From: Nitrosopumilus sp. | GTDB lineage: Archaea; Thermoproteota; Nitrososphaeria; Nitrososphaerales; Nitrosopumilaceae | Reading direction: 5' to 3' | DNA: 64,000 bases | Assembly (NCBI RefSeq): GCF_025698945.1 | Contig: NZ_JAILWM010000004.1 | Coordinates: forward strand, 124,001 to 188,000 | In this document: positions 1 to 64,000 of the stretch, piece after piece | How the letters are laid out: the number at the start of each line of letters is the position of its first letter | Numbering within the stretch: the first letter of the stretch is position 1 | Position numbers and translations under genes: made by a program | Notes under the pieces: model-generated | The model's input: the letters and a program-made list of their open reading frames with translations, nothing else | Database searches by the model: none | Told to the model about the DNA's origin: nothing

Positions 1-41
1 ATTATGCACAAATTTACTAAAGATCTAGTTACAATTTGAGG

Positions 42-524
42 CTAATCATAAAAATCAACCAAGTCTATGATGTATTTTGATTCTAAATTATTAGATGTAA
101 TTTTTTTTGAATTAATATCAACTGTCCAATCAAAATTCATCTCTCCCTTATGTGATTTAAAATCTAACAAAACTTGATATTTTTCTGAATCAATCTTTGA
201 GACAATCAAATTTACTGTAGTTTTTTTGTCATCAAAAATTTTTTCATTAGGATATTCTTCTACAATTTTATTAGATATTGCATCTAATACTGTTAACCCC
301 GATTCATTTGGACCATTATAATTCATTAAAATCTCAACAGGGAGTTTTTGTTCTTCAGACAGTTCAGGAAAGTTGCTTTGTAAATCTCCTTTTGTTAATT
401 CAGGAATTACAAACACAACAAATAGTGCAAGAATTGCTAGATAAATTGGAGCCCTCTTTTTTAGAAATGCCTTAAAATCTGATTTCTTTGGTTTTTCTTC
501 CTTTCTCTTTTTGTCTTTGACCAA
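42..524 (-). CDS. Membrane-anchored protein of unknown function
   Basis: A 160-residue protein. It has a Lys-rich cytoplasmic tail (residues 1-25), one membrane segment (about 27-45, IYLAILALFVVFVIPEL) and an outside domain of about 115 residues with mixed beta-strand character. The start is TTG; no ATG precedes the membrane segment. It begins 16 bp after the methyltransferase stop on the same strand and may be the last gene of that transcript. I do not recognise the outside domain. Signal-anchored exported proteins of this size are common in this lineage. Confidence 0.7.
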   Translation of the reverse strand: MVKDKKRKEEKPKKSDFKAFLKKRAPIYLAILALFVVFVIPELTKGDLQSNFPELSEEQKLPVEILMNYNGPNESGLTVLDAISNKIVEEYPNEKIFDDKKTTVNLIVSKIDSEKYQVLLDFKSHKGEMNFDWTVDINSKKITSNNLESKYIIDLVDFYD

Positions 525-540
525 TTTATCTCCTAAATAA

Positions 541-1377
541 CTAGTGTTTTGCAGTTAAAATTAAAACTTGCCAAGGAAATAGAATGATTTCATTTTTCTT
601 TGTATACTGAGTAGTCTTTTCTTTAACTAGCTGTTTTAGCTCTTTTCTTTTTAAATAATTTAATGAATCTAGTTTTTCTTTGAGTGGTTTTGCAATGTAT
701 TTCATATAGTTTCTCCAGTAGTCTTCAAATTTTCCTGGACTATATTCAAAAACATATTCTTTTACTAATATTTTTGAAAATCCTGCTTTTTTAATTTCAG
801 CATTTAATGCTGATTTTGTTCCAAATCTATCAAGATTTGGTGATCCGGGAGGAACATAATCTGGAATAAATTTTGTTACAGAATCTAAAATACTGCTAAA
901 AAATGGAACTTTACTTCCATGAACAGAAATTCCAATTTTTCCATCTTTTTTGAGGCTATTTTTCATATTTTTTAATGCCTTTTGTGAATTAGGAAAAAAG
1001 AATAGTGCATATTGGCATGTGATGATATCAAATTTTTTTGTAAAACTGAAATTTTCTGCATCACTATTTAAAAAATCCAAATTTGATTTTTTTATATTCC
1101 ATTTTTTTGCAATTTTTATTGCAGTATTTGATGCATCAATTCCAATTACAGTACCTGAATTTCCTATTTTTTTGTGAATTTCTTTTGTTACTACTCCAGT
1201 TCCACATGCAACATCTAAAACAGAATTTCCTTTCTTAATATTTACAAGTTCAATTAGTTTTCTAGTACTTTGGAATGGTCCTTTGTTAATACTTGCCCAT
1301 CTTTTATGATAACGAGGAGCTACCTCATTCCATATTTTCATATTCCTTTGTTTGTATTCTGTTTGATTAAATCTCAT
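541..1377 (-). CDS. SAM-dependent class I methyltransferase
   Basis: A 278-residue protein with the class I Rossmann methyltransferase core. Motif I is VLDVACGTG (about 53-61), the post-I acidic strand is VIGIDAS (about 77-83), and a motif resembling post-II, FDIITCQYALFFF, follows near 115-128. The N-terminus (IWNEVAPRYHKRW) resembles UbiE/Coq5-type enzymes, so a small-molecule substrate is likely but cannot be named. ATG start. It lies 28 bp downstream of the 55-residue ORF that ends the CoA operon and may be cotranscribed with it. Confidence 0.85.
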   Translation of the reverse strand: MRFNQTEYKQRNMKIWNEVAPRYHKRWASINKGPFQSTRKLIELVNIKKGNSVLDVACGTGVVTKEIHKKIGNSGTVIGIDASNTAIKIAKKWNIKKSNLDFLNSDAENFSFTKKFDIITCQYALFFFPNSQKALKNMKNSLKKDGKIGISVHGSKVPFFSSILDSVTKFIPDYVPPGSPNLDRFGTKSALNAEIKKAGFSKILVKEYVFEYSPGKFEDYWRNYMKYIAKPLKEKLDSLNYLKRKELKQLVKEKTTQYTKKNEIILFPWQVLILTAKH

Positions 1378-1405
1378 TTTATACTAACTACAATTATGAT
1401 GTATT

Positions 1406-1573
1406 TTATGTAATCTCTTCTGATTTAGCTTTTATTGAATTTCCTGTTTCATGAAAATATCTATGCTCAATTTGTTTTATTTTTTCTTGTAATTTTCTGT
1501 CATTAGATTTTTTTATTTTTAATTTTATTTGGTTATATTCTGCTATTAACATTCTAAGCTCTGATTTTTTCAT
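1406..1573 (-). CDS. Small helical protein translationally coupled to coaBC
   Basis: A 55-residue ORF beginning MKKSELRMLIAEYNQIK and ending KSEEIT. Its ATG overlaps the coaBC stop in an ATGA arrangement, which suggests translational coupling. It is very rich in Lys and Glu and looks like one long charged helix (residues 3-40) with no Cys and no membrane segment. Function unknown. Its place in the operon makes a CoA-pathway accessory or an RNA-binding role conceivable, but the sequence shows neither. Confidence 0.6.
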   Translation of the reverse strand: MKKSELRMLIAEYNQIKLKIKKSNDRKLQEKIKQIEHRYFHETGNSIKAKSEEIT

Positions 1574-2829
1574 TTTAATTTAAGTTCAATTTGCTTTCTA
1601 ATGAATTTTGCAATCTTTTCTTTACTTGTTCTAGTAGACACGATGATTTTTTTTGAATCCACGATTATTACTTGATTATTTTTTGGATTTTTCATATATT
1701 TTGTACCAATATCATTTGCAACTATCAAATCAGAAGATGATTCTTTTAATTTTTCTTGAGCTGATTTTATGAGTTGATTTTTTGTTAAATTAGTTTCTGC
1801 TTTAAAGCCTATCAGTAAAACATCTTTTTGAATTTTTTTGACAAGATCTATGATTTTAGGTGTCTTTTTGAGGCTAATTCTTAGTTCATTTTTTGAACTT
1901 TTAATTTTATTTTTACTTGAATTTATTGGAACATAGTCTGATATAGCTGCAGCCATAATTACAATATCAAATTTTTTCATTAATTCTTGTTTTACAGCAT
2001 TTAGCATTTCTTTACTTGATGTTACATTGATTATCTTGGCGCCTTTTGGTGGTTTTTCATTTCCTGGGCCATACACAAAAGTAACTTTAGCTCCTGCAGA
2101 AATTAATTCAGTTGCTAGTTTGACTCCAGTTTTTCCCGAACTTTGATTTGTAATTACTCTAACTGGATCTATGTGTTCAATTGTTGGTCCTGCAGTCATT
2201 AACACTTTTTTATTTTTTAAAATCGATGAAAATCCAAATTTCTTTAATACATAATCTAAAACATCTTCTGGTTCTGGAGCTTTAGCTTTTCCCTCAATCA
2301 TTTGTGGGTTGATAAACTCAATCTTGTTTTTTAAAAACTTGATATTTTTACTCACAGCAGAGTTTTCATACATTGATTCATGCATTGCTAAACACATCAA
2401 AATTGGAATTTTTGAGCCAAATCCCACTGTTAATACGGTAGAAATTGGTGTATCATCTATTCCATTTGCTAACTTTCCCAAAGTATTTGCTGTGGCTGGA
2501 TAAACAATTATGAAATCTGATTGATTATAATCAGCTAATTTGATGTGTTCTAACTCTCCCGTTAGTTTTGTAATCACTTTATTTCCTGTAGCCCACTTGA
2601 AATAATCTGGTTGAATGAGTTTTGTTACAGCATTACTTGCAACACAAGTAACATCAGCACCATGTCTCATAAGTAATCGTGCAAGCTCAATTGCTTTGTA
2701 TGCAGCAACACTTCCTGCAACACATAGAACAATTTTCTTACCCGATAATTCAATACCATGAGAACTAACTATGTCTAATGATGGATGATCTTTTTTGGTA
2801 GATCTTTTTTTACTTTTCAATATGCTCAC
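1570..2829 (-). CDS. coaBC: Bifunctional phosphopantothenoylcysteine decarboxylase / phosphopantothenate-cysteine ligase
   Basis: A 419-residue CoaBC (Dfp) protein. It joins 4'-phosphopantothenate to cysteine and decarboxylates the product to 4'-phosphopantetheine. The CoaC flavoprotein half has GSVAAYKAIELARLL (about 39-53), the active-site His region LEHIKLAD, PATANTLGKLANG and the MHESMYEN substrate-clamp segment. The CoaB half starts near residue 207 with VLMTAGPTIEHIDPVRV and ITNQSSGKTG. GTG start. The first 30 residues are a Lys/Ser-rich extension. It overlaps panB by 20 bp upstream and the 55-residue ORF by 4 bp downstream. Confidence 0.95.
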   Translation of the reverse strand: MSILKSKKRSTKKDHPSLDIVSSHGIELSGKKIVLCVAGSVAAYKAIELARLLMRHGADVTCVASNAVTKLIQPDYFKWATGNKVITKLTGELEHIKLADYNQSDFIIVYPATANTLGKLANGIDDTPISTVLTVGFGSKIPILMCLAMHESMYENSAVSKNIKFLKNKIEFINPQMIEGKAKAPEPEDVLDYVLKKFGFSSILKNKKVLMTAGPTIEHIDPVRVITNQSSGKTGVKLATELISAGAKVTFVYGPGNEKPPKGAKIINVTSSKEMLNAVKQELMKKFDIVIMAAAISDYVPINSSKNKIKSSKNELRISLKKTPKIIDLVKKIQKDVLLIGFKAETNLTKNQLIKSAQEKLKESSSDLIVANDIGTKYMKNPKNNQVIIVDSKKIIVSTRTSKEKIAKFIRKQIELKLK

Positions 2830-3649
2830 GCAATTTCTTTAGTTCATCATCATCCATAGAAAACCAATTATCTTCTGAAGGAAATACCCCTGTTTCAATA
2901 TCTTTTTTGTAATTCTCTAATGAATTTACAATATCTTCAGATAAATTCATGTATCTTTTTGCAAATTTGGGTTTAATCTTATCATACATTCCAAGCAAGT
3001 CTTGAACAACCAAAACTTGTCCATCGCAATTTACACCAGAGCCTATTCCAATTGTTGGGATACTCACACTCTCTGATATGATTTGTGCAACTTGATGACT
3101 AACCATTTCTAATGCGATACTAAAAACACCTGCTTCTTCAAGCTCTTTTGCATCCTGAATTAACTTCATTGCACTATCAATTGTTTTTCCTTGAACTTTG
3201 TATCCTTGTGATAACATTGTTGTTTGTGGCTGTAGACCAATATGTCCCATTACTGGAATTCCTACATCCACAATGGTACTAATTGTTTCAGCCATTATAG
3301 AACCCCCTTCAAGCTTTACTGCATCTGCCCCTGCTTTGATTAATCTTCCTGAATTGTTTATTGCATCCTCAATACTTGATTGATATGACATAAATGGTAA
3401 ATCGGAAACTAGTAGTGCATTTTTTCGTGCTCTACTAACTGCCTCTGTAAACATACACATTTGATCCATTGTCACTGGAATTGTATTTTCATATCCAAGC
3501 ATTACCATCCCTGCACTATCGCCAACTAACAGTACATCAATTCCAGCTTTATCACATAATGATGCTAAAGTGTAATCATAACTAGTAATTACTGAAATTT
3601 TCTTTTTTTCTTTTTTCATTTTGATTATATCTTGAACTGATTTATGCAA
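2810..3649 (-). CDS. panB: 3-methyl-2-oxobutanoate hydroxymethyltransferase (ketopantoate hydroxymethyltransferase)
   Basis: A 279-residue TIM-barrel enzyme that uses methylene-tetrahydrofolate to turn 2-oxoisovalerate into ketopantoate, the first committed step of CoA synthesis. Family signatures are ITSYDYTLASLCDKAG, VGDSAGMVMLGYENT (metal-binding Asp), AVKLEGG, GIPVMGHIGLQPQ and PTIGIGSG. The annotated start is TTG; an in-frame ATG lies ten codons further in (MKKEKKKISVITSYD) and is an equally good start. It overlaps the phosphopantothenate synthetase gene by 8 bp and coaBC by 20 bp. Confidence 0.95.
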   Translation of the reverse strand: MHKSVQDIIKMKKEKKKISVITSYDYTLASLCDKAGIDVLLVGDSAGMVMLGYENTIPVTMDQMCMFTEAVSRARKNALLVSDLPFMSYQSSIEDAINNSGRLIKAGADAVKLEGGSIMAETISTIVDVGIPVMGHIGLQPQTTMLSQGYKVQGKTIDSAMKLIQDAKELEEAGVFSIALEMVSHQVAQIISESVSIPTIGIGSGVNCDGQVLVVQDLLGMYDKIKPKFAKRYMNLSEDIVNSLENYKKDIETGVFPSEDNWFSMDDDELKKLREHIEK

Positions 3650-4406
3650 TTTTTGCTCTCCTTGTTAAATTATCTTTTATTTGAATGATATTTTCTGAAA
3701 GGTTTTTTTTGTTATCAAAATTCTTTACAATATTTTTTAGTTCTTTCTTGTTTTTTCGGGATAGTTTTTTGGTTTCATCAATGAGTACATGAATTGCTCG
3801 AGTAACATTGTCTACTATTGTAATACTTGCAGTTTGTGAAGTTCTGGATAATGGATTAAGATCAAATGTTATTACCAATTTTCCAGCATTTCTAAGTGCC
3901 ATGGTTCTATCTCCATCTTCTAGTGGTACAACTACAACATCTGCAGAAAATATTCCATTCTTGTCTACTATTCTTCTTGCAGAATCAATTCCTGATAATT
4001 TGGCTGAATCTCTTGGATTAATTCCTAATATTTCACTAGCCCCGTTTTTCTTAAGCGTACTGACTATGGCTTTTTTCCTTTTTTCATTTGTATAAAATAG
4101 ATTTACCTCGAGTTTGGCTTTGGTTTGTTTGGATAATTTCACAATTTCCTTTGGGCATAATGCTGCAACATTACCATTTACTGAAATGACAGGCATTTTT
4201 GCCAAAAGGAGTTGAGCAGCTGCTACTTTTATTGCATTTTTTGCATTTTTCCCAGTTTTCTCCCCAAGTAAATAATCAAATGCTTCTCCTCTCCCCTGTG
4301 CTAGCAGACCTTCTTTGGCAACTAATCCTTTATCAAAACCATGCACTAATTTTTCACGTATAAAAAGTGATTTTGCTCTAGGATGAGATTTTGGAATTAA
4401 TGACAT
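3642..4406 (-). CDS. 4-phosphopantoate-beta-alanine ligase (archaeal phosphopantothenate synthetase)
   Basis: A 254-residue member of the archaeal PPS family (formerly DUF137), which condenses 4-phosphopantoate with beta-alanine using ATP. The N-terminus IPKSHPRAKSLFIREKLV, the glycine-rich AQGRGEAFDYLLGE, and the VPLEDGDRTMALRN and ITFDLNPLSRTSQTA blocks are typical of the family. With the adjacent pantoate kinase it replaces bacterial PanC and PanK. ATG start, 10 bp after the kinase stop. This gene order is strong support for the assignment. Confidence 0.93.
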   Translation of the reverse strand: MSLIPKSHPRAKSLFIREKLVHGFDKGLVAKEGLLAQGRGEAFDYLLGEKTGKNAKNAIKVAAAQLLLAKMPVISVNGNVAALCPKEIVKLSKQTKAKLEVNLFYTNEKRKKAIVSTLKKNGASEILGINPRDSAKLSGIDSARRIVDKNGIFSADVVVVPLEDGDRTMALRNAGKLVITFDLNPLSRTSQTASITIVDNVTRAIHVLIDETKKLSRKNKKELKNIVKNFDNKKNLSENIIQIKDNLTRRAKIA

Positions 4407-4416
4407 GAAATATCAA

Positions 4417-5328
4417 TTAATTTAAAAGAACTCTTGCTCCAATATTATCTAGTTCTGATTTTATTATTATTCCATCTGAATATTTTTCTAAAATCTCTAA
4501 AACTCTATTTTCTTCTTCTTTTGGAATCATTGAAAAAATCGTTTCTCCAAAAAGAGCAATTCCACATTTAACATTTTTATTATTAAATTCATTTACCACT
4601 TTTTGCATTCGTGGAGTCATAACATCAACATATTTTGCAAATTCTATTGACATGTCTTGAAAGTGTTCATAATCTTTTGATTTTAGTAATCTATTGACCA
4701 TTTTCCCTCCAAGACCGTTAATCTGAGATAATCTTTCTTTGATGAATTTATTGGTTGAAATTGGTGAAAAACATATCATAATTATTGAAATTTTATCTGT
4801 ATTGATTTTTTCTACAGTTCCAATACCTGGTGCACCTGGTTTAACACGAATTTCAAAACCTCCATGGTATGATGCTAAAACATCTCCTAATCCAGTTTTA
4901 CAATTTACTTCAGCATTATGTGCAATTTGTCCAATTTTTGTTCTATCTAATTTTGTTCCAAGTGCTTCATCTAATGCATATGACATTGATAGTGCAACTG
5001 CACTGCTAGAACCTAAACCATATCCAACTGGAATTGATATCTCATGTTCAATTTCAAAAAATTTATCTGAAAAATTTCCTAATTTTTTAAATTCACTTAA
5101 AACAAATTCTGAAACATCCGTCTTATCTGATTGATAACCTATTGTTGAAATTCTAAAGTTTGATTCTAAATTCTTTCTAGGGATAATTTTGACTTTGGTT
5201 GTTACTCCTTGCTTTATGGAAAAACCAGCACCCATTGAACCAAAGTTTTCCAAACTATTGTGTTCCTCATCTAAATGAGCTTTGAAAAAACCTGTAATGT
5301 GAGCCGGACAAAATGCTGTTGCCTCCAT
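4417..5328 (-). CDS. Pantoate kinase (GHMP kinase family)
   Basis: A 303-residue GHMP kinase that phosphorylates pantoate for the next enzyme in the operon. The phosphate-binding motif IPVGYGLGSSSAVALS lies at about residues 97-112. N-terminal FCPAHITGFFKAH and C-terminal CGIALFGETIFSMIP match archaeal pantoate kinases. It is the first gene of the CoA operon and carries an ATG start. The 65-bp gap to the divergent PhoU-like gene must hold both promoters; a minus-strand TTATATTTTG sits about 25 bp upstream of this ATG. Confidence 0.92.
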   Translation of the reverse strand: MEATAFCPAHITGFFKAHLDEEHNSLENFGSMGAGFSIKQGVTTKVKIIPRKNLESNFRISTIGYQSDKTDVSEFVLSEFKKLGNFSDKFFEIEHEISIPVGYGLGSSSAVALSMSYALDEALGTKLDRTKIGQIAHNAEVNCKTGLGDVLASYHGGFEIRVKPGAPGIGTVEKINTDKISIIMICFSPISTNKFIKERLSQINGLGGKMVNRLLKSKDYEHFQDMSIEFAKYVDVMTPRMQKVVNEFNNKNVKCGIALFGETIFSMIPKEEENRVLEILEKYSDGIIIKSELDNIGARVLLN

Positions 5329-5393
5329 TGATCTAAGTTTAAATTTTACACAAAATATAAGAATATGGCTTATATTAATTAAATTAGTATAAA

Positions 5394-6374
5394 TTGACTA
5401 AATTCATTAGACGCCTACAAAGGATTGGCAGTAGTATTCTTGTATCTCTTCCTAAAGAATGGGTTGATGCCAATGGCTTGGATAAAAAGAGTCAAGTTGA
5501 ACTTGAAACATGGGAGGATAGCATTTCAATTTCGGCAAATAAGGAAACCCGTTTAACAAAAGAACTTGTAATTTCATATCCACTTCCAAAAGAAGAAAAT
5601 ATTGTTGCCGATATTACAGGAGCTTATCTTTTGGGTTATGATGTAATTCAAATTAATTCCAAGTCTATTATTCCAGGAGAAGATAGAGAAAAAATTCGTA
5701 ATTCTATGAGACGATTAGTTGGCATGGAAATCATTGAAGAGGATGCATCAAAAATTAACATGCAATTTCTTTTAGATGCAACTACACTTAATCCAGAGAA
5801 AATTCTTAAACGTATGAGCTCCATTGCATTGGGAATGTATGATGATGCTTCAAATGGATTACTCTCAGATGATAAATCTAATTTGCAAACACTTGCAAAA
5901 CGTGATGTTGAAGTTAATAGACAATATTTTTTACTTGTACGTTTAATTCGTAGCACTTTAGTTGATAAGAGATTAGCTAGTGCATTCAATTTAGAAAATA
6001 TTGATGTCTTAGATTATAGAGTTGCAGCCAATCTTCTTGAAAATGCAGGTGATTCTATTGTAGAAATTGCAAATTTTATTTATAATTCGTCCTTATCTAA
6101 AGAACATTCAAAAAAGATTTATGATGTAGTTAAAGAATTTAGTAAATTAGCTGAAAAGTCTATTGATGCATTTACAAAACCTGATAGACTATTGGCAATT
6201 GAAGCAATTTCATTACATAAAAAATTTGAAGAAAAACTCAGTTTACTTCGAATTACGTTGGGAAATAAAAATCAAATTCCTATAGATTTTCTAGATCTAG
6301 TGTATATGTTTGAAAGAATAGCTCAATCATGGGCTGATGTAGCAGATCTTGTAAAACCAATCTATAATGAATGA
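5394..6374 (+). CDS. AbrB/SpoVT-PhoU fusion, phosphate uptake regulator-like
   Basis: A 326-residue protein. The N-terminal 45 residues are a swapped-hairpin AbrB-type DNA-binding domain (RRLQRIGSSILVSLPKEWV). The rest is all helical with PhoU-like repeats at about 110-220 and 230-320. Archaeal proteins of this form are thought to regulate phosphate transport, but no pst genes are nearby, so the target is open. The TTG start is supported by a TATA-like CTTATATTAA at 5369-5378, spaced for a leaderless transcript. Confidence 0.85.
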   Translation: MTKFIRRLQRIGSSILVSLPKEWVDANGLDKKSQVELETWEDSISISANKETRLTKELVISYPLPKEENIVADITGAYLLGYDVIQINSKSIIPGEDREKIRNSMRRLVGMEIIEEDASKINMQFLLDATTLNPEKILKRMSSIALGMYDDASNGLLSDDKSNLQTLAKRDVEVNRQYFLLVRLIRSTLVDKRLASAFNLENIDVLDYRVAANLLENAGDSIVEIANFIYNSSLSKEHSKKIYDVVKEFSKLAEKSIDAFTKPDRLLAIEAISLHKKFEEKLSLLRITLGNKNQIPIDFLDLVYMFERIAQSWADVADLVKPIYNE

Positions 6375-6377
6375 TTA

Positions 6378-6890
6378 CTATAGCTTCTTTTTTGATGCAT
6401 AAGTTAAAACTGCACAAATTGTTTTTGAATCTTGAATTTTTCCCGATTTAATCATAGAAATTACTCTTTTCAAATCCATTTTGACAACTGATAATATCTC
6501 ATCGTCATCAAGTTTCAAATCAGCAATTTTCTTTAATCCAGAGGCTACAAAACAATGAATTACCTCAGTATTGTATCCAATTGAAGGGTAATAGGTGATT
6601 AAAGGGGTCATCTTTTTTGCCCTATAACCTGTTTCCTCCTCAAGTTCTCTGAAGGCACATTTTATTGGTTCTTCTTTTTTCTCTAATGTTCCTGCAGGAA
6701 TTTCAAGTACATATCCATGGGGAAATCTATGCTGTTTTACAAGAATTATCTTATTGTTTTCATCAAAGGCCAACATTGCTGCAGCACCTCTATGTTCTAT
6801 CATTTCACGTTTTACTTTTCTTCCTTCAATTTCTCCTTCATAAACACTTAATCCTAAAATTTCTCCTTCATAGATCTTCTTTTTCTTCAC
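6378..6890 (-). CDS. Nudix hydrolase, ADP-ribose pyrophosphatase-like
   Basis: A 170-residue Nudix protein. The Nudix box starts with the Gly of GTLEKKEEP (about 78) and ends REL-EEE-TGY near 100; all catalytic Glu residues are present. The PAGTLE lead-in and the length match ADP-ribose/sugar-nucleotide pyrophosphatases of the NudF group. GTG start. It converges with the PhoU-like gene (3-bp gap) and begins 25 bp after the stop of the Lrp-like regulator on the same strand. Exact substrate is inferred only from family. Confidence 0.88.
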   Translation of the reverse strand: MKKKKIYEGEILGLSVYEGEIEGRKVKREMIEHRGAAAMLAFDENNKIILVKQHRFPHGYVLEIPAGTLEKKEEPIKCAFRELEEETGYRAKKMTPLITYYPSIGYNTEVIHCFVASGLKKIADLKLDDDEILSVVKMDLKRVISMIKSGKIQDSKTICAVLTYASKKKL

Positions 6891-6915
6891 GGAAAATACT
6901 AGAGGTGGTTATTAT

Positions 6916-7818
6916 TTAATTTGTTTGATATGTAAGATGTAATTTTGGTAATTTTTTAAAATTATCTATTGCTTTTTCAATCCAACTTACATAAAATGAA
7001 ATTTTTTTAGGAATGAATAGATCAGCAGATTTTACATTTTTTAATTTTCTTACTTTTTGACTTAGCTCATCCATCTTGAAAATATTATCACTATACATAA
7101 ACAATACAATTTGATTTTTTGCAATAAATGGAATTTGTAAATAAAATTCTGAAAACTCTTTATTCATATTCTCAAGTGTTTCTTTAAGATCACCGTCTAC
7201 CCAAGATAATATTGCGTGGGGGATAAAATTTTCGATTTTTTTAGGATTATGAATTAATGTAAACTGAATTCCTTCATTTTGTTGTAATTTGTCAATACAA
7301 CGAGTGATGGTTTTTGTTGATAGTTTTGTATTCTTTGCAATTTTATCAATTTTTTGTCTTGGTTCTTTAATTAGCTCTTCAAGTATCTCTAAATCCGTTT
7401 TTGTAAGATTTGCGTCATATCCTGGATTTTCTGCCTCAAAAATAGATAAAACTCTAACATCTTTCATTAGTTTTTTTGCAAGTTCAATTTTCTGTTGAAT
7501 GTTTTCTTTTATTGCAATACTACAAACAGTGATTCCTCCAACACATGGGACTACAAAATTAGGTTCTCCGACTAAACTTACCTGTTCTAAAATTTCGTTA
7601 ATGTCTTCCCCTGACACTACAATATACAAAACGCCATAACCCAAAATCGGAGGTTCTACCTTTACAAAGAAATTCTCAATCACATTTTTTTCTATCATTT
7701 TTCTGACTCGTGCACGAACAGCACCACCTGAAATTCCTAATTCCATGCCTATTTGCCTGTCTGATTCTCTACAGTTGTTCATTAAACGACTAAGGATCTT
7801 CATATCTAATTTGTCCAT
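6916..7818 (-). CDS. Lrp/AsnC-type transcriptional regulator with two HTH domains
   Basis: A 300-residue regulator with a clear N-terminal Lrp-type winged helix (SDRQIGMELGISGGAVRARVRKM) followed by a ligand-domain-like segment. A second winged helix lies near 145-190 (QKIDKIAKNTKLSTKTITRCIDKL), followed by another alpha/beta region. Tandem Lrp-like units in one chain are frequent in ammonia-oxidising archaea. ATG start. It is divergent from the ABC exporter operon across about 115 bp, which makes that operon a candidate target. Confidence 0.85.
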   Translation of the reverse strand: MDKLDMKILSRLMNNCRESDRQIGMELGISGGAVRARVRKMIEKNVIENFFVKVEPPILGYGVLYIVVSGEDINEILEQVSLVGEPNFVVPCVGGITVCSIAIKENIQQKIELAKKLMKDVRVLSIFEAENPGYDANLTKTDLEILEELIKEPRQKIDKIAKNTKLSTKTITRCIDKLQQNEGIQFTLIHNPKKIENFIPHAILSWVDGDLKETLENMNKEFSEFYLQIPFIAKNQIVLFMYSDNIFKMDELSQKVRKLKNVKSADLFIPKKISFYVSWIEKAIDNFKKLPKLHLTYQTN

Positions 7819-7906
7819 TATATGATCTAATTCCTCTCCATAAAATATAGAAATTACTAATTTGATATAAAATTGTCTATTCTATTAGCACTATGAATAC
7901 TATACG

Positions 7907-7915
7907 TTATATAAT
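7907..7915 (+). promoter_or_regulatory. TATA box for the ABC permease gene
   Basis: TTATATAAT is centred about 24 bp upstream of the ATG at 7935. This is the spacing expected for an archaeal promoter giving a leaderless transcript, and it argues that translation begins at 7935 and not at the upstream in-frame ATG at 7893, which precedes the box. Confidence 0.55.
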
Positions 7916-7934
7916 AGACTATTTTATTTTCATT

Positions 7935-9122
7935 ATGGAATACAGACTACGTCTTGCAAAAAGAATGCTGTTCAATAAAAAAGGTAGTTTGATTGGAGCC
8001 GTTTTAGCAGTAACCATAGGAATTTTGGTTATTCATGTAAATTTTGTAATTTTTCAGGGATTATTTGATGCCATTGTTAGGGACATTAGTGATTATAGAA
8101 ATGGAGATATTCTTGTAACAGATGAAGCTGATTTTATTGATAAATCTGACTTGTCACTTGTAAATTGGTTTGAGCGAATTCCTTATGTTGAAGCAGCTAC
8201 ACCTCGGCTTTCATCGACGGCAGAAATGAACATGACAAAAAATGGAAAACTAATTGAAGAAACTCGTATTCCAATAGTAGGTGTTGATCCATTTAGGGAT
8301 ATTAGAGCATCAACTGTAGCTGAGACTGTTACTGAAGGATCTTATGTTTTCTCTCGAAATTCAATTGTGTTAGGTACTTCTGTTGCAAGAGATCTAGGTG
8401 GTGCTCAAGTTGGGGATAGTGTTAAAGTCTTGGTAGTTGATAGATTTGGTCAGGATCAAATCAGAAGATTTACAGTTTCAGGAATTGCATCATCTCCAGG
8501 TGGGCAAGGATTTGATTATAGTGCCGTTGTACATATAGATACTTTACGTGATATGATGAATAGACCAGGTGACTCTGGTTCATTAATGGTGAAGCTAAAT
8601 GATCCAACTAAAGCATTTGAAGTGAAAGAATTCTTCTTACGTTCTTTTCCAAATGATGACTTTATTGCAGAAACTATAGAAGAATCAGCTGAGCAACAAC
8701 TTGCTGGATTTAGATCCGGAATTGCAATGATTAACATGATCGGATATTTTGGAATGATGTCTTCAGCGTTTGCTATTGTTACGATTCAAATGATGTTAGT
8801 TAATGGTAAAACAAAAGAAATTGGAGTTATGAGAGCAATTGGGGCAAAAAGAAAAGATATTCTACTAATTTTTATTTTCCAAGGAATGATTATTGGAGCA
8901 ATTGGTGCTGGTGTAGGAACTGCAGCAGGATTGGGATACACATTTTATGCTAAAGAGACTAAAATGTCATTTAATAACAGTCTCCCACTCGAGGTCAGTT
9001 ACAACTGGGAAAAAATCATTCAAACTGCATTAACATCATTTGCTTTAGCAATCATTGCATCACTTTATCCATCCTACAGAGCAACAAAATTGTTACCAGT
9101 GGAGGCGATGAGAACTGTCTAA
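7935..9122 (+). CDS. ABC exporter permease, MacB/FtsX-like
   Basis: A 395-residue permease of the MacB/LolE/FtsX type. It has one N-terminal membrane helix (GSLIGAVLAVTIGILVIHV), a large extracytoplasmic domain of about 220 residues, and three C-terminal helices with the family signature GKTKEIGVMRAIGAKRKDI. An in-frame ATG at 7893 would add 14 residues, but the TATA box between the two ATGs favours 7935 (MEYRLRLAKRMLF). It is followed at once by its ATPase and a surface protein. Such transporters move lipoproteins, peptides or drugs outward; the cargo is unknown. Confidence 0.88.
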   Translation: MEYRLRLAKRMLFNKKGSLIGAVLAVTIGILVIHVNFVIFQGLFDAIVRDISDYRNGDILVTDEADFIDKSDLSLVNWFERIPYVEAATPRLSSTAEMNMTKNGKLIEETRIPIVGVDPFRDIRASTVAETVTEGSYVFSRNSIVLGTSVARDLGGAQVGDSVKVLVVDRFGQDQIRRFTVSGIASSPGGQGFDYSAVVHIDTLRDMMNRPGDSGSLMVKLNDPTKAFEVKEFFLRSFPNDDFIAETIEESAEQQLAGFRSGIAMINMIGYFGMMSSAFAIVTIQMMLVNGKTKEIGVMRAIGAKRKDILLIFIFQGMIIGAIGAGVGTAAGLGYTFYAKETKMSFNNSLPLEVSYNWEKIIQTALTSFALAIIASLYPSYRATKLLPVEAMRTV

Positions 9123-9819
9123 GGTACTTGAAGTTACTAATCTAAGTAAGATATACGGTGAAGGAGATAATCAAGTAAAGGCAGTTGATAATGTTAACTT
9201 TTCAATAAAACAAGGAGAATTTGTTTTAATTGTTGGCAGTTCAGGTTCAGGAAAATCTACATTACTTAATCTCATTGGATTATTAGATCATCCTACCAAT
9301 GGGAAGATCCTAATTGATGGAGTTGACACAACTAGACTTGATGATAATAAAATTTCTTCATTTAGGAATAAGAAATTAGGATTTATTTTTCAATTTTCTA
9401 ATTTGTTGTCTGATCTTACAGTTTTAGAAAATGTATTACTTCCTAGACAAATTGCTGGAGCAAATAATTTTTCAGAAAAAGAAGCTAAAGATTTGCTTAC
9501 AGCAGTTGGTTTACAACAACAAATGCATAAACGTGCAAATAAAATTTCAGGTGGACAAGCACAAAGAGTAGCAATTGCAAGAGGGCTTATCAATAAACCA
9601 TCAATTGTATTAGCTGATGAGCCAACAGGTAATCTTGATTCTGTAACGTCTGAAACAATTGTTCAACTAATGAAATCAATGGCAAAAAAACTTAATCATA
9701 CTTTCATTGTTGTCACACATGACAGAGACCATTTTGGGGATGTAGATAGAATTATCACAATAAAAGATGGAAGAGCATTTGAAGGTGACATGCCATCAGA
9801 GATGGAGGTTATAGCATAA
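9115..9819 (+). CDS. ABC exporter ATP-binding protein, MacB/LolD-like
   Basis: The full ATPase needs about 234 residues: Walker A GSSGSGKS (about 41-48), Q-loop FIFQFSN, signature ISGGQAQRVA (about 145) and Walker B VLADEPTGN, then the H-loop VVTHD. The frame is closed by a TGA at 9109-9111. No ATG, GTG or TTG occurs before 9397, inside the domain. I therefore place the start at CTG 9115, which is preceded by GGAGG (9101-9105) at good ribosome-binding distance and overlaps the permease stop by 8 bp. A sequencing error or frameshift is the alternative. Confidence 0.8.
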   Translation: MSKVLEVTNLSKIYGEGDNQVKAVDNVNFSIKQGEFVLIVGSSGSGKSTLLNLIGLLDHPTNGKILIDGVDTTRLDDNKISSFRNKKLGFIFQFSNLLSDLTVLENVLLPRQIAGANNFSEKEAKDLLTAVGLQQQMHKRANKISGGQAQRVAIARGLINKPSIVLADEPTGNLDSVTSETIVQLMKSMAKKLNHTFIVVTHDRDHFGDVDRIITIKDGRAFEGDMPSEMEVIA

Positions 9820-11123
9820 TGAATCTTAAGATACTAATTGTATTACTTGCAATTGGTTTTGCACCACTTCTCTTTGATAGTTCATTTGCACAAATAAAAT
9901 CTGGAGGATTTGGTCAATCTCCATTTGAGCGAGATTTTGGTGATGTGAAATTTCTAGATGCATACTTTGGAACAATTAATGAAAAAATTGAAGTTGAAGG
10001 AGGAGATAGTAATGTTCCATTTACGGTAGTATTTGCTAATGTTGGAACTCAAGACATTACAGGCATTAGAGGACAATTATCATTACCATTTGGTTTTTCA
10101 GGCTCAGATGGTCCAAATTCCATAATTTTTGCTGATAGTGATTCCAATTCACTAGCAGGAGATAATTTCCATCTGACATTTTTTGTAAATTTAGATAAAA
10201 ATGTGAAAATTCAGCAATATCCAGGTACCGTTAAAGTGGATTATTCTCGATTAAGAGAATCAGGTGTACGCACTGCATTTGCTGACTTTAATTTCAAAGT
10301 GACTGGTGACAGTGTAATTAATGTAAAAGCACTAGAGCCATTTCTTACATCTCTGAGAACAAATAATGTTGTAATTGAAATTTCAAATGATGGAACTGCA
10401 CCAATATCTGGTGTAGATATTGTAGCAACTAATACACAAACTGAACTTGCATCTACATCATCATCAACTACAAATGTAGAAAATGTTGTAATTTTAGAAT
10501 CAAGTTGGGATGTCGGTCAAATAGATCCTAAATCATCCAAATATCTCACAGCAACTGTTTATGTTCCTGAAGGTCTAAAAGATGACACATTAAGAATACC
10601 ACTATCTATTTCTTATTACAATACACATGGAGATCTTCATAAAATTTCAAAAATAGTTGATTTTTACATTAAAGGACTAATTGATCTTAGAGTTTTCAAT
10701 GTACAAGTAATCGAATTATCTGGACAGCAAATGGTTGTTGGAGAAATAATTAATGAAGGAAATGAAGATGGATTATTTGGTTTTGTAACGCTGGAATCAC
10801 GTGGTGATTCAAACATTAAATCAAATACTCAATTTATTGATGAAATTGAAGTTGATGCACCAGTTCCATTTAATGTTCCAATAGAATTTGATGGAGAACC
10901 AAAATATGGTGAACATGAAATTACAATTACGGTAAGATACAAGGATGGTGTAAGAGATGAAATCTTTCTTACACATGATGAAACAATATTTGTTAAAGAA
11001 CCATCTAATAATAATGAACAAGGACCTGAGCCTGTGATGATTATCATACCAATTATCATTGCTTTAGGTGTTGGATTCTTCATTTATCGTAGACGTAAAA
11101 AAGCCCAAATTGAGACTAATTAG
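9819..11123 (+). CDS. Exported surface protein with C-terminal membrane anchor, ABC operon partner
   Basis: A 434-residue protein with a signal peptide (cleavage likely after SSFA, about residue 24), several beta-rich CARDB/Ig-like segments and a C-terminal anchor (VMIIIPIIIALGVGFFIYRRRKK). Its ATG overlaps the ATPase stop as TAATG, so all three genes form one operon. This resembles archaeal S-layer-domain proteins placed beside MacB-type exporters. It may act as an outside adaptor of the transporter or as its cargo. It contains no Cys. Confidence 0.8.
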   Translation: MNLKILIVLLAIGFAPLLFDSSFAQIKSGGFGQSPFERDFGDVKFLDAYFGTINEKIEVEGGDSNVPFTVVFANVGTQDITGIRGQLSLPFGFSGSDGPNSIIFADSDSNSLAGDNFHLTFFVNLDKNVKIQQYPGTVKVDYSRLRESGVRTAFADFNFKVTGDSVINVKALEPFLTSLRTNNVVIEISNDGTAPISGVDIVATNTQTELASTSSSTTNVENVVILESSWDVGQIDPKSSKYLTATVYVPEGLKDDTLRIPLSISYYNTHGDLHKISKIVDFYIKGLIDLRVFNVQVIELSGQQMVVGEIINEGNEDGLFGFVTLESRGDSNIKSNTQFIDEIEVDAPVPFNVPIEFDGEPKYGEHEITITVRYKDGVRDEIFLTHDETIFVKEPSNNNEQGPEPVMIIIPIIIALGVGFFIYRRRKKAQIETN

Positions 11124-11166
11124 TATAAAATAATAAATCAAATTGAGCAAATACAGTTAATTAAAA

Positions 11167-11499
11167 ATGCGATTTAGTATTCTTGTACTCATTATAGTTT
11201 TAGTCATTGGAAGTATTGTTATTTCTATAGGGTTACTTACAAATCAAGAATTCTCTGAAGTGTCAAACATTCCAAATCAATATGAAAATTTACAAAAATA
11301 CAAAAATGAATTAGAAAAAATTAATCAATACAACCAGAAAATTCTTGATGATCTTGAACGACAATTCAATAATACTGATGACGTACATTTAGAGCAATTA
11401 AAAAAAGAGATCACAGTAGTTAGGCAAGTGATTAATGAAAACAAGGCAGAGCTTGAGGATATAATCAAAAAATTGTCTAATATGACAAATTCACCTTAA
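11167..11499 (+). CDS. Small membrane-anchored coiled-coil protein
   Basis: A 110-residue protein with an N-terminal membrane helix (ILVLIIVLVIGSIVISIGLL) and a charged, Leu/Ile-spaced helical tail (residues 40-105) that looks like a coiled coil. ATG start, 43 bp after the ABC operon, same strand. Function unknown; a structural or oligomerising role beside the exporter is possible. Confidence 0.65.
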   Translation: MRFSILVLIIVLVIGSIVISIGLLTNQEFSEVSNIPNQYENLQKYKNELEKINQYNQKILDDLERQFNNTDDVHLEQLKKEITVVRQVINENKAELEDIIKKLSNMTNSP

Positions 11500-11569
11500 C
11501 AAAAGTGATTTCCATTTTTGGGAAATTTAGATTATAATTATATCTTATATTATTTGAAAAAATATTGGT

Positions 11570-11638
11570 ATGGGTAAAGGCATTTTTCTATTTCTAGCAG
11601 GCAGTATTGTTGGATTTATTACAACTCCTTTTCTTTAG
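11570..11638 (+). CDS. Possible 22-residue hydrophobic peptide
   Basis: The ORF MGKGIFLFLAGSIVGFITTP.. would be a single membrane helix. A TATA-like TATCTTATAT at 11541-11550 lies at leaderless-promoter distance from the ATG, which is the main support. Its stop falls inside a 20-bp tandem repeat. It may be real or a chance ORF. Confidence 0.3.
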   Translation: MGKGIFLFLAGSIVGFITTPFL

Positions 11639-11655
11639 TCACAACTCCTTTTCTT
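11621..11655. repeat. Short tandem repeat, 15-bp unit at 20-bp period
   Basis: ACAACTCCTTTTCTT occurs at 11621-11635 and again at 11641-11655. The first copy encodes the end of the 22-residue ORF; the second lies in the leader of the next gene. Confidence 0.8.
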
Positions 11656-11687
11656 AATTCATATACTTTAAAACAAAATTCCATTTA

Positions 11688-11870
11688 TTGGAAACTCATA
11701 GACGGTTAACTTTCATTGGAGTTGGTTTATTGATAATTACCTTTCTAATCAATTATTATCATGAACAAGATCATTCAGGTGTGGGGTTTAATTATGCATA
11801 TGTTACTGGAATTGCAATGTTAATTGTTTTTTCAATTAGCTTTATTCTATTTACGAAAAATAATTTGTAA
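11688..11870 (+). CDS. Small two-helix membrane protein
   Basis: A 60-residue protein with two membrane segments (FIGVGLLIITFLINYY and YVTGIAMLIVFSISFILF) joined by a short acidic/His loop. TTG start. I cannot identify a family. Two-helix proteins of this size are common in the lineage. Confidence 0.6.
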   Translation: METHRRLTFIGVGLLIITFLINYYHEQDHSGVGFNYAYVTGIAMLIVFSISFILFTKNNL

Positions 11871-11888
11871 AAAAATTTAATATAACTA

Positions 11889-11933
11889 ATAGATGGTGTG
11901 AGGAATTTTTTCGGGAAAAAGCCTCCATCCTAT
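11889..11933 (+). terminator. Long stem-loop downstream of the 60-residue membrane protein
   Basis: ATAGATGG pairs with CCATC-C-TAT, AGG with CCT, and a T6 run with A5 around a CGGG loop. The hairpin starts 18 bp after the stop codon. It could end the upstream transcript or be part of the candidate RNA locus that follows. Confidence 0.45.
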
Positions 11934-11984
11934 CTATTTGAATACAATGTAAATTATTTGAATAAAAAAGACACGTAGCAATCA

Positions 11985-12074
11985 TCAGTGAGTTCTAAAT
12001 ACTAATTATCATATTTTGTACTAGCCGTCATCAAATTACAACTTGTTTTTGATCTTAGGCTGAAAGATTTTTTT
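11985..12074 (+). ncRNA. Candidate structured RNA, copy A
   Basis: A TATA-like element (11962-11968) is followed by GTAGCAATCATCAGT (11975-11989) and TCTAAATACTAA (11994-12005). A two-part hairpin comes next: AGCC 12023-12026 pairs with GGCT 12058-12061, and ATCAAA 12030-12035 pairs with TTTGAT 12048-12053, separated by an internal loop GTC / CTTA. A T7 run ends it. A second copy near 55.1 kb keeps the layout and the CTTA loop while the stem bases differ. The ends are approximate and the plus strand is inferred from the TATA and T-run. Confidence 0.5.
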
Positions 12075-12115
12075 GTATTCCTTAAGGTTATATGCAATTA
12101 CTCGATCTTGCGTTT

Positions 12116-12496
12116 ATGCCTGACAATGAAATAGAAGTTCCTAAAGAATTACGAGAATTCATGCTTGATGGCGCAGAAGAGACAATTCTTGGACAAAAAA
12201 ATGGTGCTGTAAAACAATATCGTTATGGAAATTTACACATTAGAGAATATAATGATAAATTTTTAGTTCATTCAGATATTGTTGATCCTAGAAAAGATCC
12301 TATTGGTCACTTAGTTAAGGATGCACCTGAAGTTTTGGTTGGTTTAGCATGTGCAATTTTTGGCGGTTCTTATATTGCTAATAAATTTCTTGATAAAAAA
12401 TCAAAACCAACACTTACAAACAAAATGATCTCATCAATTATTGCTGGTTATTTAGGATATAATACGACAAAACAAATTAAAAATTACTTGGAGTAA
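12116..12496 (+). CDS. Conserved-type protein with hydrophobic C-terminal region, unknown function
   Basis: The reading frame opens at ATG 12092 (134 residues), but a TTATAT at 12088-12093 is 26 bp from the next in-frame ATG at 12116. A leaderless start there, giving 126 residues (MPDNEIEVPKELREFM), is more likely. The N-terminal two thirds look soluble. Two hydrophobic Gly/Ala-rich stretches (VLVGLACAIFGGSYIA and MISSIIAGYLGY) could be membrane hairpins. It ends 2 bp before the UbiB-like kinase gene, so the pair is one transcript. No family recognised. Confidence 0.7.
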   Translation: MPDNEIEVPKELREFMLDGAEETILGQKNGAVKQYRYGNLHIREYNDKFLVHSDIVDPRKDPIGHLVKDAPEVLVGLACAIFGGSYIANKFLDKKSKPTLTNKMISSIIAGYLGYNTTKQIKNYLE

Positions 12497-12498
12497 AA

Positions 12499-14043
12499 AT
12501 GACTACCATTAGAACAATTCAAGTTCTCATCAAACTTTTGCCATCCATATTTGCATTAAGAAGAGATAGAAAACGATGGATTCATCAAGAGAACAAAGAA
12601 ATTGATTTGGAACAATTTAGAAAAAATGCAAGAAAAGTTCTTGATACATTTATCTCACTTGGTCCTGTATACATCAAACTAGGACAATGGTTATCTTCAA
12701 GAGCAGATATTTTGCCACAACCATACTTGGAAGAATTATCAAAACTACAAGATAGTGTACCAGCTGCACCATTTGATCAAGTAAAACCCATTATTGAAAA
12801 AGATCTTGGATCAATAAATGAAAAATTTGATAATATTGATTCAAATTGTATCTCTGGAGCATCCCTTGGACAAGTTTATCGAGGAGCTGTTTCTGGTCAG
12901 CAAATAGTTGTTAAAGTAAAAAGACCAGGTATTGAAAAAATTGTACACGAAGATCTTAAAGTATTGAAAAAAATTCTACCAATAGCATTAAGATTTGTTG
13001 ATCCCAATCTTAGATATTCTGCAAAAGCTATGTTGTCCCAATTCATAGAAACAATCCATGAAGAGATGGATTATACTAATGAATTAGAAAATCTTAAAAA
13101 AATTAAGCATGATATGGAGCAAAATAGCATTGTAATAGTACCAACAGTTTATGATGATTTATCCTCCAAAAATGTACTTACTATGGAATATCTTCCTGGA
13201 ATCAAGGTAACTAATGTTCAAGCCCTAAATGAAAAAGGAATAGATCGAGAGCAATTAGTAATTGATGTTCATAAAGTATTTTTTACAATGCTTCTCAAAC
13301 ACTCAATTTTCCATGCAGATCCTCATCCAGGAAACATTTCAGTCACAGATGATGGAAAACTCATTTTGTATGACTATGGAATGGTTGGGCGAATAAATAA
13401 TGAGACTAGATTCAAACTAATCAGGCTATATCTTGCTCTTGTTGAGAAAAATCCTCCAAGAGTAGTAAATGCAATGGCAGAACTTGGAATGCTTACACCT
13501 GGATATAACAGAACAGTAATTGAGAAAGGAATAGAACTTTCCATTCGTGCAATGCATGGAAATAAACCCGATGAGATGGAAGTTCAAAGTTTGATGGAGC
13601 TTGCTAATCAAACAATGAGCAAATTTCCATTTGTGTTGCCAAAAAATTTGGCTTTGTATATGAGAATGGCATCAATCATAGAAGGAATTTACAAGACACA
13701 CAATGTTGATTTCAAGTTTGTAAAAGTTTTAAAAAATATTCTAGAGGAAGAAAATCTGATTCCTAGAGCATATGTTGAGGAATTAAAAATATCATTTGAT
13801 AATTTTGCAAAATCTGTTGATTATGCAATTCGTTTAGGTCCTGAAATGAAAAGACTAATTGATGATGCTGAAGTATATATGAAAAAAGGAAAACCAATGG
13901 TTTTAATCAGTGGAAGTATTTTTGCATCTGCAACTTTTATTGGCTCAACAATATTATTTCAATCAAATCAAACACTTGGAATTATTGGCATGATCAGTTC
14001 AGGTCTAATCATGATTGGCTCAGCTTTATTCAGGAATCTTTAG
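12499..14043 (+). CDS. ABC1/UbiB-family atypical kinase
   Basis: A 514-residue UbiB/ADCK-type protein. Diagnostic motifs are KLGQWLSSR (the KxGQ-like motif), GASLGQVYRG (the Ala/Ser-rich loop), VVKVKRPG with the ATP-binding Lys, EMDYTNELEN, FHADPHPGNI (catalytic Asp region, about 272-281) and YDYGMVGR (metal-binding Asp). Two C-terminal membrane helices (about 465-512) anchor it. In bacteria and mitochondria the family supports quinone synthesis as an ATPase; a role with archaeal quinones is inference. Confidence 0.9.
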   Translation: MTTIRTIQVLIKLLPSIFALRRDRKRWIHQENKEIDLEQFRKNARKVLDTFISLGPVYIKLGQWLSSRADILPQPYLEELSKLQDSVPAAPFDQVKPIIEKDLGSINEKFDNIDSNCISGASLGQVYRGAVSGQQIVVKVKRPGIEKIVHEDLKVLKKILPIALRFVDPNLRYSAKAMLSQFIETIHEEMDYTNELENLKKIKHDMEQNSIVIVPTVYDDLSSKNVLTMEYLPGIKVTNVQALNEKGIDREQLVIDVHKVFFTMLLKHSIFHADPHPGNISVTDDGKLILYDYGMVGRINNETRFKLIRLYLALVEKNPPRVVNAMAELGMLTPGYNRTVIEKGIELSIRAMHGNKPDEMEVQSLMELANQTMSKFPFVLPKNLALYMRMASIIEGIYKTHNVDFKFVKVLKNILEEENLIPRAYVEELKISFDNFAKSVDYAIRLGPEMKRLIDDAEVYMKKGKPMVLISGSIFASATFIGSTILFQSNQTLGIIGMISSGLIMIGSALFRNL

Positions 14044-14424
14044 TTATTCTATTGAGATATTTTTTCCTTTTTTGGAAACAGGAATTATTAACGTAAGTAC
14101 ACCATTATCATATTTTGCAGATTCTATTTTTTCTTCTCCTTGTTTAATATCTATAGGTAATCTAATTTTTTTATCTATGAGATTTGGTCTTTGATTGCAA
14201 ACAAATTTCTCAGTTTGTTTTTCATCAATAATTTTTTTAGCTTTTATTGAAAGAATATCTCCGCACAATATCAAATTGATATTCTCTTTAGCAAATCCAG
14301 GAATATCAATTACTATTTTGAGCGTTTCATCATCTAAATGCATGTCAACTGGTGGCAAAACAAATTCGTAAAACTCCCTTGATTTGTTTCCAATCTCTTT
14401 GATTACTTCCTTGACTAGTCCCAT
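14044..14424 (-). CDS. Hsp20/alpha-crystallin small heat shock protein
   Basis: A 126-residue small heat shock protein. The alpha-crystallin domain starts at VDMHLDDETLKIVIDIPGF and ends with the conserved YDNGVLTLIIPVSKK. A short C-terminal tail with ISI (an I-x-I/V motif) would dock to neighbouring subunits in the oligomer. The N-terminal arm is short. ATG start. It converges with the UbiB-like gene with no gap. Confidence 0.9.
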   Translation of the reverse strand: MGLVKEVIKEIGNKSREFYEFVLPPVDMHLDDETLKIVIDIPGFAKENINLILCGDILSIKAKKIIDEKQTEKFVCNQRPNLIDKKIRLPIDIKQGEEKIESAKYDNGVLTLIIPVSKKGKNISIE

Positions 14425-14501
14425 TTTGTGTTAAATGGTTGATTTTTGGTTATAAATCTTGATAGATTTTTAATCAATTGATTTCTCTCTCATGATAACT
14501 T

Positions 14502-15083
14502 ATGATTATTGTAATTGAGGGCGGAGATCAGGCAGGAAAATTGACCCAATCAACGATGCTAGAAAAAGAACTTAAAAAACAAAAAATTAAAACAAAACTT
14601 TTTCATTTTCCTGACTACAAAACCCCAATTGGAAAAGAAATTAGAAAATATCTTGATGGAAAACGAAAATTTCCTCCTCAAGTAATTCATTGTCTTTTAG
14701 CTGCAAATAGATGGGAAAAACTAGATGAAATCAAAAAAGCACAAGAAAAAAATTCTGTTTTAATTATGAATAGATATTATCACTCTAATCTAATTTATGG
14801 AATTGCTAATAATCTTAATCAAAAATGGCTTGAAAATTTAGATGAAGGACTACCAAAAGCAGATCTTGTAATTCTATTAGATGTGACCCAAAAAGAATCA
14901 TTTAACAGACAGAAAACTCATCGAGATAAATTTGAAAAAAATAAAGAATTTCTAAGAAAGATCTCAAAAATTTATCGTACTACTGCAAAGAAAAAACATT
15001 GGAAGATCATTGATGCATCAAAATCTAAACAACAAGTCCATGAAGAAATCATGAAAGCATTTTCTAAAAAATTAGGATTATGA
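14502..15083 (+). CDS. tmk: Thymidylate kinase-like protein
   Basis: A 193-residue P-loop kinase of the dTMP kinase family. The loop reads GGDQAGKLTQ (about 7-16), with Leu where Walker A normally has Ser/Thr after the Lys. The usual DR(Y/H) motif is replaced by NRYYHS (about 90). The LID region and C-terminal helix are present. It overlaps the HD-domain gene by 4 bp, and that overlaps the UMP kinase gene by 4 bp, so the three form a nucleotide-metabolism operon. Substrate may differ from dTMP given the changes. Confidence 0.8.
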   Translation: MIIVIEGGDQAGKLTQSTMLEKELKKQKIKTKLFHFPDYKTPIGKEIRKYLDGKRKFPPQVIHCLLAANRWEKLDEIKKAQEKNSVLIMNRYYHSNLIYGIANNLNQKWLENLDEGLPKADLVILLDVTQKESFNRQKTHRDKFEKNKEFLRKISKIYRTTAKKKHWKIIDASKSKQQVHEEIMKAFSKKLGL

Positions 15084-16315
15084 AAAAAAATTACTTAGAT
15101 ATTATAGATCCCATTCATGATTTTATTCGTGTTTATGATCATGAACTTTCAATAATTGATAATCCTATTTTTCAGAGATTAAGAAGAATTAGACAACTTT
15201 CTGGGGCTCATCTAACATACCCTGCTGCCCAACACACAAGATTTGAACACTCTCTTGGAGTTATGCACATTGCAAGCCAAGCAGGAAACGCATTATCTGA
15301 AAAAGAAATTTTAAAATCTGATGATATTGAAATTTTGAGATTAGCTGGCCTGCTACATGATATAGGACACGGACCTTTTTCTCATTTATTTGAAGAAATA
15401 ATTCATGAGAAGAAAATATCTCATGAAGACTTTGGCAAAGAAATTATTCTTAAATCTGAAATTGGTGATAACCTCTCAAAAAATGGATATGATAAAAAAT
15501 TCATAACAAGAATCGCATTTGGTGATTCAAAATTTCAATATCTTAATGAAATTGTTTCAGGTGCTCTAAGTGCTGATATGATGGATTATTTACTTAGGGA
15601 TGGTTATTTTACAGGAGCAGAGCATGCAAAAATTGATCATAAAAGAATTACACAATCCCTTGATGTTTACAAGAAAAAACTAGCACTTGAGCGTTCAGCT
15701 TTGTATTCATTTGAATCAATGATGCACTCTAGATATCAAATGTTCAAAGCCGTTTATTTTCATAAAACTGTAAGGGCAGCAGAAGTAATGCTACTTGAGG
15801 CATTACGATTATCTGATGATGAATTTGGTTTTACATCATTTAACATTAATGAATTTGTCAAACTCACCGATGAATCTGTTCTAGCCGCCTTAATTTCATC
15901 AAAATCTCAAAAATTAAAACGAGCAAAACAATTTGCACTAGATTATCAAAATAGAAAACTGCTAAAATGTGTATTTGAAAGAATTCTGACAAACCAAACC
16001 AATTTGAAAAAAACTCGAACAGATGAACTTAGAGCAATTCTTTCTAAAAAATCTAAGGTGGATGAAAATGAGATTTTTGTAGATAATTCTCTTACCCCTT
16101 CCATTCCATTGGCACCATCCAAAAATGAGTCAAAATCAATTATTTTGGTAACTAATGATAATGGAAAATCATCAGCCATAGAGATGCCAATATCTAAAAT
16201 TCCGGTAGTTTCAGCAATTTCTGGATTTATGAATATACTTCGAATTTATACCCACCAAAAGAATAGAAAAAAAGTTGAAATTGCTGCTAAATCCATCCTT
16301 GGTGATCTAAAGTGA
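15080..16315 (+). CDS. HD-domain phosphohydrolase (SAMHD1/dNTPase-like)
   Basis: A 411-residue HD hydrolase. The H...HD...D metal site is FEHSLGV (about 54-60), [12 protein letters not shown] (about 89-100) and the downstream Asp in [13 protein letters not shown]. The [13 protein letters not shown] start is typical of the YdhJ/SAMHD1 branch that cleaves dNTPs to nucleosides and triphosphate. Its position between tmk-like and UMP kinase genes fits control of nucleotide pools. ATG start, overlapping the tmk-like stop as ATGA. Confidence 0.87.
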
Positions 16316-16995
16316 AAAAAAGAATTGTAATTAAATTATCAGGACGAGTTTTTGGGATAGATAATGTCAAACTTCTAAAAGATTATGCAGAATTTCTAGT
16401 CAAAATCAGCAAGATTTGTCAACCAATTGTTGTTGCTGGCGGTGGAACCATTGCACGACATTATATCACACATGCTAGATCATCAGGTGCAGATGAATCA
16501 ACACTTGATGAACTGGGAATTGAAATCTCAAGACTTAACGCAAAGTTGCTAATTTATGCTCTAAAAAATAAAGCATACTCTCATCCTCCAACTACTTTAC
16601 AAGAAGTAAGGCATGCAGTTGATGATGGGCTAATTGTCGTAGCTGGTGGATTACATCCAGGTCAAAGCACAAATGGAACTGCCGCATTGATAGCTGAAAA
16701 AGTAAAAGCTGAACAATTTCTCAATGCAACTGATGTTGATGGTGTTTATGATATGGATCCCAATAAACACAAAAAAGCAAAAAAATTCAAACGAATTGAA
16801 CTCAAAAATTTGAAAAATATGCTAGTACATGAGGATTCAATTGCAGGTGGCTATGATTTAATGGATATTGTAGCTCTTAAAATTATAGAAAGATCTAAAA
16901 TCAAAACTAGAATTTTAAAAGCTAATCCAAAAATAATTGAAAAAGCCATTAAAGGTGGCGACGTAGGTACAGAAATTATCTTACCATCAAAATAA
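16312..16995 (+). CDS. pyrH: UMP kinase (archaeal type)
   Basis: A 227-residue amino acid kinase-fold enzyme that converts UMP to UDP. Motifs are VIKLSGRVF (about 4-12), [13 protein letters not shown] (about 42-54), the NAKLLIYAL helix, [21 protein letters not shown] and the [12 protein letters not shown] segment. GTG start overlapping the HD gene stop by 4 bp. The length matches archaeal PyrH rather than the bacterial form. Confidence 0.93.
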
Positions 16996-17352
16996 TTATT
17001 CAGAATTTTCGTTTTGAATTGTAGGTCTTGACTCAGACCAAATTTGAATATCTTTTCCTGGATATTCAGGAATTCCGGATTCACGAAGTTTTCTGAAAAT
17101 TTCTAGAGACTTTTCTTTTTCTAATGCTTTTGATTGAGCTTTAGTAAATCCATCTTTGTCAACAATAATTGCAACATATCCATCTGGGGAATTAATTACT
17201 GCAGTGAATTCTTCTTCTCCTACTGGTTCAAATTTCCCATCAATCTTTTTTGTAGTTAATGTTAGCATTGAAAATCCGGCAATATCAAACATCTTCATTT
17301 GTGATTTACTTGCAATTTGTTTTCCTTTTTGGACTGCCTGAAAATACTGCAT
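16996..17352 (-). CDS. Small soluble protein, unknown function
   Basis: About 118 residues from ATG 17352 (MQYFQAVQKGKQIA); the frame could extend to TTG 17370, adding six residues. It has an alpha/beta pattern with a central antiparallel beta region (FSMLTLTTKKI, EFTAVINSPDGYVAIIVDK) and a C-terminal helix plus polar tail. No membrane segment, no Cys. It converges with pyrH with no gap. I recognise no family. Confidence 0.7.
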   Translation of the reverse strand: MQYFQAVQKGKQIASKSQMKMFDIAGFSMLTLTTKKIDGKFEPVGEEEFTAVINSPDGYVAIIVDKDGFTKAQSKALEKEKSLEIFRKLRESGIPEYPGKDIQIWSESRPTIQNENSE

Positions 17353-17421
17353 AATTTTTTTAATCTCCAATGGTATAATAACTATCTCAACATTTAAGAT
17401 GTATAGTGAAAGTTAAAAATT

Positions 17422-17982
17422 ATGAATCCTAAAATTTTTGTTGGAGCAGCAGTAGCAGGACTTGCTGTAATTTTAGGTAGTATTCTCTTAATTGGACCTT
17501 CTATGGTTGTTGTAGAATCAAATCAAAATACATCATCTGAGATCGAAAACATCCCACAAATTCTACCATTAGAAATCACATTAGATGATATTTCTGTTAC
17601 AAAAATTTCAGAGCGTTCTGCAACAATTGAGATAGCATTTAAAATTTCAAACCCAAATCCAAGATCTGTGATTGTGCAAACAATGGATTATCAATTATTT
17701 GAAACAAGTTATTCTGATTCTGAACAAATTTCTGGTGGTCAAATTGGAAGCAGGCCAGAAGGAATGGTAGAATTTGGTTCAAACTACTATACTTTGTTAG
17801 GTGAAAACTCTATAGTTCTTAGAGATAAAATCACTTTGGTAAATTCTGGAAATACTCCTGAGTTATGGAGTTCACTTGAAGATAATACAGCATCATGGAG
17901 AGTTTCAGGTGATGTATTTTACAATCTAAGCTCTATGACTAGTGGCCAAGAAAACGAACTTCATTTTGAATTTACAAAATAA
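17422..17982 (+). CDS. Membrane-anchored LEA2-like protein
   Basis: A 186-residue protein with an N-terminal signal/anchor helix (VGAAVAGLAVILGSILLIG) and one outside beta-sandwich domain. The segment VTKISERSATIEIAFKISNPNP matches the LEA14/water-stress (LEA2) fold signature with its ISNPNPRS turn. Family members are thought to protect proteins under desiccation or osmotic stress; the archaeal role is unknown. ATG start; divergent from the small minus-strand gene across about 70 bp. Confidence 0.75.
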   Translation: MNPKIFVGAAVAGLAVILGSILLIGPSMVVVESNQNTSSEIENIPQILPLEITLDDISVTKISERSATIEIAFKISNPNPRSVIVQTMDYQLFETSYSDSEQISGGQIGSRPEGMVEFGSNYYTLLGENSIVLRDKITLVNSGNTPELWSSLEDNTASWRVSGDVFYNLSSMTSGQENELHFEFTK

Positions 17983-18049
17983 ATCCTTGTTGTATCATAA
18001 AAACAAAATATTATGATAATTTGTTTTTAGATAAAAAATATTGGCAAAG

Positions 18050-18058
18050 TTATAAAAG
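18050..18058 (+). promoter_or_regulatory. Strong TATA box upstream of a 36-residue membrane protein
   Basis: TTATAAAAG is centred 28 bp before ATG 18082. It is a near-consensus archaeal TATA element, consistent with a short-leader or leaderless, highly expressed transcript. Confidence 0.55.
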
Positions 18059-18081
18059 CCCGTTAGATGGTTTTTTATCAA

Positions 18082-18192
18082 ATGGCAGAAGCAGGTATGG
18101 CCGCATTTGGCTCAGCAGTTGGAGTCGCAATCGCACTAGCAGTAGTGTGTTTCGCTCTTCGTGGTAAAGGACATCCAGAACCACTAGATTAA
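18082..18192 (+). CDS. 36-residue single-helix membrane protein, likely highly expressed
   Basis: The ORF starts MAEAGMAAFGSAVGVAI and ends RGKGHPEPLD. One Ala/Val-rich membrane helix (about 8-26) is followed by a short basic then acidic tail. Codon use is unusually GC-rich for the window and resembles amt. It has a strong TATA box and a hairpin terminator just after its stop. This suggests an abundant small subunit of a membrane complex, but no partner can be named from sequence. It is too short to be found by default gene callers. Confidence 0.7.
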   Translation: MAEAGMAAFGSAVGVAIALAVVCFALRGKGHPEPLD

Positions 18193-18193
18193 C

Positions 18194-18210
18194 AAAGGAA
18201 TTTTTCCTTT
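18194..18210 (+). terminator. Hairpin terminator
   Basis: AAAGGAA pairs with TTCCTTT around a TTT loop, two bases after the stop of the 36-residue gene, followed by a T-rich stretch. It also lies 24 bp from the end of the converging Cas4-like gene and could serve both. Confidence 0.5.
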
Positions 18211-18233
18211 ACAATATTTTTCATTTAACTAAA

Positions 18234-18881
18234 CTAATCTTTCTTGCCAATTCCTAACAAATCTGCTAGGGATGATTGCTTGGTATTTTTCTTCTTGATA
18301 AAACATCTTTCATAGTATTGACATTCTGAACAATCTACTGAAGGCTCTAAGATAGGAACTTTTTTCTCTTTTAGAAGATTATTTAGAACTCTAACTCTTC
18401 TAATCACTTCTTCAAACATCTTTTTGTTTCTAGTCAAAGAAAATGTGGTTTCTTGTCTGTCCCCTGTAATGTAAACAATAATTCCATCATCTTTATCATA
18501 TATCCACATACATGCATTAAGATACAGAACATCATTTGAATTTGGAGTTTCCAATTCATGAGTTGCTGCCCTAAACAAAATAATTGAGTCATCAACTATC
18601 ATATCTGCCTGGCCTTTTAGCTGAATTTCATCTATGGCAAACTCCTTTGGTTCACTACCAAACTGCAATTTCCTTAATAACCCTGAAAGAAGATCATTGA
18701 ATCCCTTTCTTTCAATCTCTTCTGGATCTAATCTATCATAGTAAGAACGTCTTAGACATTGCACCACTTCTTTGAGATGTATTTTTTGAATATTTTCTGA
18801 ATCAATCTCTATCTCAAGATCTTTTCCAATGGAGCTAATAGTGTTTTGAATAATACCTCGAAAATCTCTATCTCCCATCAT
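18234..18881 (-). CDS. RecB/Cas4-like PD-(D/E)XK family protein, probably inactive
   Basis: A 215-residue protein laid out like Cas4/RecB nucleases. It has an N-terminal Cys motif (VVQCLRRSYYDRL), a GQADMIVDD segment matching the first catalytic Asp, and a C-terminal cluster CSECQYYERC. The next strand should carry (D/E)xK but reads IILFRAATHELE, so the catalytic Lys and acidic residue appear lost. The four Cys for an iron-sulfur or zinc site are kept. No cas genes are nearby. A DNA-binding or structural role is more likely than nuclease activity. Confidence 0.65.
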   Translation of the reverse strand: MMGDRDFRGIIQNTISSIGKDLEIEIDSENIQKIHLKEVVQCLRRSYYDRLDPEEIERKGFNDLLSGLLRKLQFGSEPKEFAIDEIQLKGQADMIVDDSIILFRAATHELETPNSNDVLYLNACMWIYDKDDGIIVYITGDRQETTFSLTRNKKMFEEVIRRVRVLNNLLKEKKVPILEPSVDCSECQYYERCFIKKKNTKQSSLADLLGIGKKD

Positions 18882-18916
18882 ATATTACATCATTCTCCAA
18901 ATTGACTTCTTATAGT

Positions 18917-19153
18917 TTAGCTAAGAATTTTCGTAAATAGTTTTGAAATCCTTCCTGCAAAAGCCAAAATTACAAAATGTGCTCCAAATCCGATAACTGC
19001 CCCTACTATCAGATTCCCACTCAAAAAATAAATCCCTAAAAATATTCCCAATGGAGGCAACGTGAAAACCATTGCCAAGAATGAACTCACCCAAATCATT
19101 CTCACCAAAATTTCAGGAGAGACGTTACTCTTTTTCTTTGGAAAATTAAACAT
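18917..19153 (-). CDS. Small two-helix membrane protein next to ATPase subunit C
   Basis: A 78-residue protein with two or three hydrophobic segments (VRMIWVSSFLAMVFTL, GIFLGIYFLSGNLIVGAVIGF, HFVILAFAG). ATG start. It begins 11 bp after the stop of the A-type ATPase subunit C gene on the same strand, so the two are likely cotranscribed. Whether it belongs to the ATPase complex cannot be told from sequence. Confidence 0.65.
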   Translation of the reverse strand: MFNFPKKKSNVSPEILVRMIWVSSFLAMVFTLPPLGIFLGIYFLSGNLIVGAVIGFGAHFVILAFAGRISKLFTKILS

Positions 19154-19164
19154 CTTGAATTTAC

Positions 19165-20217
19165 CTATTCTTCAGGTAGGATAAGTTTAGACATTGTAAT
19201 CTCAGTGGGTATCTTTTGCTCAATTGCAAATGCAATTGCAGCAAGATTTCTAACTTCAAATGCAGTCAATTTGGTTATGCCAACAATTGTTGCAAAACTA
19301 AACATCTTTGTAAATGATCTAAGTGAAGTGTTGTAAATTAACATTTCAAATGATCTCTCAAATTCTGCAATTGCATCTAATTCATTTTCTACTTGAGGAA
19401 CTAATTCTTTGTATTTTGTACTAGATAATTCATTAAAAGCATCTCTTACTGAAGCTGCTGCCATCATTCTTCCAAGTAATTCCTTCGCTGGAGGATTGGT
19501 ACTAATTATCAAATCTTGAATTTGATCTTCTTGTAATCCCCAGAATTTTCCTCTAATCACGCTTAGAATATTATAAAAGTCAATATCCATGGCTACAATT
19601 TTTGTGGCATCTTTATCAGAATAATTTTTCATGGCTCCTGCTAGATATTGGAATAATATTTTATCAAAATATGTATCAAAAATCTGAACATTCTTTTTTT
19701 CATTGTACAATGCTGCAGCTTTTGCAATCTCTTCTCCGAACTGGACAGAGTTCAAACTTGCAACTGTTTCTTCAATATCTTTTGCTACTAGTGCTTTAAT
19801 AACAATATCTCTTTGCTTGATTAATTCTTCAGCATGAAGATTTACATGAGTTTCAAGATCTTCTTGTGATTTACCTAAGACTTTGCCTTTTAAAATTAAT
19901 TTAAGATTTGATATGATGAATTTCATATAATAGGCATCTAATACACCTGAATTTCCAGATGTTTTTGCTATTGAATAATGAATATCTGCTAATTTACTTC
20001 TAAGTGCAGACTCGATACTTTGTGAGGTATATGGTTTTTGGACATCAGCAACTGCATCAGCATAGACTGTATTTTTGATTCTAGTCATTAATTCTTCTAA
20101 ATCTCTAGATTCAGCAAGAGTTTGAAAATCAGACTTTGTCAATAATTTACCTCTTTTACTGTAGGCTTTTACTGAGGCATAGACATTCTTAGAACCGCCC
20201 ATTTCGATCAATCTCAA
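19165..20217 (-). CDS. atpC: A-type ATP synthase subunit C
   Basis: A 350-residue member of the V/A-type ATPase subunit C/AC39 family, the funnel that links the central rotor stalk to the membrane ring. Evidence is the N-terminus NVYASVKAYSKRGKLLTKSDF, the all-helical pattern, internal repeats typical of the family and the C-terminal ITKLTAFEVRNLAAIAFA. TTG start, or ATG five codons later. It lies 8-14 kb from the other ATPase genes on the opposite strand from most of them, with amt in between. Confidence 0.9.
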   Translation of the reverse strand: MRLIEMGGSKNVYASVKAYSKRGKLLTKSDFQTLAESRDLEELMTRIKNTVYADAVADVQKPYTSQSIESALRSKLADIHYSIAKTSGNSGVLDAYYMKFIISNLKLILKGKVLGKSQEDLETHVNLHAEELIKQRDIVIKALVAKDIEETVASLNSVQFGEEIAKAAALYNEKKNVQIFDTYFDKILFQYLAGAMKNYSDKDATKIVAMDIDFYNILSVIRGKFWGLQEDQIQDLIISTNPPAKELLGRMMAAASVRDAFNELSSTKYKELVPQVENELDAIAEFERSFEMLIYNTSLRSFTKMFSFATIVGITKLTAFEVRNLAAIAFAIEQKIPTEITMSKLILPEE

Positions 20218-20263
20218 GAGGCAACTGATTTTAATGTTTGGCGATCTATTTTAGGAACAAATT

Positions 20264-20929
20264 CTAGGTAATTCTATCTAGAAATCTAATGGCATCCTCT
20301 TTTTCTTGTTTAGGGAGTTTTACAAAGGCTGAGAGGATCTCTTTTTGAATTATTAATGATTCATCTGAAATATCTTTTAGTTTTGATAGATCAAATGGTA
20401 ACAAATCCTTGATTTTATTATCACAAAAGGCTTTTACATATTTCTGAATTATTGAATATGTAAAATTGGGACTAGTCTTTACCAAACTAGATAAAATCAC
20501 CTCAAATTCTTTCTCTTCTAATTCAGACTGGGAAAAAAATTCTTCTAGTAAACCATCCCTATTCTTTATTTCACTAATTGACAAAGCAATCAAGATTCCT
20601 TTTCTTGTTAAATGGTAATAGGGAATTCCTTTTTCCTGAAGCGCTTTTGGTCCTCTTTTGAGGGGTAATCTTCCATCTTCTTCAGCAATTTTCATAGGTA
20701 GTAAAATCTCATCTAGATCCCGAAATATTCCTGAATAGATATTCTTCCATGTAATGCCATGATTTTTTGCAATTCTTTGAGAAATTCCGGTTCTAGTTCT
20801 CTCAGCAGGATTGGCATTACTTGCTAGAATGGAAATAATTGCTCGCTGTCTATTTGCCTCTCCTGTAAGATCGGTTCCTTTTGTTTTGAATGTATCAAAG
20901 ATTGCTAGTTTTGTATTTGATTTTCCCAT
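20264..20929 (-). CDS. Winged-helix-like protein of unknown function
   Basis: A 221-residue soluble, mostly helical protein. The first half (GISQRIAKNHGITWKNIYSGIFRDLDEILLP, then YHLTRKGILIALS) looks like a winged-helix DNA-binding domain. The second half is helical. It begins upstream of subunit C on the same strand and is divergent from amt across about 130 bp, so regulation of amt is possible but not shown. ATG start. Confidence 0.65.
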   Translation of the reverse strand: MGKSNTKLAIFDTFKTKGTDLTGEANRQRAIISILASNANPAERTRTGISQRIAKNHGITWKNIYSGIFRDLDEILLPMKIAEEDGRLPLKRGPKALQEKGIPYYHLTRKGILIALSISEIKNRDGLLEEFFSQSELEEKEFEVILSSLVKTSPNFTYSIIQKYVKAFCDNKIKDLLPFDLSKLKDISDESLIIQKEILSAFVKLPKQEKEDAIRFLDRIT

Positions 20930-21030
20930 TAAATTTTACCTCTTGACATGATTTTCATATATTATGTTACTATCAAATTATACTAAAATATAATAATTTA
21001 CTTTTTTAGTGATTTTCTAGTCTCCAACCC

Positions 21031-21040
21031 TTAAATAATT
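21031..21040 (+). promoter_or_regulatory. TATA box of amt
   Basis: TTAAATAATT lies 20-29 bp before the ATG at 21060, as expected for a leaderless archaeal transcript. Confidence 0.5.
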
Positions 21041-21059
21041 TTCAATTTCGATAAATTTA

Positions 21060-22622
21060 ATGAATTCTAGGAACTACAAGTATGCTCTATTACTTGTAGC
21101 CGCAGTATCCATCACAGCAGCAGGTGCTATGTCACAAGCATACGCACAAAGTGTTGAAGATGGTATGGACGGATATGTAAAAGGTACCAGTGGAATATAC
21201 ACTGGTAACCCAAACGAATGTTGGTATGATGACGGCGAAGGTGGCATGCTACCCTGTAGAATTGATACAGGTGATACAGCATGGATGCTAGCAGCCACAT
21301 CATTAGTACTCTTCATGTCCCCAGGTGTCGGTTTCTTTTATGGCGGTCTCGCCAGATCAAAGAACATCGTCAACGTACTTGGTATGACCTTAATCGTAAT
21401 GGGTCTAATGTCAGTACAATGGGTTCTATGGGGATACTCACTAGCATTTGGCGGAATTGATTCAGACGCAAACATGTTCATGGGTAATCTCGACTATGTT
21501 GGATTTAACATGGTATCTCACTATGCTCCATTAGGAGAAGCAGGTCCATGTGCTGACACTTGGTCGGCAGCTTACCAGATGAATGCGATGGTTGATGCAG
21601 AAGAATGTAGCCAAGGTTGGCCAGGTACTGTACCTCACCAACTATTTGCAATGTTCCAAGCAACATTTGCAATCATTACACCAGTACTCATTATTGGTGG
21701 TTTGATTGACAGAATCAAATTCAGCGCTTTAGTAATATTCGTACTCTTATGGGGAACCTTCGTTTATGATCCAATAGCACATTGGGTCTGGGGAGGCGGA
21801 TACATAGGAGGAGGTGCAATAGACCTCGATCCAGACTTATCTCCATCATATGCATTAGACTTTGCTGGTGGTACTGTAGTACACATATCTTCAGGATTCG
21901 CTGCATTGGCAGGAGCCTTAGTCCTTGGTAGAAGACTTGGATATGGCAAAGTTCCAATGGAACCACACAACATCCCAATGGTAGTCCTCGGCGCAGGAAT
22001 TCTATGGTTCGGATGGTTCGGTTTCAACGCAGGAAGTGAAGTTATGGTAGACGGCATTACCGTCAGCGCATGGACTGTTACAAATACAGCAACTGGTATG
22101 GCTGCAGTCACTTGGGTGCTCATGTCTTGGGCACATACAGGAAAACCAAGTGTTGTTGGAGCAGCATCAGGAGCAGTAGCAGGATTGGTAGCAATCACTC
22201 CAGCCTCAGGTTGGGTAGGTCCAATGGCTGCGATTATAATCGGTATTGCAGCTGGTACAATTTGTTATGCAGCAATTGCATTCAAGAGTGCACGCAAATG
22301 GGACGACGCATTAGATGTATGGGGAGTACACGGAATGGGTGGTCTTACAGGTGCAATTTTGACTGGTACATTAGCTAGCCCACACATCTGGGATACCGGA
22401 GACGGTATTGGTGCATGGACTGGTACTGCAGAAGGAATGGAACAGCAAGCAATCAGCATCATCGGTGCTGCTATATCAATAGGCTATGCCTTTGGTGTTA
22501 CCCTTGTAATCCTCAAAGTAATGGATGCCGTATGGCCTGGCGGAATCAGAGTCACTCCTAAAGAAGAGGAGATTGGTCTCGATTTGGCACAGCACGGAGA
22601 AAGAGCATACGTAAACGAATAG
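21060..22622 (+). CDS. amt: Ammonium transporter (Amt family)
   Basis: A 520-residue Amt/Rh/Mep channel, the ammonia uptake system expected in an ammonia oxidiser. An N-terminal signal-like helix ends in SQAYAQ, followed by about 45 outside residues before the first core helix (WMLAATSLVLFMSPGVGFFYGGLARSKN begins it). The twin pore histidines are H275 in DFAGGTVVH and H424 in WGVHGMGG. An outside loop of about 40 residues with several Cys sits between core helices. Codon use is richer in GC than neighbours, suggesting high expression. A pyrimidine-rich tract follows the stop. Confidence 0.95.
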   Translation: MNSRNYKYALLLVAAVSITAAGAMSQAYAQSVEDGMDGYVKGTSGIYTGNPNECWYDDGEGGMLPCRIDTGDTAWMLAATSLVLFMSPGVGFFYGGLARSKNIVNVLGMTLIVMGLMSVQWVLWGYSLAFGGIDSDANMFMGNLDYVGFNMVSHYAPLGEAGPCADTWSAAYQMNAMVDAEECSQGWPGTVPHQLFAMFQATFAIITPVLIIGGLIDRIKFSALVIFVLLWGTFVYDPIAHWVWGGGYIGGGAIDLDPDLSPSYALDFAGGTVVHISSGFAALAGALVLGRRLGYGKVPMEPHNIPMVVLGAGILWFGWFGFNAGSEVMVDGITVSAWTVTNTATGMAAVTWVLMSWAHTGKPSVVGAASGAVAGLVAITPASGWVGPMAAIIIGIAAGTICYAAIAFKSARKWDDALDVWGVHGMGGLTGAILTGTLASPHIWDTGDGIGAWTGTAEGMEQQAISIIGAAISIGYAFGVTLVILKVMDAVWPGGIRVTPKEEEIGLDLAQHGERAYVNE

Positions 22623-22695
22623 AAAAAACCCTTTTCTTTTCTTCTTTTTATTATTTAATCCAAATCAATTTAGATTTGATCATTTTATCCAAATC

Positions 22696-23472
22696 ATGAT
22701 AATTTCTAGCTCAGAACTTAATTCAATTTTAGATGATCCTAATGTCATAATTGCTGATACCCGTTCTTTCAAAGAATATTCCGAAGGACATATTCCAGGA
22801 GCTGTAAATTTAGATCTATTTGCATTTCATTGGATTGACACATCAAAGAAAGGAATTGAAAATTTCAATAATCAATCTCAACGCCTTCTTTCGTTTCTTG
22901 GTGTTACTCCAGAAAAAAAAGTCATTTTTTATGACAATGTTTCTGGAATGCTTGCTGCAAGAGGAGTTTGGATGTTGATGTATTTTTCTCATGAAAATAC
23001 ATCAATGCTTGATGGGGGAATAACAAAATGGAAAAAAGAAAACCTTCCACTTGAAACAAAACCTAATGGATTCAAACCATCTAATTTTTCTGGAAAAGTA
23101 AATCCAGAAATAATTACTGGATTTGAACATATTAGGGATAATCTGAATAATCTGAAAATCCTAGATGTTCGATCCCCTGGAGAATATAATGGAAGTGTGA
23201 TTCGTGCTGCTCAATCTGGTCATATACCAAATTCTCTAAATATTGATTGGAATCAAAATCTCACAAAAGATGGCACCTTTAAAAATGATTTAGAACTTTC
23301 AAAACTTTATGATTTTCCCAAAGATTCACAAATTGTTACTTATTGCCAAGGTGCATATCGTGCTGCAAATAGCTTTTTGGCATTGAAAAAACTTGGATTC
23401 AAAAACATTAGAGTTTATCTTGGTTCTTGGGGTGAATGGGGAAACAAATTAGAATTACCTGTAGAAAAATAA
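22696..23472 (+). CDS. Thiosulfate/mercaptopyruvate sulfurtransferase (two rhodanese domains)
   Basis: A 258-residue tandem rhodanese. The N-terminal domain (VIIADTRSFKEYSEGHIPGA) has no catalytic Cys (FYDNVSG in its place). The C-terminal domain (ILDVRSPGEYNG) carries the persulfide Cys in YCQGAYRA and the family ending LGSWGEWGN. This layout is typical of SseA-type enzymes that move sulfane sulfur to cyanide or other acceptors. ATG start; it stands alone after amt. Confidence 0.92.
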   Translation: MIISSSELNSILDDPNVIIADTRSFKEYSEGHIPGAVNLDLFAFHWIDTSKKGIENFNNQSQRLLSFLGVTPEKKVIFYDNVSGMLAARGVWMLMYFSHENTSMLDGGITKWKKENLPLETKPNGFKPSNFSGKVNPEIITGFEHIRDNLNNLKILDVRSPGEYNGSVIRAAQSGHIPNSLNIDWNQNLTKDGTFKNDLELSKLYDFPKDSQIVTYCQGAYRAANSFLALKKLGFKNIRVYLGSWGEWGNKLELPVEK

Positions 23473-23473
23473 G

Positions 23474-23648
23474 GCATACCACAAATCTATGGGCATTATG
23501 ATATATCTCAATACATTATGTAATTCATGTCAGTCATTGTTCAATACGAACAAAACCAAACCCCAAACCAATCAGTTTTTCTGGTTGATCGTGAGACCAA
23601 AAATCCCGAATCAACCAGCATAACTGCTTTGGATATGATTGGATTGAC
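23474..23648 (+). repeat. Perfect 175-bp direct repeat, copy 1
   Basis: Identical base for base to 25856-26030. It includes 53 bp upstream of an ATG and the first 122 bp of a small gene. The copies are 2,382 bp apart in direct orientation with no indels; they diverge three bases beyond the end. No terminal inverted repeats or transposase are present. Confidence 0.95.
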
Positions 23649-23673
23649 GTGGGTTTTCAAAGAGGATGATTGA
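23527..23673 (+). CDS. 48-residue protein, duplicated gene copy 1
   Basis: The ORF starts MSVIVQYEQNQTPNQ and shares its first 41 residues or so with the ORF at 25909. The tail differs: ..LTWVFKEDD here. It is polar and soluble-looking with no Cys or membrane segment. Function unknown. A second small ORF begins 2 bp after its stop. Confidence 0.6.
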   Translation: MSVIVQYEQNQTPNQSVFLVDRETKNPESTSITALDMIGLTWVFKEDD

Positions 23674-23675
23674 TT

Positions 23676-23804
23676 TTGATAGAATTTTTTGAGCCAGCAA
23701 TGAATTCACTTCAATACAAATTATACTCAATAGTATCAAGACTGGATTCTAGAAAAAAGAGCAATTTGAATTTCAATCAAGAATTACTTGAGGCATTCAA
23801 GTAA
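23676..23804 (+). CDS. Possible 42-residue basic protein
   Basis: TTG start at 23676 (IEFFEPAMNSLQYKLYS..) or ATG at 23700 (34 residues, ending NQELLEAFK). It directly follows the 48-residue gene and looks like two short amphipathic helices. There is no counterpart after the second copy of the repeat. Low certainty. Confidence 0.35.
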   Translation: MIEFFEPAMNSLQYKLYSIVSRLDSRKKSNLNFNQELLEAFK

Positions 23805-23857
23805 GTTTGTATGAATAATCATACACATCACTTAAGTGTTATAAAAAATGATAAAAT

Positions 23858-25132
23858 ATGTTGAAAATTAATTTAGTTGTATTATTTACTATCTCCTTAC
23901 TATTGGTTTCTGCTGTAACTGTTTCATCTTTTGCAGATATTATTCCACCTAATCAACAAAAGAAAATTGGAATATCTGCTGAAGATATAGTATGTGACAG
24001 TGGATTATTCAAAGTAATTAGAGAAAAAACTAATTCTATAGCATGTGTTAAACCAAGTAGTGCTGCAAAGCTTGTATCTAATGGATGGGCAAAACAAATA
24101 GATGAAAAACTCCTATCTGATGCTGTAAATAGAAAAAATATAGAACTTGGAACAATTAACATTTTAGAAAAAGTTCCTATTAGAACTAATGTTGGAAAAC
24201 TTGCAACTGGTGCCCCAATTAATGGATATGATTTAATTTTTGAAGTATGTGCTACTATTCCAATATATGCCCCTGATGTTTTGATTCGCTCAGATAGTGA
24301 ATCTAAAAACTATGAATTAATTGAAACTGTAGATGCTGGAACTTGTGTAATAAGTGCAAGCAAAATCAAAGCTGCTGATGCTAAAACAATTACTGTAACA
24401 TTACTTAACAAAGGAGATATTTCTGCCAAAGTACTATCACTTCAAAATGAGCTTGATTCATTAAAGAAACAACTTGTAGAAGTAAAATCTTCATTTGGCA
24501 CTCCTGCAGCTTCTGATGTTCAAAATCAAGGAATCAAAATTGCTGAACTAAGAAAACAAGTTAATGACAAACGTGAAGAATTACATCGTATATTATTTAC
24601 ACTTCATACTCCTCCAACAGTAAAAGCAAAACTTGACAAATTCACATTTACTGGTAAAGTAATTGAAGGAGAATCAGCTACTATTCTCTCTGTTTTAGAT
24701 TCACAAACTCCGGGGCAATTTGATGTAGTATTTGAGGCGTGTGCTGGTAAAAAGACAGTAAAATTACCTGTAGTTAATGTTACTTCTGATGAGCAATCAA
24801 CTGCAGTAAAAATTGGAGACAAAATCTCTGCAAACAGCTGTCAGATGTCATTTACAAAAATTAATGCAAAAGACAAAGCAACCATTACTGTATCAACTGC
24901 AGAAAATGAATCCTCAGGAAAAGCAGCAGATCTTGAAGTACTCATTGTAAGCCTAGAGCATGAAATGGTTCAGGAAAAAAGCCTACTCAAAGAATTGATG
25001 CATAATCCAGTTAGAGCAGAAAACTTTGCAGAATTATTAGATGCACATGTAACAAAGATTACTGAACTAAGAAACCAAATAACAAATGCAAAGGCAGAAT
25101 TTAGTAAAATTCTTTATTTGACATATAACTAA
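23858..25132 (+). CDS. Exported coiled-coil surface protein
   Basis: A 424-residue protein with a signal peptide (cleavage likely after VSSFA, about residue 26). An N-terminal module with two Cys (DIVCDSGLF...SIACVKPSSAAKLVSNGWAK) recurs in surface proteins of this lineage. Two related beta domains follow (each with two Cys: FEVCATIP..GTCVIS and FEACAGKK..ANSCQMS), each succeeded by a coiled coil (about 195-245 and 350-415). The paired Cys probably form disulfides. It is followed after 1 bp by another exported protein gene. Confidence 0.75.
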   Translation: MLKINLVVLFTISLLLVSAVTVSSFADIIPPNQQKKIGISAEDIVCDSGLFKVIREKTNSIACVKPSSAAKLVSNGWAKQIDEKLLSDAVNRKNIELGTINILEKVPIRTNVGKLATGAPINGYDLIFEVCATIPIYAPDVLIRSDSESKNYELIETVDAGTCVISASKIKAADAKTITVTLLNKGDISAKVLSLQNELDSLKKQLVEVKSSFGTPAASDVQNQGIKIAELRKQVNDKREELHRILFTLHTPPTVKAKLDKFTFTGKVIEGESATILSVLDSQTPGQFDVVFEACAGKKTVKLPVVNVTSDEQSTAVKIGDKISANSCQMSFTKINAKDKATITVSTAENESSGKAADLEVLIVSLEHEMVQEKSLLKELMHNPVRAENFAELLDAHVTKITELRNQITNAKAEFSKILYLTYN

Positions 25133-25133
25133 A

Positions 25134-25844
25134 ATGAAGATAATCTTAATTGGCGTTCTAGTTGCTATGCTTTTATCTACTAGTTATGCTCCAAATTCAT
25201 TTTCTCAGAAAGCAGTACCTGATTGGGTAAAACAGACTGCTGGATGGTATTCAGATGGTCTTGTTTCAGAAAAGGAATTTCTGGATGCAATACGTTTTCT
25301 TGTTGAAAATAAAATTATTCTTTTAGAAGATAAAATCTTAGATGATCCGACTCTAAAAACTAATGAAGTATCCGTAACAAAACCAAAAATTAGACAATGT
25401 GAAGTTTTATTTCAATCCTACAAAAATATTGGCGTAACTCAGTTTAAAACTAAATATTCTCACATAACTTATCTTGATAGCTGTTTGAAATTATACTCAG
25501 ATCCTATTTGGAAATATGAGGGTTTGGATAGATATGATAAACTCTCAGAAAAATTAACAAGTTTTAATGTAAAATCTGAGCCAAAAAAACCAAGTGATCC
25601 TTATACAAGTATTTTATCTAAAACCAAAATAGGCGATGAGAAATACCTTGTAAAATTCAATATTTGTGCAGGCGATAAAATAATTGACAAGGCCAAAGTT
25701 CTTGTTAAATCACAAATTGAGGCAATTCAAGTAGGCTCAAATAAAGACGTTCCTGCAAACTCATGTAGAAATTATGAAACACAAATCTTTGCAAAAAATC
25801 CTGATAATATTTTTGTAGAAATTCTTGAGCAAGTTTTAGGATAA
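25134..25844 (+). CDS. Exported protein with an N-terminal WW module
   Basis: A 236-residue protein with a signal peptide (to about SFS, residue 24). Directly after it comes one copy of a Trp-rich module, VPDWVKQTAGWYSDG.. through LVENKIILL (residues 28-63), which recurs at the C-terminal ends of proteins at 47.5, 49.4 and 51.9 kb. The rest holds four Cys (RQCEVLF, LDSCLKLY, NICAGDK, NSCRNYE), likely two disulfides; the last domain resembles those in the preceding gene. Function unknown; likely a cell-surface partner of that protein. Confidence 0.7.
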   Translation: MKIILIGVLVAMLLSTSYAPNSFSQKAVPDWVKQTAGWYSDGLVSEKEFLDAIRFLVENKIILLEDKILDDPTLKTNEVSVTKPKIRQCEVLFQSYKNIGVTQFKTKYSHITYLDSCLKLYSDPIWKYEGLDRYDKLSEKLTSFNVKSEPKKPSDPYTSILSKTKIGDEKYLVKFNICAGDKIIDKAKVLVKSQIEAIQVGSNKDVPANSCRNYETQIFAKNPDNIFVEILEQVLG

Positions 25845-25855
25845 TAATTTTAAAA

Positions 25856-26030
25856 GCATACCACAAATCTATGGGCATTATGATATATCTCAATACATTA
25901 TGTAATTCATGTCAGTCATTGTTCAATACGAACAAAACCAAACCCCAAACCAATCAGTTTTTCTGGTTGATCGTGAGACCAAAAATCCCGAATCAACCAG
26001 CATAACTGCTTTGGATATGATTGGATTGAC
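25856..26030 (+). repeat. Perfect 175-bp direct repeat, copy 2
   Basis: Identical to 23474-23648. It carries the same upstream 53 bp and the first 41 codons of the small gene; the downstream coding tail is different. Confidence 0.95.
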
Positions 26031-26082
26031 ATGGATTTTTGCAGCTGATGAAATTCTGATGAATGATGGATCACTTAAATAA
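25909..26082 (+). CDS. 57-residue protein, duplicated gene copy 2
   Basis: The same first 41 residues as the ORF at 23527 (MSVIVQYEQNQTPNQ..), then a different tail, ..LTWIFAADEILMNDGSLK. It ends 21 bp before the next exported protein gene. The shared upstream 53 bp should carry the same expression signals as copy 1. Function unknown. Confidence 0.6.
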   Translation: MSVIVQYEQNQTPNQSVFLVDRETKNPESTSITALDMIGLTWIFAADEILMNDGSLK

Positions 26083-26103
26083 TTTTAATGAGAGAATAAT
26101 TAG

Positions 26104-27138
26104 ATGTCAATTAAAATAAATTTTGTTGTGTTATTTGTCGCTTCTGTGTTGATGTTAGGTGCCATATCTGCACCATTAAATTTAATCCAATCTGCTGATG
26201 CACTAAAAGGACAAGGAGTGCCATCATCTCAATACGGTTCTGCTACAAAACATAAAGTATGTGGAGATAAACTCTGCTCTGAAGTAAAGAAAGAAACACC
26301 AAAGAAAGAAGTAAAGACAGTTCCAAAGAAAGGAGCTGAAAAGATAGAAAAGAAAGAAGCAGAAAAAAAGAAAATTGAAGATAAAGAAATGTCTGCCCAA
26401 GCAAGATATGATGATACTGCTTTACCTCCAAGAACAATAAAGACTGGAACAATTACATCTGTTCAAGATCCAGGAAAAGGTCATGAGAATCATCAATTAG
26501 CTATTCTTCTTGCACCATCTGATAAAGTATATCGTGGAATGTTGACATTTACTGCATCCGATGAAGTTCAACTTGTTGCATTACATGGACCACTAAAACC
26601 TGGTCAAGATAAAGGACAGGCTATTTGGACACCTGATGGAAAAACAAAATACGCATTAACTTTCATTCCTCTAAATGCTAAAGCAGGAACATGGCAATTT
26701 GCAGGAAATGCATTAGCAGTTCATACCATGAAAGATGAGCCATTTACAATTTCATATTCGGTTGCATACAGAGAGAGAACATTATCTGACACTGTAAAAA
26801 GTGAAACTATTACCTCTGTTCAAGATCCAGGACTGGGTCATGAGAATCATCAATTAGCTATTCTTCTTGCACCAAGAACTACTGCATATTATGGTACATT
26901 AGGATATTCAGCATCTGAGAATGTACAGCTTGTAGCCCTACATGGCCCATTAACCGTTGGTCAAGAAAAAAATGGACAGGCTATTTGGTCTCCTGATGGA
27001 AAAACATTCTATGCCTTGACATTTGTAGATAAAGAAAATTCAATTGGAACTTGGCAATTTGCAGCAAATGCAATTGCACTTCATACCATGAAGGATACTC
27101 CTTTTACTGTAAGTTATTCTGTGGCAACAGGACAATAA
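26104..27138 (+). CDS. Exported protein with two tandem beta domains
   Basis: A 344-residue protein with a signal peptide (to about QSADA, residue 33), two Cys (KVCGDKLCS), and a Lys/Glu-rich linker (60-100) that should be extended or helical. Two near-identical domains of about 110 residues follow (112-222 and 235-342). Each begins TITSVQDPG-GHENHQLA and includes QLVALHGPL, GQAIW.PDGKT and a closing HTMKD-PFT. The domains also match at DNA level, so the duplication is recent. Several conserved His (GHENH, LHGP, HTMKD) could bind metal. Function unknown. Confidence 0.72.
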   Translation: MSIKINFVVLFVASVLMLGAISAPLNLIQSADALKGQGVPSSQYGSATKHKVCGDKLCSEVKKETPKKEVKTVPKKGAEKIEKKEAEKKKIEDKEMSAQARYDDTALPPRTIKTGTITSVQDPGKGHENHQLAILLAPSDKVYRGMLTFTASDEVQLVALHGPLKPGQDKGQAIWTPDGKTKYALTFIPLNAKAGTWQFAGNALAVHTMKDEPFTISYSVAYRERTLSDTVKSETITSVQDPGLGHENHQLAILLAPRTTAYYGTLGYSASENVQLVALHGPLTVGQEKNGQAIWSPDGKTFYALTFVDKENSIGTWQFAANAIALHTMKDTPFTVSYSVATGQ

Positions 27139-27242
27139 TTCAAAATTAAATAGTATAATATCAAAAACATGAAATTTAATTTAATGAGAAACTGTTCTAA
27201 AAATGGATAATTGGTTAAATTCTATAATGGTGTATTACCTTT

Positions 27243-27683
27243 ATGGAGAATAGCACAAGATCCGATTCTAACAAGATAGATGAGAAAAAACTATCTTTAT
27301 GTGATATAATGAAAGACGATACATCAGAGGTAATTAGAAAATTAGAATCTCAAACTCCTTCGTTATTTCAAAATTTCTCTGATTTGTATACTGCTTATCT
27401 TCATATGTATGATGATCTCTTTGGCACTTGCTACATTTCAGAAAAAGAGTTTTTTGACAAGATGAACATGGATCCAAAAATACTGCAACAAATTAAAAAA
27501 AACTCTGAAATAATGAAAAATAATTTTATGGAAATGATTGATATGAATACAAAATACATTGATGAATACACCAAGATGAGAATATCTGCCATCAAATCAT
27601 TTGACAATTTCTCTCATATTGTGATGGAGTCATATGTTAAATATCTCTCAGAATTCAACAAATCAATAAATTTGAAAAAATAA
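27243..27683 (+). CDS. Helical soluble protein of unknown function
   Basis: A 146-residue, all-helical acidic protein (LESQTPSLFQNFSDLYTAY, KMRISAIKSFDNFSHIVMESYVKYL). It has a weak resemblance in composition to PHA synthase subunit PhaE or phasins, not enough for a call. ATG start. The 100-bp gap upstream shows no structure I can name. Confidence 0.6.
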   Translation: MENSTRSDSNKIDEKKLSLCDIMKDDTSEVIRKLESQTPSLFQNFSDLYTAYLHMYDDLFGTCYISEKEFFDKMNMDPKILQQIKKNSEIMKNNFMEMIDMNTKYIDEYTKMRISAIKSFDNFSHIVMESYVKYLSEFNKSINLKK

Positions 27684-27712
27684 TTCATATTGTTCATTTC
27701 TAATTGAGTCAT

Positions 27713-28507
27713 ATGAAAAAAATTCTTTATTTTGTACTCCCAATCATTGCATTTTTAATAATATTTGTAAATGCCTTTTTTGGTCATCTTATTTTTTCAT
27801 CAGAATCCCAACAAGTTGTAAACAAATATTCTGTGTATGTTCATCTATTATCTGACTGGAAAAGTGATTCAAAGAATATTATTTTTGATGTAACAAATTC
27901 TTGGTATAAATCTGATAAGGATAATAAAGAAAATTATGTATTTGAAGCTGCATCAAAAGAATACAATTCAAATCAATTTCAAGAAATCAATGGTAAATCA
28001 TATGTTGAATTAAAACATGAATTTAGTGACTGTCAAGAAGATTGGCAACCGATGCTCTATAGAAAAGCAGTTGATACTGTAAGACATGAAATTGAATACG
28101 TGCAAGGAAAACAACTGAGTGCAGATCCTGAAATTTCAATATATCCTGATATTGATAATAAGAGTTATGATAATACAGAACAACAATTAAAAATCAAAAA
28201 TGGGTTTGTGCAGTTTTTCCCCATTTGTACATCTAAAGAAATCACATCATATGATTATAGTGTCAAAATTGATAACAAAGATTTAGGTTTTGATGCATAT
28301 TTTGTTTCATCATCTAGAGAGTACCAAAACTTTGTCAGTGAAGAGTTTGATTTTTACACTGAATTAGGTTGCTTTGCACAAAACAAACAAAGCTACAGTG
28401 GAACATGCAAAAATATCAACAAAGATAGTGGGTTGTTAGTAATATTACCAGATGAAATAAAACCATGGACCACGAAAATTACTGTAAACCTTTATGAAAT
28501 AAACTGA
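27713..28507 (+). CDS. Membrane-anchored exported protein, unknown function
   Basis: About 264 residues from ATG 27713 (MKKILYFVLPIIAF); the frame opens three codons earlier at TTG 27704. One N-terminal anchor helix (YFVLPIIAFLIIFVNAFFG) precedes a beta-rich outside domain of about 225 residues with four Cys (SDCQEDW, PICTSKE, LGCFAQN, GTCKNIN). It converges with the ATPase subunit I gene (3-bp gap). I know no family for the domain. Confidence 0.65.
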   Translation: MKKILYFVLPIIAFLIIFVNAFFGHLIFSSESQQVVNKYSVYVHLLSDWKSDSKNIIFDVTNSWYKSDKDNKENYVFEAASKEYNSNQFQEINGKSYVELKHEFSDCQEDWQPMLYRKAVDTVRHEIEYVQGKQLSADPEISIYPDIDNKSYDNTEQQLKIKNGFVQFFPICTSKEITSYDYSVKIDNKDLGFDAYFVSSSREYQNFVSEEFDFYTELGCFAQNKQSYSGTCKNINKDSGLLVILPDEIKPWTTKITVNLYEIN

Positions 28508-28510
28508 ATT

Positions 28511-30610
28511 TTATTTTTTCTTCCAGATGAACTGATTGTAAATCAATTCTGGTCTAATCTGTCTGAATGGTTGGGAGCCTCCTACATACCATTTTGTAAA
28601 GAATTCATACAAGTGCAATCTGAGTGACTGGATATACACAATTAATCCTTCAATCATCATGATTCCCAAGTTGCCTCCAATAATCATAGCCATTGCTCCT
28701 CCAGATGAAGCACCACCAAGTGATGAAAATGCATTATTTACTGTAAGTAACAAAGCAGCGTGGACAAGCAACATAATTCCAAGTCGAGCATAACTAATTG
28801 TGTGGGCTAAACTCTCAACTGTTTTTCCTAAGAGTACTTCCATAATTACACTAGCAGGATCTGCCCCATCTTCTGGATGCTTCTTTGCATGCATTACACC
28901 TCCTACCATCATAATTACCATGGATGCAATTACAATTACAACAGCAATTCGAGTAACAATCCAAACTTGTGCCCAATCCCCTAAGAACATTGTAACCCAT
29001 GGAACTGCTTCTGTGTGAACTTTAGAATACATGTTCATGACATCATACTGTGATCCAATTGCACACATCATTACAACAACAATTCCTCCATAGAGAGTAA
29101 TGTTTGGAATTGCTTCAGTAAATACAACAAGTTTGTGACCTTCTTTTGCTAATCTAATAATTCTCAAAGTCATTGCCCAAACCAAATGAACAATTCCAAT
29201 GAATAACGAAACTTTTAGAATATTAATTACTTGATCAAATGTTAATTCAGCAACACTGAGTATTCCAACTATCCAACTAACCGAATGCAGTGCTCCACCT
29301 TCTTCTAATAATCCCTCAAATGGTCCCATATGATCAAGATGATAACCAAACGCTTCTCCTGCACCAACACCTGCAATAGCTGCCGATGCACCAGAGATTG
29401 CAATGAGCATTCCCCATCTGGAAAGTTCTCCTTGCCCCTTAAACTTGAATAGTAAACCAAGTCCCATTAGTAACAATCCATGACCCATATCTGCAAACAT
29501 TAGTCCATAGAAGATTGGCCACATTAGAGCAATCATTGGAGTTGGATCAGGTTCTCCAGATTTTGGAATTCCTTGACTTTTAGTGATTACCTCAAAGGTT
29601 CTTACAAATTTCTTATTATCAAATAATGTTGGAATTTCTTCTTTTAGCTTTGGGTCTGTAATGTCCTCAACAACTGACATCCATTGTTTAGTAGATTCTG
29701 TAAATTTTGATTCCATTTTTGCTGGAATAAATCCCTGAAGTACTGCAAAATTCTTAGTGCCTCCTGGTTTTCTCAAAGTCTCAAGTACATCTTTTGCAAC
29801 TAGAGCCTTTTCATGTAGAGATAAAATATCACGTCTAATTTTCTTTGCAAGTCCTGCTAGTTCTTTTTTAATGGCTGCTTGTTTTGCAGTTAATTCTTTA
29901 ATTTTGGCTTCAGCTAGTTCGTATGCCTCACTTGGAATTTGTGGGAATCCCTCTGGAATTTTAAACGTATTAGAGTTGAAACTTCGTAAAACCTTTAGAA
30001 CTTTTTCTGAATCTGTAGTATCTGAAATGACTAAAATTGCTGATTTTTCTTTATTCTCTAAATCGTATTTGTAGATTGTAACTCCTTCAAGTGAACGAGA
30101 AATCTCATCATAATCTGCTGTATTGATTACAAACAGATTTGTGAAGAAATATTTCATTAAACCAAATCCAGAAAGATCCATCTTCATCTTTCTAATTACT
30201 TCAAGTGTATCCTTGAGTGATTTGTATTCTTCAATTGCAGCTCTTGTATTTGCTGCCTCTTCAAGCAATTGTGCTGGTTTCTCAATAATTGACGGAGTCT
30301 CTTTTTCTAACTCCTTTATCATCTCTTCAATCTCATTAATTTCAAAATCTTTTTTCTTGATTACAGTTCCTTTGAATAAAATCTCCATAATTCCAACTTG
30401 TAGTGGAATCCCCATTCCTTTGATGACATCATCTATTGATTGGTATGTCTGCTGTGCCTTTAGTAGAAGATCGTCGATTTCAGGAGTTACCAAATCACTT
30501 GCAGAATCTATTTTGTGATACCACTCAAACTCAGTTAATCTAGAGATTGCTTTAGGAGAATCGCTTCTTGGCAGAATTACTGTTCCAAGTTTTAGATCGG
30601 CTGTACCCAA
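28511..30610 (-). CDS. atpI: A-type ATP synthase subunit I (a)
   Basis: A 699-residue subunit a/I of the archaeal A-type ATPase. The N-terminal half (about 1-340) is a cytoplasmic coiled-coil stalk-binding region. The C-terminal half has seven or eight membrane helices, starting at MALMWPIFYGLMFADMGHG and including the conserved SYARLGIMLLVHAALL segment with the Arg that faces the rotor ring. TTG start. It is divergent from subunit E across 73 bp, so one intergenic region probably drives both halves of the operon. Confidence 0.93.
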   Translation of the reverse strand: MGTADLKLGTVILPRSDSPKAISRLTEFEWYHKIDSASDLVTPEIDDLLLKAQQTYQSIDDVIKGMGIPLQVGIMEILFKGTVIKKKDFEINEIEEMIKELEKETPSIIEKPAQLLEEAANTRAAIEEYKSLKDTLEVIRKMKMDLSGFGLMKYFFTNLFVINTADYDEISRSLEGVTIYKYDLENKEKSAILVISDTTDSEKVLKVLRSFNSNTFKIPEGFPQIPSEAYELAEAKIKELTAKQAAIKKELAGLAKKIRRDILSLHEKALVAKDVLETLRKPGGTKNFAVLQGFIPAKMESKFTESTKQWMSVVEDITDPKLKEEIPTLFDNKKFVRTFEVITKSQGIPKSGEPDPTPMIALMWPIFYGLMFADMGHGLLLMGLGLLFKFKGQGELSRWGMLIAISGASAAIAGVGAGEAFGYHLDHMGPFEGLLEEGGALHSVSWIVGILSVAELTFDQVINILKVSLFIGIVHLVWAMTLRIIRLAKEGHKLVVFTEAIPNITLYGGIVVVMMCAIGSQYDVMNMYSKVHTEAVPWVTMFLGDWAQVWIVTRIAVVIVIASMVIMMVGGVMHAKKHPEDGADPASVIMEVLLGKTVESLAHTISYARLGIMLLVHAALLLTVNNAFSSLGGASSGGAMAMIIGGNLGIMMIEGLIVYIQSLRLHLYEFFTKWYVGGSQPFRQIRPELIYNQFIWKKK

Positions 30611-30683
30611 GACAAATTTTGGGTATTTTCATTGAGTTTAATATCTTTCTGATATTGTCTATTCCCAAACATTAAAATCTATT

Positions 30684-31301
30684 ATGGGTCAACGGCACCC
30701 ATTGACATCTAATTCAGCGTTAGAAAGTACAATCGATAAAATTCTAAAAAACACTGAAAAAGACATTCTCTCAAGCATAAAGTCTGGATTAGACGATTCT
30801 CAGAAAAATCTTGATGACTCTCTTCCAAAATTAGAAGGAGAATATAACAAAATTATCTCAGATGGCAAAAAAGAGGCCGATAAGATTGAAAAACAAATCA
30901 TCGGAAGTGCCGATTTAGAGGCTAGAAATAAACAATTAATGATTTTAGAAGAAGCAGTTGACAAGGTTTTCTCAACTGCAATAGATCAAATCTCAAATGG
31001 AGATCGAAGTGGTGATTATGCAAATCTTATCAAAAAATTACTAGAAGAATCAACTCAAATTTTGGGTACAACTGAAGTTAAAGTATTTACAAATTCAAAA
31101 GATAAAGATGTAGTTCAATCTGCATTATCTCAATTCTCAGGTGCAGAGTTAGCATCTGATACAATTGATTGTCTTGGTGGAATTATTGTAAAATCTAAAG
31201 ATGGAGCAATGACATTTGATAATACAATTGATGCAAGAATTAACCGCATGAAGCCTTTAATAAGGAAAGAAATTGCAACAAAATTCGGAGTAGGAAATTA
31301 G
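30684..31301 (+). CDS. atpE: A-type ATP synthase subunit E
   Basis: A 205-residue peripheral stalk subunit. The N-terminal 90 residues are a long charged helix (LEGEYNKIISDGKKEADKIEK), and the C-terminal domain ends with the family signature CLGGIIVKSKDGAMTFDNTIDARI. ATG start; 3 bp before subunit A. Confidence 0.92.
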   Translation: MGQRHPLTSNSALESTIDKILKNTEKDILSSIKSGLDDSQKNLDDSLPKLEGEYNKIISDGKKEADKIEKQIIGSADLEARNKQLMILEEAVDKVFSTAIDQISNGDRSGDYANLIKKLLEESTQILGTTEVKVFTNSKDKDVVQSALSQFSGAELASDTIDCLGGIIVKSKDGAMTFDNTIDARINRMKPLIRKEIATKFGVGN

Positions 31302-31304
31302 GAT

Positions 31305-33083
31305 ATGGCAGCTCAAGGAAGAATTGTTTGGGTAAGTGGTCCTGCAGTTAGAGCAGACGGAATGTCTGATGCAAAAATGTACGAGACTGTTACCGTTGGA
31401 AATTCAAAACTAGTTGGAGAAGTAATTAGATTAACTGGTGATGTGGCATTTATTCAAGTATACGAATCAACAAGTGGATTAAAACCTGGTGAACCAGTTA
31501 TTGGAACCGGAAACCCACTTAGTGTATTATTGGGTCCTGGAATTATTGGACAACTCTATGATGGAATTCAAAGACCATTAAGAGAACTATCTAAAGCATC
31601 TGGTTCATTCATTGGAAGAGGCATCACAACTACTCCAGTTGACATGACAAAAAAATATCACTTTGTTCCAACTGTAAGCAATGGTGATGAAGTATTGCCA
31701 GGAAATATTATTGGAACTGTTCAAGAAACTGATCTTATTGAGCACTCTATAATGGTACCACCAGATCATCCAGGTGGAAAAATCTCAAACATTGTTTCAG
31801 AAGGAGATTATGATTTAGAGACTGAACTTGCTTCTGCTGAAAAGAATGGTCAAAATGTACCTATCAAAATGTATCATAGATGGCCAGTTAGAAAACCACG
31901 TCCATACAAGAAAAGATATGATCCTACAGTTCCATTACTTACAGGTCAACGAGTTATTGATACATTCTTCCCAATTGCTAAAGGAGGAACAGGTTCAATT
32001 CCTGGAGCATTTGGAACAGGAAAGACTGTAACATTACACCAGATTGCAAAATGGGCTGATTCTCAAGTTGTTGTTTACATTGGTTGTGGCGAAAGAGGAA
32101 ATGAGATGACTGAAGTATTAGTTGAATTCCCACACCTCAAAGATCCACGTAGTGGAAAACCACTTATGGATAGAACTGTTCTTGTTGCAAATACAAGTAA
32201 CATGCCAGTAGCAGCCAGAGAGGCTAGTATCTATACTGGTGTAACAATTGCAGAATATTATAGAGATATGGGAAAAGACGTTGTACTTGTTGCAGATTCT
32301 ACAAGTAGATGGGCCGAAGCACTTAGAGAAATGAGTGGTAGATTAGAAGAGATGCCTGCAGAAGAAGGATATCCATCATATCTTGCATCAAGATTAGCAG
32401 AATTTTATGAAAGAGCAGGTCGTGTCAGAGCTCAAGGAAGTCCTGATAGAGACGGTTCAGTTACCTTAGTTGGTGCAGTATCTCCATCTGGTGGTGACTT
32501 TACAGAACCTGTTACTACTCACACTATGAGATTTATCAAAACCTTCTGGGCTCTAGATGCAAAACTTGCTTACTCTAGACACTATCCATCAATTAATTGG
32601 ATGAATAGTTACTCTGGTTATCTTGCAGATATTGCAAAGTGGTGGGGTGAAAATATTAACGAAGATTGGCTTAGTCTTAGAAGTGAAGCTTATGGAATTT
32701 TACAAAGAGAAGATACACTAAAAGAAATTGTTAGACTCTTAGGTCCTGAAGCATTACCTGATGAAGAAAAATTAATTCTTGAAGTAGCAAGGATGGTAAA
32801 GATTGGTTTACTACAACAAAACTCATTTGATGATGTTGATACTTACTGTAGTCCAGAAAAACAATACAAATTATTGAAATTACTAGTTGACTTTTACAGA
32901 AAGGGTCAACAAGCACTGAAAGAAGGTGCAGCATTATCTGATATCCGTGCAATGGCAGTTGTTACTTTGATTCTCAAAGCAAGAATGGATGTCAAAGATG
33001 ATGAGATGCCAAAACTTGATCAATTAGATAAAGATATGCAAGAACAATTCAAAGCAATTACAGGAGTGAAAGTTTCAAATTGA
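31305..33083 (+). CDS. atpA: A-type ATP synthase catalytic subunit A
   Basis: A 592-residue catalytic subunit. It has the A-type bulge domain (about 110-190), Walker A GAFGTGKT near 234, [13 protein letters not shown], Walker [18 protein letters not shown], and the [12 protein letters not shown] loop. ATG start. Its stop overlaps the start of subunit B by 4 bp. In an autotroph like this one it makes ATP from the ion gradient of ammonia oxidation. Confidence 0.97.
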
Positions 33084-34465
33084 CAACTGAAGGCGGAGTT
33101 CAATACAGTAAGATTGCAGAAATCAAAGGACCTCTAGTAATTGTTGATGATGTAGAAAATGCAGCATTTGATGAACTTGTAGAAATTGAAACTAATGATG
33201 GTCAACGAAGACTAGGTAAAGTTCTTGAAGTTGGAAACGGTAAAGCTATTGTCCAAGTCTTTGAGGGAACATCTGGATTATCTATCTCTGGAACTAACGC
33301 AAAATTTGTTGGCAAAGTTATGGAAATGCCAGTTTCAAAAGAAGTACTTGGTAGAGTATTTGATGGATTAGGAAGACCAAAAGACGGACTACCAGATCCA
33401 ATTGCTGATAAATTTATTGACATTAATGGTGAACCAATGAATCCTGAACAACGAGAATATCCAAAGGACTTCATTCAAACTGGTGTGTCTGTAATTGATG
33501 GAATGATTACTCTAGTTAGAGGACAAAAACTTCCAATCTTTTCTGGCTCTGGTATGTCTCACAATCTATTGGCTGCACAAATTGCAAGACAAGCAAGTGT
33601 TGTTGGAACCAGTGATGATTTTGCAGTAGTTTTTGCTGCAATTGGTGTGCAATACAGTGAAGCAGAATATTTCAGACGAAGTCTTGAAGAATCAGGTGCT
33701 CTAAAAAGAAGTGTACTATTTCTAAACACAGCAGACGATCCTGCTATTGAGAGAATCATTACTCCTCGTGTAGCATTAACTGTTGCAGAATACTTGGCAT
33801 TTGAATTAGGAATGCATGTTTTGGTAATTCTTACTGATATGACAAACTATGCAGAGGCACTCAGAGAAATTAGTGCAGCAAGAGAAGAAGTCCCTGGAAG
33901 AAAGGGATATCCTGGTTATCTTTACACTGACCTCTCAACAATCTATGAGAGAGCAGGAAAACTAAATGGAAGAAAAGGAAGTGTAACACAAGTTCCAATT
34001 TTATCAATGCCTTCTGATGATATTACTCACCCAATTCCAGATCTTACAGGTTACATTACAGAAGGTCAAGTCGTACTTGGTAGAGATTTATTCAGACAAG
34101 GAATCTATCCTCCAATCAATATCTTGATGAGTCTTAGCAGATTAATGAAAGACGGAATTGGTGAAGGAAGTACAAGAGCAGATCATGGTGAAGTATCAAA
34201 CCAAGTTTATGATGCATACTCTCGTGCACAAGAAGTAAGAGCACTTGCAGGAATTGTTGGTAAAGCAGGACTAACTGAAATTGATTTAAAGTACATGGAT
34301 GTCGGTGATGTCTTTGAAAATGAATTCCTAGCACAAGCAACAGATGAGAACAGAACTATTGAAGAAACACTTGGAATCTTATGGAAGATTGTTTCTAAAC
34401 TACCAAAGAATGAGATTACCAAAATTAAAGACAAATACATAGACGAGTACTACAAGGAAGAGTAA
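33080..34465 (+). CDS. atpB: A-type ATP synthase regulatory subunit B
   Basis: A 461-residue non-catalytic subunit. The P-loop position reads FSGSGMSHN, lacking the GKT of catalytic subunits as expected, and [24 protein letters not shown] is the B-subunit signature. TTG start overlapping subunit A by 4 bp. Four bases separate it from subunit D. Confidence 0.97.
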
Positions 34466-34469
34466 CAGA

Positions 34470-35102
34470 ATGTCATTTGGACAAAATGTTGCAGCCACAA
34501 AAATTGAGCTTCTAAAATACAAAAAATCTACTCAAGTAGCCGTAATGGTTCAGAAAATTTTAGATGATAAACGTAAAGTGCTTTTAAAAAATATTGAAGA
34601 GATGATTGAAGAAGCATCAAAAGCAAGAGGTGGAATTTGGGAACCACTACAAGACATTTATCAATCAGTAAACGAAGCATATCTGGCATTAGGAACCAAT
34701 ACTGTTGATTCTGTTGCTGAATCTACTCCTCCAGTAATGGAAGTAGAGGTTCATGTAAGAAGAGTTGTTGATGTTAAGATTCCGGCATTATCTGTAACTG
34801 AGAAAGATACAAAATCAATGCCTTATGGTTTTGCTGATACAAATTCTTCAATTGATAGAGCAGCAAAACAAATCAAGGAATTACTTCCAAAAATCTGCAA
34901 AGCTGCTGAATATGAAAATTCAATTTTTAGTTTAGCAAAAGCACTTGAGAAAACACAAAAGCTTCTCAATGCACTTGAAAATGTCATTATTCCACAATAT
35001 CAACAAAAAATTCGATTTATTCTTGCAACTCTTGAGGAAAGAGAAAGAGAAGAATTCGCAAAGTTAAAAAAAGTGAAGGCAAAGATGGAAAGTAGAAAAT
35101 AA
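34470..35102 (+). CDS. atpD: A-type ATP synthase subunit D
   Basis: A 210-residue central rotor shaft subunit: a long antiparallel coiled coil starting ATKIELLKYKKSTQVAVMVQKIL and ending in NALENVIIPQYQQKIRFILATLEEREREEFAKLK split across its second helix. A GGAAGAG ribosome site precedes ATG 34470. Its stop overlaps the next ATG as TAATG. Confidence 0.94.
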   Translation: MSFGQNVAATKIELLKYKKSTQVAVMVQKILDDKRKVLLKNIEEMIEEASKARGGIWEPLQDIYQSVNEAYLALGTNTVDSVAESTPPVMEVEVHVRRVVDVKIPALSVTEKDTKSMPYGFADTNSSIDRAAKQIKELLPKICKAAEYENSIFSLAKALEKTQKLLNALENVIIPQYQQKIRFILATLEEREREEFAKLKKVKAKMESRK

Positions 35103-35233
35103 TGGCAAAAGAAGAAATTAAAAAATTACTTGAACATTCCAAGAAGGAATTGGATTCAAATTATGATAATTTTGTAAAATCTATTCAAGATGATCTGACT
35201 TCATTCAAAAAGAAAGCATTAGATCGAATTTGA
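35102..35233 (+). CDS. 43-residue helical protein inside the ATPase operon
   Basis: The ORF MAKEEIKKLLEHSKKEL.. ends ..FKKKALDRI. Its ATG overlaps the subunit D stop (TAATG), so translation is probably coupled. The whole chain looks like one amphipathic charged helix. Genes for subunits F and H are not otherwise visible in the window, so this could be a shortened peripheral stalk helix (H/G-like) or an assembly factor. That is inference from position and composition. Confidence 0.65.
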   Translation: MAKEEIKKLLEHSKKELDSNYDNFVKSIQDDLTSFKKKALDRI

Positions 35234-35251
35234 ATAGCTTACCTCATCATG

Positions 35252-35260
35252 ATTTAAATA
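35252..35260 (+). promoter_or_regulatory. TATA box for subunit K
   Basis: ATTTAAATA lies 26-34 bp before ATG 35286, and a GAGAGGAG ribosome site occupies 35267-35274. A separate promoter for the ring subunit would meet its higher copy number in the complex. Confidence 0.5.
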
Positions 35261-35285
35261 TGGACCGAGAGGAGCCACATCGTAA

Positions 35286-35591
35286 ATGAAAACTATAGTA
35301 TTGTTACTTTTGGCAGCATCAGCAATTTCAATTCTCGGATCAACCGGAGTTGCATTTGCAGCAGAAGATGGTGCATCTAGTGGCGACTCTATGAAACTCC
35401 TCGGTGCTGGATTGGCCTTTGGTATTGCAGCTGGTGGAGCAGGAATAGGTCTTGGTCAAGTAGGTGCAGCAGGTCTTGCAGTCATTAGTGAGAACCCAGC
35501 TTTACAGTCTAAGGTGTTCATCTTCGTAGGTATGGTAGAATCAATTGCTATCTACGGTATAGTTATGATGTTTATCATCTTAGGACAATAG
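35286..35591 (+). CDS. atpK: A-type ATP synthase subunit K (proteolipid c ring)
   Basis: A 101-residue proteolipid with a cleavable-looking signal peptide (to FAFAA-like VAFAA, about 26) and two membrane helices. Helix 1 is Gly-rich with GIGLGQVGAAG; helix 2 holds the ion-binding Glu in GMVESIAIYG. The Gln of helix 1 and E-S-x-x-x-Y of helix 2 match the sodium-coordination set known from Na+-type c rings. It has its own TATA box and ribosome site. Its codon use is GC-rich like amt, in keeping with high expression. Confidence 0.93.
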   Translation: MKTIVLLLLAASAISILGSTGVAFAAEDGASSGDSMKLLGAGLAFGIAAGGAGIGLGQVGAAGLAVISENPALQSKVFIFVGMVESIAIYGIVMMFIILGQ

Positions 35592-35633
35592 TTAGTCCTA
35601 ACAAAATCTTTTTCAAATTTTTATATTTTTAAT

Positions 35634-36095
35634 TTAATTATATTTTAGCTTATTCACATCCAAAACTCTTGCACAATATCTACACTTTAGGACTCTTCCT
35701 TCTTTATCAATAACATCCATTACAGATTCGATATGTTCGGCACTATTGGTAATACAATCTGGATTTGAGCATCGAAATATCCTATCAATCTCATTTGGAA
35801 GTGAAACTCTTCGCTTCTCAACCAGCTTAAAATCCTTAATTATGTTGATAGTTGATTTTGGAGCAATCACTGCTAGTTTGTTTGTATCATCATCTTTTAG
35901 AAATTTATTTTCAACTTTTATGATGTCTTTTTTCTTGAATTTACCGCTGGGAACATTCAGAGCAATAGTGATTAGGCTTCCATCCCCACCATCAATTCTT
36001 AGTGCATTTAGGACTTGAAGACCCTTACCTTCATCAATATGGTCAATTACTGTACCTTCCTTGATTCTTCTAACCATAAGTTCAGATTGTTCCAT
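35634..36095 (-). CDS. pyrI: Aspartate carbamoyltransferase regulatory subunit
   Basis: PyrI, about 153 residues from ATG 36095 (MEQSELMVRRI); the frame could extend to GTG 36116. It has the allosteric nucleotide-binding domain (GTVIDHIDEGKGLQVLNAL) and the zinc domain with four Cys (RCSNPDC and CRYC). It binds the PyrB catalytic trimer to form the regulated holoenzyme of pyrimidine synthesis. It is divergent from pyrB, not in the usual pyrBI order. Confidence 0.94.
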   Translation of the reverse strand: MEQSELMVRRIKEGTVIDHIDEGKGLQVLNALRIDGGDGSLITIALNVPSGKFKKKDIIKVENKFLKDDDTNKLAVIAPKSTINIIKDFKLVEKRRVSLPNEIDRIFRCSNPDCITNSAEHIESVMDVIDKEGRVLKCRYCARVLDVNKLKYN

Positions 36096-36136
36096 CAGAA
36101 TACTTTGTATAGTCACCTGTATATAATATTGAAAGA

Positions 36137-37066
36137 ATGAACGAGTTCTACCAAAAAGACATCATCTCAATTAAGGACTTTAACAAGGAACAACTCGAAA
36201 AAATCTTTTCATCTACTGATAAGATTATCCAGCTAAATCCAACTGATAGGCGAGAGATCTGTAAAGGCAAGACATTGGGATATCTATTCTATGAACCAAG
36301 CACTAGAACCCGTCTTAGTTTTGATGCTGCAATGGCATCAGTTGGTGGAAATTCCTTGGGAATATCAAATGTTACTTCGTCATCCACACAAAAAGGTGAG
36401 AGTCTAGCTGATACTGTAAAAATCATGTCAATTTACTCAGATGTTCTGGTTTTACGACATACCTTAGATGGTTCTAGTAGATTTGCAGCAGAAGTTTCAG
36501 AGAAACCAGTAATTAATGCCGGGAGTGGAACTGAGGAGCATCCCACACAGGCAATTCAAGATTTGTACACTATTAAAAAAGAGAAGAAAAAGATTGATGG
36601 ATTAAAGATTGGAATTGTTGGTGATCTAAAATACGGCCGTACTGTATATTCACTTTTGTATGGACTTGGAAATTATGATGTTGATGTGAGATTGATTTCG
36701 CCTGAATCACTTCGTATTCGCTCTGATTCAGTTTATGAAATCAAAAAGAGATTGGATTTCAAAGAATCAACAATTATTGAAGAGCATATTGATGAACTTG
36801 ATGTTCTTTATGTGACAAGAATTCAAAAAGAGAGATTCCCTGATGAAGAAGAATATCTTAAAGTTAAAGGAAGTTATGTAGTTGGTTTGGATTTACTAAA
36901 ACAAATGAAAGATGATGCAATAATTTTACATCCACTACCTAGAATTGATGAAATTTCTCCTGAAGTTGATAATACAAAAAATGCTAAATACTTTAAGCAA
37001 GCTGAATATGGGAAACATACACGTGCAGCCCTCTTAGGCTTGACTCTAAATGAGAATGCATTTTAA
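36137..37066 (+). CDS. pyrB: Aspartate carbamoyltransferase catalytic subunit
   Basis: A 309-residue PyrB. Carbamoyl phosphate loop EPSTRTRLSFDAAM (about 55-68), HPTQAIQDLYTI (about 137-148) and HPLPRIDEI near the C-terminus are all present. It makes N-carbamoyl-aspartate. ATG start. Only 41 bp lie between this ATG and the pyrI ATG, so the two divergent promoters overlap. Confidence 0.96.
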   Translation: MNEFYQKDIISIKDFNKEQLEKIFSSTDKIIQLNPTDRREICKGKTLGYLFYEPSTRTRLSFDAAMASVGGNSLGISNVTSSSTQKGESLADTVKIMSIYSDVLVLRHTLDGSSRFAAEVSEKPVINAGSGTEEHPTQAIQDLYTIKKEKKKIDGLKIGIVGDLKYGRTVYSLLYGLGNYDVDVRLISPESLRIRSDSVYEIKKRLDFKESTIIEEHIDELDVLYVTRIQKERFPDEEEYLKVKGSYVVGLDLLKQMKDDAIILHPLPRIDEISPEVDNTKNAKYFKQAEYGKHTRAALLGLTLNENAF

Positions 37067-37118
37067 TTTCTTAGAACATCCGTATTCCATATATCTAGAG
37101 ACAAACAACTAAGATTGA

Positions 37119-37829
37119 TTGACACAAACTAAGATTATTCCAATATTTCCTTTAGATTTAGTTTTATTTCCTAGACAAGAACTCCCACTTAGAATTTTTG
37201 AACCTAGATACAAGCAATTAGTTGATGACTGCATGATTGGTGATGGGCAATTTGGTGTGTGTCTTATTGATGAAAATAATTCTGTAAATGGTTGGAATTC
37301 TCCCAAACTCGTAGGAACAATTGCAAAAATAACAAAATGTGAAGATGTCAACATGGATGGATTACAACTTCACATTGAAACAATTGGACGAAATTCATTT
37401 AAGATAAAAAAAATTATTCCTCCATCAATTTCCCAGCCTGCTAACTATGATCCCCTTTCAGTTGAAGGACATCAGGAGATATCTGACATGCATGAGAAAA
37501 TTGGCACTGGCGAGAAAATGTACATTAGAGCTGAAGTTGAAATGATTCCTGAAATTGATGAGAATATTTCACTTGGAGAATGGAATGATTTAGTTGAATT
37601 GTGGAAAAAGAAAATTATTACACAGGCATTACCGCAAATTGTAGAACCACACTCATTAGAACATGTTCTTGAGCAATACTATCTTACTACTGAAACACCA
37701 ACAATAGATTACATCTATTCATTAGCTGCACTAGGTGCAAAAGATCCTAATGAACTTCAACCAATTCTAGAAGCAAGAACAAAAGAAGAATTAATTCAAA
37801 GTATGCATCAATTACTGACAGTAAAATAG
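37119..37829 (+). CDS. LON N-terminal (substrate-binding) domain protein
   Basis: A 236-residue stand-alone LON domain protein. The signature IPIFPLDLVLFPRQELPLRIFEPRY opens it (shown split: IPIFPLDLVLFPRQ, LPLRIFEPRY), followed by GDGQFGVCLIDE. There is no ATPase or protease domain, so it may recruit substrates to another protease or act alone. The C-terminal third is helical. TTG start, 52 bp after pyrB. Confidence 0.88.
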   Translation: MTQTKIIPIFPLDLVLFPRQELPLRIFEPRYKQLVDDCMIGDGQFGVCLIDENNSVNGWNSPKLVGTIAKITKCEDVNMDGLQLHIETIGRNSFKIKKIIPPSISQPANYDPLSVEGHQEISDMHEKIGTGEKMYIRAEVEMIPEIDENISLGEWNDLVELWKKKIITQALPQIVEPHSLEHVLEQYYLTTETPTIDYIYSLAALGAKDPNELQPILEARTKEELIQSMHQLLTVK

Positions 37830-37849
37830 GCCTTTAGAATGGTAATAAA

Positions 37850-39223
37850 ATGATGTCAATCAAAAAACTTGGAATTTTTATGATAGTCGGATGCTTGTTT
37901 TTTCCTGCAAGTAGTGTTTATGGACACGGATTAGGTATTGATACCATATCCTCAGTAAATATCCAAGGAGAAAAAATTTCCATCTCAGTTGAGATGCCAA
38001 TGTATTTTGAAAATGATCATGAACAAATTACAATCACTGCTACTAATGATGAAACTAAAGAAACTGCAAAAAATGTGACATTTCTAATTGGTTTGTTTCA
38101 AAATAATGAAATGATCTTTAGAAATTACTTTTTTGCAGAGGATGGCATCTTGCCAATTAAAGTAATACCTACAGAAGATGAAAAAATTACCATTCATGGT
38201 GAGCAAGATTCTTTGCTTGGTGCATGGCATGGAACAGAAACTAATCCAATAGAAATTACTGGTTCTGTATTTAATTCCGGCGGCTTGTATAATTTTGAGA
38301 TAGAAGTTAGAACCATTGATGAGCCTACTAACATTATTGAAGATTCCGGAGTATACTATGCAGATTTGAGCATTGTCTCAACCCAATCATTTCCACAAGA
38401 AGATCTAGAAAACAATAATGTAGATTTTCGTGTAAAATCATATTTTGATAAAATGTCGAATTTTTCATATGATCCTGAGGCTAAACAGGTAACAATTGAA
38501 ATGCCATTTGATTGGAGTGAAAATAAAATGTCTCATATACCAGTTGTTCACGTAGAGGTTCATTTTCCAAAAGATTTTGCTGAATTTCTTAGTCCTAGTT
38601 ATTCTGGCTATGCTAATGGTGTAGAATTATTCAAAGCTTCAGTTACAGTTGATGATTATACAGAAGATGATGAAAGAATAGTTCACTTTGTTTTATTGCA
38701 AGATCATCTACGATTCATAAAAAACCAAATGAAACAATCAGAAAAACCACTTTCTGAAAATATTATTTTCACTTTATCTAAAAGTGAAAAAACTGCATTT
38801 CCACTTACAGCATATACAAAAAGTGAGGACTTTCAAGTAAATCTTTCTTGGGATCCCTTAGATATTGAACCTGGTATTGATACAAATTTTGTTTTTACAA
38901 TTCGAGATGGTAAAACTGGTGAGCCACTAAGAAATTCTGATTATACTTTTGTAATAATTCAAAATGGACAAGAAATTCATCGTACATCAGGTACAGCTCA
39001 AGTTGGAGGTGAATTTGAAAAATATACATTTGCTGAAGAACAGACAGGCCCAACTATAATCAAATTTGAAAACATTAGAAATTCTGGGCAAGAAACTGAA
39101 TTTGGACTAGTTGTTGCACCTGAGTTTGGAACAATTGTAATGTTTGTTTTAGTAATTTCAATTATTGGAATAATTTTAGTTTCTAAAAAAATACCTTTAG
39201 CAACTAAATTGCAACAAGTTTAA
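37850..39223 (+). CDS. PEFG-CTERM surface protein with predicted N-terminal His
   Basis: A 457-residue exported protein. The signal peptide ends VYG, so mature residue 1 is His in HGLGID. The beta-rich body contains the shared motif MPFDWS..VVHVEVHFP (about 216-240) and a YANGVELF segment, both found in the paralogues at 47.5 and 49.4 kb. The C-terminus is a PEFG-CTERM sorting signal: APEFG, a hydrophobic helix and KK. Such proteins are expected to be processed and anchored by an archaeosortase. An N-terminal His plus a conserved internal His could make a copper His-brace; that is inference. Confidence 0.8.
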   Translation: MMSIKKLGIFMIVGCLFFPASSVYGHGLGIDTISSVNIQGEKISISVEMPMYFENDHEQITITATNDETKETAKNVTFLIGLFQNNEMIFRNYFFAEDGILPIKVIPTEDEKITIHGEQDSLLGAWHGTETNPIEITGSVFNSGGLYNFEIEVRTIDEPTNIIEDSGVYYADLSIVSTQSFPQEDLENNNVDFRVKSYFDKMSNFSYDPEAKQVTIEMPFDWSENKMSHIPVVHVEVHFPKDFAEFLSPSYSGYANGVELFKASVTVDDYTEDDERIVHFVLLQDHLRFIKNQMKQSEKPLSENIIFTLSKSEKTAFPLTAYTKSEDFQVNLSWDPLDIEPGIDTNFVFTIRDGKTGEPLRNSDYTFVIIQNGQEIHRTSGTAQVGGEFEKYTFAEEQTGPTIIKFENIRNSGQETEFGLVVAPEFGTIVMFVLVISIIGIILVSKKIPLATKLQQV

Positions 39224-39587
39224 CTGTGTCCATATTTTTATTTGTCTGAAAATCTTTTGTCATGATAGAAACTTTTTCAGCATCTCCATCAATTACAAAC
39301 AACTCCATGCATTTTTCTTTCTCAATTTTGCTGTGTAGATGTGTAGTAATCAAGTCTTCAAAATTATGGGTGATTCCTGATACTACATGATCAAACTCGT
39401 CATTATGGACTACCAAAAGTATGGCATGAATATCCCCTGACAAATCTGACTTTTGTTTTTCTTCAGAAACAAATGCTCTAATTCCTGCTCTAATTGCCTC
39501 TGATCTTCCTGAAAACCCCATAGAAGTTTGTAGTTTGTCTAATTCGGAGAGGATCTCATCATTTAATGAGATTGAGACTATTGGCAT
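39204..39587 (-). CDS. NikR-like ribbon-helix-helix metal regulator
   Basis: A 127-residue protein. The N-terminal ribbon-helix-helix domain (VSISLNDEILSELDKLQ, SGRSEAIRAGIRAFV) is followed by a NikR/ACT-type ligand domain. Metal ligand candidates are VVHNDEFDH, THLHSK and KCMELFVIDG; the HxH to Cys spacing is two residues longer than in classical NikR. It is divergent from the znuABC-like operon across 90 bp of AT-rich DNA, so that operon is its likely target. The metal could be zinc or copper rather than nickel. Confidence 0.8.
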   Translation of the reverse strand: MPIVSISLNDEILSELDKLQTSMGFSGRSEAIRAGIRAFVSEEKQKSDLSGDIHAILLVVHNDEFDHVVSGITHNFEDLITTHLHSKIEKEKCMELFVIDGDAEKVSIMTKDFQTNKNMDTVKLVAI

Positions 39588-39677
39588 ATGCCTAATGTTA
39601 TTAATTATCTTATAAGTTTAGCAATTAATCTTATTAACTTTTTATAGATATATTAATAATATTCATCCAATTGATGC

Positions 39678-40598
39678 GTGAATATTCAGACAAAACTAGC
39701 AATTACAGCAATTTTGATAGTAATCCCATTAAGCTCAATTGCAGTTTATGGAACAAACTTTGAGCAAGATTTCTCACCAAATTCAAATTCAAAATTACAA
39801 GCAATGACATCATTTTATGTTCTTCAGGAATTTGCTGAGAATATAGGACGAGATAAAGTGGATGTCACACTTCTTGTTCCAGAAGGAGTAGAACCTCATG
39901 ATTGGGAGCCAACCATTAAAGATGTTCAAAAAATGCAAGCAGCAGATCTAATAATTATCAATGGAATTGGTTTTGAAAATTGGGTTCATAAATTAGATAA
40001 GATGAATAACCATATAACAATCGTTGATACAAGTAACGGAATTTTAATAAAATTATTTGATGAAGACCTGGAACATGGTGATGAACATCATGATTCAGAC
40101 GATCCACACATTTGGCTAAATCCTGTATATGCAAAAATACAAGTTCAAAATATTGCTATGGCTTTTTCAAATTTAGATAACCAAAATCAGAAATTCTATC
40201 AATTAAATGCTAATCAATACATCTCTGAATTAGAAAGTCTAGATTCCAAGATAAGAAATGAATTGAAGAGTTGTAACAGTGATTTTATTGCATTTCATGA
40301 TGCTTTTTCATATTTTGCAGATGAATATGGTTTGACTCAACATACTATCACCTCATCAAACATATCACATGGTGAAGTAACTGCAAAAACTTTACAAGAG
40401 GTAATCTCTACTGCAAAAAAATTTAACATTAAAGTAATTTTTAGTGAAAAAAATATTGATTCTAAAACAACTAATATTATTGCAAATGAAATTGGAGGAA
40501 AGGTCTTAGTATTATCTCCTCTCGAAGTTTTCTCTGGAGATTCATATATTTCTGCAATGACACAAAATCTTGAGAATCTAAAGGAGGCATTGTGTTGA
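39678..40598 (+). CDS. Metal ABC transporter substrate-binding protein, ZnuA-like
   Basis: A 306-residue cluster A-I (ZnuA/TroA) metal-binding protein with an N-terminal signal/anchor. Ligands: His in EGVEPHDWEPT, His in DDPHIWLNP, His in FIAFHDAFSYFADEYG, plus an acidic residue near FSEKNID. A His/Asp-rich loop (EHGDEHHDSDD) precedes the second His, as in zinc-specific ZnuA. GTG start. It overlaps the ATPase gene by 7 bp. Confidence 0.9.
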   Translation: MNIQTKLAITAILIVIPLSSIAVYGTNFEQDFSPNSNSKLQAMTSFYVLQEFAENIGRDKVDVTLLVPEGVEPHDWEPTIKDVQKMQAADLIIINGIGFENWVHKLDKMNNHITIVDTSNGILIKLFDEDLEHGDEHHDSDDPHIWLNPVYAKIQVQNIAMAFSNLDNQNQKFYQLNANQYISELESLDSKIRNELKSCNSDFIAFHDAFSYFADEYGLTQHTITSSNISHGEVTAKTLQEVISTAKKFNIKVIFSEKNIDSKTTNIIANEIGGKVLVLSPLEVFSGDSYISAMTQNLENLKEALC

Positions 40599-41314
40599 AA
40601 GTAGTTGAAATTAATAATCTGACTGTTCAATATCCTGATGTTAAAGCACTTGATGATGTTAGTTTTGAAGTAAATCAAGGCGACTTTTTAGGCATAATTG
40701 GCCCTAATGGAGCAGGAAAATCTACTCTTTTTGATTCTATGTTGGGATTAAATACAAAGTATAAGGGAACTATCAAATTTTTTGGCGAAGACATTAGAAA
40801 ATCAAAAGATTATCTGAAAGAAATTGGATATGTACCACAAAAACCAATCTTTGAAAAAAATTTTCCAGTAACAGTAACTGATGTTGTACGAATGGGCTTA
40901 CGAAAAGAATCTGATGAAAATAAAATTGATGAGATCTTACAACAATTATGGATTCATGAATTAAGTGATAGAAGAATTGGTGAATTATCTGGTGGACAAC
41001 AACAGCGTGTATTTATTGCAAAAGCCTTGATTACAAAACCACAAATTCTGATTTTAGATGAACCTGTAACGGGAATTGATCAACAGAGCATAGATTTGTT
41101 TTATAGTATACTTAGAGAACTAAATTCTAAACAGAAAATCACGATCATTTGGTCATCTCATGATCTAGATGCGGTAAATCAACTTGCTAATCATGTTGCA
41201 TGTCTTAATAGAACATTATTTTTCCATGGTGAATCTGAAAAATTCTTTTCTAATGATGACCTAGTCAAGCAATACTCTGAAGCATCAATGCAGGAACATA
41301 TGCATCATCATTAA
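40592..41314 (+). CDS. Metal ABC transporter ATP-binding protein, ZnuC-like
   Basis: A 240-residue ABC ATPase: Walker A GPNGAGKST (about 37-45), signature LSGGQQQRVFIAKAL, Walker B ILILDEPVTGID and the H-loop His in IIWSSHD. The C-terminus ends EHMHHH, a His cluster that may sense or bind the metal. GTG start. Two bases separate it from the permease gene. Confidence 0.93.
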   Translation: MLKVVEINNLTVQYPDVKALDDVSFEVNQGDFLGIIGPNGAGKSTLFDSMLGLNTKYKGTIKFFGEDIRKSKDYLKEIGYVPQKPIFEKNFPVTVTDVVRMGLRKESDENKIDEILQQLWIHELSDRRIGELSGGQQQRVFIAKALITKPQILILDEPVTGIDQQSIDLFYSILRELNSKQKITIIWSSHDLDAVNQLANHVACLNRTLFFHGESEKFFSNDDLVKQYSEASMQEHMHHH

Positions 41315-41316
41315 TC

Positions 41317-42135
41317 ATGTCAATAGAAATTCTAACTTTTAGTTTTATGCATAGAGCATTAATCTCAGGCATAGCAATTGCTATTCTTTGTTCAGTTGTT
41401 GGTTTGTTTTTGGTTTTAAGACGATACTCTCTATTTGGTGATGCAATTGCACATTCATCCTTTGGTGGAATTGCATTAGGATTACTAGCAGGTGTTTATC
41501 CTTTATGGACTGCTTATGGTGTTTCAATTGCAAGTGCATTGATAATTACAAAAATCAAAGACAGATACAACATATCAGGTGATGCCTCAATTGCAGTTCT
41601 TTTGTCATCAGGTATTGCAGTAGGATTAGTGATTATTGGATTATCAGGCGGCTTTACTATTGATATCTTTAGTTTTCTCTTTGGCAGTATTCTTCTTGTA
41701 AGCGTAGATGACACTGTACTAATTTTAGCACTAACTGGAGTAATTCTAATAGTAATTTTATTACTGTATCGTCAGCTCCTTTATTCCACATTTAATGAAG
41801 AGCAGGCCAAAGTTAGTGGAATTCCTGTTGAGAAAATAAATTATCTGATTGTGTTTATGGCAGGAATAACTGTAGTTACATCAATACAGCTTGTAGGTGT
41901 TTTACTAATTTCAGCTTTGTTTGTAATACCCAATGTAACTGCAATTATGTATGGCAAGGGATTCAAACAAACTGCAATAATTTCGATGAGCTTTTCTGTC
42001 TTTTCTGTAGTTGTAGGAATTCTACTATCTTACATATTTGATATAACTCCTGCAGGAACTATTGTTTTGCTGGCAATTGGTTTACTTGCAGGTACTATGG
42101 GAATAAAATCTTCAGGATTATTATCTAAGAATTAA
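41317..42135 (+). CDS. Metal ABC transporter permease, ZnuB-like
   Basis: A 272-residue permease of the ABC-3 family with about eight helices. It has the typical start MHRALISGIAIAILCSVVGLFLVLRRYSLFGDAIAHSS (shown here by its parts FGDAIAHSSFGGIALG and LLISALFVIPNVTA). It completes the znuABC-like operon. Its last 11 bp overlap the converging CopC-CopD gene. Confidence 0.92.
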   Translation: MSIEILTFSFMHRALISGIAIAILCSVVGLFLVLRRYSLFGDAIAHSSFGGIALGLLAGVYPLWTAYGVSIASALIITKIKDRYNISGDASIAVLLSSGIAVGLVIIGLSGGFTIDIFSFLFGSILLVSVDDTVLILALTGVILIVILLLYRQLLYSTFNEEQAKVSGIPVEKINYLIVFMAGITVVTSIQLVGVLLISALFVIPNVTAIMYGKGFKQTAIISMSFSVFSVVVGILLSYIFDITPAGTIVLLAIGLLAGTMGIKSSGLLSKN

Positions 42136-44908
42136 TCAATAAATTTAATCTTCTTTTATCCTGAATGCTCTTTACAAAAAACAATGATGTTGCAATAATT
42201 CCTAATGCAATTAATGGAGATGCAATCTCTGTATACTTTAATTCAAAACTATTACTTGTAGAAATTTGTACAGTACTAACTGGGATTTCTGTAGTCTTTA
42301 CTGTAGCAAGCTTGTTTGATTGTTGTTCAACAAACCACACATTGTTGTTTCCATCTGATGCCATAAACTGAACAAAAGATGTCTCACTTGGAACTGGAAT
42401 CTCTACTAGATTTGTATTGTCTGGATCAAACACTCCAATTTTATCAACTGTATGTTGAGCAAACCAAATATTTCCATACTTGTCAAATGTCATTCCAAAT
42501 GGTAATGCATCTTTATCTGGAACTGTGACTCTCTCAAATGTTTCTAAGACTGGATTGAATTTAGTAATGGCTAAACCTGTGTGCTCTGCAATCCATAAAT
42601 CACCATTTTTATCAAAAATTAAGAATTCTGGAGCCTGAAGTGGTTCATCATTTGTGAATTGGGTAATCTTGTTAGTATCAGGCTCAATAAATCCAATCTT
42701 TCCTGCACCCGTGGTGCTAAACCAAATTTTTCCTTCTTCATCAATTGCTAAGGCAAAAGGCAATGATTGTTTGTCAGGAAGAACTATCTCTTCGAATTTA
42801 TCAAGATCTGGAATGTATTTTAGAATTCTATCTTTGTTGATTATGGTAATCCAAATATTTCCATCATAATCTGCAAGTAAGAATATTGGAGTATTATCTG
42901 AAATTACTGGATCAAGTTTTGGTATGGTTTTTGTAGTTATCTGCTTAGTCTCTGGATCAATAAACCCAATTTGATTTCTTGGGGTATCCGTAAACCAAAT
43001 TTTTCCACTATGATCTTGTGTTAGAAAAGTTGTAGTTAACCCGTCAAATGAATATGAGGAGAATTCATTTGAATCAAGTGAGAATTCCCATAATCTAGGC
43101 GCAGAAGGATCACTTATCCAGATTGAATTTTTTTCATCATATAATGGGAAAAGGGGTTTTGCGTCTTCAGGAAGTTGATATTCTATAATTTGAGTTTGAA
43201 GATTTTCTAGTCTTGGTTTTACTACCAAATTGATAATTTTACCCTCATTTGCACTTTCCATTCTTTGAGCTTCAATTTCCATCTCCCAATCGCCAGAGAA
43301 TCCAAAAGTTAATTCCCCTTGATACTCTACTGGCTTGTTTTCATCTTCTTTGATTACCTCCATTGGAACTTCGATAGGAGAGATATTTTTTGAAGGATTA
43401 GAAATTTTTACTTTAAGTTGATCATAATCATAAAGTGGTTTATTTTCAAAATCACTTACTTTGACAAGAATTGAATTTTGGCCACTTGCAAATGGTAAAA
43501 TCTCAATATCAAATTTAGCATTCTCGCTGTATTCTATTGTTTTAAAACCAAAGAAACTCTCTTGTGCATCTACTTTTTGAATTTCTCCTGCAGGAAGAGT
43601 TCCATTAGTCAGTAAAGCTACAACACCTAGAAGAATTATTCCTAAAGCTGCATCAACTTTGAGTGATCTCTTTAGCTTTTTGTGAACTGATATCTTTCCT
43701 GACTTGTAGTTTTTCTCTGCAGTTTTTTGTACTCTAAATTGAAAGAATCCTCCTAGTCCTACCATAATTGATGCAATTACAATCTTTAGAATTATCAATT
43801 GACCATAAACTGATTCAGTAATTACTCCAACATCACTTTCCAAAAACCATAACAATGTAGGACCTGTGATAATTACCACTCCTACAGCAATGATAAATGC
43901 AATTGAAAATCTTGGAATTAGTACTAAACTCATTTTGTCTCTGTTCTTTTCTTTTAATTGAGAAATTGTTGGCAATAATATGAAAACAAAATAGAATATT
44001 CCGCCAATCCATATTCCTGAAACTAAATTATGTAAATAATCTAAAACAAGTGCAGCATTTTCTCCACTTGCAGCACCATGTCCAATTAAGCTTGAAGTAC
44101 CAATTAGTGCTAATGTAGCTACTAGCATTGGAATTTGATTTCTTTTTGATAATATTTTTTTCCTATCTAAGGCAAACCATATTCCAAGTAAAATTATTGT
44201 AAGTATCATTCTGATTAACCAAGTATTTCCAAAAGTAGTTTGAATTGCATCTAGAGGTGATGATTCTATTCTAATGGTCTGAACTGCAATCATCAAAATA
44301 TCTGAAATAAAAACAAGAATCAAGCCTATTCCTGTAATTGACATAAATTTTCCGTGATGAAATGACTCTATCTTGTCAATTTCTTCTTTAATCAACTGCT
44401 TGTTTTGTGTTCCCCAAATTAGTAACGAGGCAATCACTGCACCCAAAACAATGGTTTGTCCTACAAGACCTGGATATCTTGCACCAGCTTCTGGAAAAAA
44501 TATCAAGTCTGATGGTACTTCTTTTCCCAATAGTTCAGGATCAATTATTACATTTCCTACTGCAAACAAAAATGCATTTGGAACCAAATGACCATCAACT
44601 TTTGATAGTACTTTGCTTGATACAGTGTAAACTCCATCTTCTAATGGTGGAGTAGTTACGATCAGTGAATCTTCTCCCTGATAATATTTTGTATCCTTGT
44701 TATCTATTTGATTTCCGTTACTGTCGATTACTTTGAGTGTGCTAAAATTTATTTCAACTGGCTCTGAAAAGTATACAATAACCTCTGTGTTTCCTGTTGG
44801 TGCATTTGATTCTAGACTAGGAATTGTTTCTAATGTAAAAGGATGTGCTGCTGCAAATGGAATTGAAACTGATAAAAATATTAGTAAAACAAAAAGAAAT
44901 TTTATCAT
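42125..44908 (-). CDS. CopC-CopD fusion with a Vgb-type beta-propeller
   Basis: A 927-residue chimera. After a signal peptide ending FAAA, mature residue 1 is His (HPFTLE), as in CopC copper proteins; the second CopC-type His is in KVDGHLVPN. A CopD region of about eight membrane helices follows (about 150-430), then an outside beta domain (about 450-590). A streptogramin-lyase (Vgb)-like propeller comes next, with repeated GNIWF/GKIWF blades (about 600-880), and a final membrane helix with a basic tail. CopC/CopD handle copper uptake or delivery. The propeller partner is unusual. Confidence 0.88.
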   Translation of the reverse strand: MIKFLFVLLIFLSVSIPFAAAHPFTLETIPSLESNAPTGNTEVIVYFSEPVEINFSTLKVIDSNGNQIDNKDTKYYQGEDSLIVTTPPLEDGVYTVSSKVLSKVDGHLVPNAFLFAVGNVIIDPELLGKEVPSDLIFFPEAGARYPGLVGQTIVLGAVIASLLIWGTQNKQLIKEEIDKIESFHHGKFMSITGIGLILVFISDILMIAVQTIRIESSPLDAIQTTFGNTWLIRMILTIILLGIWFALDRKKILSKRNQIPMLVATLALIGTSSLIGHGAASGENAALVLDYLHNLVSGIWIGGIFYFVFILLPTISQLKEKNRDKMSLVLIPRFSIAFIIAVGVVIITGPTLLWFLESDVGVITESVYGQLIILKIVIASIMVGLGGFFQFRVQKTAEKNYKSGKISVHKKLKRSLKVDAALGIILLGVVALLTNGTLPAGEIQKVDAQESFFGFKTIEYSENAKFDIEILPFASGQNSILVKVSDFENKPLYDYDQLKVKISNPSKNISPIEVPMEVIKEDENKPVEYQGELTFGFSGDWEMEIEAQRMESANEGKIINLVVKPRLENLQTQIIEYQLPEDAKPLFPLYDEKNSIWISDPSAPRLWEFSLDSNEFSSYSFDGLTTTFLTQDHSGKIWFTDTPRNQIGFIDPETKQITTKTIPKLDPVISDNTPIFLLADYDGNIWITIINKDRILKYIPDLDKFEEIVLPDKQSLPFALAIDEEGKIWFSTTGAGKIGFIEPDTNKITQFTNDEPLQAPEFLIFDKNGDLWIAEHTGLAITKFNPVLETFERVTVPDKDALPFGMTFDKYGNIWFAQHTVDKIGVFDPDNTNLVEIPVPSETSFVQFMASDGNNNVWFVEQQSNKLATVKTTEIPVSTVQISTSNSFELKYTEIASPLIALGIIATSLFFVKSIQDKRRLNLLINS

Positions 44909-44986
44909 TTGATCTTTTGAACATCATTGATAATTTAAACAGTTTTCATATATTCGACATTTGTACCAATTCACGTAAAGATAATA

Positions 44987-45640
44987 ATGTGTAAATTTTA
45001 TATGATTATAGTGAAGATAGCACTTTTCGGATTCATCGCATTATTATTCTCAATTGGAATGATTCTACCCTCGTTTGCACATACTACTGTAGAGATTGAC
45101 AAATATCATATTGAAGTTGGATGGGGACTAGAGCCTCCAATTGTGGGAATTAGAAATGATGTTGTCTTTAAAATAACTGAAGCCGGAGATACTGAAGGAA
45201 CACGAAAAGGAGTAACTAGTGCTTTTAAGAATTTAGAAGCTACAGTTGTTTTTGGTGGTGTTACTAAATTAATTGATGTTAGTGGTGATCCAAGACCTGG
45301 ATATTATTTTTCACCAATAATTCCAACTAAAACTGGAACATATTTTATGGATTTGCAAGGAGAAATTGATGGCATTCCAATTAATGTAGAAATTCCAATC
45401 GAAGACGTAGAAAGCACATCTGTTTTGAATTTTCCACCTCAAAGCAGTGAAGGCTCTGGCGATATTACTGCACTAAAAAATGCAATATCTGGAATCCAAA
45501 AAGATGTTACACAACTAAAGTCTGGTGAGATGATTGTAACATCAGATGGTGGTGCAGCATACGACTTTGCAATATTTGGTTTATCAATTGCAGCAGCAGC
45601 TATTATCTTAGCAATAATTGCTCTAGTAAAAAGAAAATAG
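44987..45640 (+). CDS. Exported C-terminally anchored protein with predicted N-terminal His
   Basis: A 217-residue protein (or 212 from ATG 45002). The signal peptide ends PSFA, leaving mature His at position 1 (HTTVEIDKYHIEVGW). A beta-sandwich domain of about 110 residues follows, then a short helical linker and a C-terminal helix with KRK. It resembles YtkA/CopC-like immunoglobulin domains in outline only. It is divergent from the CopC-CopD gene across about 80 bp, which supports a copper role; the role itself is inference. Confidence 0.75.
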   Translation: MCKFYMIIVKIALFGFIALLFSIGMILPSFAHTTVEIDKYHIEVGWGLEPPIVGIRNDVVFKITEAGDTEGTRKGVTSAFKNLEATVVFGGVTKLIDVSGDPRPGYYFSPIIPTKTGTYFMDLQGEIDGIPINVEIPIEDVESTSVLNFPPQSSEGSGDITALKNAISGIQKDVTQLKSGEMIVTSDGGAAYDFAIFGLSIAAAAIILAIIALVKRK

Positions 45641-45653
45641 AAAAGAGGAATTC

Positions 45654-46517
45654 CTAAAATCTTGGAACGACTCTAGATTTTGCAGTAACTGCGACTATGC
45701 TTATAATTGCTACAGCTAGTATCATCATTGCAATTGTTCCAAATTCTGGAACTACATTTGAGAATACTACTACTTCACCAATTGGTCCTGTCTTAGGATC
45801 ATTAACACCATAACCTTGGAAGGTAATAGTGATGTTTACTGGATCAGAAGAAGCTAATGCTGCTGTTTTGTGCATGCCTTTTCCATCATGATGATGTGCA
45901 CCTTTATCATTTAGAACTTCTTTACCGTTTTGTTTAACCATAATGTCGTGGTTAACATGTTCTGAACCTTCAAATTCGACATTGATTTCCATCATTTCGC
46001 CTTTCATTGGTGCAGAAGCCCATACTGAAACTTTAGTGCCATCTGATAGCATTCCTGTTGCTGATGCTGCACCTTCCATGTGCATCATATCATCGTCACC
46101 ATGATCGTCTTCTTCAGCTCCTACTTCTTGTACTATGATCAAACCTTTCATCCAAGGATGAACCATACAGAAATAAGGAATTTCACCTACTGTCTCTGGA
46201 GTATATTCAAATGAATTTGCTGCCATTAACAATCCTGTATCAAACTCTCCACTTGGACCATCCTCTGCAGTACCTGCTGTGAATGTATGTGCTGCAGTGT
46301 CTGTATTTGACATAATCACTTTGCCACCAACATCGACTGTTGCAGTGCTTGGAATGTAACATCCATCTGCAGTATCTTCACATCCTGGAGCTCCAGAACC
46401 TGCTGCTGGTGTAATTGTGACTTCTGAATGATCTGCAAAAGCAGCTGGTGTCATTGTGACCATCCCTGCTGCAATAGCAAATAGTACGAAGATTGAGCTA
46501 AATGCTTTTGTCTTCAT
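45654..46517 (-). CDS. Plastocyanin-like cupredoxin with PEFG-CTERM anchor
   Basis: A 287-residue exported blue-copper protein. Signal peptide to AAFA; the cupredoxin domain (about 30-130) has type 1 ligands His in TAAHTF and Cys-x-x-His-x-x-Met in FCMVHPWM. An acidic/Met/His linker (DDHGDDDMMHMEG) leads to a second beta domain with a His cluster (GAHHHDGKGMH). The C-terminus is VPEFG, a helix and a basic tail, a PEFG-CTERM signal. It probably carries electrons in the copper-based ammonia-oxidation chain. The second domain may hold extra copper. Confidence 0.92.
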   Translation of the reverse strand: MKTKAFSSIFVLFAIAAGMVTMTPAAFADHSEVTITPAAGSGAPGCEDTADGCYIPSTATVDVGGKVIMSNTDTAAHTFTAGTAEDGPSGEFDTGLLMAANSFEYTPETVGEIPYFCMVHPWMKGLIIVQEVGAEEDDHGDDDMMHMEGAASATGMLSDGTKVSVWASAPMKGEMMEINVEFEGSEHVNHDIMVKQNGKEVLNDKGAHHHDGKGMHKTAALASSDPVNITITFQGYGVNDPKTGPIGEVVVFSNVVPEFGTIAMMILAVAIISIVAVTAKSRVVPRF

Positions 46518-46553
46518 TAAACAGACTACCCCTTCGGATACATAAAAACCTCA

Positions 46554-46566
46554 CTGGAAATTCCAG
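46554..46566. promoter_or_regulatory. 13-bp palindrome upstream of the cupredoxin gene
   Basis: CTGGAAATTCCAG is a perfect inverted repeat around one central base, 37 bp upstream of the cupredoxin ATG and 9 bp upstream of the end of... the CFI-box gene on the same strand. Position fits an operator or upstream promoter element. The binding factor is unknown. Confidence 0.35.
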
Positions 46567-46574
46567 AATTAGAA

Positions 46575-47381
46575 TTAGTTCTTTCTAAACTGGTACAACT
46601 TTAGAATTCCAAATAACGGAATTCCAATATACATTCCGATATTTAGTAAAACTATAGAGATTCCATATCCAAGCATTTCTTGCTCTGAATCAATCTCTGC
46701 ATAATTTAGTAGAGATAATGATGAAAGCATTGGAGTTAGTGTTATTTTCATAATTTCTTTGAAAAATGGATGTTCTCTCTCAAAGTCTGCTACACTTGGT
46801 GAAAATGAATAATACAGTTGATTGAATCCTGTCATAAATACTGTCCCTGAATTTGTTTTGAGAACTGTGTTGTCTCTGAGTTCTCTTAATTGTTGAACCT
46901 GTGGAGATAATTCAGATCCAAACGTAGCTGTTGCAATTAAACAACCACCGTTTTCTTCATTATTTGGTGGAGTTGGTTGAGCATGTGCTTCACCTACAGC
47001 AATATCAAATGATACTGTTTCAGGTGGAATTGGTTGGAATAATATTCCTTCAATGTTAAAATTCATTGAATATACCCCTTCACCTAAATTAAATTCAATT
47101 GGAATTTTTACAGAACCTACTGAAGTATGTGTTAGTGGAATCGGACCAAATACATTTTCCCCATCTTTGTCAACTGAAATGGAATAATCAATATGCTCTT
47201 GAATTTTTTGTGTTTGAGGATTGATAAAATCAATATTTATTTTTGTTTGAGTATTTAGCTCTATTGGTTCATATGTTAATTTAACATCAAGTGTTCCTTT
47301 CTCAGTTGGTAAAGTTTGAGTCTCTGCAAAAGCTGGAATAATTAATAGTGGAATTAACAATAATGCAAGAAGAATTTTCAT
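46575..47381 (-). CDS. Exported CFI-box-CTERM protein
   Basis: A 268-residue protein. The signal peptide ends AFA, a beta-sandwich domain covers about 20-130, and then comes the CFI-box: GGCLIATATFGSELSP at about 145, followed by QVQQLRELRDNTVL. The C-terminal part has a hydrophobic region (YGISIVLLNIGMYIGIPLFGIL) ending in basic residues. The Cys-centred box marks a known but poorly understood surface-protein class of this lineage. It precedes the cupredoxin gene on the same strand. Confidence 0.8.
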   Translation of the reverse strand: MKILLALLLIPLLIIPAFAETQTLPTEKGTLDVKLTYEPIELNTQTKINIDFINPQTQKIQEHIDYSISVDKDGENVFGPIPLTHTSVGSVKIPIEFNLGEGVYSMNFNIEGILFQPIPPETVSFDIAVGEAHAQPTPPNNEENGGCLIATATFGSELSPQVQQLRELRDNTVLKTNSGTVFMTGFNQLYYSFSPSVADFEREHPFFKEIMKITLTPMLSSLSLLNYAEIDSEQEMLGYGISIVLLNIGMYIGIPLFGILKLYQFRKN

Positions 47382-47492
47382 GAATTAATTCTCCTAATCA
47401 ACAATAAAAATTCTACTCTATATACTCACAAAAAAAATTATCATGCTTAGAAATGCTATGCCAGCTTTAAATATGGATTTTACACACTTTAT

Positions 47493-49193
47493 TTGTTGTA
47501 CAACAAGTTTTTCCTACTAATTGCTTTAGTTGGTATTTTTACAATTCCTGCGATTATTCCTGACGCATTTGCACATGGACTAGGGGGAGATCAAGCTCCA
47601 CCATTGAGTTTTGGAGATATGAAAGTCACAGTTCGTACTGATTTGACTCCAGCAGATATTACAATTGGAGATGTTGATGATGTTAATATGAAAATCAGAT
47701 TCTTTGATACATTAACAGATACTACTTTAGAAAAAGTAACTTATAGAATTGAAGTTTGGAGAAGTGGAGAATTACTTGCACGTAATCTATTTTATGATAT
47801 GGATGGACGTTTAGATGTTGATATTCGTCCCAAATCTGATTGCACAAAAGATGAACTATGGAAATGTACCATTTATGGTGGATCTGAACATGTCAGTGCA
47901 CCTGGTGCATTGTATGTGCAAGGAGAAGCATGCAATGATAATAATTTAGATACTTGTGCACGCCCAACAATTACAGGTCCAATTTTTGATAAAGGCGGAC
48001 TATATAATATTAGAATAGATATTGAGGCTGCAACCAGTCCAAAAGTAGTTCTTGCAAATTTACTTAGTTATGATACATTTGTTAGTATTGCCCAAGAACA
48101 AGATTTTGTAATTAAAACTGCAAATGCCGAAGAAATTCCAGTTATTGTAAAAACATACTATGATGAAGTTAAAAACTTTGAATTTGATAAAACAGATAAC
48201 TCTATAAATTTTGATATGCCTTTTGATTGGACACCAAGTTATGTTGATTTAGTTCAAGTAGTACATGAAGAAGTAAGAGTTCCAAAATCGTTTACACCAT
48301 ATGCAGAAGGAAAACAATTCAAAGGATATGTAAATGGAATTGAAATTGATCAACGAGCTTTACTAAATGATCCATATTCTTATGATGATACAAATGTAGT
48401 TCATTTCCTAGTGACAAAAAAGGAATTACAAAAAATTAATGATTCTCTAGGTCCTGAAAATCACAACAGTGGAATAATGGAATTAAAGTTAGTTCCATTA
48501 GATGAAACTTCTAAAAGTTCTACTGAATTCTATCTAGTTGATTCAAAAACCTTTGAGAAAGTTCCAACTACAGTAAATATCTCATGGGATGGCAAATATG
48601 GTGCCAATCAAGAAATTCCATTTGAATTTACCTTCTTTAATGAAAACGGAGGACTAATCAAAGATGTAAGATATGGGTATGCTGTTTTAGATTCTAATGA
48701 TAATGAAATTACTAGAAATGTTGGTACTGATACAGTGAGTCCAGGAATTGTTTCAATTGAAGGACTAGATATTCAAAGAATTTTTGTTCCATCAGAGGGT
48801 CAAATTAGAATTGATGTTTGGGTTTATGGAACAGGTTTAGATTATAATCCAAAATATGCAGGCATTGGTTCAGCAATAATTGAAGTTGGACCTGGTAGTC
48901 CTATGACATCCCAAAAAGAACAAATTCCATCATGGATTAAAAATAATGCAGGCTGGTGGGCAGACGGCTCTATTGATGATTCATCCTTTGTTCAAGGAAT
49001 ACAATACTTGATCAAAGAAGGAATAATGAGGATTCCACCAACTACCCAAGGTACAGGTTTAGCTTCAAATGAAATCCCATCATGGATTAAAAATAATGCA
49101 GGCTGGTGGGCAGACGGCTCTATTGATGATTCATCCTTTGTTCAAGGAATACAATACTTGATCAAAGAAGGAATAATGAAGATACAGTCATAG
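47493..49193 (+). CDS. Surface protein with predicted N-terminal His and two C-terminal WW modules
   Basis: A 566-residue exported protein. The signal peptide ends DAFA, so the mature chain begins HGLGGD. The body shares [15 protein letters not shown] and YVNGIEID with the proteins at 37.9 and 49.4 kb. Four Cys ([23 protein letters not shown]) sit in one insert. The C-terminus is two identical-looking WW modules ([15 protein letters not shown]..), about 478-514 and 528-564, copied at DNA level. TATA-like CTTTAAATAT sits upstream of the TTG start. No membrane anchor follows, so the modules may attach it to the envelope. Confidence 0.8.
48927..49029 (+). repeat. Perfect 103-bp in-gene repeat, unit 1
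   Basis: Identical to 49077-49179, offset 150 bp. Encodes the first C-terminal WW module of the surface protein. Confidence 0.95.
49077..49179 (+). repeat. Perfect 103-bp in-gene repeat, unit 2
   Basis: Identical to 48927-49029. Encodes the second C-terminal WW module. Zero substitutions implies recent duplication or gene conversion. Confidence 0.95.
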
Positions 49194-49223
49194 ATTTTTA
49201 AATAAATTCAGATAAGAAAAATC

Positions 49224-49430
49224 ATGAAAGACATCAATGATATCATGCCAAAAATTCCTAACATGCGATGGGGTGCATTAATGAACAAAGCACCTACAAA
49301 TGATAAAGTTGAGGAAATGAACAAAATCTTTCCAAGTAATGGCAAATGGCACACTGTATTTGAAGAAAAAGATAGAATAACTATTGATGGAAAAGAAGTT
49401 CGAAAAAAAGATCCAACAAAGTGGACATAG
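49224..49430 (+). CDS. 68-residue soluble protein, unknown function
   Basis: A 68-residue polar protein (MKDINDIMPKIPNMRW.. ending KKDPTKWT). No Cys, no membrane segment. It contains several Trp and a compact alpha/beta look. ATG start. The next gene begins one base after its stop, so it is cotranscribed with the surface protein there. Confidence 0.65.
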   Translation: MKDINDIMPKIPNMRWGALMNKAPTNDKVEEMNKIFPSNGKWHTVFEEKDRITIDGKEVRKKDPTKWT

Positions 49431-49431
49431 A

Positions 49432-50985
49432 TTGAACTTTTACCTACTAATCATAGTTCTGATTTTTTCATCAATGTTTATGCTTGATTATTCTTATGGG
49501 CATGGTGTTGGAAGTGAAACATTTCCTCCAGTAGAACTTAATGGAAAACAAGTTACATTGGAAGTCTCTTCCTCAAAAAGTGATCCTAATACAAATGATG
49601 CTCAGCAAATCTCAATTTCATTAATTGATTTTGAATCTAAAATTACACTAAAAGATGTTACATTTTTAATAAAATCAGAGCGTGGAGAAAAATTTCTTTT
49701 TGAACGTGAATTTAAAGCTGATAATGGATTCATAGTTTTTAATTTCGTTTCAGAAGATACTGATTCTATTAAAATTGAAGAAGACAATGGTGTTAATTTT
49801 TTTGGATCATTGATAGGTCTTGAAAGCCGAATGGTTCATGTAAAGGGGCCAAAACTTAGTGAGGGTGGTTTATACAAATTTGATATTAAGATACTAACTG
49901 CTGAAGGATATTCAAAGAAATTAGGAAAACCACTTGAATTCAATGCGGGAATCTCTGTTGCACAAACAACTAGACATGTTTTTGTTGATCCTAACTTTGG
50001 AGAACAAAATATCAATGTAATTACATACTATGATGAGATTTCTGATTTTGACTATAATCCTAATAAAAAAGAGATCAAATATTCCATGCCATTTGATTGG
50101 AGCATATCAAACATTAATCAAACATCAGTTGTTCATCAAGAATTAGTAATTCCAAAAAAATTTGGTGACTTGTTAGTGTCTGGGTTTACAATGTATGTTA
50201 ATGGAATACAATTATCTCCAGACATTGTCAACATTGATGATTTTTTCTCTGATGGGAGGATCGTTCATTTTATAATTTATCAAAAAGAACTGATGCATGT
50301 TTTTGAAAATAATACCGTAGATGGGGTTATGAATTTTGTAATAACACCAGACCAACAAAAAACCCATTTAAGCTCAGTTACTGATAATGGTCAATTTAGA
50401 ATTCTTGTTTCTTGGGAGCCAGAAAATCTAAAATCAAATTCTAATGCTAAAATAATTTTTGATATTACAGATATTTTCTTAAAAAACAAGCCTATATCTA
50501 CAAAATATGAATTATCAATTACTCACAATAACAAAGTAATCTTTGAACATAACGGTATTAGCACTGATTCTAAAGATGAACATAATGTTGTTGATATTAT
50601 AATCCCAAACGATATCTCAGGTATTGTCTATCTTAATTTTAAAAATTTAGATGGAAATGATCGTGCAAGAGCATCCATCCCAATAGTAATTGATAGAATC
50701 ACAAATACAAGTAATGAAATTACAATTCCTGATTGGATTAGAAATAATGCATTATGGTGGTCTGATGAACAAATTGATGATACTACCTTTATTCAAGGAA
50801 TTGAATACTTGATTAAAAATAAAATTATTGTAATACCTGAAACTCAAAAAGAGAATGCTGAATCACAGACAATTCCATCATGGATTAGAAATAATGCAGG
50901 CTGGTGGGCTGATGGTCAAATTGATAACGAAACATTTGTTCAGGGACTACAATTTCTAATTCAAAATGGAATTATTCGTGTTTGA
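49432..50985 (+). CDS. Surface protein with predicted N-terminal His and two C-terminal WW modules
   Basis: 517 residues from TTG 49432; the open frame runs back to 49384 but would overlap the 68-residue gene and bury the signal peptide. From TTG the signal peptide ends DYSYG, leaving mature HGVGSE. The body matches the paralogues (MPFDWSISN..VVHQELVIP, MYVNGIQLS, RIVHFII). Two WW modules end the chain: IPDWIRNNALWWSDE.. and [15 protein letters not shown]... They differ from each other far more than the pair in the preceding surface protein. No C-terminal anchor. Confidence 0.78.
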   Translation: MNFYLLIIVLIFSSMFMLDYSYGHGVGSETFPPVELNGKQVTLEVSSSKSDPNTNDAQQISISLIDFESKITLKDVTFLIKSERGEKFLFEREFKADNGFIVFNFVSEDTDSIKIEEDNGVNFFGSLIGLESRMVHVKGPKLSEGGLYKFDIKILTAEGYSKKLGKPLEFNAGISVAQTTRHVFVDPNFGEQNINVITYYDEISDFDYNPNKKEIKYSMPFDWSISNINQTSVVHQELVIPKKFGDLLVSGFTMYVNGIQLSPDIVNIDDFFSDGRIVHFIIYQKELMHVFENNTVDGVMNFVITPDQQKTHLSSVTDNGQFRILVSWEPENLKSNSNAKIIFDITDIFLKNKPISTKYELSITHNNKVIFEHNGISTDSKDEHNVVDIIIPNDISGIVYLNFKNLDGNDRARASIPIVIDRITNTSNEITIPDWIRNNALWWSDEQIDDTTFIQGIEYLIKNKIIVIPETQKENAESQTIPSWIRNNAGWWADGQIDNETFVQGLQFLIQNGIIRV

Positions 50986-51049
50986 TCGTATACAGTTCGA
51001 GAATTGAACCAGTCGGTTTAAATCAATAATTAGACCAATTTTCTATACA

Positions 51050-51442
51050 TTGTTTAGACCCGAAAGAATTGTTGAAAGAAAATCAACATTATTTTCAGTT
51101 GTAGTTACAGGAGTAGTAGCTATTCTTGCTTTGCCAATTATCATTCCACATCTTTTACATGGTTATCATTTGGCGCATATTTTCTTGCATGTTGGTGGAA
51201 TCACACTTGCAGTTTTTATTTCAGTGTTAGCTATAATCGCATATTTTAGATTAAAAACAAAACGTCTTTTGCTTAGTGCTATAGCATTTTCCAACTTTAT
51301 TGTAGCTGAAGTTGTTTTGCTAGTTGATGCAACATGGCCAAATATTTACGATCTTGGTGGAATGTCATTTCCAGAGGTTGGACACTTGTTGACTTTTATT
51401 ACTTTGGGATTATTGGCTTTAGGAGTGTTTAGAAATGACTGA
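51050..51442 (+). CDS. Four-helix membrane protein with a histidine-lined helix
   Basis: A 130-residue protein with four membrane segments. The end of helix 1 and start of helix 2 hold H34, H37, H40, H43 and H47, spaced 3-3-3-4 so they fall on one helix face. This looks like a metal or heme site. TTG start. It overlaps the following wHTH regulator by 8 bp, and that overlaps an exported protein gene, giving a three-gene operon. Family not recognised; a membrane metal sensor or carrier is a fair guess. Confidence 0.7.
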   Translation: MFRPERIVERKSTLFSVVVTGVVAILALPIIIPHLLHGYHLAHIFLHVGGITLAVFISVLAIIAYFRLKTKRLLLSAIAFSNFIVAEVVLLVDATWPNIYDLGGMSFPEVGHLLTFITLGLLALGVFRND

Positions 51443-51935
51443 TAGAGATTCACAAATTCAACAAATCATAGATACCAATCCTGGAATCCAGTTCCGTGAA
51501 ATTATGCGTTCATCAGGATTAAAAAATGGTGTACTAAGTCATTACTTGGGGAAACTAGAAAAAAATGGTATCATAAAGGTTGTACGTGGTCCACGACAAA
51601 CTAGATTCTATCCGCCTTATATTACCGAAGATGAATCTCTAGTTATCAAGGCATTAAGAAAACAAACTCCAAGAGATATTTTATTTGCTATAGTCAAAGA
51701 AGATGGATTAAAATTTAGTCAAATAGTAAAAGAAGTCAAAAAATCTCCTTCTACCGTTTCACTATATCTTTCACAACTAGTTGATGATGAATTAGTTGAG
51801 ATAAAACCTGTAGACCTAAAAAAGAGATATCATATTAAAGCAATAGATGTAATAGATAAATTAGTTGAAGATTATAGACCGGGATTACTTGAAAAGCCAA
51901 CATCTGGATTTGAAGATATCATTAATTCCTTCTAA
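51435..51935 (+). CDS. Tandem winged-helix transcriptional regulator
   Basis: A 166-residue protein with two winged-helix domains: FREIMRSSGLKNGVLSHYLGKLEKNG (split in two: FREIMRSSGL, GVLSHYLGKLEKNG) at 20-50, and KFSQIVKEVKKSPSTVSLYLSQL at about 97-120 (KFSQIVKEVKK, STVSLYLSQL). This double ArsR/MarR-like layout is frequent in archaea. ATG start, overlapping the four-helix membrane gene by 8 bp. It likely controls its own operon, perhaps in answer to the metal bound by the membrane protein. Confidence 0.82.
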   Translation: MTDRDSQIQQIIDTNPGIQFREIMRSSGLKNGVLSHYLGKLEKNGIIKVVRGPRQTRFYPPYITEDESLVIKALRKQTPRDILFAIVKEDGLKFSQIVKEVKKSPSTVSLYLSQLVDDELVEIKPVDLKKRYHIKAIDVIDKLVEDYRPGLLEKPTSGFEDIINSF

Positions 51936-53157
51936 AAGTATCCATACAAAAATTATTTTACTTGGATTTTTCTTTTTAGTCTCTCTAATTCCTCAGGCAT
52001 CTGCAGATGTCTATGTTCCATTACAAGAATATTTAGGATATTTTGATGCTCATGGCGTATATACCGTAGTTGGAAATGTTAAAAATCAAAATGACTTTGC
52101 GGTAATTCCAATCCTTACAATATCTGTTATTGATGATGGAAAAAAAGTTTCACAAACTCTACATCATGTACCAATTCCAGCAATGACTGATATTCCATTC
52201 AAATTAAAATTTCCTGAAATTCAAGCTGAAGAACCTACTTTGTTAAACGCAGAATTAAAGTATGTGAAAACTGAAAAAAATTCAATTCCAATTCAAATTA
52301 TTTATGATAAATCTCTAATAACACATGATGATGGTCATGTTACTGGTAGAATAGAAAACACAGGAACTCAAACAGTGTATAATCCTAAAATATTTGCAAT
52401 CGTACATGGTTATGAAACTTTTATCTTAGATGTAGCTCAAAACATTGAACCTATTAAAAAAATTGAACCAGGCGAAATTCTAAACTTTACGATATATCCT
52501 GATCCCTCCGTTTCTGAACCGGTTCGTTTCTATTCATGTTTTGCACCAGTTGATACTACGGTAATCCCAATATCTGTAAAGAAAAACGATGGAGACTTTG
52601 ATTTCAGATATGATTCAGGAGCTTGGTATTCAGCCGCCAAATTCAGTGATGATGGTACCATACTTACCATGCGTGGATACAATAGTTACCCTCTTGATAC
52701 TTATGCAAATTTTGAGTTTCCACCAATCTCAGGCCAAGAAAAATTTGATGTTACAATTAATGATGAACCAGTCGAGTTTATCCAAAGTGTAGATGAGATG
52801 GGTCAGTGGCATGTGGCCTTTAATGTTAAACCTCAATCTCAAGGAATTTTAAAAATTACCGGATTTGAGAAGGGATTACCTCCAAATTTATCTAAAATTC
52901 CACAATTTATCAAAACTAATGCTCAATGGTGGACAACTGATCAAATCTCTGATTCAGAATTCTTAGAAGGAATTGATTTTTTGTTTGAAAAACAAATAAT
53001 CTTTGTTCCTCAACAGGAGATTGTTTCAGAGTCTAAATGGACAATCCCACAATGGATGAAGATCCCTGTTAGTTGGTGGTATGAAGAAAAAATTTCAGAT
53101 GATGAATTTCTAAATATGATTGAAAATCTTGTTAAAAGAAATATTATTGTAATATGA
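51910..53157 (+). CDS. Exported protein with two C-terminal WW modules
   Basis: About 415 residues from TTG 51910 (MKISLIPSKSIHTK), the start that gives a normal signal peptide ending PQASA; the frame extends back to 51865. Mature body is beta-rich with a FxxYxxHG opening (VPLQEYLGYFDAHGVY). Two divergent WW modules end it: IPQFIKTNAQWWTTD.. and IPQWMKIPVSWWYEE... There is no membrane anchor. It overlaps the wHTH regulator by 26 bp and is part of that operon. Confidence 0.75.
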   Translation: MKISLIPSKSIHTKIILLGFFFLVSLIPQASADVYVPLQEYLGYFDAHGVYTVVGNVKNQNDFAVIPILTISVIDDGKKVSQTLHHVPIPAMTDIPFKLKFPEIQAEEPTLLNAELKYVKTEKNSIPIQIIYDKSLITHDDGHVTGRIENTGTQTVYNPKIFAIVHGYETFILDVAQNIEPIKKIEPGEILNFTIYPDPSVSEPVRFYSCFAPVDTTVIPISVKKNDGDFDFRYDSGAWYSAAKFSDDGTILTMRGYNSYPLDTYANFEFPPISGQEKFDVTINDEPVEFIQSVDEMGQWHVAFNVKPQSQGILKITGFEKGLPPNLSKIPQFIKTNAQWWTTDQISDSEFLEGIDFLFEKQIIFVPQQEIVSESKWTIPQWMKIPVSWWYEEKISDDEFLNMIENLVKRNIIVI

Positions 53158-53215
53158 TTGGTACATTCGACGAACAACCCAGATCTATTTAATAAAATAT
53201 CTCTGAATTTCTTTT

Positions 53216-53818
53216 ATGAAACAAAACAACTCAGTTTTAGGACTGTCTATTGTAGCAATTTTTGCAATTACAGTAATTGCAATAACTGCAGTACCTGACG
53301 CTTTAGCAAAACCATCTGGTAACGGTCAACCAGATTTAATAGCTAATTTAACTGCAGAGGGAACTAATGATACAAAAGGAAAAGCAATGTTTTGGTTTAA
53401 TGATGACGCCACAGAACTACAATACAAAATTGTATTGAATAAAGTAGATGTTGGTTCTGTAGGGGAAGATGGTAATGGTAAAGACAAGAATTCAGGAAAA
53501 GGATTGGAATATTATGTGACTAAACTCCATATCCATGCTGCTCCTGGAGGAATTCATACTGGAGAACATCTTCTAAACATTGTAGGCCCAATAGATGATA
53601 ATGATCTAAAAATTGTAGGTCATACGTTCTCTGGAATCTGGGATGATACTGATATGACTCATGATCATCATGGCCATGGACATAACACCAAAACCTTGAC
53701 AAGTCAAATTGATGCACTTTGTAACAGAGATACAGATGTAAATGTACATCTAAGTGGTTCTGACGAATTTATTCGTGGAGTCATTGATACAAACTCTGAT
53801 AAATGCTCAGAACTATAG
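53216..53818 (+). CDS. Exported CHRD-domain protein
   Basis: A 200-residue protein with a signal peptide ending DALA and a CHRD (chordin-type) beta domain: LTAEGTND..GKAMFWFNDD, then VTKLHIHAAPGGIHTGEHLL. A His/Asp insert (MTHDHHGHGHN, about 149-159) could bind copper or zinc. Two Cys near the end (ALCNRD, DKCSEL) probably pair. ATG start. It stands alone, followed by 185 bp of AT-rich DNA. Confidence 0.82.
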   Translation: MKQNNSVLGLSIVAIFAITVIAITAVPDALAKPSGNGQPDLIANLTAEGTNDTKGKAMFWFNDDATELQYKIVLNKVDVGSVGEDGNGKDKNSGKGLEYYVTKLHIHAAPGGIHTGEHLLNIVGPIDDNDLKIVGHTFSGIWDDTDMTHDHHGHGHNTKTLTSQIDALCNRDTDVNVHLSGSDEFIRGVIDTNSDKCSEL

Positions 53819-53920
53819 GATTTTAAATCCATTTTTTCTTTTTATTTTTAATACATCCTACGAATGTACCTATTTTCTTATAATTTGTTTTTTAATTAAT
53901 TCAGTATATCGCCATAGTTA

Positions 53921-53958
53921 GGTGAGAAATATAGAATATCATGTTTCTCATCTATTTT
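53921..53958 (+). terminator. Stem-loop in the gap before the rhomboid gene
   Basis: TGAGAAA pairs with TTTCTCA around a 14-base loop, followed by a T6 run. It is about 100 bp past the CHRD gene and 50 bp before the rhomboid ATG. It may be a late terminator. The rest of the gap holds only T-rich sequence. Confidence 0.35.
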
Positions 53959-54003
53959 TTAAAATAATCTTATTATAGAAATTTTAATCAGTCAAGATGA
54001 GCA

Positions 54004-54762
54004 ATGCTTCCATTAAGAGATGAAAATCCCCATCCACCAGGATTCAAACCAAAAGTAACTATTGGTTTAATCATAATTAATGTTGCAATATTTTTGTATG
54101 AAATTGCTTTTACTGGGCAATTCTGGGAGTTTTCTAATTCACAAGCTGCGTTAATGTTTTTTGAATGGGGCGCAGTTCCCAGTTGTATTACTGGCTTTTC
54201 ATCTATGATTCAACCTGGAATCTCATGTCCTGACACTCCGTATTTTTCATTACTTAGTTCAATGTTCATGCATGGTGGTCTGATGCATTTGGGTGGTAAC
54301 ATGTTGTTTTTGTGGATATTTGGTGATAACATTGAACTAAAGTTTGGTAAAGCAAAATTTCTGTTAATTTATCTTGCATGGGGAGCTGGTGCAGGGTTAG
54401 CTCATATTGTAATTGATCCAACAAGTTCTATACCTGCAGTAGGTGCATCAGGGGCAATATCTGGAGTACTTGGAGCATACTTGGCAATATTTCCTAGAGT
54501 CCGAATTACCACTTTTCTTATGTTGGGCTTTTTCTGGAGAATGATGCATATTCAGGCAAAATGGTTTTTGCCATTTTGGTTAGTCTTCCAAAACCTATTG
54601 CCATTTTTCATTGGTGGCTTTGGTGTTGCAGGAGGAGGTGTAGCATATATGGCACACATTGGAGGATTTGCAATTGGATTTGCAACTGGATATCTATACA
54701 AAAAAACACACAGTTCTGAATATACATACGGTACAAGATACGGATACAGACCAGATTATTGA
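54004..54762 (+). CDS. Rhomboid-family intramembrane serine protease
   Basis: A 252-residue rhomboid with six or seven helices. The catalytic Ser is S149 in VGASGAISG and the His is H218 in YMAHIGGF. The oxyanion Asn lies in HLGGNMLFLW. An outside loop with two Cys (PSCITG, ISCPDTP) follows helix 1. ATG start. Its last residues are polar and Tyr-rich. It would cleave membrane proteins within or next to their helices; substrates unknown. Confidence 0.92.
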   Translation: MLPLRDENPHPPGFKPKVTIGLIIINVAIFLYEIAFTGQFWEFSNSQAALMFFEWGAVPSCITGFSSMIQPGISCPDTPYFSLLSSMFMHGGLMHLGGNMLFLWIFGDNIELKFGKAKFLLIYLAWGAGAGLAHIVIDPTSSIPAVGASGAISGVLGAYLAIFPRVRITTFLMLGFFWRMMHIQAKWFLPFWLVFQNLLPFFIGGFGVAGGGVAYMAHIGGFAIGFATGYLYKKTHSSEYTYGTRYGYRPDY

Positions 54763-54795
54763 AAGAATAAATCACTGAGCCTGTTTGATTTTCTT

Positions 54796-54972
54796 ATGCC
54801 ATTGATTACAGTATCGATGTATCCTGGAAGAACACAGGAACAAAAAGATGAGTACGCAAAAGCAATCACAGAATCAGCAGTTAAGATTCTAAATACAAAA
54901 GAGAGTCACGTTATTGTTGTTTTTGAAGACAATCCAAAAGAAAACTGGTTCTTAGCTGGAAAACAATTGTAG
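54796..54972 (+). CDS. 4-oxalocrotonate tautomerase-family protein
   Basis: A 58-residue protein beginning MPLITVSMYPGRTQEQK: Pro-2 becomes the catalytic N-terminal base after Met removal. The length and the ESHVIVVFEDNPKENWFLAG pattern fit the 4-OT subgroup, which forms hexamers. The substrate is unknown. ATG start, 33 bp after the rhomboid gene. Confidence 0.85.
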   Translation: MPLITVSMYPGRTQEQKDEYAKAITESAVKILNTKESHVIVVFEDNPKENWFLAGKQL

Positions 54973-55015
54973 ATTAGAAAACCTACATCTAGTTTTTTAT
55001 TATTTTAATTAAGAA

Positions 55016-55037
55016 GATTGGGCTAAAGTGCCCAATC
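55016..55037. other. Perfect 8-bp hairpin in a 430-bp gene-free stretch
   Basis: GATTGGGC and GCCCAATC pair around TAAAGT. It begins 43 bp after the tautomerase stop and is unusually GC-rich for the gap. No T-run follows, so a simple terminator is doubtful. The following 60 bases (to about 55080) show further weak pairing (GGTA/TACC) and may belong to an RNA. Confidence 0.45.
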
Positions 55038-55103
55038 CCTGGACGATGGTAAACTAGCAGATGACTCACTAAAGTAATACCACTAATTGTTTTGTAATTT
55101 TTG

Positions 55104-55111
55104 TATAAAAG
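55104..55111 (+). promoter_or_regulatory. TATA box of candidate RNA copy B
   Basis: TATAAAAG is placed 14 bp before the conserved GTAG-AATCATCAGT block, in register with the A/T element at 11962 before copy A. Confidence 0.5.
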
Positions 55112-55127
55112 AGAATAGTAGGAATCA

Positions 55128-55244
55128 TCAGTATGATCTAAATACTAAATTACAAAATCTTACTTAATTGGAACTCTCACCAATCAACTAATCGTTGCTG
55201 GTCTTAAGTTCCATGTCTACTTTATACTTTAGACAATTTTTTTT
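55128..55244 (+). ncRNA. Candidate structured RNA, copy B
   Basis: GTAGGAATCATCAGT (55118-55132) and TCTAAATACTAA (55137-55148) match copy A with the same 19-base spacing. The hairpin GGAACT/AGTTCC (55170-55175, 55207-55212) and ACCA/TGGT (55179-55182, 55199-55202) encloses CAAC/GTTG. Its internal loop is CTC / CTTA, against GTC / CTTA in copy A, with different stem bases. A second hairpin, GTCTA/TAGAC (55215-55219, 55230-55234), and a T8 run form an intrinsic terminator. No ORF of note overlaps. Confidence 0.55.
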
Positions 55245-55261
55245 CAAAATGAAAATTAATT

Positions 55262-55281
55262 GACTGGAATTTCCCCCAGTC
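55262..55281. other. Hairpin upstream of the nitrilase-family gene
   Basis: GACTGG pairs with CCAGTC around an 8-base loop. A further ACTGGTCAG follows at about 55299-55307, repeating the half-site. This could be an operator for the gene that starts at 55405. Confidence 0.35.
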
Positions 55282-55404
55282 AGGGTTGACATACACACTG
55301 GTCAGTTTAAAATTATTTCAATGAATTTGCATAATAAGAAAATGGTACATTTAGTGGTTGTACCAATGGTTTATCCTTTTATTCTCAATTACTTAATATC
55401 TTTC

Positions 55405-56202
55405 ATGAATGTAGCAGTTGTGCAATTCAAGGCATCAACTAACAAAGAAAACAATCTCAAAAAAATAATCTCGTATATTCAAAAAGCAGCCTCAAAGAAT
55501 GCTACATTATGTGCATTTCCAGAATTTATGATGTTTTACACAAATTCCACTCAAACATCAAAACAGCTTGCAAGCCTAGCTGAAACAATTAGTGGTAATT
55601 TTGTCTCAACAATTGCAAAGGCGGCCAAAGAGAATAAAATTCAAGTTGTAGGATCATTTTATGAGAAGAGCAAGAAAAAAGATCGTGTGTATGACACTTC
55701 ATTTGTAATTGACAAGTCTGGCAAAGTAATCTCGACATATAGAAAAATTCATCTTTATGATGCACTCGGATTTAGAGAATCAGACAAAATGACATCAGGC
55801 TCAAAGATTGCAAAACCAGTACAGACTTCACTTGGAAAAGCTGGAATGATGATTTGTTATGATCTTAGATTTCCAGAGATGTCAAGATCACTTGCATTAT
55901 CTGGCGCTGAAGTATTAATTGCACCTTCTGCATGGGTACAAGGCAATATGAAAGAAGAGCATTGGATAACAATTAACAAAACACGTGCAATAGAGAATGG
56001 TTGCTATGTAATTGCACCAGATCAAGTTGGAAATATTTACTGTGGAAGAAGTCTTGTAGTTGATCCATATGGCAAGATCTTACTTGATATGAAAAAGAAA
56101 CAAGGAATTGGCTATGCCAAAATTGATCTTAACAACGTAAAGCAAACACGCAAAGTCTTGCCTTTACTGAAAAACAGAAGAGCAAGTGTCTATTCTATTT
56201 AG
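55405..56202 (+). CDS. Nitrilase-superfamily amidohydrolase (Nit2/omega-amidase-like)
   Basis: 265 residues from ATG 55405 (MNVAVVQFKAS), the normal family start; the frame extends back to 55321 but that part has no homology pattern. The Glu-Lys-Cys triad is E40 in FPEFMM, K114 in YRKIHLYD and C151 in MICYDLRFPE. The YDLRFPE motif fits the Nit1/Nit2 branch, which hydrolyses small amides such as alpha-ketoglutaramate or deaminated glutathione. It overlaps the converging zinc-finger gene by 8 bp. Confidence 0.9.
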   Translation: MNVAVVQFKASTNKENNLKKIISYIQKAASKNATLCAFPEFMMFYTNSTQTSKQLASLAETISGNFVSTIAKAAKENKIQVVGSFYEKSKKKDRVYDTSFVIDKSGKVISTYRKIHLYDALGFRESDKMTSGSKIAKPVQTSLGKAGMMICYDLRFPEMSRSLALSGAEVLIAPSAWVQGNMKEEHWITINKTRAIENGCYVIAPDQVGNIYCGRSLVVDPYGKILLDMKKKQGIGYAKIDLNNVKQTRKVLPLLKNRRASVYSI

Positions 56203-56659
56203 TTTTGGGCTTTCTGCTCTCACAACTAAAATTTGAGCATTGTTTTGTCCATTTCTGATTTCTTGAATATCTGAAAATCACCATTGGCCACATACATACT
56301 TCACATGGTTTCTTTGTTGCCCTAAGTCTAGCCTTTTGTAATAATGGGGATGATGCTTTGCAACCACCATAAAAGTTAGAACAACCCATGAATCGCTTTC
56401 GTGTTGTTCTAGATCTAATTACCATCAATTCTCCTAATTTACATTGAGGACATGGAACCAGTCCATTTTTTGGGGAATTTGTTCCAAGTATCATGTATTT
56501 TTTATCTTTTGAGGACCATGAAAGATATCCATTAATGTCCAAATATTGAATGATCTCTTTTTTGAAGACACTTGTTTTTGACTTTGACTTTTTTACAGTA
56601 TGCCTAACTGTACTCTTTTTGATCTGTATAGTTTGAAGACTGGATTTTTTTGGTGGCAT
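56195..56659 (-). CDS. Topoisomerase IA-type zinc-finger protein
   Basis: A 154-residue basic protein. The N-terminal 45 residues are Lys/Ser-rich. The rest holds two C4 zinc fingers like the tail of topoisomerase I: CPQCKLGELMV..GCSNFYGGC (split) and CEVCMWP..QCSNFSC. No topoisomerase catalytic domain is present. It probably binds nucleic acid. ATG start; divergent from the thiolase gene across about 55 bp. Confidence 0.82.
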   Translation of the reverse strand: MPPKKSSLQTIQIKKSTVRHTVKKSKSKTSVFKKEIIQYLDINGYLSWSSKDKKYMILGTNSPKNGLVPCPQCKLGELMVIRSRTTRKRFMGCSNFYGGCKASSPLLQKARLRATKKPCEVCMWPMVIFRYSRNQKWTKQCSNFSCESRKPKTK

Positions 56660-56715
56660 TTTCTCTGATGGTTTTACTAAAACAATTTTTATAGGGATTC
56701 AGGTCAGCGACATTT

Positions 56716-57870
56716 GTGGAAAAGGTTTGCGTTCTTGGTGCAGGTAGCACCAAATATGGAAAACTAAATGAAAGTATTGCTGATATCACTACTCAAGCAT
56801 CAGTTTCAGCCATCGAAAGCGCAGGAATTTCTCCAAAAGATGTCAAAGCATCATACATCTCAAACGTATTTGGAGTTGCTGACAAACAGGTACATCTTGG
56901 ACCTGTCTTAATGAGTAGATTAGGAATTCCCGATAAACCATCATTAACAATAGAGTCTGCATGTGGAAGTGGTTCTGTATCATTTAGAGAAGCATATGCC
57001 AACGTTGCAGCAGGATTCTATGATTGTCTTTTAGTTACTGGAGTTGAAAAAGTAACTCATACAGGAACCGAATGGACTACAACTTACTTTGCATACTGTT
57101 CAGATTTTTTCTATGAAGGTCAAGCTGGTGCATCGTTTCCAGGTTTGTTTGCATCTATGGCACGAGCTTACTTGACAGAATTTGATGCAACTGAAGAAGA
57201 CTTTGCAGCAGTTGCAGTAAAGAACCATGATAATGGTTTTCTAAATCCTAAAGCTCACATGCAAAAGAAAATTACAATTGAAGATGTAATGAAGTCTGCA
57301 GTAGTTGCTAGTCCTCTCAAACTTTATGACTGCTGTCCATTCTCTGATGGTGCAAGCTCTGTTATTCTTTGTTCTGAAAAGTTTGCAAAAGAACATGGTG
57401 GTGATTACATTGAAGTAATTGGTTCTGGTCGTGGTGGTTCACCTGCAGCATTACAAGGACGTGAACACATGACAACAATTCCTAGTACAAAGATTGCAGC
57501 AGAAGCAGCATACAAAATGGCAGGAATCACTGCAAAAGATGTTGACTTTGCAGAAGTACATGATTGTTTTACAATTGCAGAAGTAGTTGACACTGAAGAT
57601 CTAGGATTCTTTGATAAAGGACAAGGAATTCAAGCTGTTCGTGAAGGTAGAACAAAATTAAATTCTGATATTTCAATTAATCCATCAGGTGGTCTTAAAT
57701 CAAAAGGACATCCAATTGGAGCAACAGGTGTTGGACAAGTAGTCGAAGTATTTGATCAACTAACTGGAAGAGCAGGTGAAAGAACTGTTAAAGATGCAAA
57801 GATTGGCTTAACGCATAACTTTGGTGCAACTGGTGCAAGTTGTGCAGTTCATGTTTTCCAAAGTGTATAA
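56716..57870 (+). CDS. Thiolase-family acyl-CoA acetyltransferase
   Basis: A 384-residue archaeal/SCP2-type thiolase. The nucleophile C83 lies in ESACGSGSVSF and H332 in SKGHPIGATG; DIDFAEVHDCFT-like DVDFAEVHDCFT and the final GASCAVHVF complete the set. In these archaea such enzymes cleave acetoacetyl-CoA at the end of the 3-hydroxypropionate/4-hydroxybutyrate cycle or condense acetyl-CoA for the mevalonate route. Which one this serves is not settled by sequence. GTG start, with a TTTTTATAG box about 28 bp before. The DUF35 partner follows at once. Confidence 0.9.
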   Translation: MEKVCVLGAGSTKYGKLNESIADITTQASVSAIESAGISPKDVKASYISNVFGVADKQVHLGPVLMSRLGIPDKPSLTIESACGSGSVSFREAYANVAAGFYDCLLVTGVEKVTHTGTEWTTTYFAYCSDFFYEGQAGASFPGLFASMARAYLTEFDATEEDFAAVAVKNHDNGFLNPKAHMQKKITIEDVMKSAVVASPLKLYDCCPFSDGASSVILCSEKFAKEHGGDYIEVIGSGRGGSPAALQGREHMTTIPSTKIAAEAAYKMAGITAKDVDFAEVHDCFTIAEVVDTEDLGFFDKGQGIQAVREGRTKLNSDISINPSGGLKSKGHPIGATGVGQVVEVFDQLTGRAGERTVKDAKIGLTHNFGATGASCAVHVFQSV

Positions 57871-57871
57871 A

Positions 57872-58240
57872 ATGACTGTTGAAGAGCAACTTATCCAACA
57901 TGCTAAAGAAGGTAAGCTTCTAGTTCACAAATGTACTGAATGTGGTTACCTTCACTTGTCAACTGCTTATTATTGCCTAAAGTGTGGTAGCAAGGGATTT
58001 GAAGATGTTTTATTAGATGGAACAGGCACAATTGCAACTTATACCATTATTACAGTGGCTCCTGCAGGCTTTGAAAAATTTACTCCATATGCCTTTGTTG
58101 TCCTAAAATTAGACCAATCTGATTTGAGAATCTCTGGATTTATGGCAGGTATTGCTACTCCTGCAGATCTTCCAGTTGGAACAAAAGCCAGAATTGCTGG
58201 TTTTGAAGATAACTGTGGAATTATAATTAAAAAGCAGTAA
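57872..58240 (+). CDS. DUF35 OB-fold/zinc-ribbon partner of thiolase
   Basis: 122 residues from ATG 57872; the frame opens at 57821 inside the thiolase gene but that extension is not needed. A rubredoxin-like zinc ribbon (CTECGYLH..YCLKCGSK) precedes an OB-fold (GTGTIATYTIITVAP..). Archaeal DUF35 proteins bridge thiolase and HMG-CoA synthase so that acetoacetyl-CoA is channelled. The start lies one base after the thiolase stop, so the two proteins likely form a complex. Confidence 0.9.
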   Translation: MTVEEQLIQHAKEGKLLVHKCTECGYLHLSTAYYCLKCGSKGFEDVLLDGTGTIATYTIITVAPAGFEKFTPYAFVVLKLDQSDLRISGFMAGIATPADLPVGTKARIAGFEDNCGIIIKKQ

Positions 58241-58310
58241 AATTATTTGCTTGATTAATTAAAAAAATTCAAAATCGATTCTTAATTATTTTGTAAATCT
58301 GATCATTTTC

Positions 58311-58472
58311 ATGTCAGTAGAAGTAACATGTGGAAAGTGTGGAGAGAAGATTACAAACATGAAGATGTTAAAATCTCTAAAAGATGTAATGAATCCTTAT
58401 AGTGGAAAATGTCCATCTTGTGGACAGAAACTTTCAACGTCTGAGTTTTCCCTTGATGTACAAGAAAATTGA
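58311..58472 (+). CDS. 53-residue zinc-ribbon protein
   Basis: The ORF starts MSVEVTCGKCGEKITN and has two CxxC knuckles (CGKC and CPSC) 24 residues apart, a typical zinc ribbon. GATCAT occurs just before the ATG (58301-58306), the same motif as in the array upstream of the ribonucleotide reductase. Role unknown; small ribbons often serve in transcription or translation. Confidence 0.75.
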   Translation: MSVEVTCGKCGEKITNMKMLKSLKDVMNPYSGKCPSCGQKLSTSEFSLDVQEN

Positions 58473-58515
58473 TCTTAAACTTTGAAATTTAATTAAGAAT
58501 TTGAAAATCAAGTTT

Positions 58516-58561
58516 CTGATCTAAAAATCTTTGTTTTGAAATAACAAAACTGATCTAAAAA
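58516..58561. promoter_or_regulatory. Direct repeat flanking a hairpin upstream of the NrdD-like gene
   Basis: CTGATCTAAAAA occurs at 58516-58527 and 58550-58561. Between them GTTTTG (58533-58538) pairs with CAAAAC (58545-58550). It lies 57-102 bp before ATG 58618. The layout suggests an operator for that gene. Confidence 0.4.
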
Positions 58562-58617
58562 GACTCTGAAATGTTCTAGTCATAAGTCTTATTTACTCCT
58601 TATTTTGTAAATGATTC

Positions 58618-60711
58618 ATGGAATTAGCCGAAGAGATCTCTGAACCAAAGAGAAGTGGCATCCTGCAGTCTACATCGAAACGTGTTAGAATGATCTTTTC
58701 TGTCATGGCAAGTCCTAATAGAATCGATATCCTTCGAATCCTAAATTCCAAGGGACCATTGACCTATTCAGAGCTAAAATCATTGGCAGGATTCAAGTCC
58801 AAAAAAGAGAGTGGTAAATTTGCATACCACTTGAGAAAATTATTAAGACAATCCCTTGTTGCACTTAACAAATCTGAAAGACGATACACAATTACAAATT
58901 TGGGAAAATTAGTTTTGAGTTTAGCTAGACAAATTGAAGAAAGATCAATTATTGAAAGTGGAAAGATGTATGTTAGAACATCACATGAATCAATTGAAGA
59001 ATTTAATTCTCATAAAATTATTCAATCACTAGTTCGTGAAGGCAGTTTGCCACTAGAACTAGCACAAAAAATTACCGAAGAAGTTGAAAATAGAATTTAC
59101 AAATATCAAACTACCTATCTTACAGGCTCACTGATTAGAGAAATGGTTAATTCTGTTCTTCTTGAGCATGGTCATGAGGAATATAGGAACAAACTTGCAC
59201 GCCTAGGTCTGCCTGTTTATGACGTTCAAGAAATGATCTCAAACTTGGATAATGTAGATAATGGTGCTGAAGGTCTCTTGTTTAACACTGGACAGAGAGT
59301 CTTCGCTGAGCACTTACTTACAAACATACTTCCAAAAGATGTGGCAGATTCCCATCTTTCTGGTGATTTGCATATTACTAATCCTGGTATTTGGTCTATG
59401 ATTCCTGATACAATATTTGTTAACATTAAAGAATTGATTGAAGATGGAATTGATCTTGGTGGAAAATATCTTGATGTCTCAAGAATTTCTTCATCAAAAC
59501 AACTTGATGAGATTACAACTGCATTATCCATTGCAATATCTCTTCTATCAAAGGAAGCATCACAAGAAATTGTGCTTGATGGATTGGTTGCATTGTTTAC
59601 AAAACATTCAAAATCACTCCCAGACCTAGAACAAAAATTAACTGATGCATTTTCAACTGCATCTACAACTTCAAAATATAACAAAACAAGTACAGTTGTA
59701 TCAATTAGACTACAATTAGGTACTGATACTAAAATAATTAATTCAATTATTAATGCATACAAAAATTACGTAAAGATCACTCCAATACCAAAAATTGGTT
59801 TGATAATTGATCATGACAAAGGAAAGATAACTGATGTTTCTCAATCAGCTGCTGAAATTATTTCATTAGGTGGTAAGGTAATGTTTGCTAAAGGACAAAC
59901 ATCTAGCTTAGGTGTTACAAATGGATCAACAAAGACCACTAGTCCGCTTTCAATAACATTGCAATCTGTTTCAATTAACCTTCCTAGACTTGCATTTGAA
60001 TCAAACAAAGATGAAACTTACTTTAGAGCAAGACTTGCATTATTAATGAAGCCAGCACTATCTTCTATGGCATTAAGAAAGAAAGAGATCTCAGATCTTA
60101 CAAGAAGAGGACTAAATCCAATTCTTGCAAAGAACACACAATACATGCAAAGAAGTTCTGTATCACTTGTTGTAAATTTGGTTGGACTCAAAGAAGCAGT
60201 CTTTAACATATTAGGATTCCAAGATAACAAAGAAGGACGAGATATTCTACACAAAGTCATTGAGACTGCTGTTGATGTTGGTGCCAAAAAAGGCAAAGAA
60301 TTGGGCGATCCTGTGGCTATTTGTATGACTGAAACAGAAGGCTCTGCTCGTTTTGCTTTACTTGATGGGGAAAAATATGGTAAAAATTCCTCTCTGAATT
60401 CAATGGATACGGACTATTATTCACAAGGTGTCGTGATTAATTCATCTGAGATTTCCGATTTTACTGCTAAGAGTGAACCTATTTCTGAATGTAACAAACT
60501 ATCAAAGTTACTCAATGGTGGCTTACTTGTAACATTAGATATTGACAAGAACGCAAAGCCTGAAGAAATCCAAAAATCCATTGAAAAGGCATCAGAACTT
60601 ACATCTTCTTTCAAGCCTGTTAAGAAAATTTCAATATGTGGTGAATGTGGATTCAAGGAAGAGCTATTTGAAGACAAGTGTCCAAAGTGCAAGTCACCAT
60701 ATGTTGTCTGA
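58618..60711 (+). CDS. wHTH + ATP-cone + NrdD-like protein lacking catalytic residues, probable regulator
   Basis: A 697-residue fusion. Residues 20-100 are an ArsR-like winged helix (SPNRIDILRILNSKGPLTY). An ATP-cone-like domain follows (about 118-210). The remainder resembles anaerobic ribonucleotide reductase NrdD, with SVSINLPRLAFE near 450 and a C-terminal zinc site CGECGF..CPKCKS (about 675-693). The chain stops right after the zinc site, so the glycyl-radical motif is missing, and the finger-loop Cys region has no Cys. It cannot be a normal reductase. Placed just before the class II enzyme, it looks like a nucleotide-sensing repressor analogous to NrdR. Confidence 0.8.
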   Translation: MELAEEISEPKRSGILQSTSKRVRMIFSVMASPNRIDILRILNSKGPLTYSELKSLAGFKSKKESGKFAYHLRKLLRQSLVALNKSERRYTITNLGKLVLSLARQIEERSIIESGKMYVRTSHESIEEFNSHKIIQSLVREGSLPLELAQKITEEVENRIYKYQTTYLTGSLIREMVNSVLLEHGHEEYRNKLARLGLPVYDVQEMISNLDNVDNGAEGLLFNTGQRVFAEHLLTNILPKDVADSHLSGDLHITNPGIWSMIPDTIFVNIKELIEDGIDLGGKYLDVSRISSSKQLDEITTALSIAISLLSKEASQEIVLDGLVALFTKHSKSLPDLEQKLTDAFSTASTTSKYNKTSTVVSIRLQLGTDTKIINSIINAYKNYVKITPIPKIGLIIDHDKGKITDVSQSAAEIISLGGKVMFAKGQTSSLGVTNGSTKTTSPLSITLQSVSINLPRLAFESNKDETYFRARLALLMKPALSSMALRKKEISDLTRRGLNPILAKNTQYMQRSSVSLVVNLVGLKEAVFNILGFQDNKEGRDILHKVIETAVDVGAKKGKELGDPVAICMTETEGSARFALLDGEKYGKNSSLNSMDTDYYSQGVVINSSEISDFTAKSEPISECNKLSKLLNGGLLVTLDIDKNAKPEEIQKSIEKASELTSSFKPVKKISICGECGFKEELFEDKCPKCKSPYVV

Positions 60712-60736
60712 TATTCGTAAATGAAAAACTAGTAAC

Positions 60737-60782
60737 GATCATTTCTTAAAATATTTTGATCATTATACGTTCCGGCGATCAT
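60737..60782. promoter_or_regulatory. Three GATCAT repeats at about 20-bp spacing
   Basis: GATCAT at 60737-60742, 60758-60763 and 60777-60782 are spaced 21 and 19 bp, two helical turns, so a protein could bind them on one face. A TATA-like TTAAAATATT (60746-60755) lies between the first two. The array sits in the 215-bp gap between the NrdD-like gene and the class II reductase. Confidence 0.55.
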
Positions 60783-60926
60783 CGTCGTTTACCATGAATG
60801 TTATGCCAGTATGAAGTTCATAGTAGTGGTGTTAAAAAAATTGACTCTTTAATGGGCCAAGATCAAAACTTTTCGAGCACACAAGTTATATCCACATCTT
60901 TCTTACCCATTGCGGGGAGATTATAA
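60783..60926 (+). promoter_or_regulatory. Leader and proximal promoter of the class II reductase gene
   Basis: The stretch has a possible stem ATGAA/TTCAT (about 60794-60822), a second TATA-like TTATAT (60886-60891) and a GGGGAGA ribosome site (60914-60920) before the TTG start. If transcription starts at the upstream box, the leader is about 150 bases, long for this lineage. I see no known riboswitch. Confidence 0.4.
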
Positions 60927-63578
60927 TTGGATAATTCACAAATAGAAAATACGATCAGTGAGATCCGTAAGCGCAGTGGCGCAGTAACGGCTTTCAATAA
61001 AAATAAAATTTCAAATGCCATCTATAGGGCATTGGCTGCCACCTCTAAAGCCGACCGTGGTTTAGCCGATCAACTAGCAGGAAAAGTTGTTGATAAATTA
61101 GTAGAACAAGGATTTACTAGTTCTCGAACACCTACAGTTGAAGACATTCAAGATATTGTAGAGTCTACATTAATTGATAGTGGAAATAGCGATATTGCCA
61201 AAGCCTATATCGTTTACAGACATGAGAGAAGAAAATTAAGAGACGAAAAGAAGAAGGTCTTAAATCTAAAAAATCTAGATCCAGTTTCTAAGAAATTTGA
61301 TTTGAATTGTCTTAGGGTTTTAGCATCAAGATATCTTTTCAGAAATGGCAAAAATGAAATCATTGAATCACCTACTCAGATGTTTGAAAGAGTTGCAATC
61401 CTAGTTGGAATTGGTGATATTCTTTATGACGCACAACTATTTGACAAATCTGGACATACCAAACAAGATGTAGAAGAAGCAAAATCTTATCTTGAGAAAT
61501 TAGATGCCTTTGATTATAAATTCAAAGTAGGCTCTTATTTCTTTAACAAGTGGCATTTTAGAGCACTAATCAATCACTATGTTACACTTGCAAACAAAGG
61601 TCAGATGAAGGTAAGTTTCAAAGATCTATTGACATTACTTGCAGCCAAGAAACTAGATAGTTATGAAGATAAAATAACTGAGTACCTTGAATTGATGACT
61701 GCACAAGACTTTCTACCAAATTCACCAACAATGATGAATGCTGGAGGAAGATTGGGACAACTATCAGCATGCTTTGTCTTAGGAATGGAAGATGGTATGG
61801 AGCAAATAATGAAATCCACATCTGATGCAGCATTGATCTTCAAATCTGGCGGTGGTGTAGGAATAAACTACTCTGATTTGCGTGAAGAAGGTGATATTGT
61901 TGCCTCAACTTCTGGTGTTGCCTCAGGTCCGGTATCTTTTATGAACATCATCAATACCGTAACTGAAGTTGTAAAACAAGGAGGAAAAAGACGTGGTGCT
62001 AACATGGGAATCATTGAAGCATGGCATCCTGATGTTGAGAAATTCATTACCAATAAAACAGAACCAGGAATCTTAGAGAACTTTAATGTAAGTGTGGGAA
62101 TCTGGGAAGACTTTTGGCATGCACTAGTAAACACTAGTGATGGAAACTATGTTTTGCGTAGTCCACGTGATAAAAAACCAGTAAAAGAAATCAATGCACA
62201 CCAACTCATTGATCTAATTGCACTATCTGCATGGAAGAGTGCAGAACCTGGCTTGATCTTCTTTGATCAAATTAACAAATACAATGTGTTTGCCAAAGCT
62301 AGACAAGCACCATTAAGAGCTACAAATCCATGTGGTGAGCAAAGTCTCTATCCATACGAATCTTGTAATCTTGGTTCTATCAATTTGGTCAATCTAGTAA
62401 AACGCCAAGCAGATGGAAGTTATGAATTTGATTGGCAAAGATATGAAGAAACAATCAGAAAGACAACAAGATTCCTTGATAACATCATTGATGTAAACAA
62501 CTATCCAGTACCAGAGATTGATGTTGCATCAAAAGAATCTAGAAGAATTGGATTAGGTGTTATGGGAGTTGCAGATCTTCTATACAAATTAAGGATTCCA
62601 TATAACTCCAAAGAAGGTTATGAACTACAATCAAAACTCTCCGAAGCATTAACCTACTATTCAATGGAAGAAAGTGTAGCACTTGCAAAATCTAGAGGTG
62701 AGTTCCCACTTTGTTCAAAGACTGAATATCCTGAAGGAAAGATTCCAGTTGCAGGATACTATGAGAAACCAAAAGAAGCTCACTCCTATGAATGGGATGC
62801 ACTAATTGATAAAATCCAAAAGTATGGAATAAGAAATGTCTTGACAACTACAGTTGCTCCAACAGGAACACTATCCATGATAGCAGATTGTTCAAATGGA
62901 ATGGAACCTGCATTTGCTCTTGTATTTGAGAAGCGAGTAACAGTTGGAAGATTCTTCTATACCAACAAGATTGTCGAAGAAGTCCTAAAAGAAGAAGGTC
63001 TTTACAATGATGAAATTCTTGCAAAGATTGCAGACAACTACGGTTCATTGAAAGGAATTCCTGAAATTCCTCAATGGATGCAAGATGTCTTTGTAACTGC
63101 AATGGATATTCATTGGGCTGATCATCTCATGGCTCAAGGTGTATGGCAAGACTGGATTGGAAATGCAATTGCAAAAACAATCAACATGCCATATGATGTA
63201 ACAGCAGAAGATGTAAAATCTGCATATCTGTTAGCACATGAAATAGGACTAAAAGGAATTACCGTTTATCGTGACGGTTCAAGACACAAACAAGTACTTC
63301 ACATGACTAGTGAAAATGCAGAGAAGACCTTTGATGTAACTCCAAGTGAATATATCACTGAATACATCACTAAGAAAATTACAAACCCTTACGTCAAATC
63401 TCAAGTCAATGCAGCACTTGCAATTAAAGTTCATGACGAAGAAATCAAAATGGAACCTCAGAAGATAGAAGATATTCCCGAAGATCGTCTATGTCCAACA
63501 TGCAAAAACAGCCTTGTCTTTGTAGAAGGATGCAGTATCTGTATTGAATGCGGATACAGTGGTTGTACTTCTGGATAA
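60927..63578 (+). CDS. nrdJ: Adenosylcobalamin-dependent (class II) ribonucleotide reductase
   Basis: An 883-residue class II reductase that makes deoxynucleotides with a B12 radical. An N-terminal ATP-cone (about 14-105, VTAFNKNKISNAIYRAL) gives activity control. Active-site Cys are C282 (LSACF), C469 (NPCGEQ) and C480 (ESCNLGSINL). A C-terminal Cys-rich tail (CPTCKNS..CSICIECGYSGC) reduces the active site or binds zinc. TTG start with a GGGGAGA site. It is the only ribonucleotide reductase with intact catalytic residues in the window. Confidence 0.95.
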   Translation: MDNSQIENTISEIRKRSGAVTAFNKNKISNAIYRALAATSKADRGLADQLAGKVVDKLVEQGFTSSRTPTVEDIQDIVESTLIDSGNSDIAKAYIVYRHERRKLRDEKKKVLNLKNLDPVSKKFDLNCLRVLASRYLFRNGKNEIIESPTQMFERVAILVGIGDILYDAQLFDKSGHTKQDVEEAKSYLEKLDAFDYKFKVGSYFFNKWHFRALINHYVTLANKGQMKVSFKDLLTLLAAKKLDSYEDKITEYLELMTAQDFLPNSPTMMNAGGRLGQLSACFVLGMEDGMEQIMKSTSDAALIFKSGGGVGINYSDLREEGDIVASTSGVASGPVSFMNIINTVTEVVKQGGKRRGANMGIIEAWHPDVEKFITNKTEPGILENFNVSVGIWEDFWHALVNTSDGNYVLRSPRDKKPVKEINAHQLIDLIALSAWKSAEPGLIFFDQINKYNVFAKARQAPLRATNPCGEQSLYPYESCNLGSINLVNLVKRQADGSYEFDWQRYEETIRKTTRFLDNIIDVNNYPVPEIDVASKESRRIGLGVMGVADLLYKLRIPYNSKEGYELQSKLSEALTYYSMEESVALAKSRGEFPLCSKTEYPEGKIPVAGYYEKPKEAHSYEWDALIDKIQKYGIRNVLTTTVAPTGTLSMIADCSNGMEPAFALVFEKRVTVGRFFYTNKIVEEVLKEEGLYNDEILAKIADNYGSLKGIPEIPQWMQDVFVTAMDIHWADHLMAQGVWQDWIGNAIAKTINMPYDVTAEDVKSAYLLAHEIGLKGITVYRDGSRHKQVLHMTSENAEKTFDVTPSEYITEYITKKITNPYVKSQVNAALAIKVHDEEIKMEPQKIEDIPEDRLCPTCKNSLVFVEGCSICIECGYSGCTSG

Positions 63579-63623
63579 TCTCAGAATCACAACTTTTTTA
63601 CTTCCTTTTCATTTTGAATCCGT

Positions 63624-64000
63624 GTGGTAAAGAAAGTTCTAGGCATAGCCATAGGAATAACAGTAATTATTGCAATTGCAGCCGCAGTTTTGACCATTCC
63701 TAATTCAGAAATTACTCAAAAAACTAATGAAAAAATCGGTTTGGTAATTAACACACCCAGTCAATCTACATCACTACAACAACTCGATCAAGTCTTTACA
63801 GATGCATCAACTACTGGTATAGGAAGAAGTAATGTGTATCTATTCTGGAACATAATAGAGCCTCAGCGTGGAGAATTTGATTGGAGACAATCAGATATTA
63901 TGATGGGATTAAATGAAAAAAATAATCTAAAAGTCACTTTGTTTTTCTCAATTATTAATGGGGAAACACTTGGCCCTTTTCCTAATTGGATTGGAAAACC
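63624..64000 (+). CDS. Glycoside hydrolase-like protein, N-terminal part (cut by window end)
   Basis: The frame from GTG 63624 is open to the window edge (about 125 residues seen). A signal/anchor helix (GIAIGITVIIAIAAAVL) precedes the first strands of a TIM barrel. The segment VYLFWNIIEPQRGEFDW matches the start of beta-strand 2 in GH10/GH42/GH5-like enzymes. The catalytic residues would lie beyond the end. It may trim surface polysaccharide. Confidence 0.65.
   Translation, partial: MVKKVLGIAIGITVIIAIAAAVLTIPNSEITQKTNEKIGLVINTPSQSTSLQQLDQVFTDASTTGIGRSNVYLFWNIIEPQRGEFDWRQSDIMMGLNEKNNLKVTLFFSIINGETLGPFPNWIGK

Follow-up and report, generated by a model that had tools for sequence, protein, structure and literature searches.

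The 64,000-nucleotide stretch of Nitrosopumilus DNA analysed here (hereafter the window) contains, at positions 58618–60711 on the forward strand, a gene whose product combines a winged helix, an ATP-cone and a catalytically dead NrdD. NrdD is the class III form of ribonucleotide reductase, the enzyme that makes the building blocks of DNA. Taken together, the data make it probable that this protein controls the transcription of ribonucleotide reductase genes and that it evolved once, early in the phylum, from an NrdD that gained a winged helix and lost catalysis. Most likely, the regulator is a nucleotide sensor that takes the place of NrdR, the repressor of reductase genes in bacteria. The evidence concerning the dead enzyme and its phylogeny is firm, and so is the linkage to reductase genes. 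DNA binding is likely in view of the modelled fold.

Domain organization and structure model

The open reading frame starts with ATG and codes for 697 amino acids. From the letters alone, the protein had been read as an ArsR-like winged helix and an ATP-cone joined to an NrdD-like barrel. This layout was borne out by Pfam, by an AlphaFold2 model and by Foldseek. First, residues 25–100 (58690–58917, +) form an ArsR-type winged helix-turn-helix, with the Pfam families DUF7347 and HTH_20 matching residues 26–100 above their curated cut-offs; structural matches to the ArsR family and the conservation of this part agree with the assignment. The recognition helix region reads KKESGKFAYHLRKL. Second, an ATP-cone occupies residues 117–192 (58966–59193, +). 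PF03477 scored 34.7 bits at residues 117–189, against a cut-off of 25.8, and the structure matched the cones of NrdR. Third, residues 213–660 (59254–60597, +) form the NrdD-like barrel. The NRDD family (PF13597) matched residues 445–693 in two stretches, above its curated cut-off and with a whole-protein E-value of 7.7e-29. The profile alignment stopped at position 529 of 562, before the glycyl-radical end. The same families were recovered throughout the class: among 28 members, DUF7347 matched 28, NRDD 27, ATP-cone 26 and HTH_20 25. The window's protein is 97% identical to its counterpart in a Nitrosopumilus MAG.

A full-length AlphaFold2 model was computed from 28 aligned relatives (pLDDT 82.3, pTM 0.74). 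In Foldseek comparisons, its cone and barrel matched class III reductases, the best match being 9d3x with an E-value of 4.5e-22; the structures matched by the full model were the class III enzymes of S. thermophilus, P. copri, T. maritima and phage T4. The N-terminal 205 residues were also modelled separately (pLDDT 83.9). The best Foldseek hits of this shorter model were NrdR proteins, matched via the cone. It also matched the ArsR-type repressors CzrA, CadC, SmtB and NolR with target TM-scores of about 0.7, and the match of CzrA to the N-terminal half reached 0.75–0.77. The hits of this short model have weak E-values (5e-4 to 2e-2), so that the fold assignment relies on Foldseek and Pfam together. 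On both grounds, the N-terminal domain is of a DNA-binding type, as had been claimed. Its first 100 residues thus resemble the ArsR/SmtB repressors in their winged-helix fold; unlike these repressors, the protein carries a fused, reductase-derived sensor part of 600 residues.

Many Nitrosopumilus relatives (L085, L086, L087, L094, L112 and others) have an acidic N-terminal extension of 20–50 residues, rich in Asp and Leu, such as EEDLELDLDVDADLDDD. This extension is missing from the window's protein.

Loss of the catalytic residues

Catalytic residues were compared in an alignment of 37 family members with 14 intact archaeal NrdDs. In the latter, all the columns checked, that is the strand-1 cysteine, the finger-loop cysteine pair, the loop glycine and the zinc cysteines, were present in 14 of 14 sequences. 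In the window's protein, the strand-1 catalytic cysteine (LGPYC in true NrdDs) is replaced by Thr265 (59410–59412, +) and the finger-loop cysteine pair (MCCR) by Gly432-Val433 (59911–59916, +), so that the finger-loop region is devoid of cysteine, as noticed in the sequence-only reading. The C-terminal zinc site is made of cysteines 674, 677, 688 and 691 (60637–60690, +), which 25 of 28 family members have retained. Since the last of these cysteines is residue 691 of 697, the protein terminates directly past the zinc site; the glycyl loop (RVVGYLRP in true NrdDs) is absent from it. The claimed ending without a glycyl-radical loop was thereby verified.

The same loss extends to the whole family. 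None of the 37 members keeps the strand-1 cysteine, as compared to all 14 intact NrdDs, and none has a complete catalytic set. A cysteine at the second finger position was found in three members (L235, L236 and L246), and a glycine at the loop position in two (L244 and L246). Within the window's class, none of the 13 members tabulated has the strand-1 cysteine, the finger cysteines or the glycyl loop. A tail beyond the zinc site is visible in outgroup lineages and gone in the class. In the outgroup tails the glycine is mostly replaced, VVGYLRP having become TENMFTP, VSAKHLP or ASALLQP. From the aligned residues, the outgroup relics of the finger cysteine or of the glycine read as a stepwise erosion from one origin.

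The family is thus like class III NrdD in its cone and barrel fold, its C-terminal zinc site and its INLPR motif; it differs by the loss of the strand-1 cysteine, finger-loop cysteines and glycyl loop, and by the added winged helix. The features shared with NrdD, including the invariant Asn of INLPR, could be taken to mean that the protein is still a divergent class III reductase that performs radical chemistry with other residues. One outgroup member, L246 (genome G574, family f77), indeed retains a finger-loop cysteine together with the loop glycine; its strand-1 cysteine is gone, and it is possibly, on the basis of these residues, the relic nearest to an active enzyme. The uniform losses in the 13 class members strongly contradict residual activity, and so do genome-wide searches. 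In the window's own genome, profile searches detected no Gly_radical domain and no second NRDD match beyond the window's protein. A separate glycyl-radical peptide was ruled out, since none was found in the genome. The genome gave no separately encoded radical site. For the activase NrdG, searched for with the NrdG2 model, the score remained below the cut-off in the own genome. NrdG2 exceeded the cut-off in just 3 of 101 class genomes, and one of these hits, directly behind a true NrdD in genome G047, serves as positive control. Retained catalysis therefore appears very improbable.

Some lineages have gone further. At L139 (genome G136), L199 and other loci of families f30 and f35, the zinc site is lost too and the barrel is shortened, with the winged helix and the cone intact. 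At L274 (genome G088), the stretch coding for the zinc-site end of the protein is triplicated in a short tandem array at the 3′ end of the regulator gene (ggccggcaggcttgagggcaggtgccccc... repeated).

Origin, distribution and conservation

In a quick maximum-likelihood tree, a single branch with an SH-aLRT value of 99 split the 37 winged-helix members from the 14 intact NrdDs, given a short search and winged-helix columns that exist in one group only. The tree fits a single origin of the winged-helix family. Together with the fold and the domain matches, it gives good support to the reductase ancestry that had been proposed. The protein was found in 280 of 300 genomes of the window's class, and in 207 of the 213 good ones. 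Elsewhere in the phylum, a search with a family profile recovered long homologues from about 20 more families.

Conservation is unevenly distributed along the protein. Within the class, mean pairwise identity is 66% for the winged helix and 58% for the cone, and falls to 21–33% in the barrel parts and 27% in the zinc tail. The invariant columns of the winged helix are R35, L42, Y50, L53-K54, G58-F59, K62, E64-G66, F68-L72 and L75, and the recognition-helix stretch ESGKFAYHL is near-invariant. Judged by these alignments, such a pattern would be expected of a protein whose lasting function is DNA contact, with a barrel that drifts while serving as scaffold or sensor. A diverged barrel, parts of which were lost in several lineages, might also point to a decaying NrdD pseudogene. 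Decay is refuted by a frame that is intact in nearly all of the 280 genomes and by a winged helix and cone that are strongly conserved class-wide, which leaves this explanation with a negligible probability.

Two features bear on ligand binding. The Asn of the INLPR motif is invariant, and a pocket for a ligand may thus have survived. In the cone, according to our alignment, Glu127 and Lys133 are retained and the Lys-Arg pair of other cones is replaced by Thr-Ser. In other ATP-cones, this pair touches the nucleotide phosphates. Its loss makes nucleotide binding at this place uncertain, and the ligand may differ.

Linkage to reductase genes

As the sequence-only reading had stated, the protein is encoded directly upstream of a class II reductase. 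The next gene (60927–63578, +) is nrdJ, assigned by Pfam and NCBIfam as a B12-dependent ribonucleotide reductase with its own ATP-cone. Where enough flanking sequence was available, a reductase gene was observed directly downstream on the same strand at 122 of 130 regulator loci, mostly from Nitrosopumilaceae. The identity of this neighbour varies between families. PRK06406-like NrdJs with a cone adjoin the regulator in families f1, f2, f3, f6 and f11, PRK08665-like NrdJs without a cone in f4, f8 and one f7 case, and long PRK07562-like NrdJs in f14 and another f7 case. In f18, the neighbouring NrdJ is convergent with the regulator. No reductase gene was adjacent in f16, f19, f20 or genome G136, which speaks against the proposed role. 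Among the loci sampled outside the class, eight (in f45, f55 and f75) have a true nrdD directly downstream of the regulator, and in f36 the regulator lies upstream of an NrdJ. Neither chance nor common descent of the two genes as a pair readily accounts, by itself, for this recurrent pairing of the regulator with unrelated reductases.

Such pairing could also mean that control is exerted on the protein itself. As a regulatory subunit bound to the adjacent reductase (NrdJ or NrdD), the dead NrdD would then determine how active that enzyme is or in which oligomeric state it occurs, and the winged helix would serve for protein contacts only. The common reductase fold and the adjacency to reductases of several types agree with such a partnership, and a partner could supply an ATP-cone to those neighbouring NrdJs that have none. 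The partners, however, are very different from one another (30–45% identity, class II or III), the invariant part of the protein is the winged helix and not the barrel, and this winged helix has the fold of ArsR repressors with a recognition helix. We consider control by direct protein contact to be unlikely.

Other genes also recur at these loci. The genes pyrB and pyrI, named by sequence motifs, are frequent neighbours of the regulator within and outside the class. In other classes of the phylum, both motif genes adjoin it at loci such as L228, L230, L236, L245 and L247. Directly upstream of the window's regulator, a 53-amino-acid protein with two CxxC pairs (MSVEVTCGKCGEKIT...CPSCGQ) is encoded at 58311–58472 (+), and many relatives carry similar sequence ahead of their regulator genes.

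The regulator might accordingly have a broader scope, acting as a DNA-binding regulator of nucleotide metabolism, including pyrimidine synthesis, with the reductase as one of several targets. In favour of this, pyrB/pyrI adjoin the gene in several families, some of them without an adjacent reductase. The constant neighbour in the window's lineage is nevertheless the reductase, and a non-exhaustive search found no shared site at other genes. Such a broader role appears to us rather improbable, and reductase genes remain the preferred target.

Promoter elements

Two regions were considered as possible sites of control, one upstream of the regulator and one upstream of nrdJ. The region preceding the regulator (58473–58617, +) is associated with GATC motifs at 58471, 58518 and 58552, which are part of a cluster conserved in relatives. 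In 47 non-redundant loci, the 150 bp upstream of the regulator contained 163 GATC as compared to 16.5 expected; as the species are related, such locus counts are not independent events. The steps between motifs are 10–11 and 19–20 bp. Upstream of nrdJ, GATC motifs at 60737, 60758 and 60777 form a helically spaced array (60737–60780, +) with steps of 21 and 19 bp. This array is conserved in many Nitrosopumilaceae, where spacings of 19–21 and 39–40 dominate (52 non-redundant loci), and its strict pattern occurs once in the genome. At the same loci, GATC density is 23 per kb upstream of the regulator and 13 per kb upstream of nrdJ, the background being 3.6 per kb. The Asp-Leu codons of the acidic extensions of relatives were rejected as the source of this excess, because the enrichment persists when counting from the first possible start codon. 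In the window itself, GATC clusters are unexceptional, seven places reaching 4 per 200 bp, and the case therefore relies on conservation in relatives.

A 13-bp palindrome, TATGAAGTTCATA (60810–60822, +), starts 117 bp before the nrdJ start. It is exact in 28 of the 52 non-redundant loci and present with at most one mismatch in 34, at 106–136 bp before nrdJ apart from one case at 471 bp. In the 1.75 Mb genome it is single-copy. The palindrome was rejected as a shared operator, since it was found neither in front of the regulator nor in archaea other than Nitrosopumilaceae. For the region preceding nrdJ, a riboswitch or another RNA of known kind was likewise discarded, as Rfam gave a chance-level match only.

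Both the GATC arrays and the palindrome are absent from families f2 and f3, the palindrome also from genera g5 and g8. The recognition helix is near-invariant in the class, yet the arrays and the TATGAANTTCATA palindrome are found only in Nitrosopumilaceae; they may therefore be the sites of another factor. Overall, these nucleotide patterns show that GATC arrays mark the promoters of both the regulator and nrdJ in Nitrosopumilaceae, with the regulator as a candidate binding protein only.

Comparison with NrdR and other enzyme-derived regulators

The model of NrdR (TIGR00244) had no match over the cut-off in 200 class genomes and none in the window's own genome, whereas it exceeded the cut-off in 9 of 14 control genomes. 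The own genome encodes just two ATP-cones, one in the regulator and one in NrdJ. NrdR is the bacterial reductase repressor and is made of a Zn-ribbon and an ATP-cone (PMC9110341, PMC12176259). The NrdR equivalents of Glu127 and Lys133, as placed by our alignment, matter for nucleotide binding, and one Lys contacts both nucleotides (PMC12176259).

Like NrdR, the archaeal protein joins an ATP-cone to a predicted DNA-binding domain, shows linkage to reductase genes whatever their class and probably does the same job. In contrast to NrdR, its candidate DNA-binding domain is an ArsR-type winged helix and not a Zn-ribbon, a whole NrdD fold is attached, its cone has other residues in place of the Lys-Arg pair and the NrdR model does not match. 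The parallel with NrdR drawn from the sequence alone therefore holds in part. The cone, the domain of DNA-binding type and the tie to reductases stand, the latter strengthened by linkage across families and unrelated reductase types and by the lack of NrdR in the class. The likeness in zinc binding is superficial, because the zinc-ribbon of NrdR is N-terminal and binds DNA, whereas the site found here is the ordinary C-terminal site of NrdD.

MocR/PdxR proteins are enzyme-derived regulators that combine a winged helix with an aminotransferase fold. They resemble the present protein in that an enzyme fold, recruited as a sensor, is joined to a DNA-binding domain. Fold and pathway are different, and in the present case the enzyme fold belongs to the target enzyme's own superfamily. 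No description of such a protein was found in the literature searched, which excluded subscription journals and arCOG tables.

Proposed function

We propose that the NrdD fold would act as a dimeric scaffold setting two winged helices on the DNA beside the reductase gene. Binding of ATP or dNTPs, by the ATP-cone and perhaps also by the former active or specificity site, would change the oligomeric state. High dATP might then strengthen, or relieve, DNA binding, so that reductase expression would be lowered. The job would be that of NrdR in bacteria. In this scheme we infer DNA binding, autoregulation, the nature of the ligand and the direction of control.

A further-reaching version is more tentative. 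Perhaps the dead-reductase factor controls reductase genes in a large part of the phylum, with the former active or specificity site, and not the cone alone, reading dNTPs, and was kept beside the reductase gene while class III and several class II enzymes replaced one another there.

Overall, the results suggest that a dead enzyme was turned into a switch for live reductases. They provide a concrete candidate for the control of dNTP supply in archaea that lack NrdR. This candidate occurs in almost every genome sampled from the window's class, that of the ammonia-oxidising archaea and their relatives, and in many related lineages. If true, this would be a clean case in which an enzyme came to regulate the functional class it belongs to, and in which intermediates bearing remnants of the lost catalytic site can still be seen.
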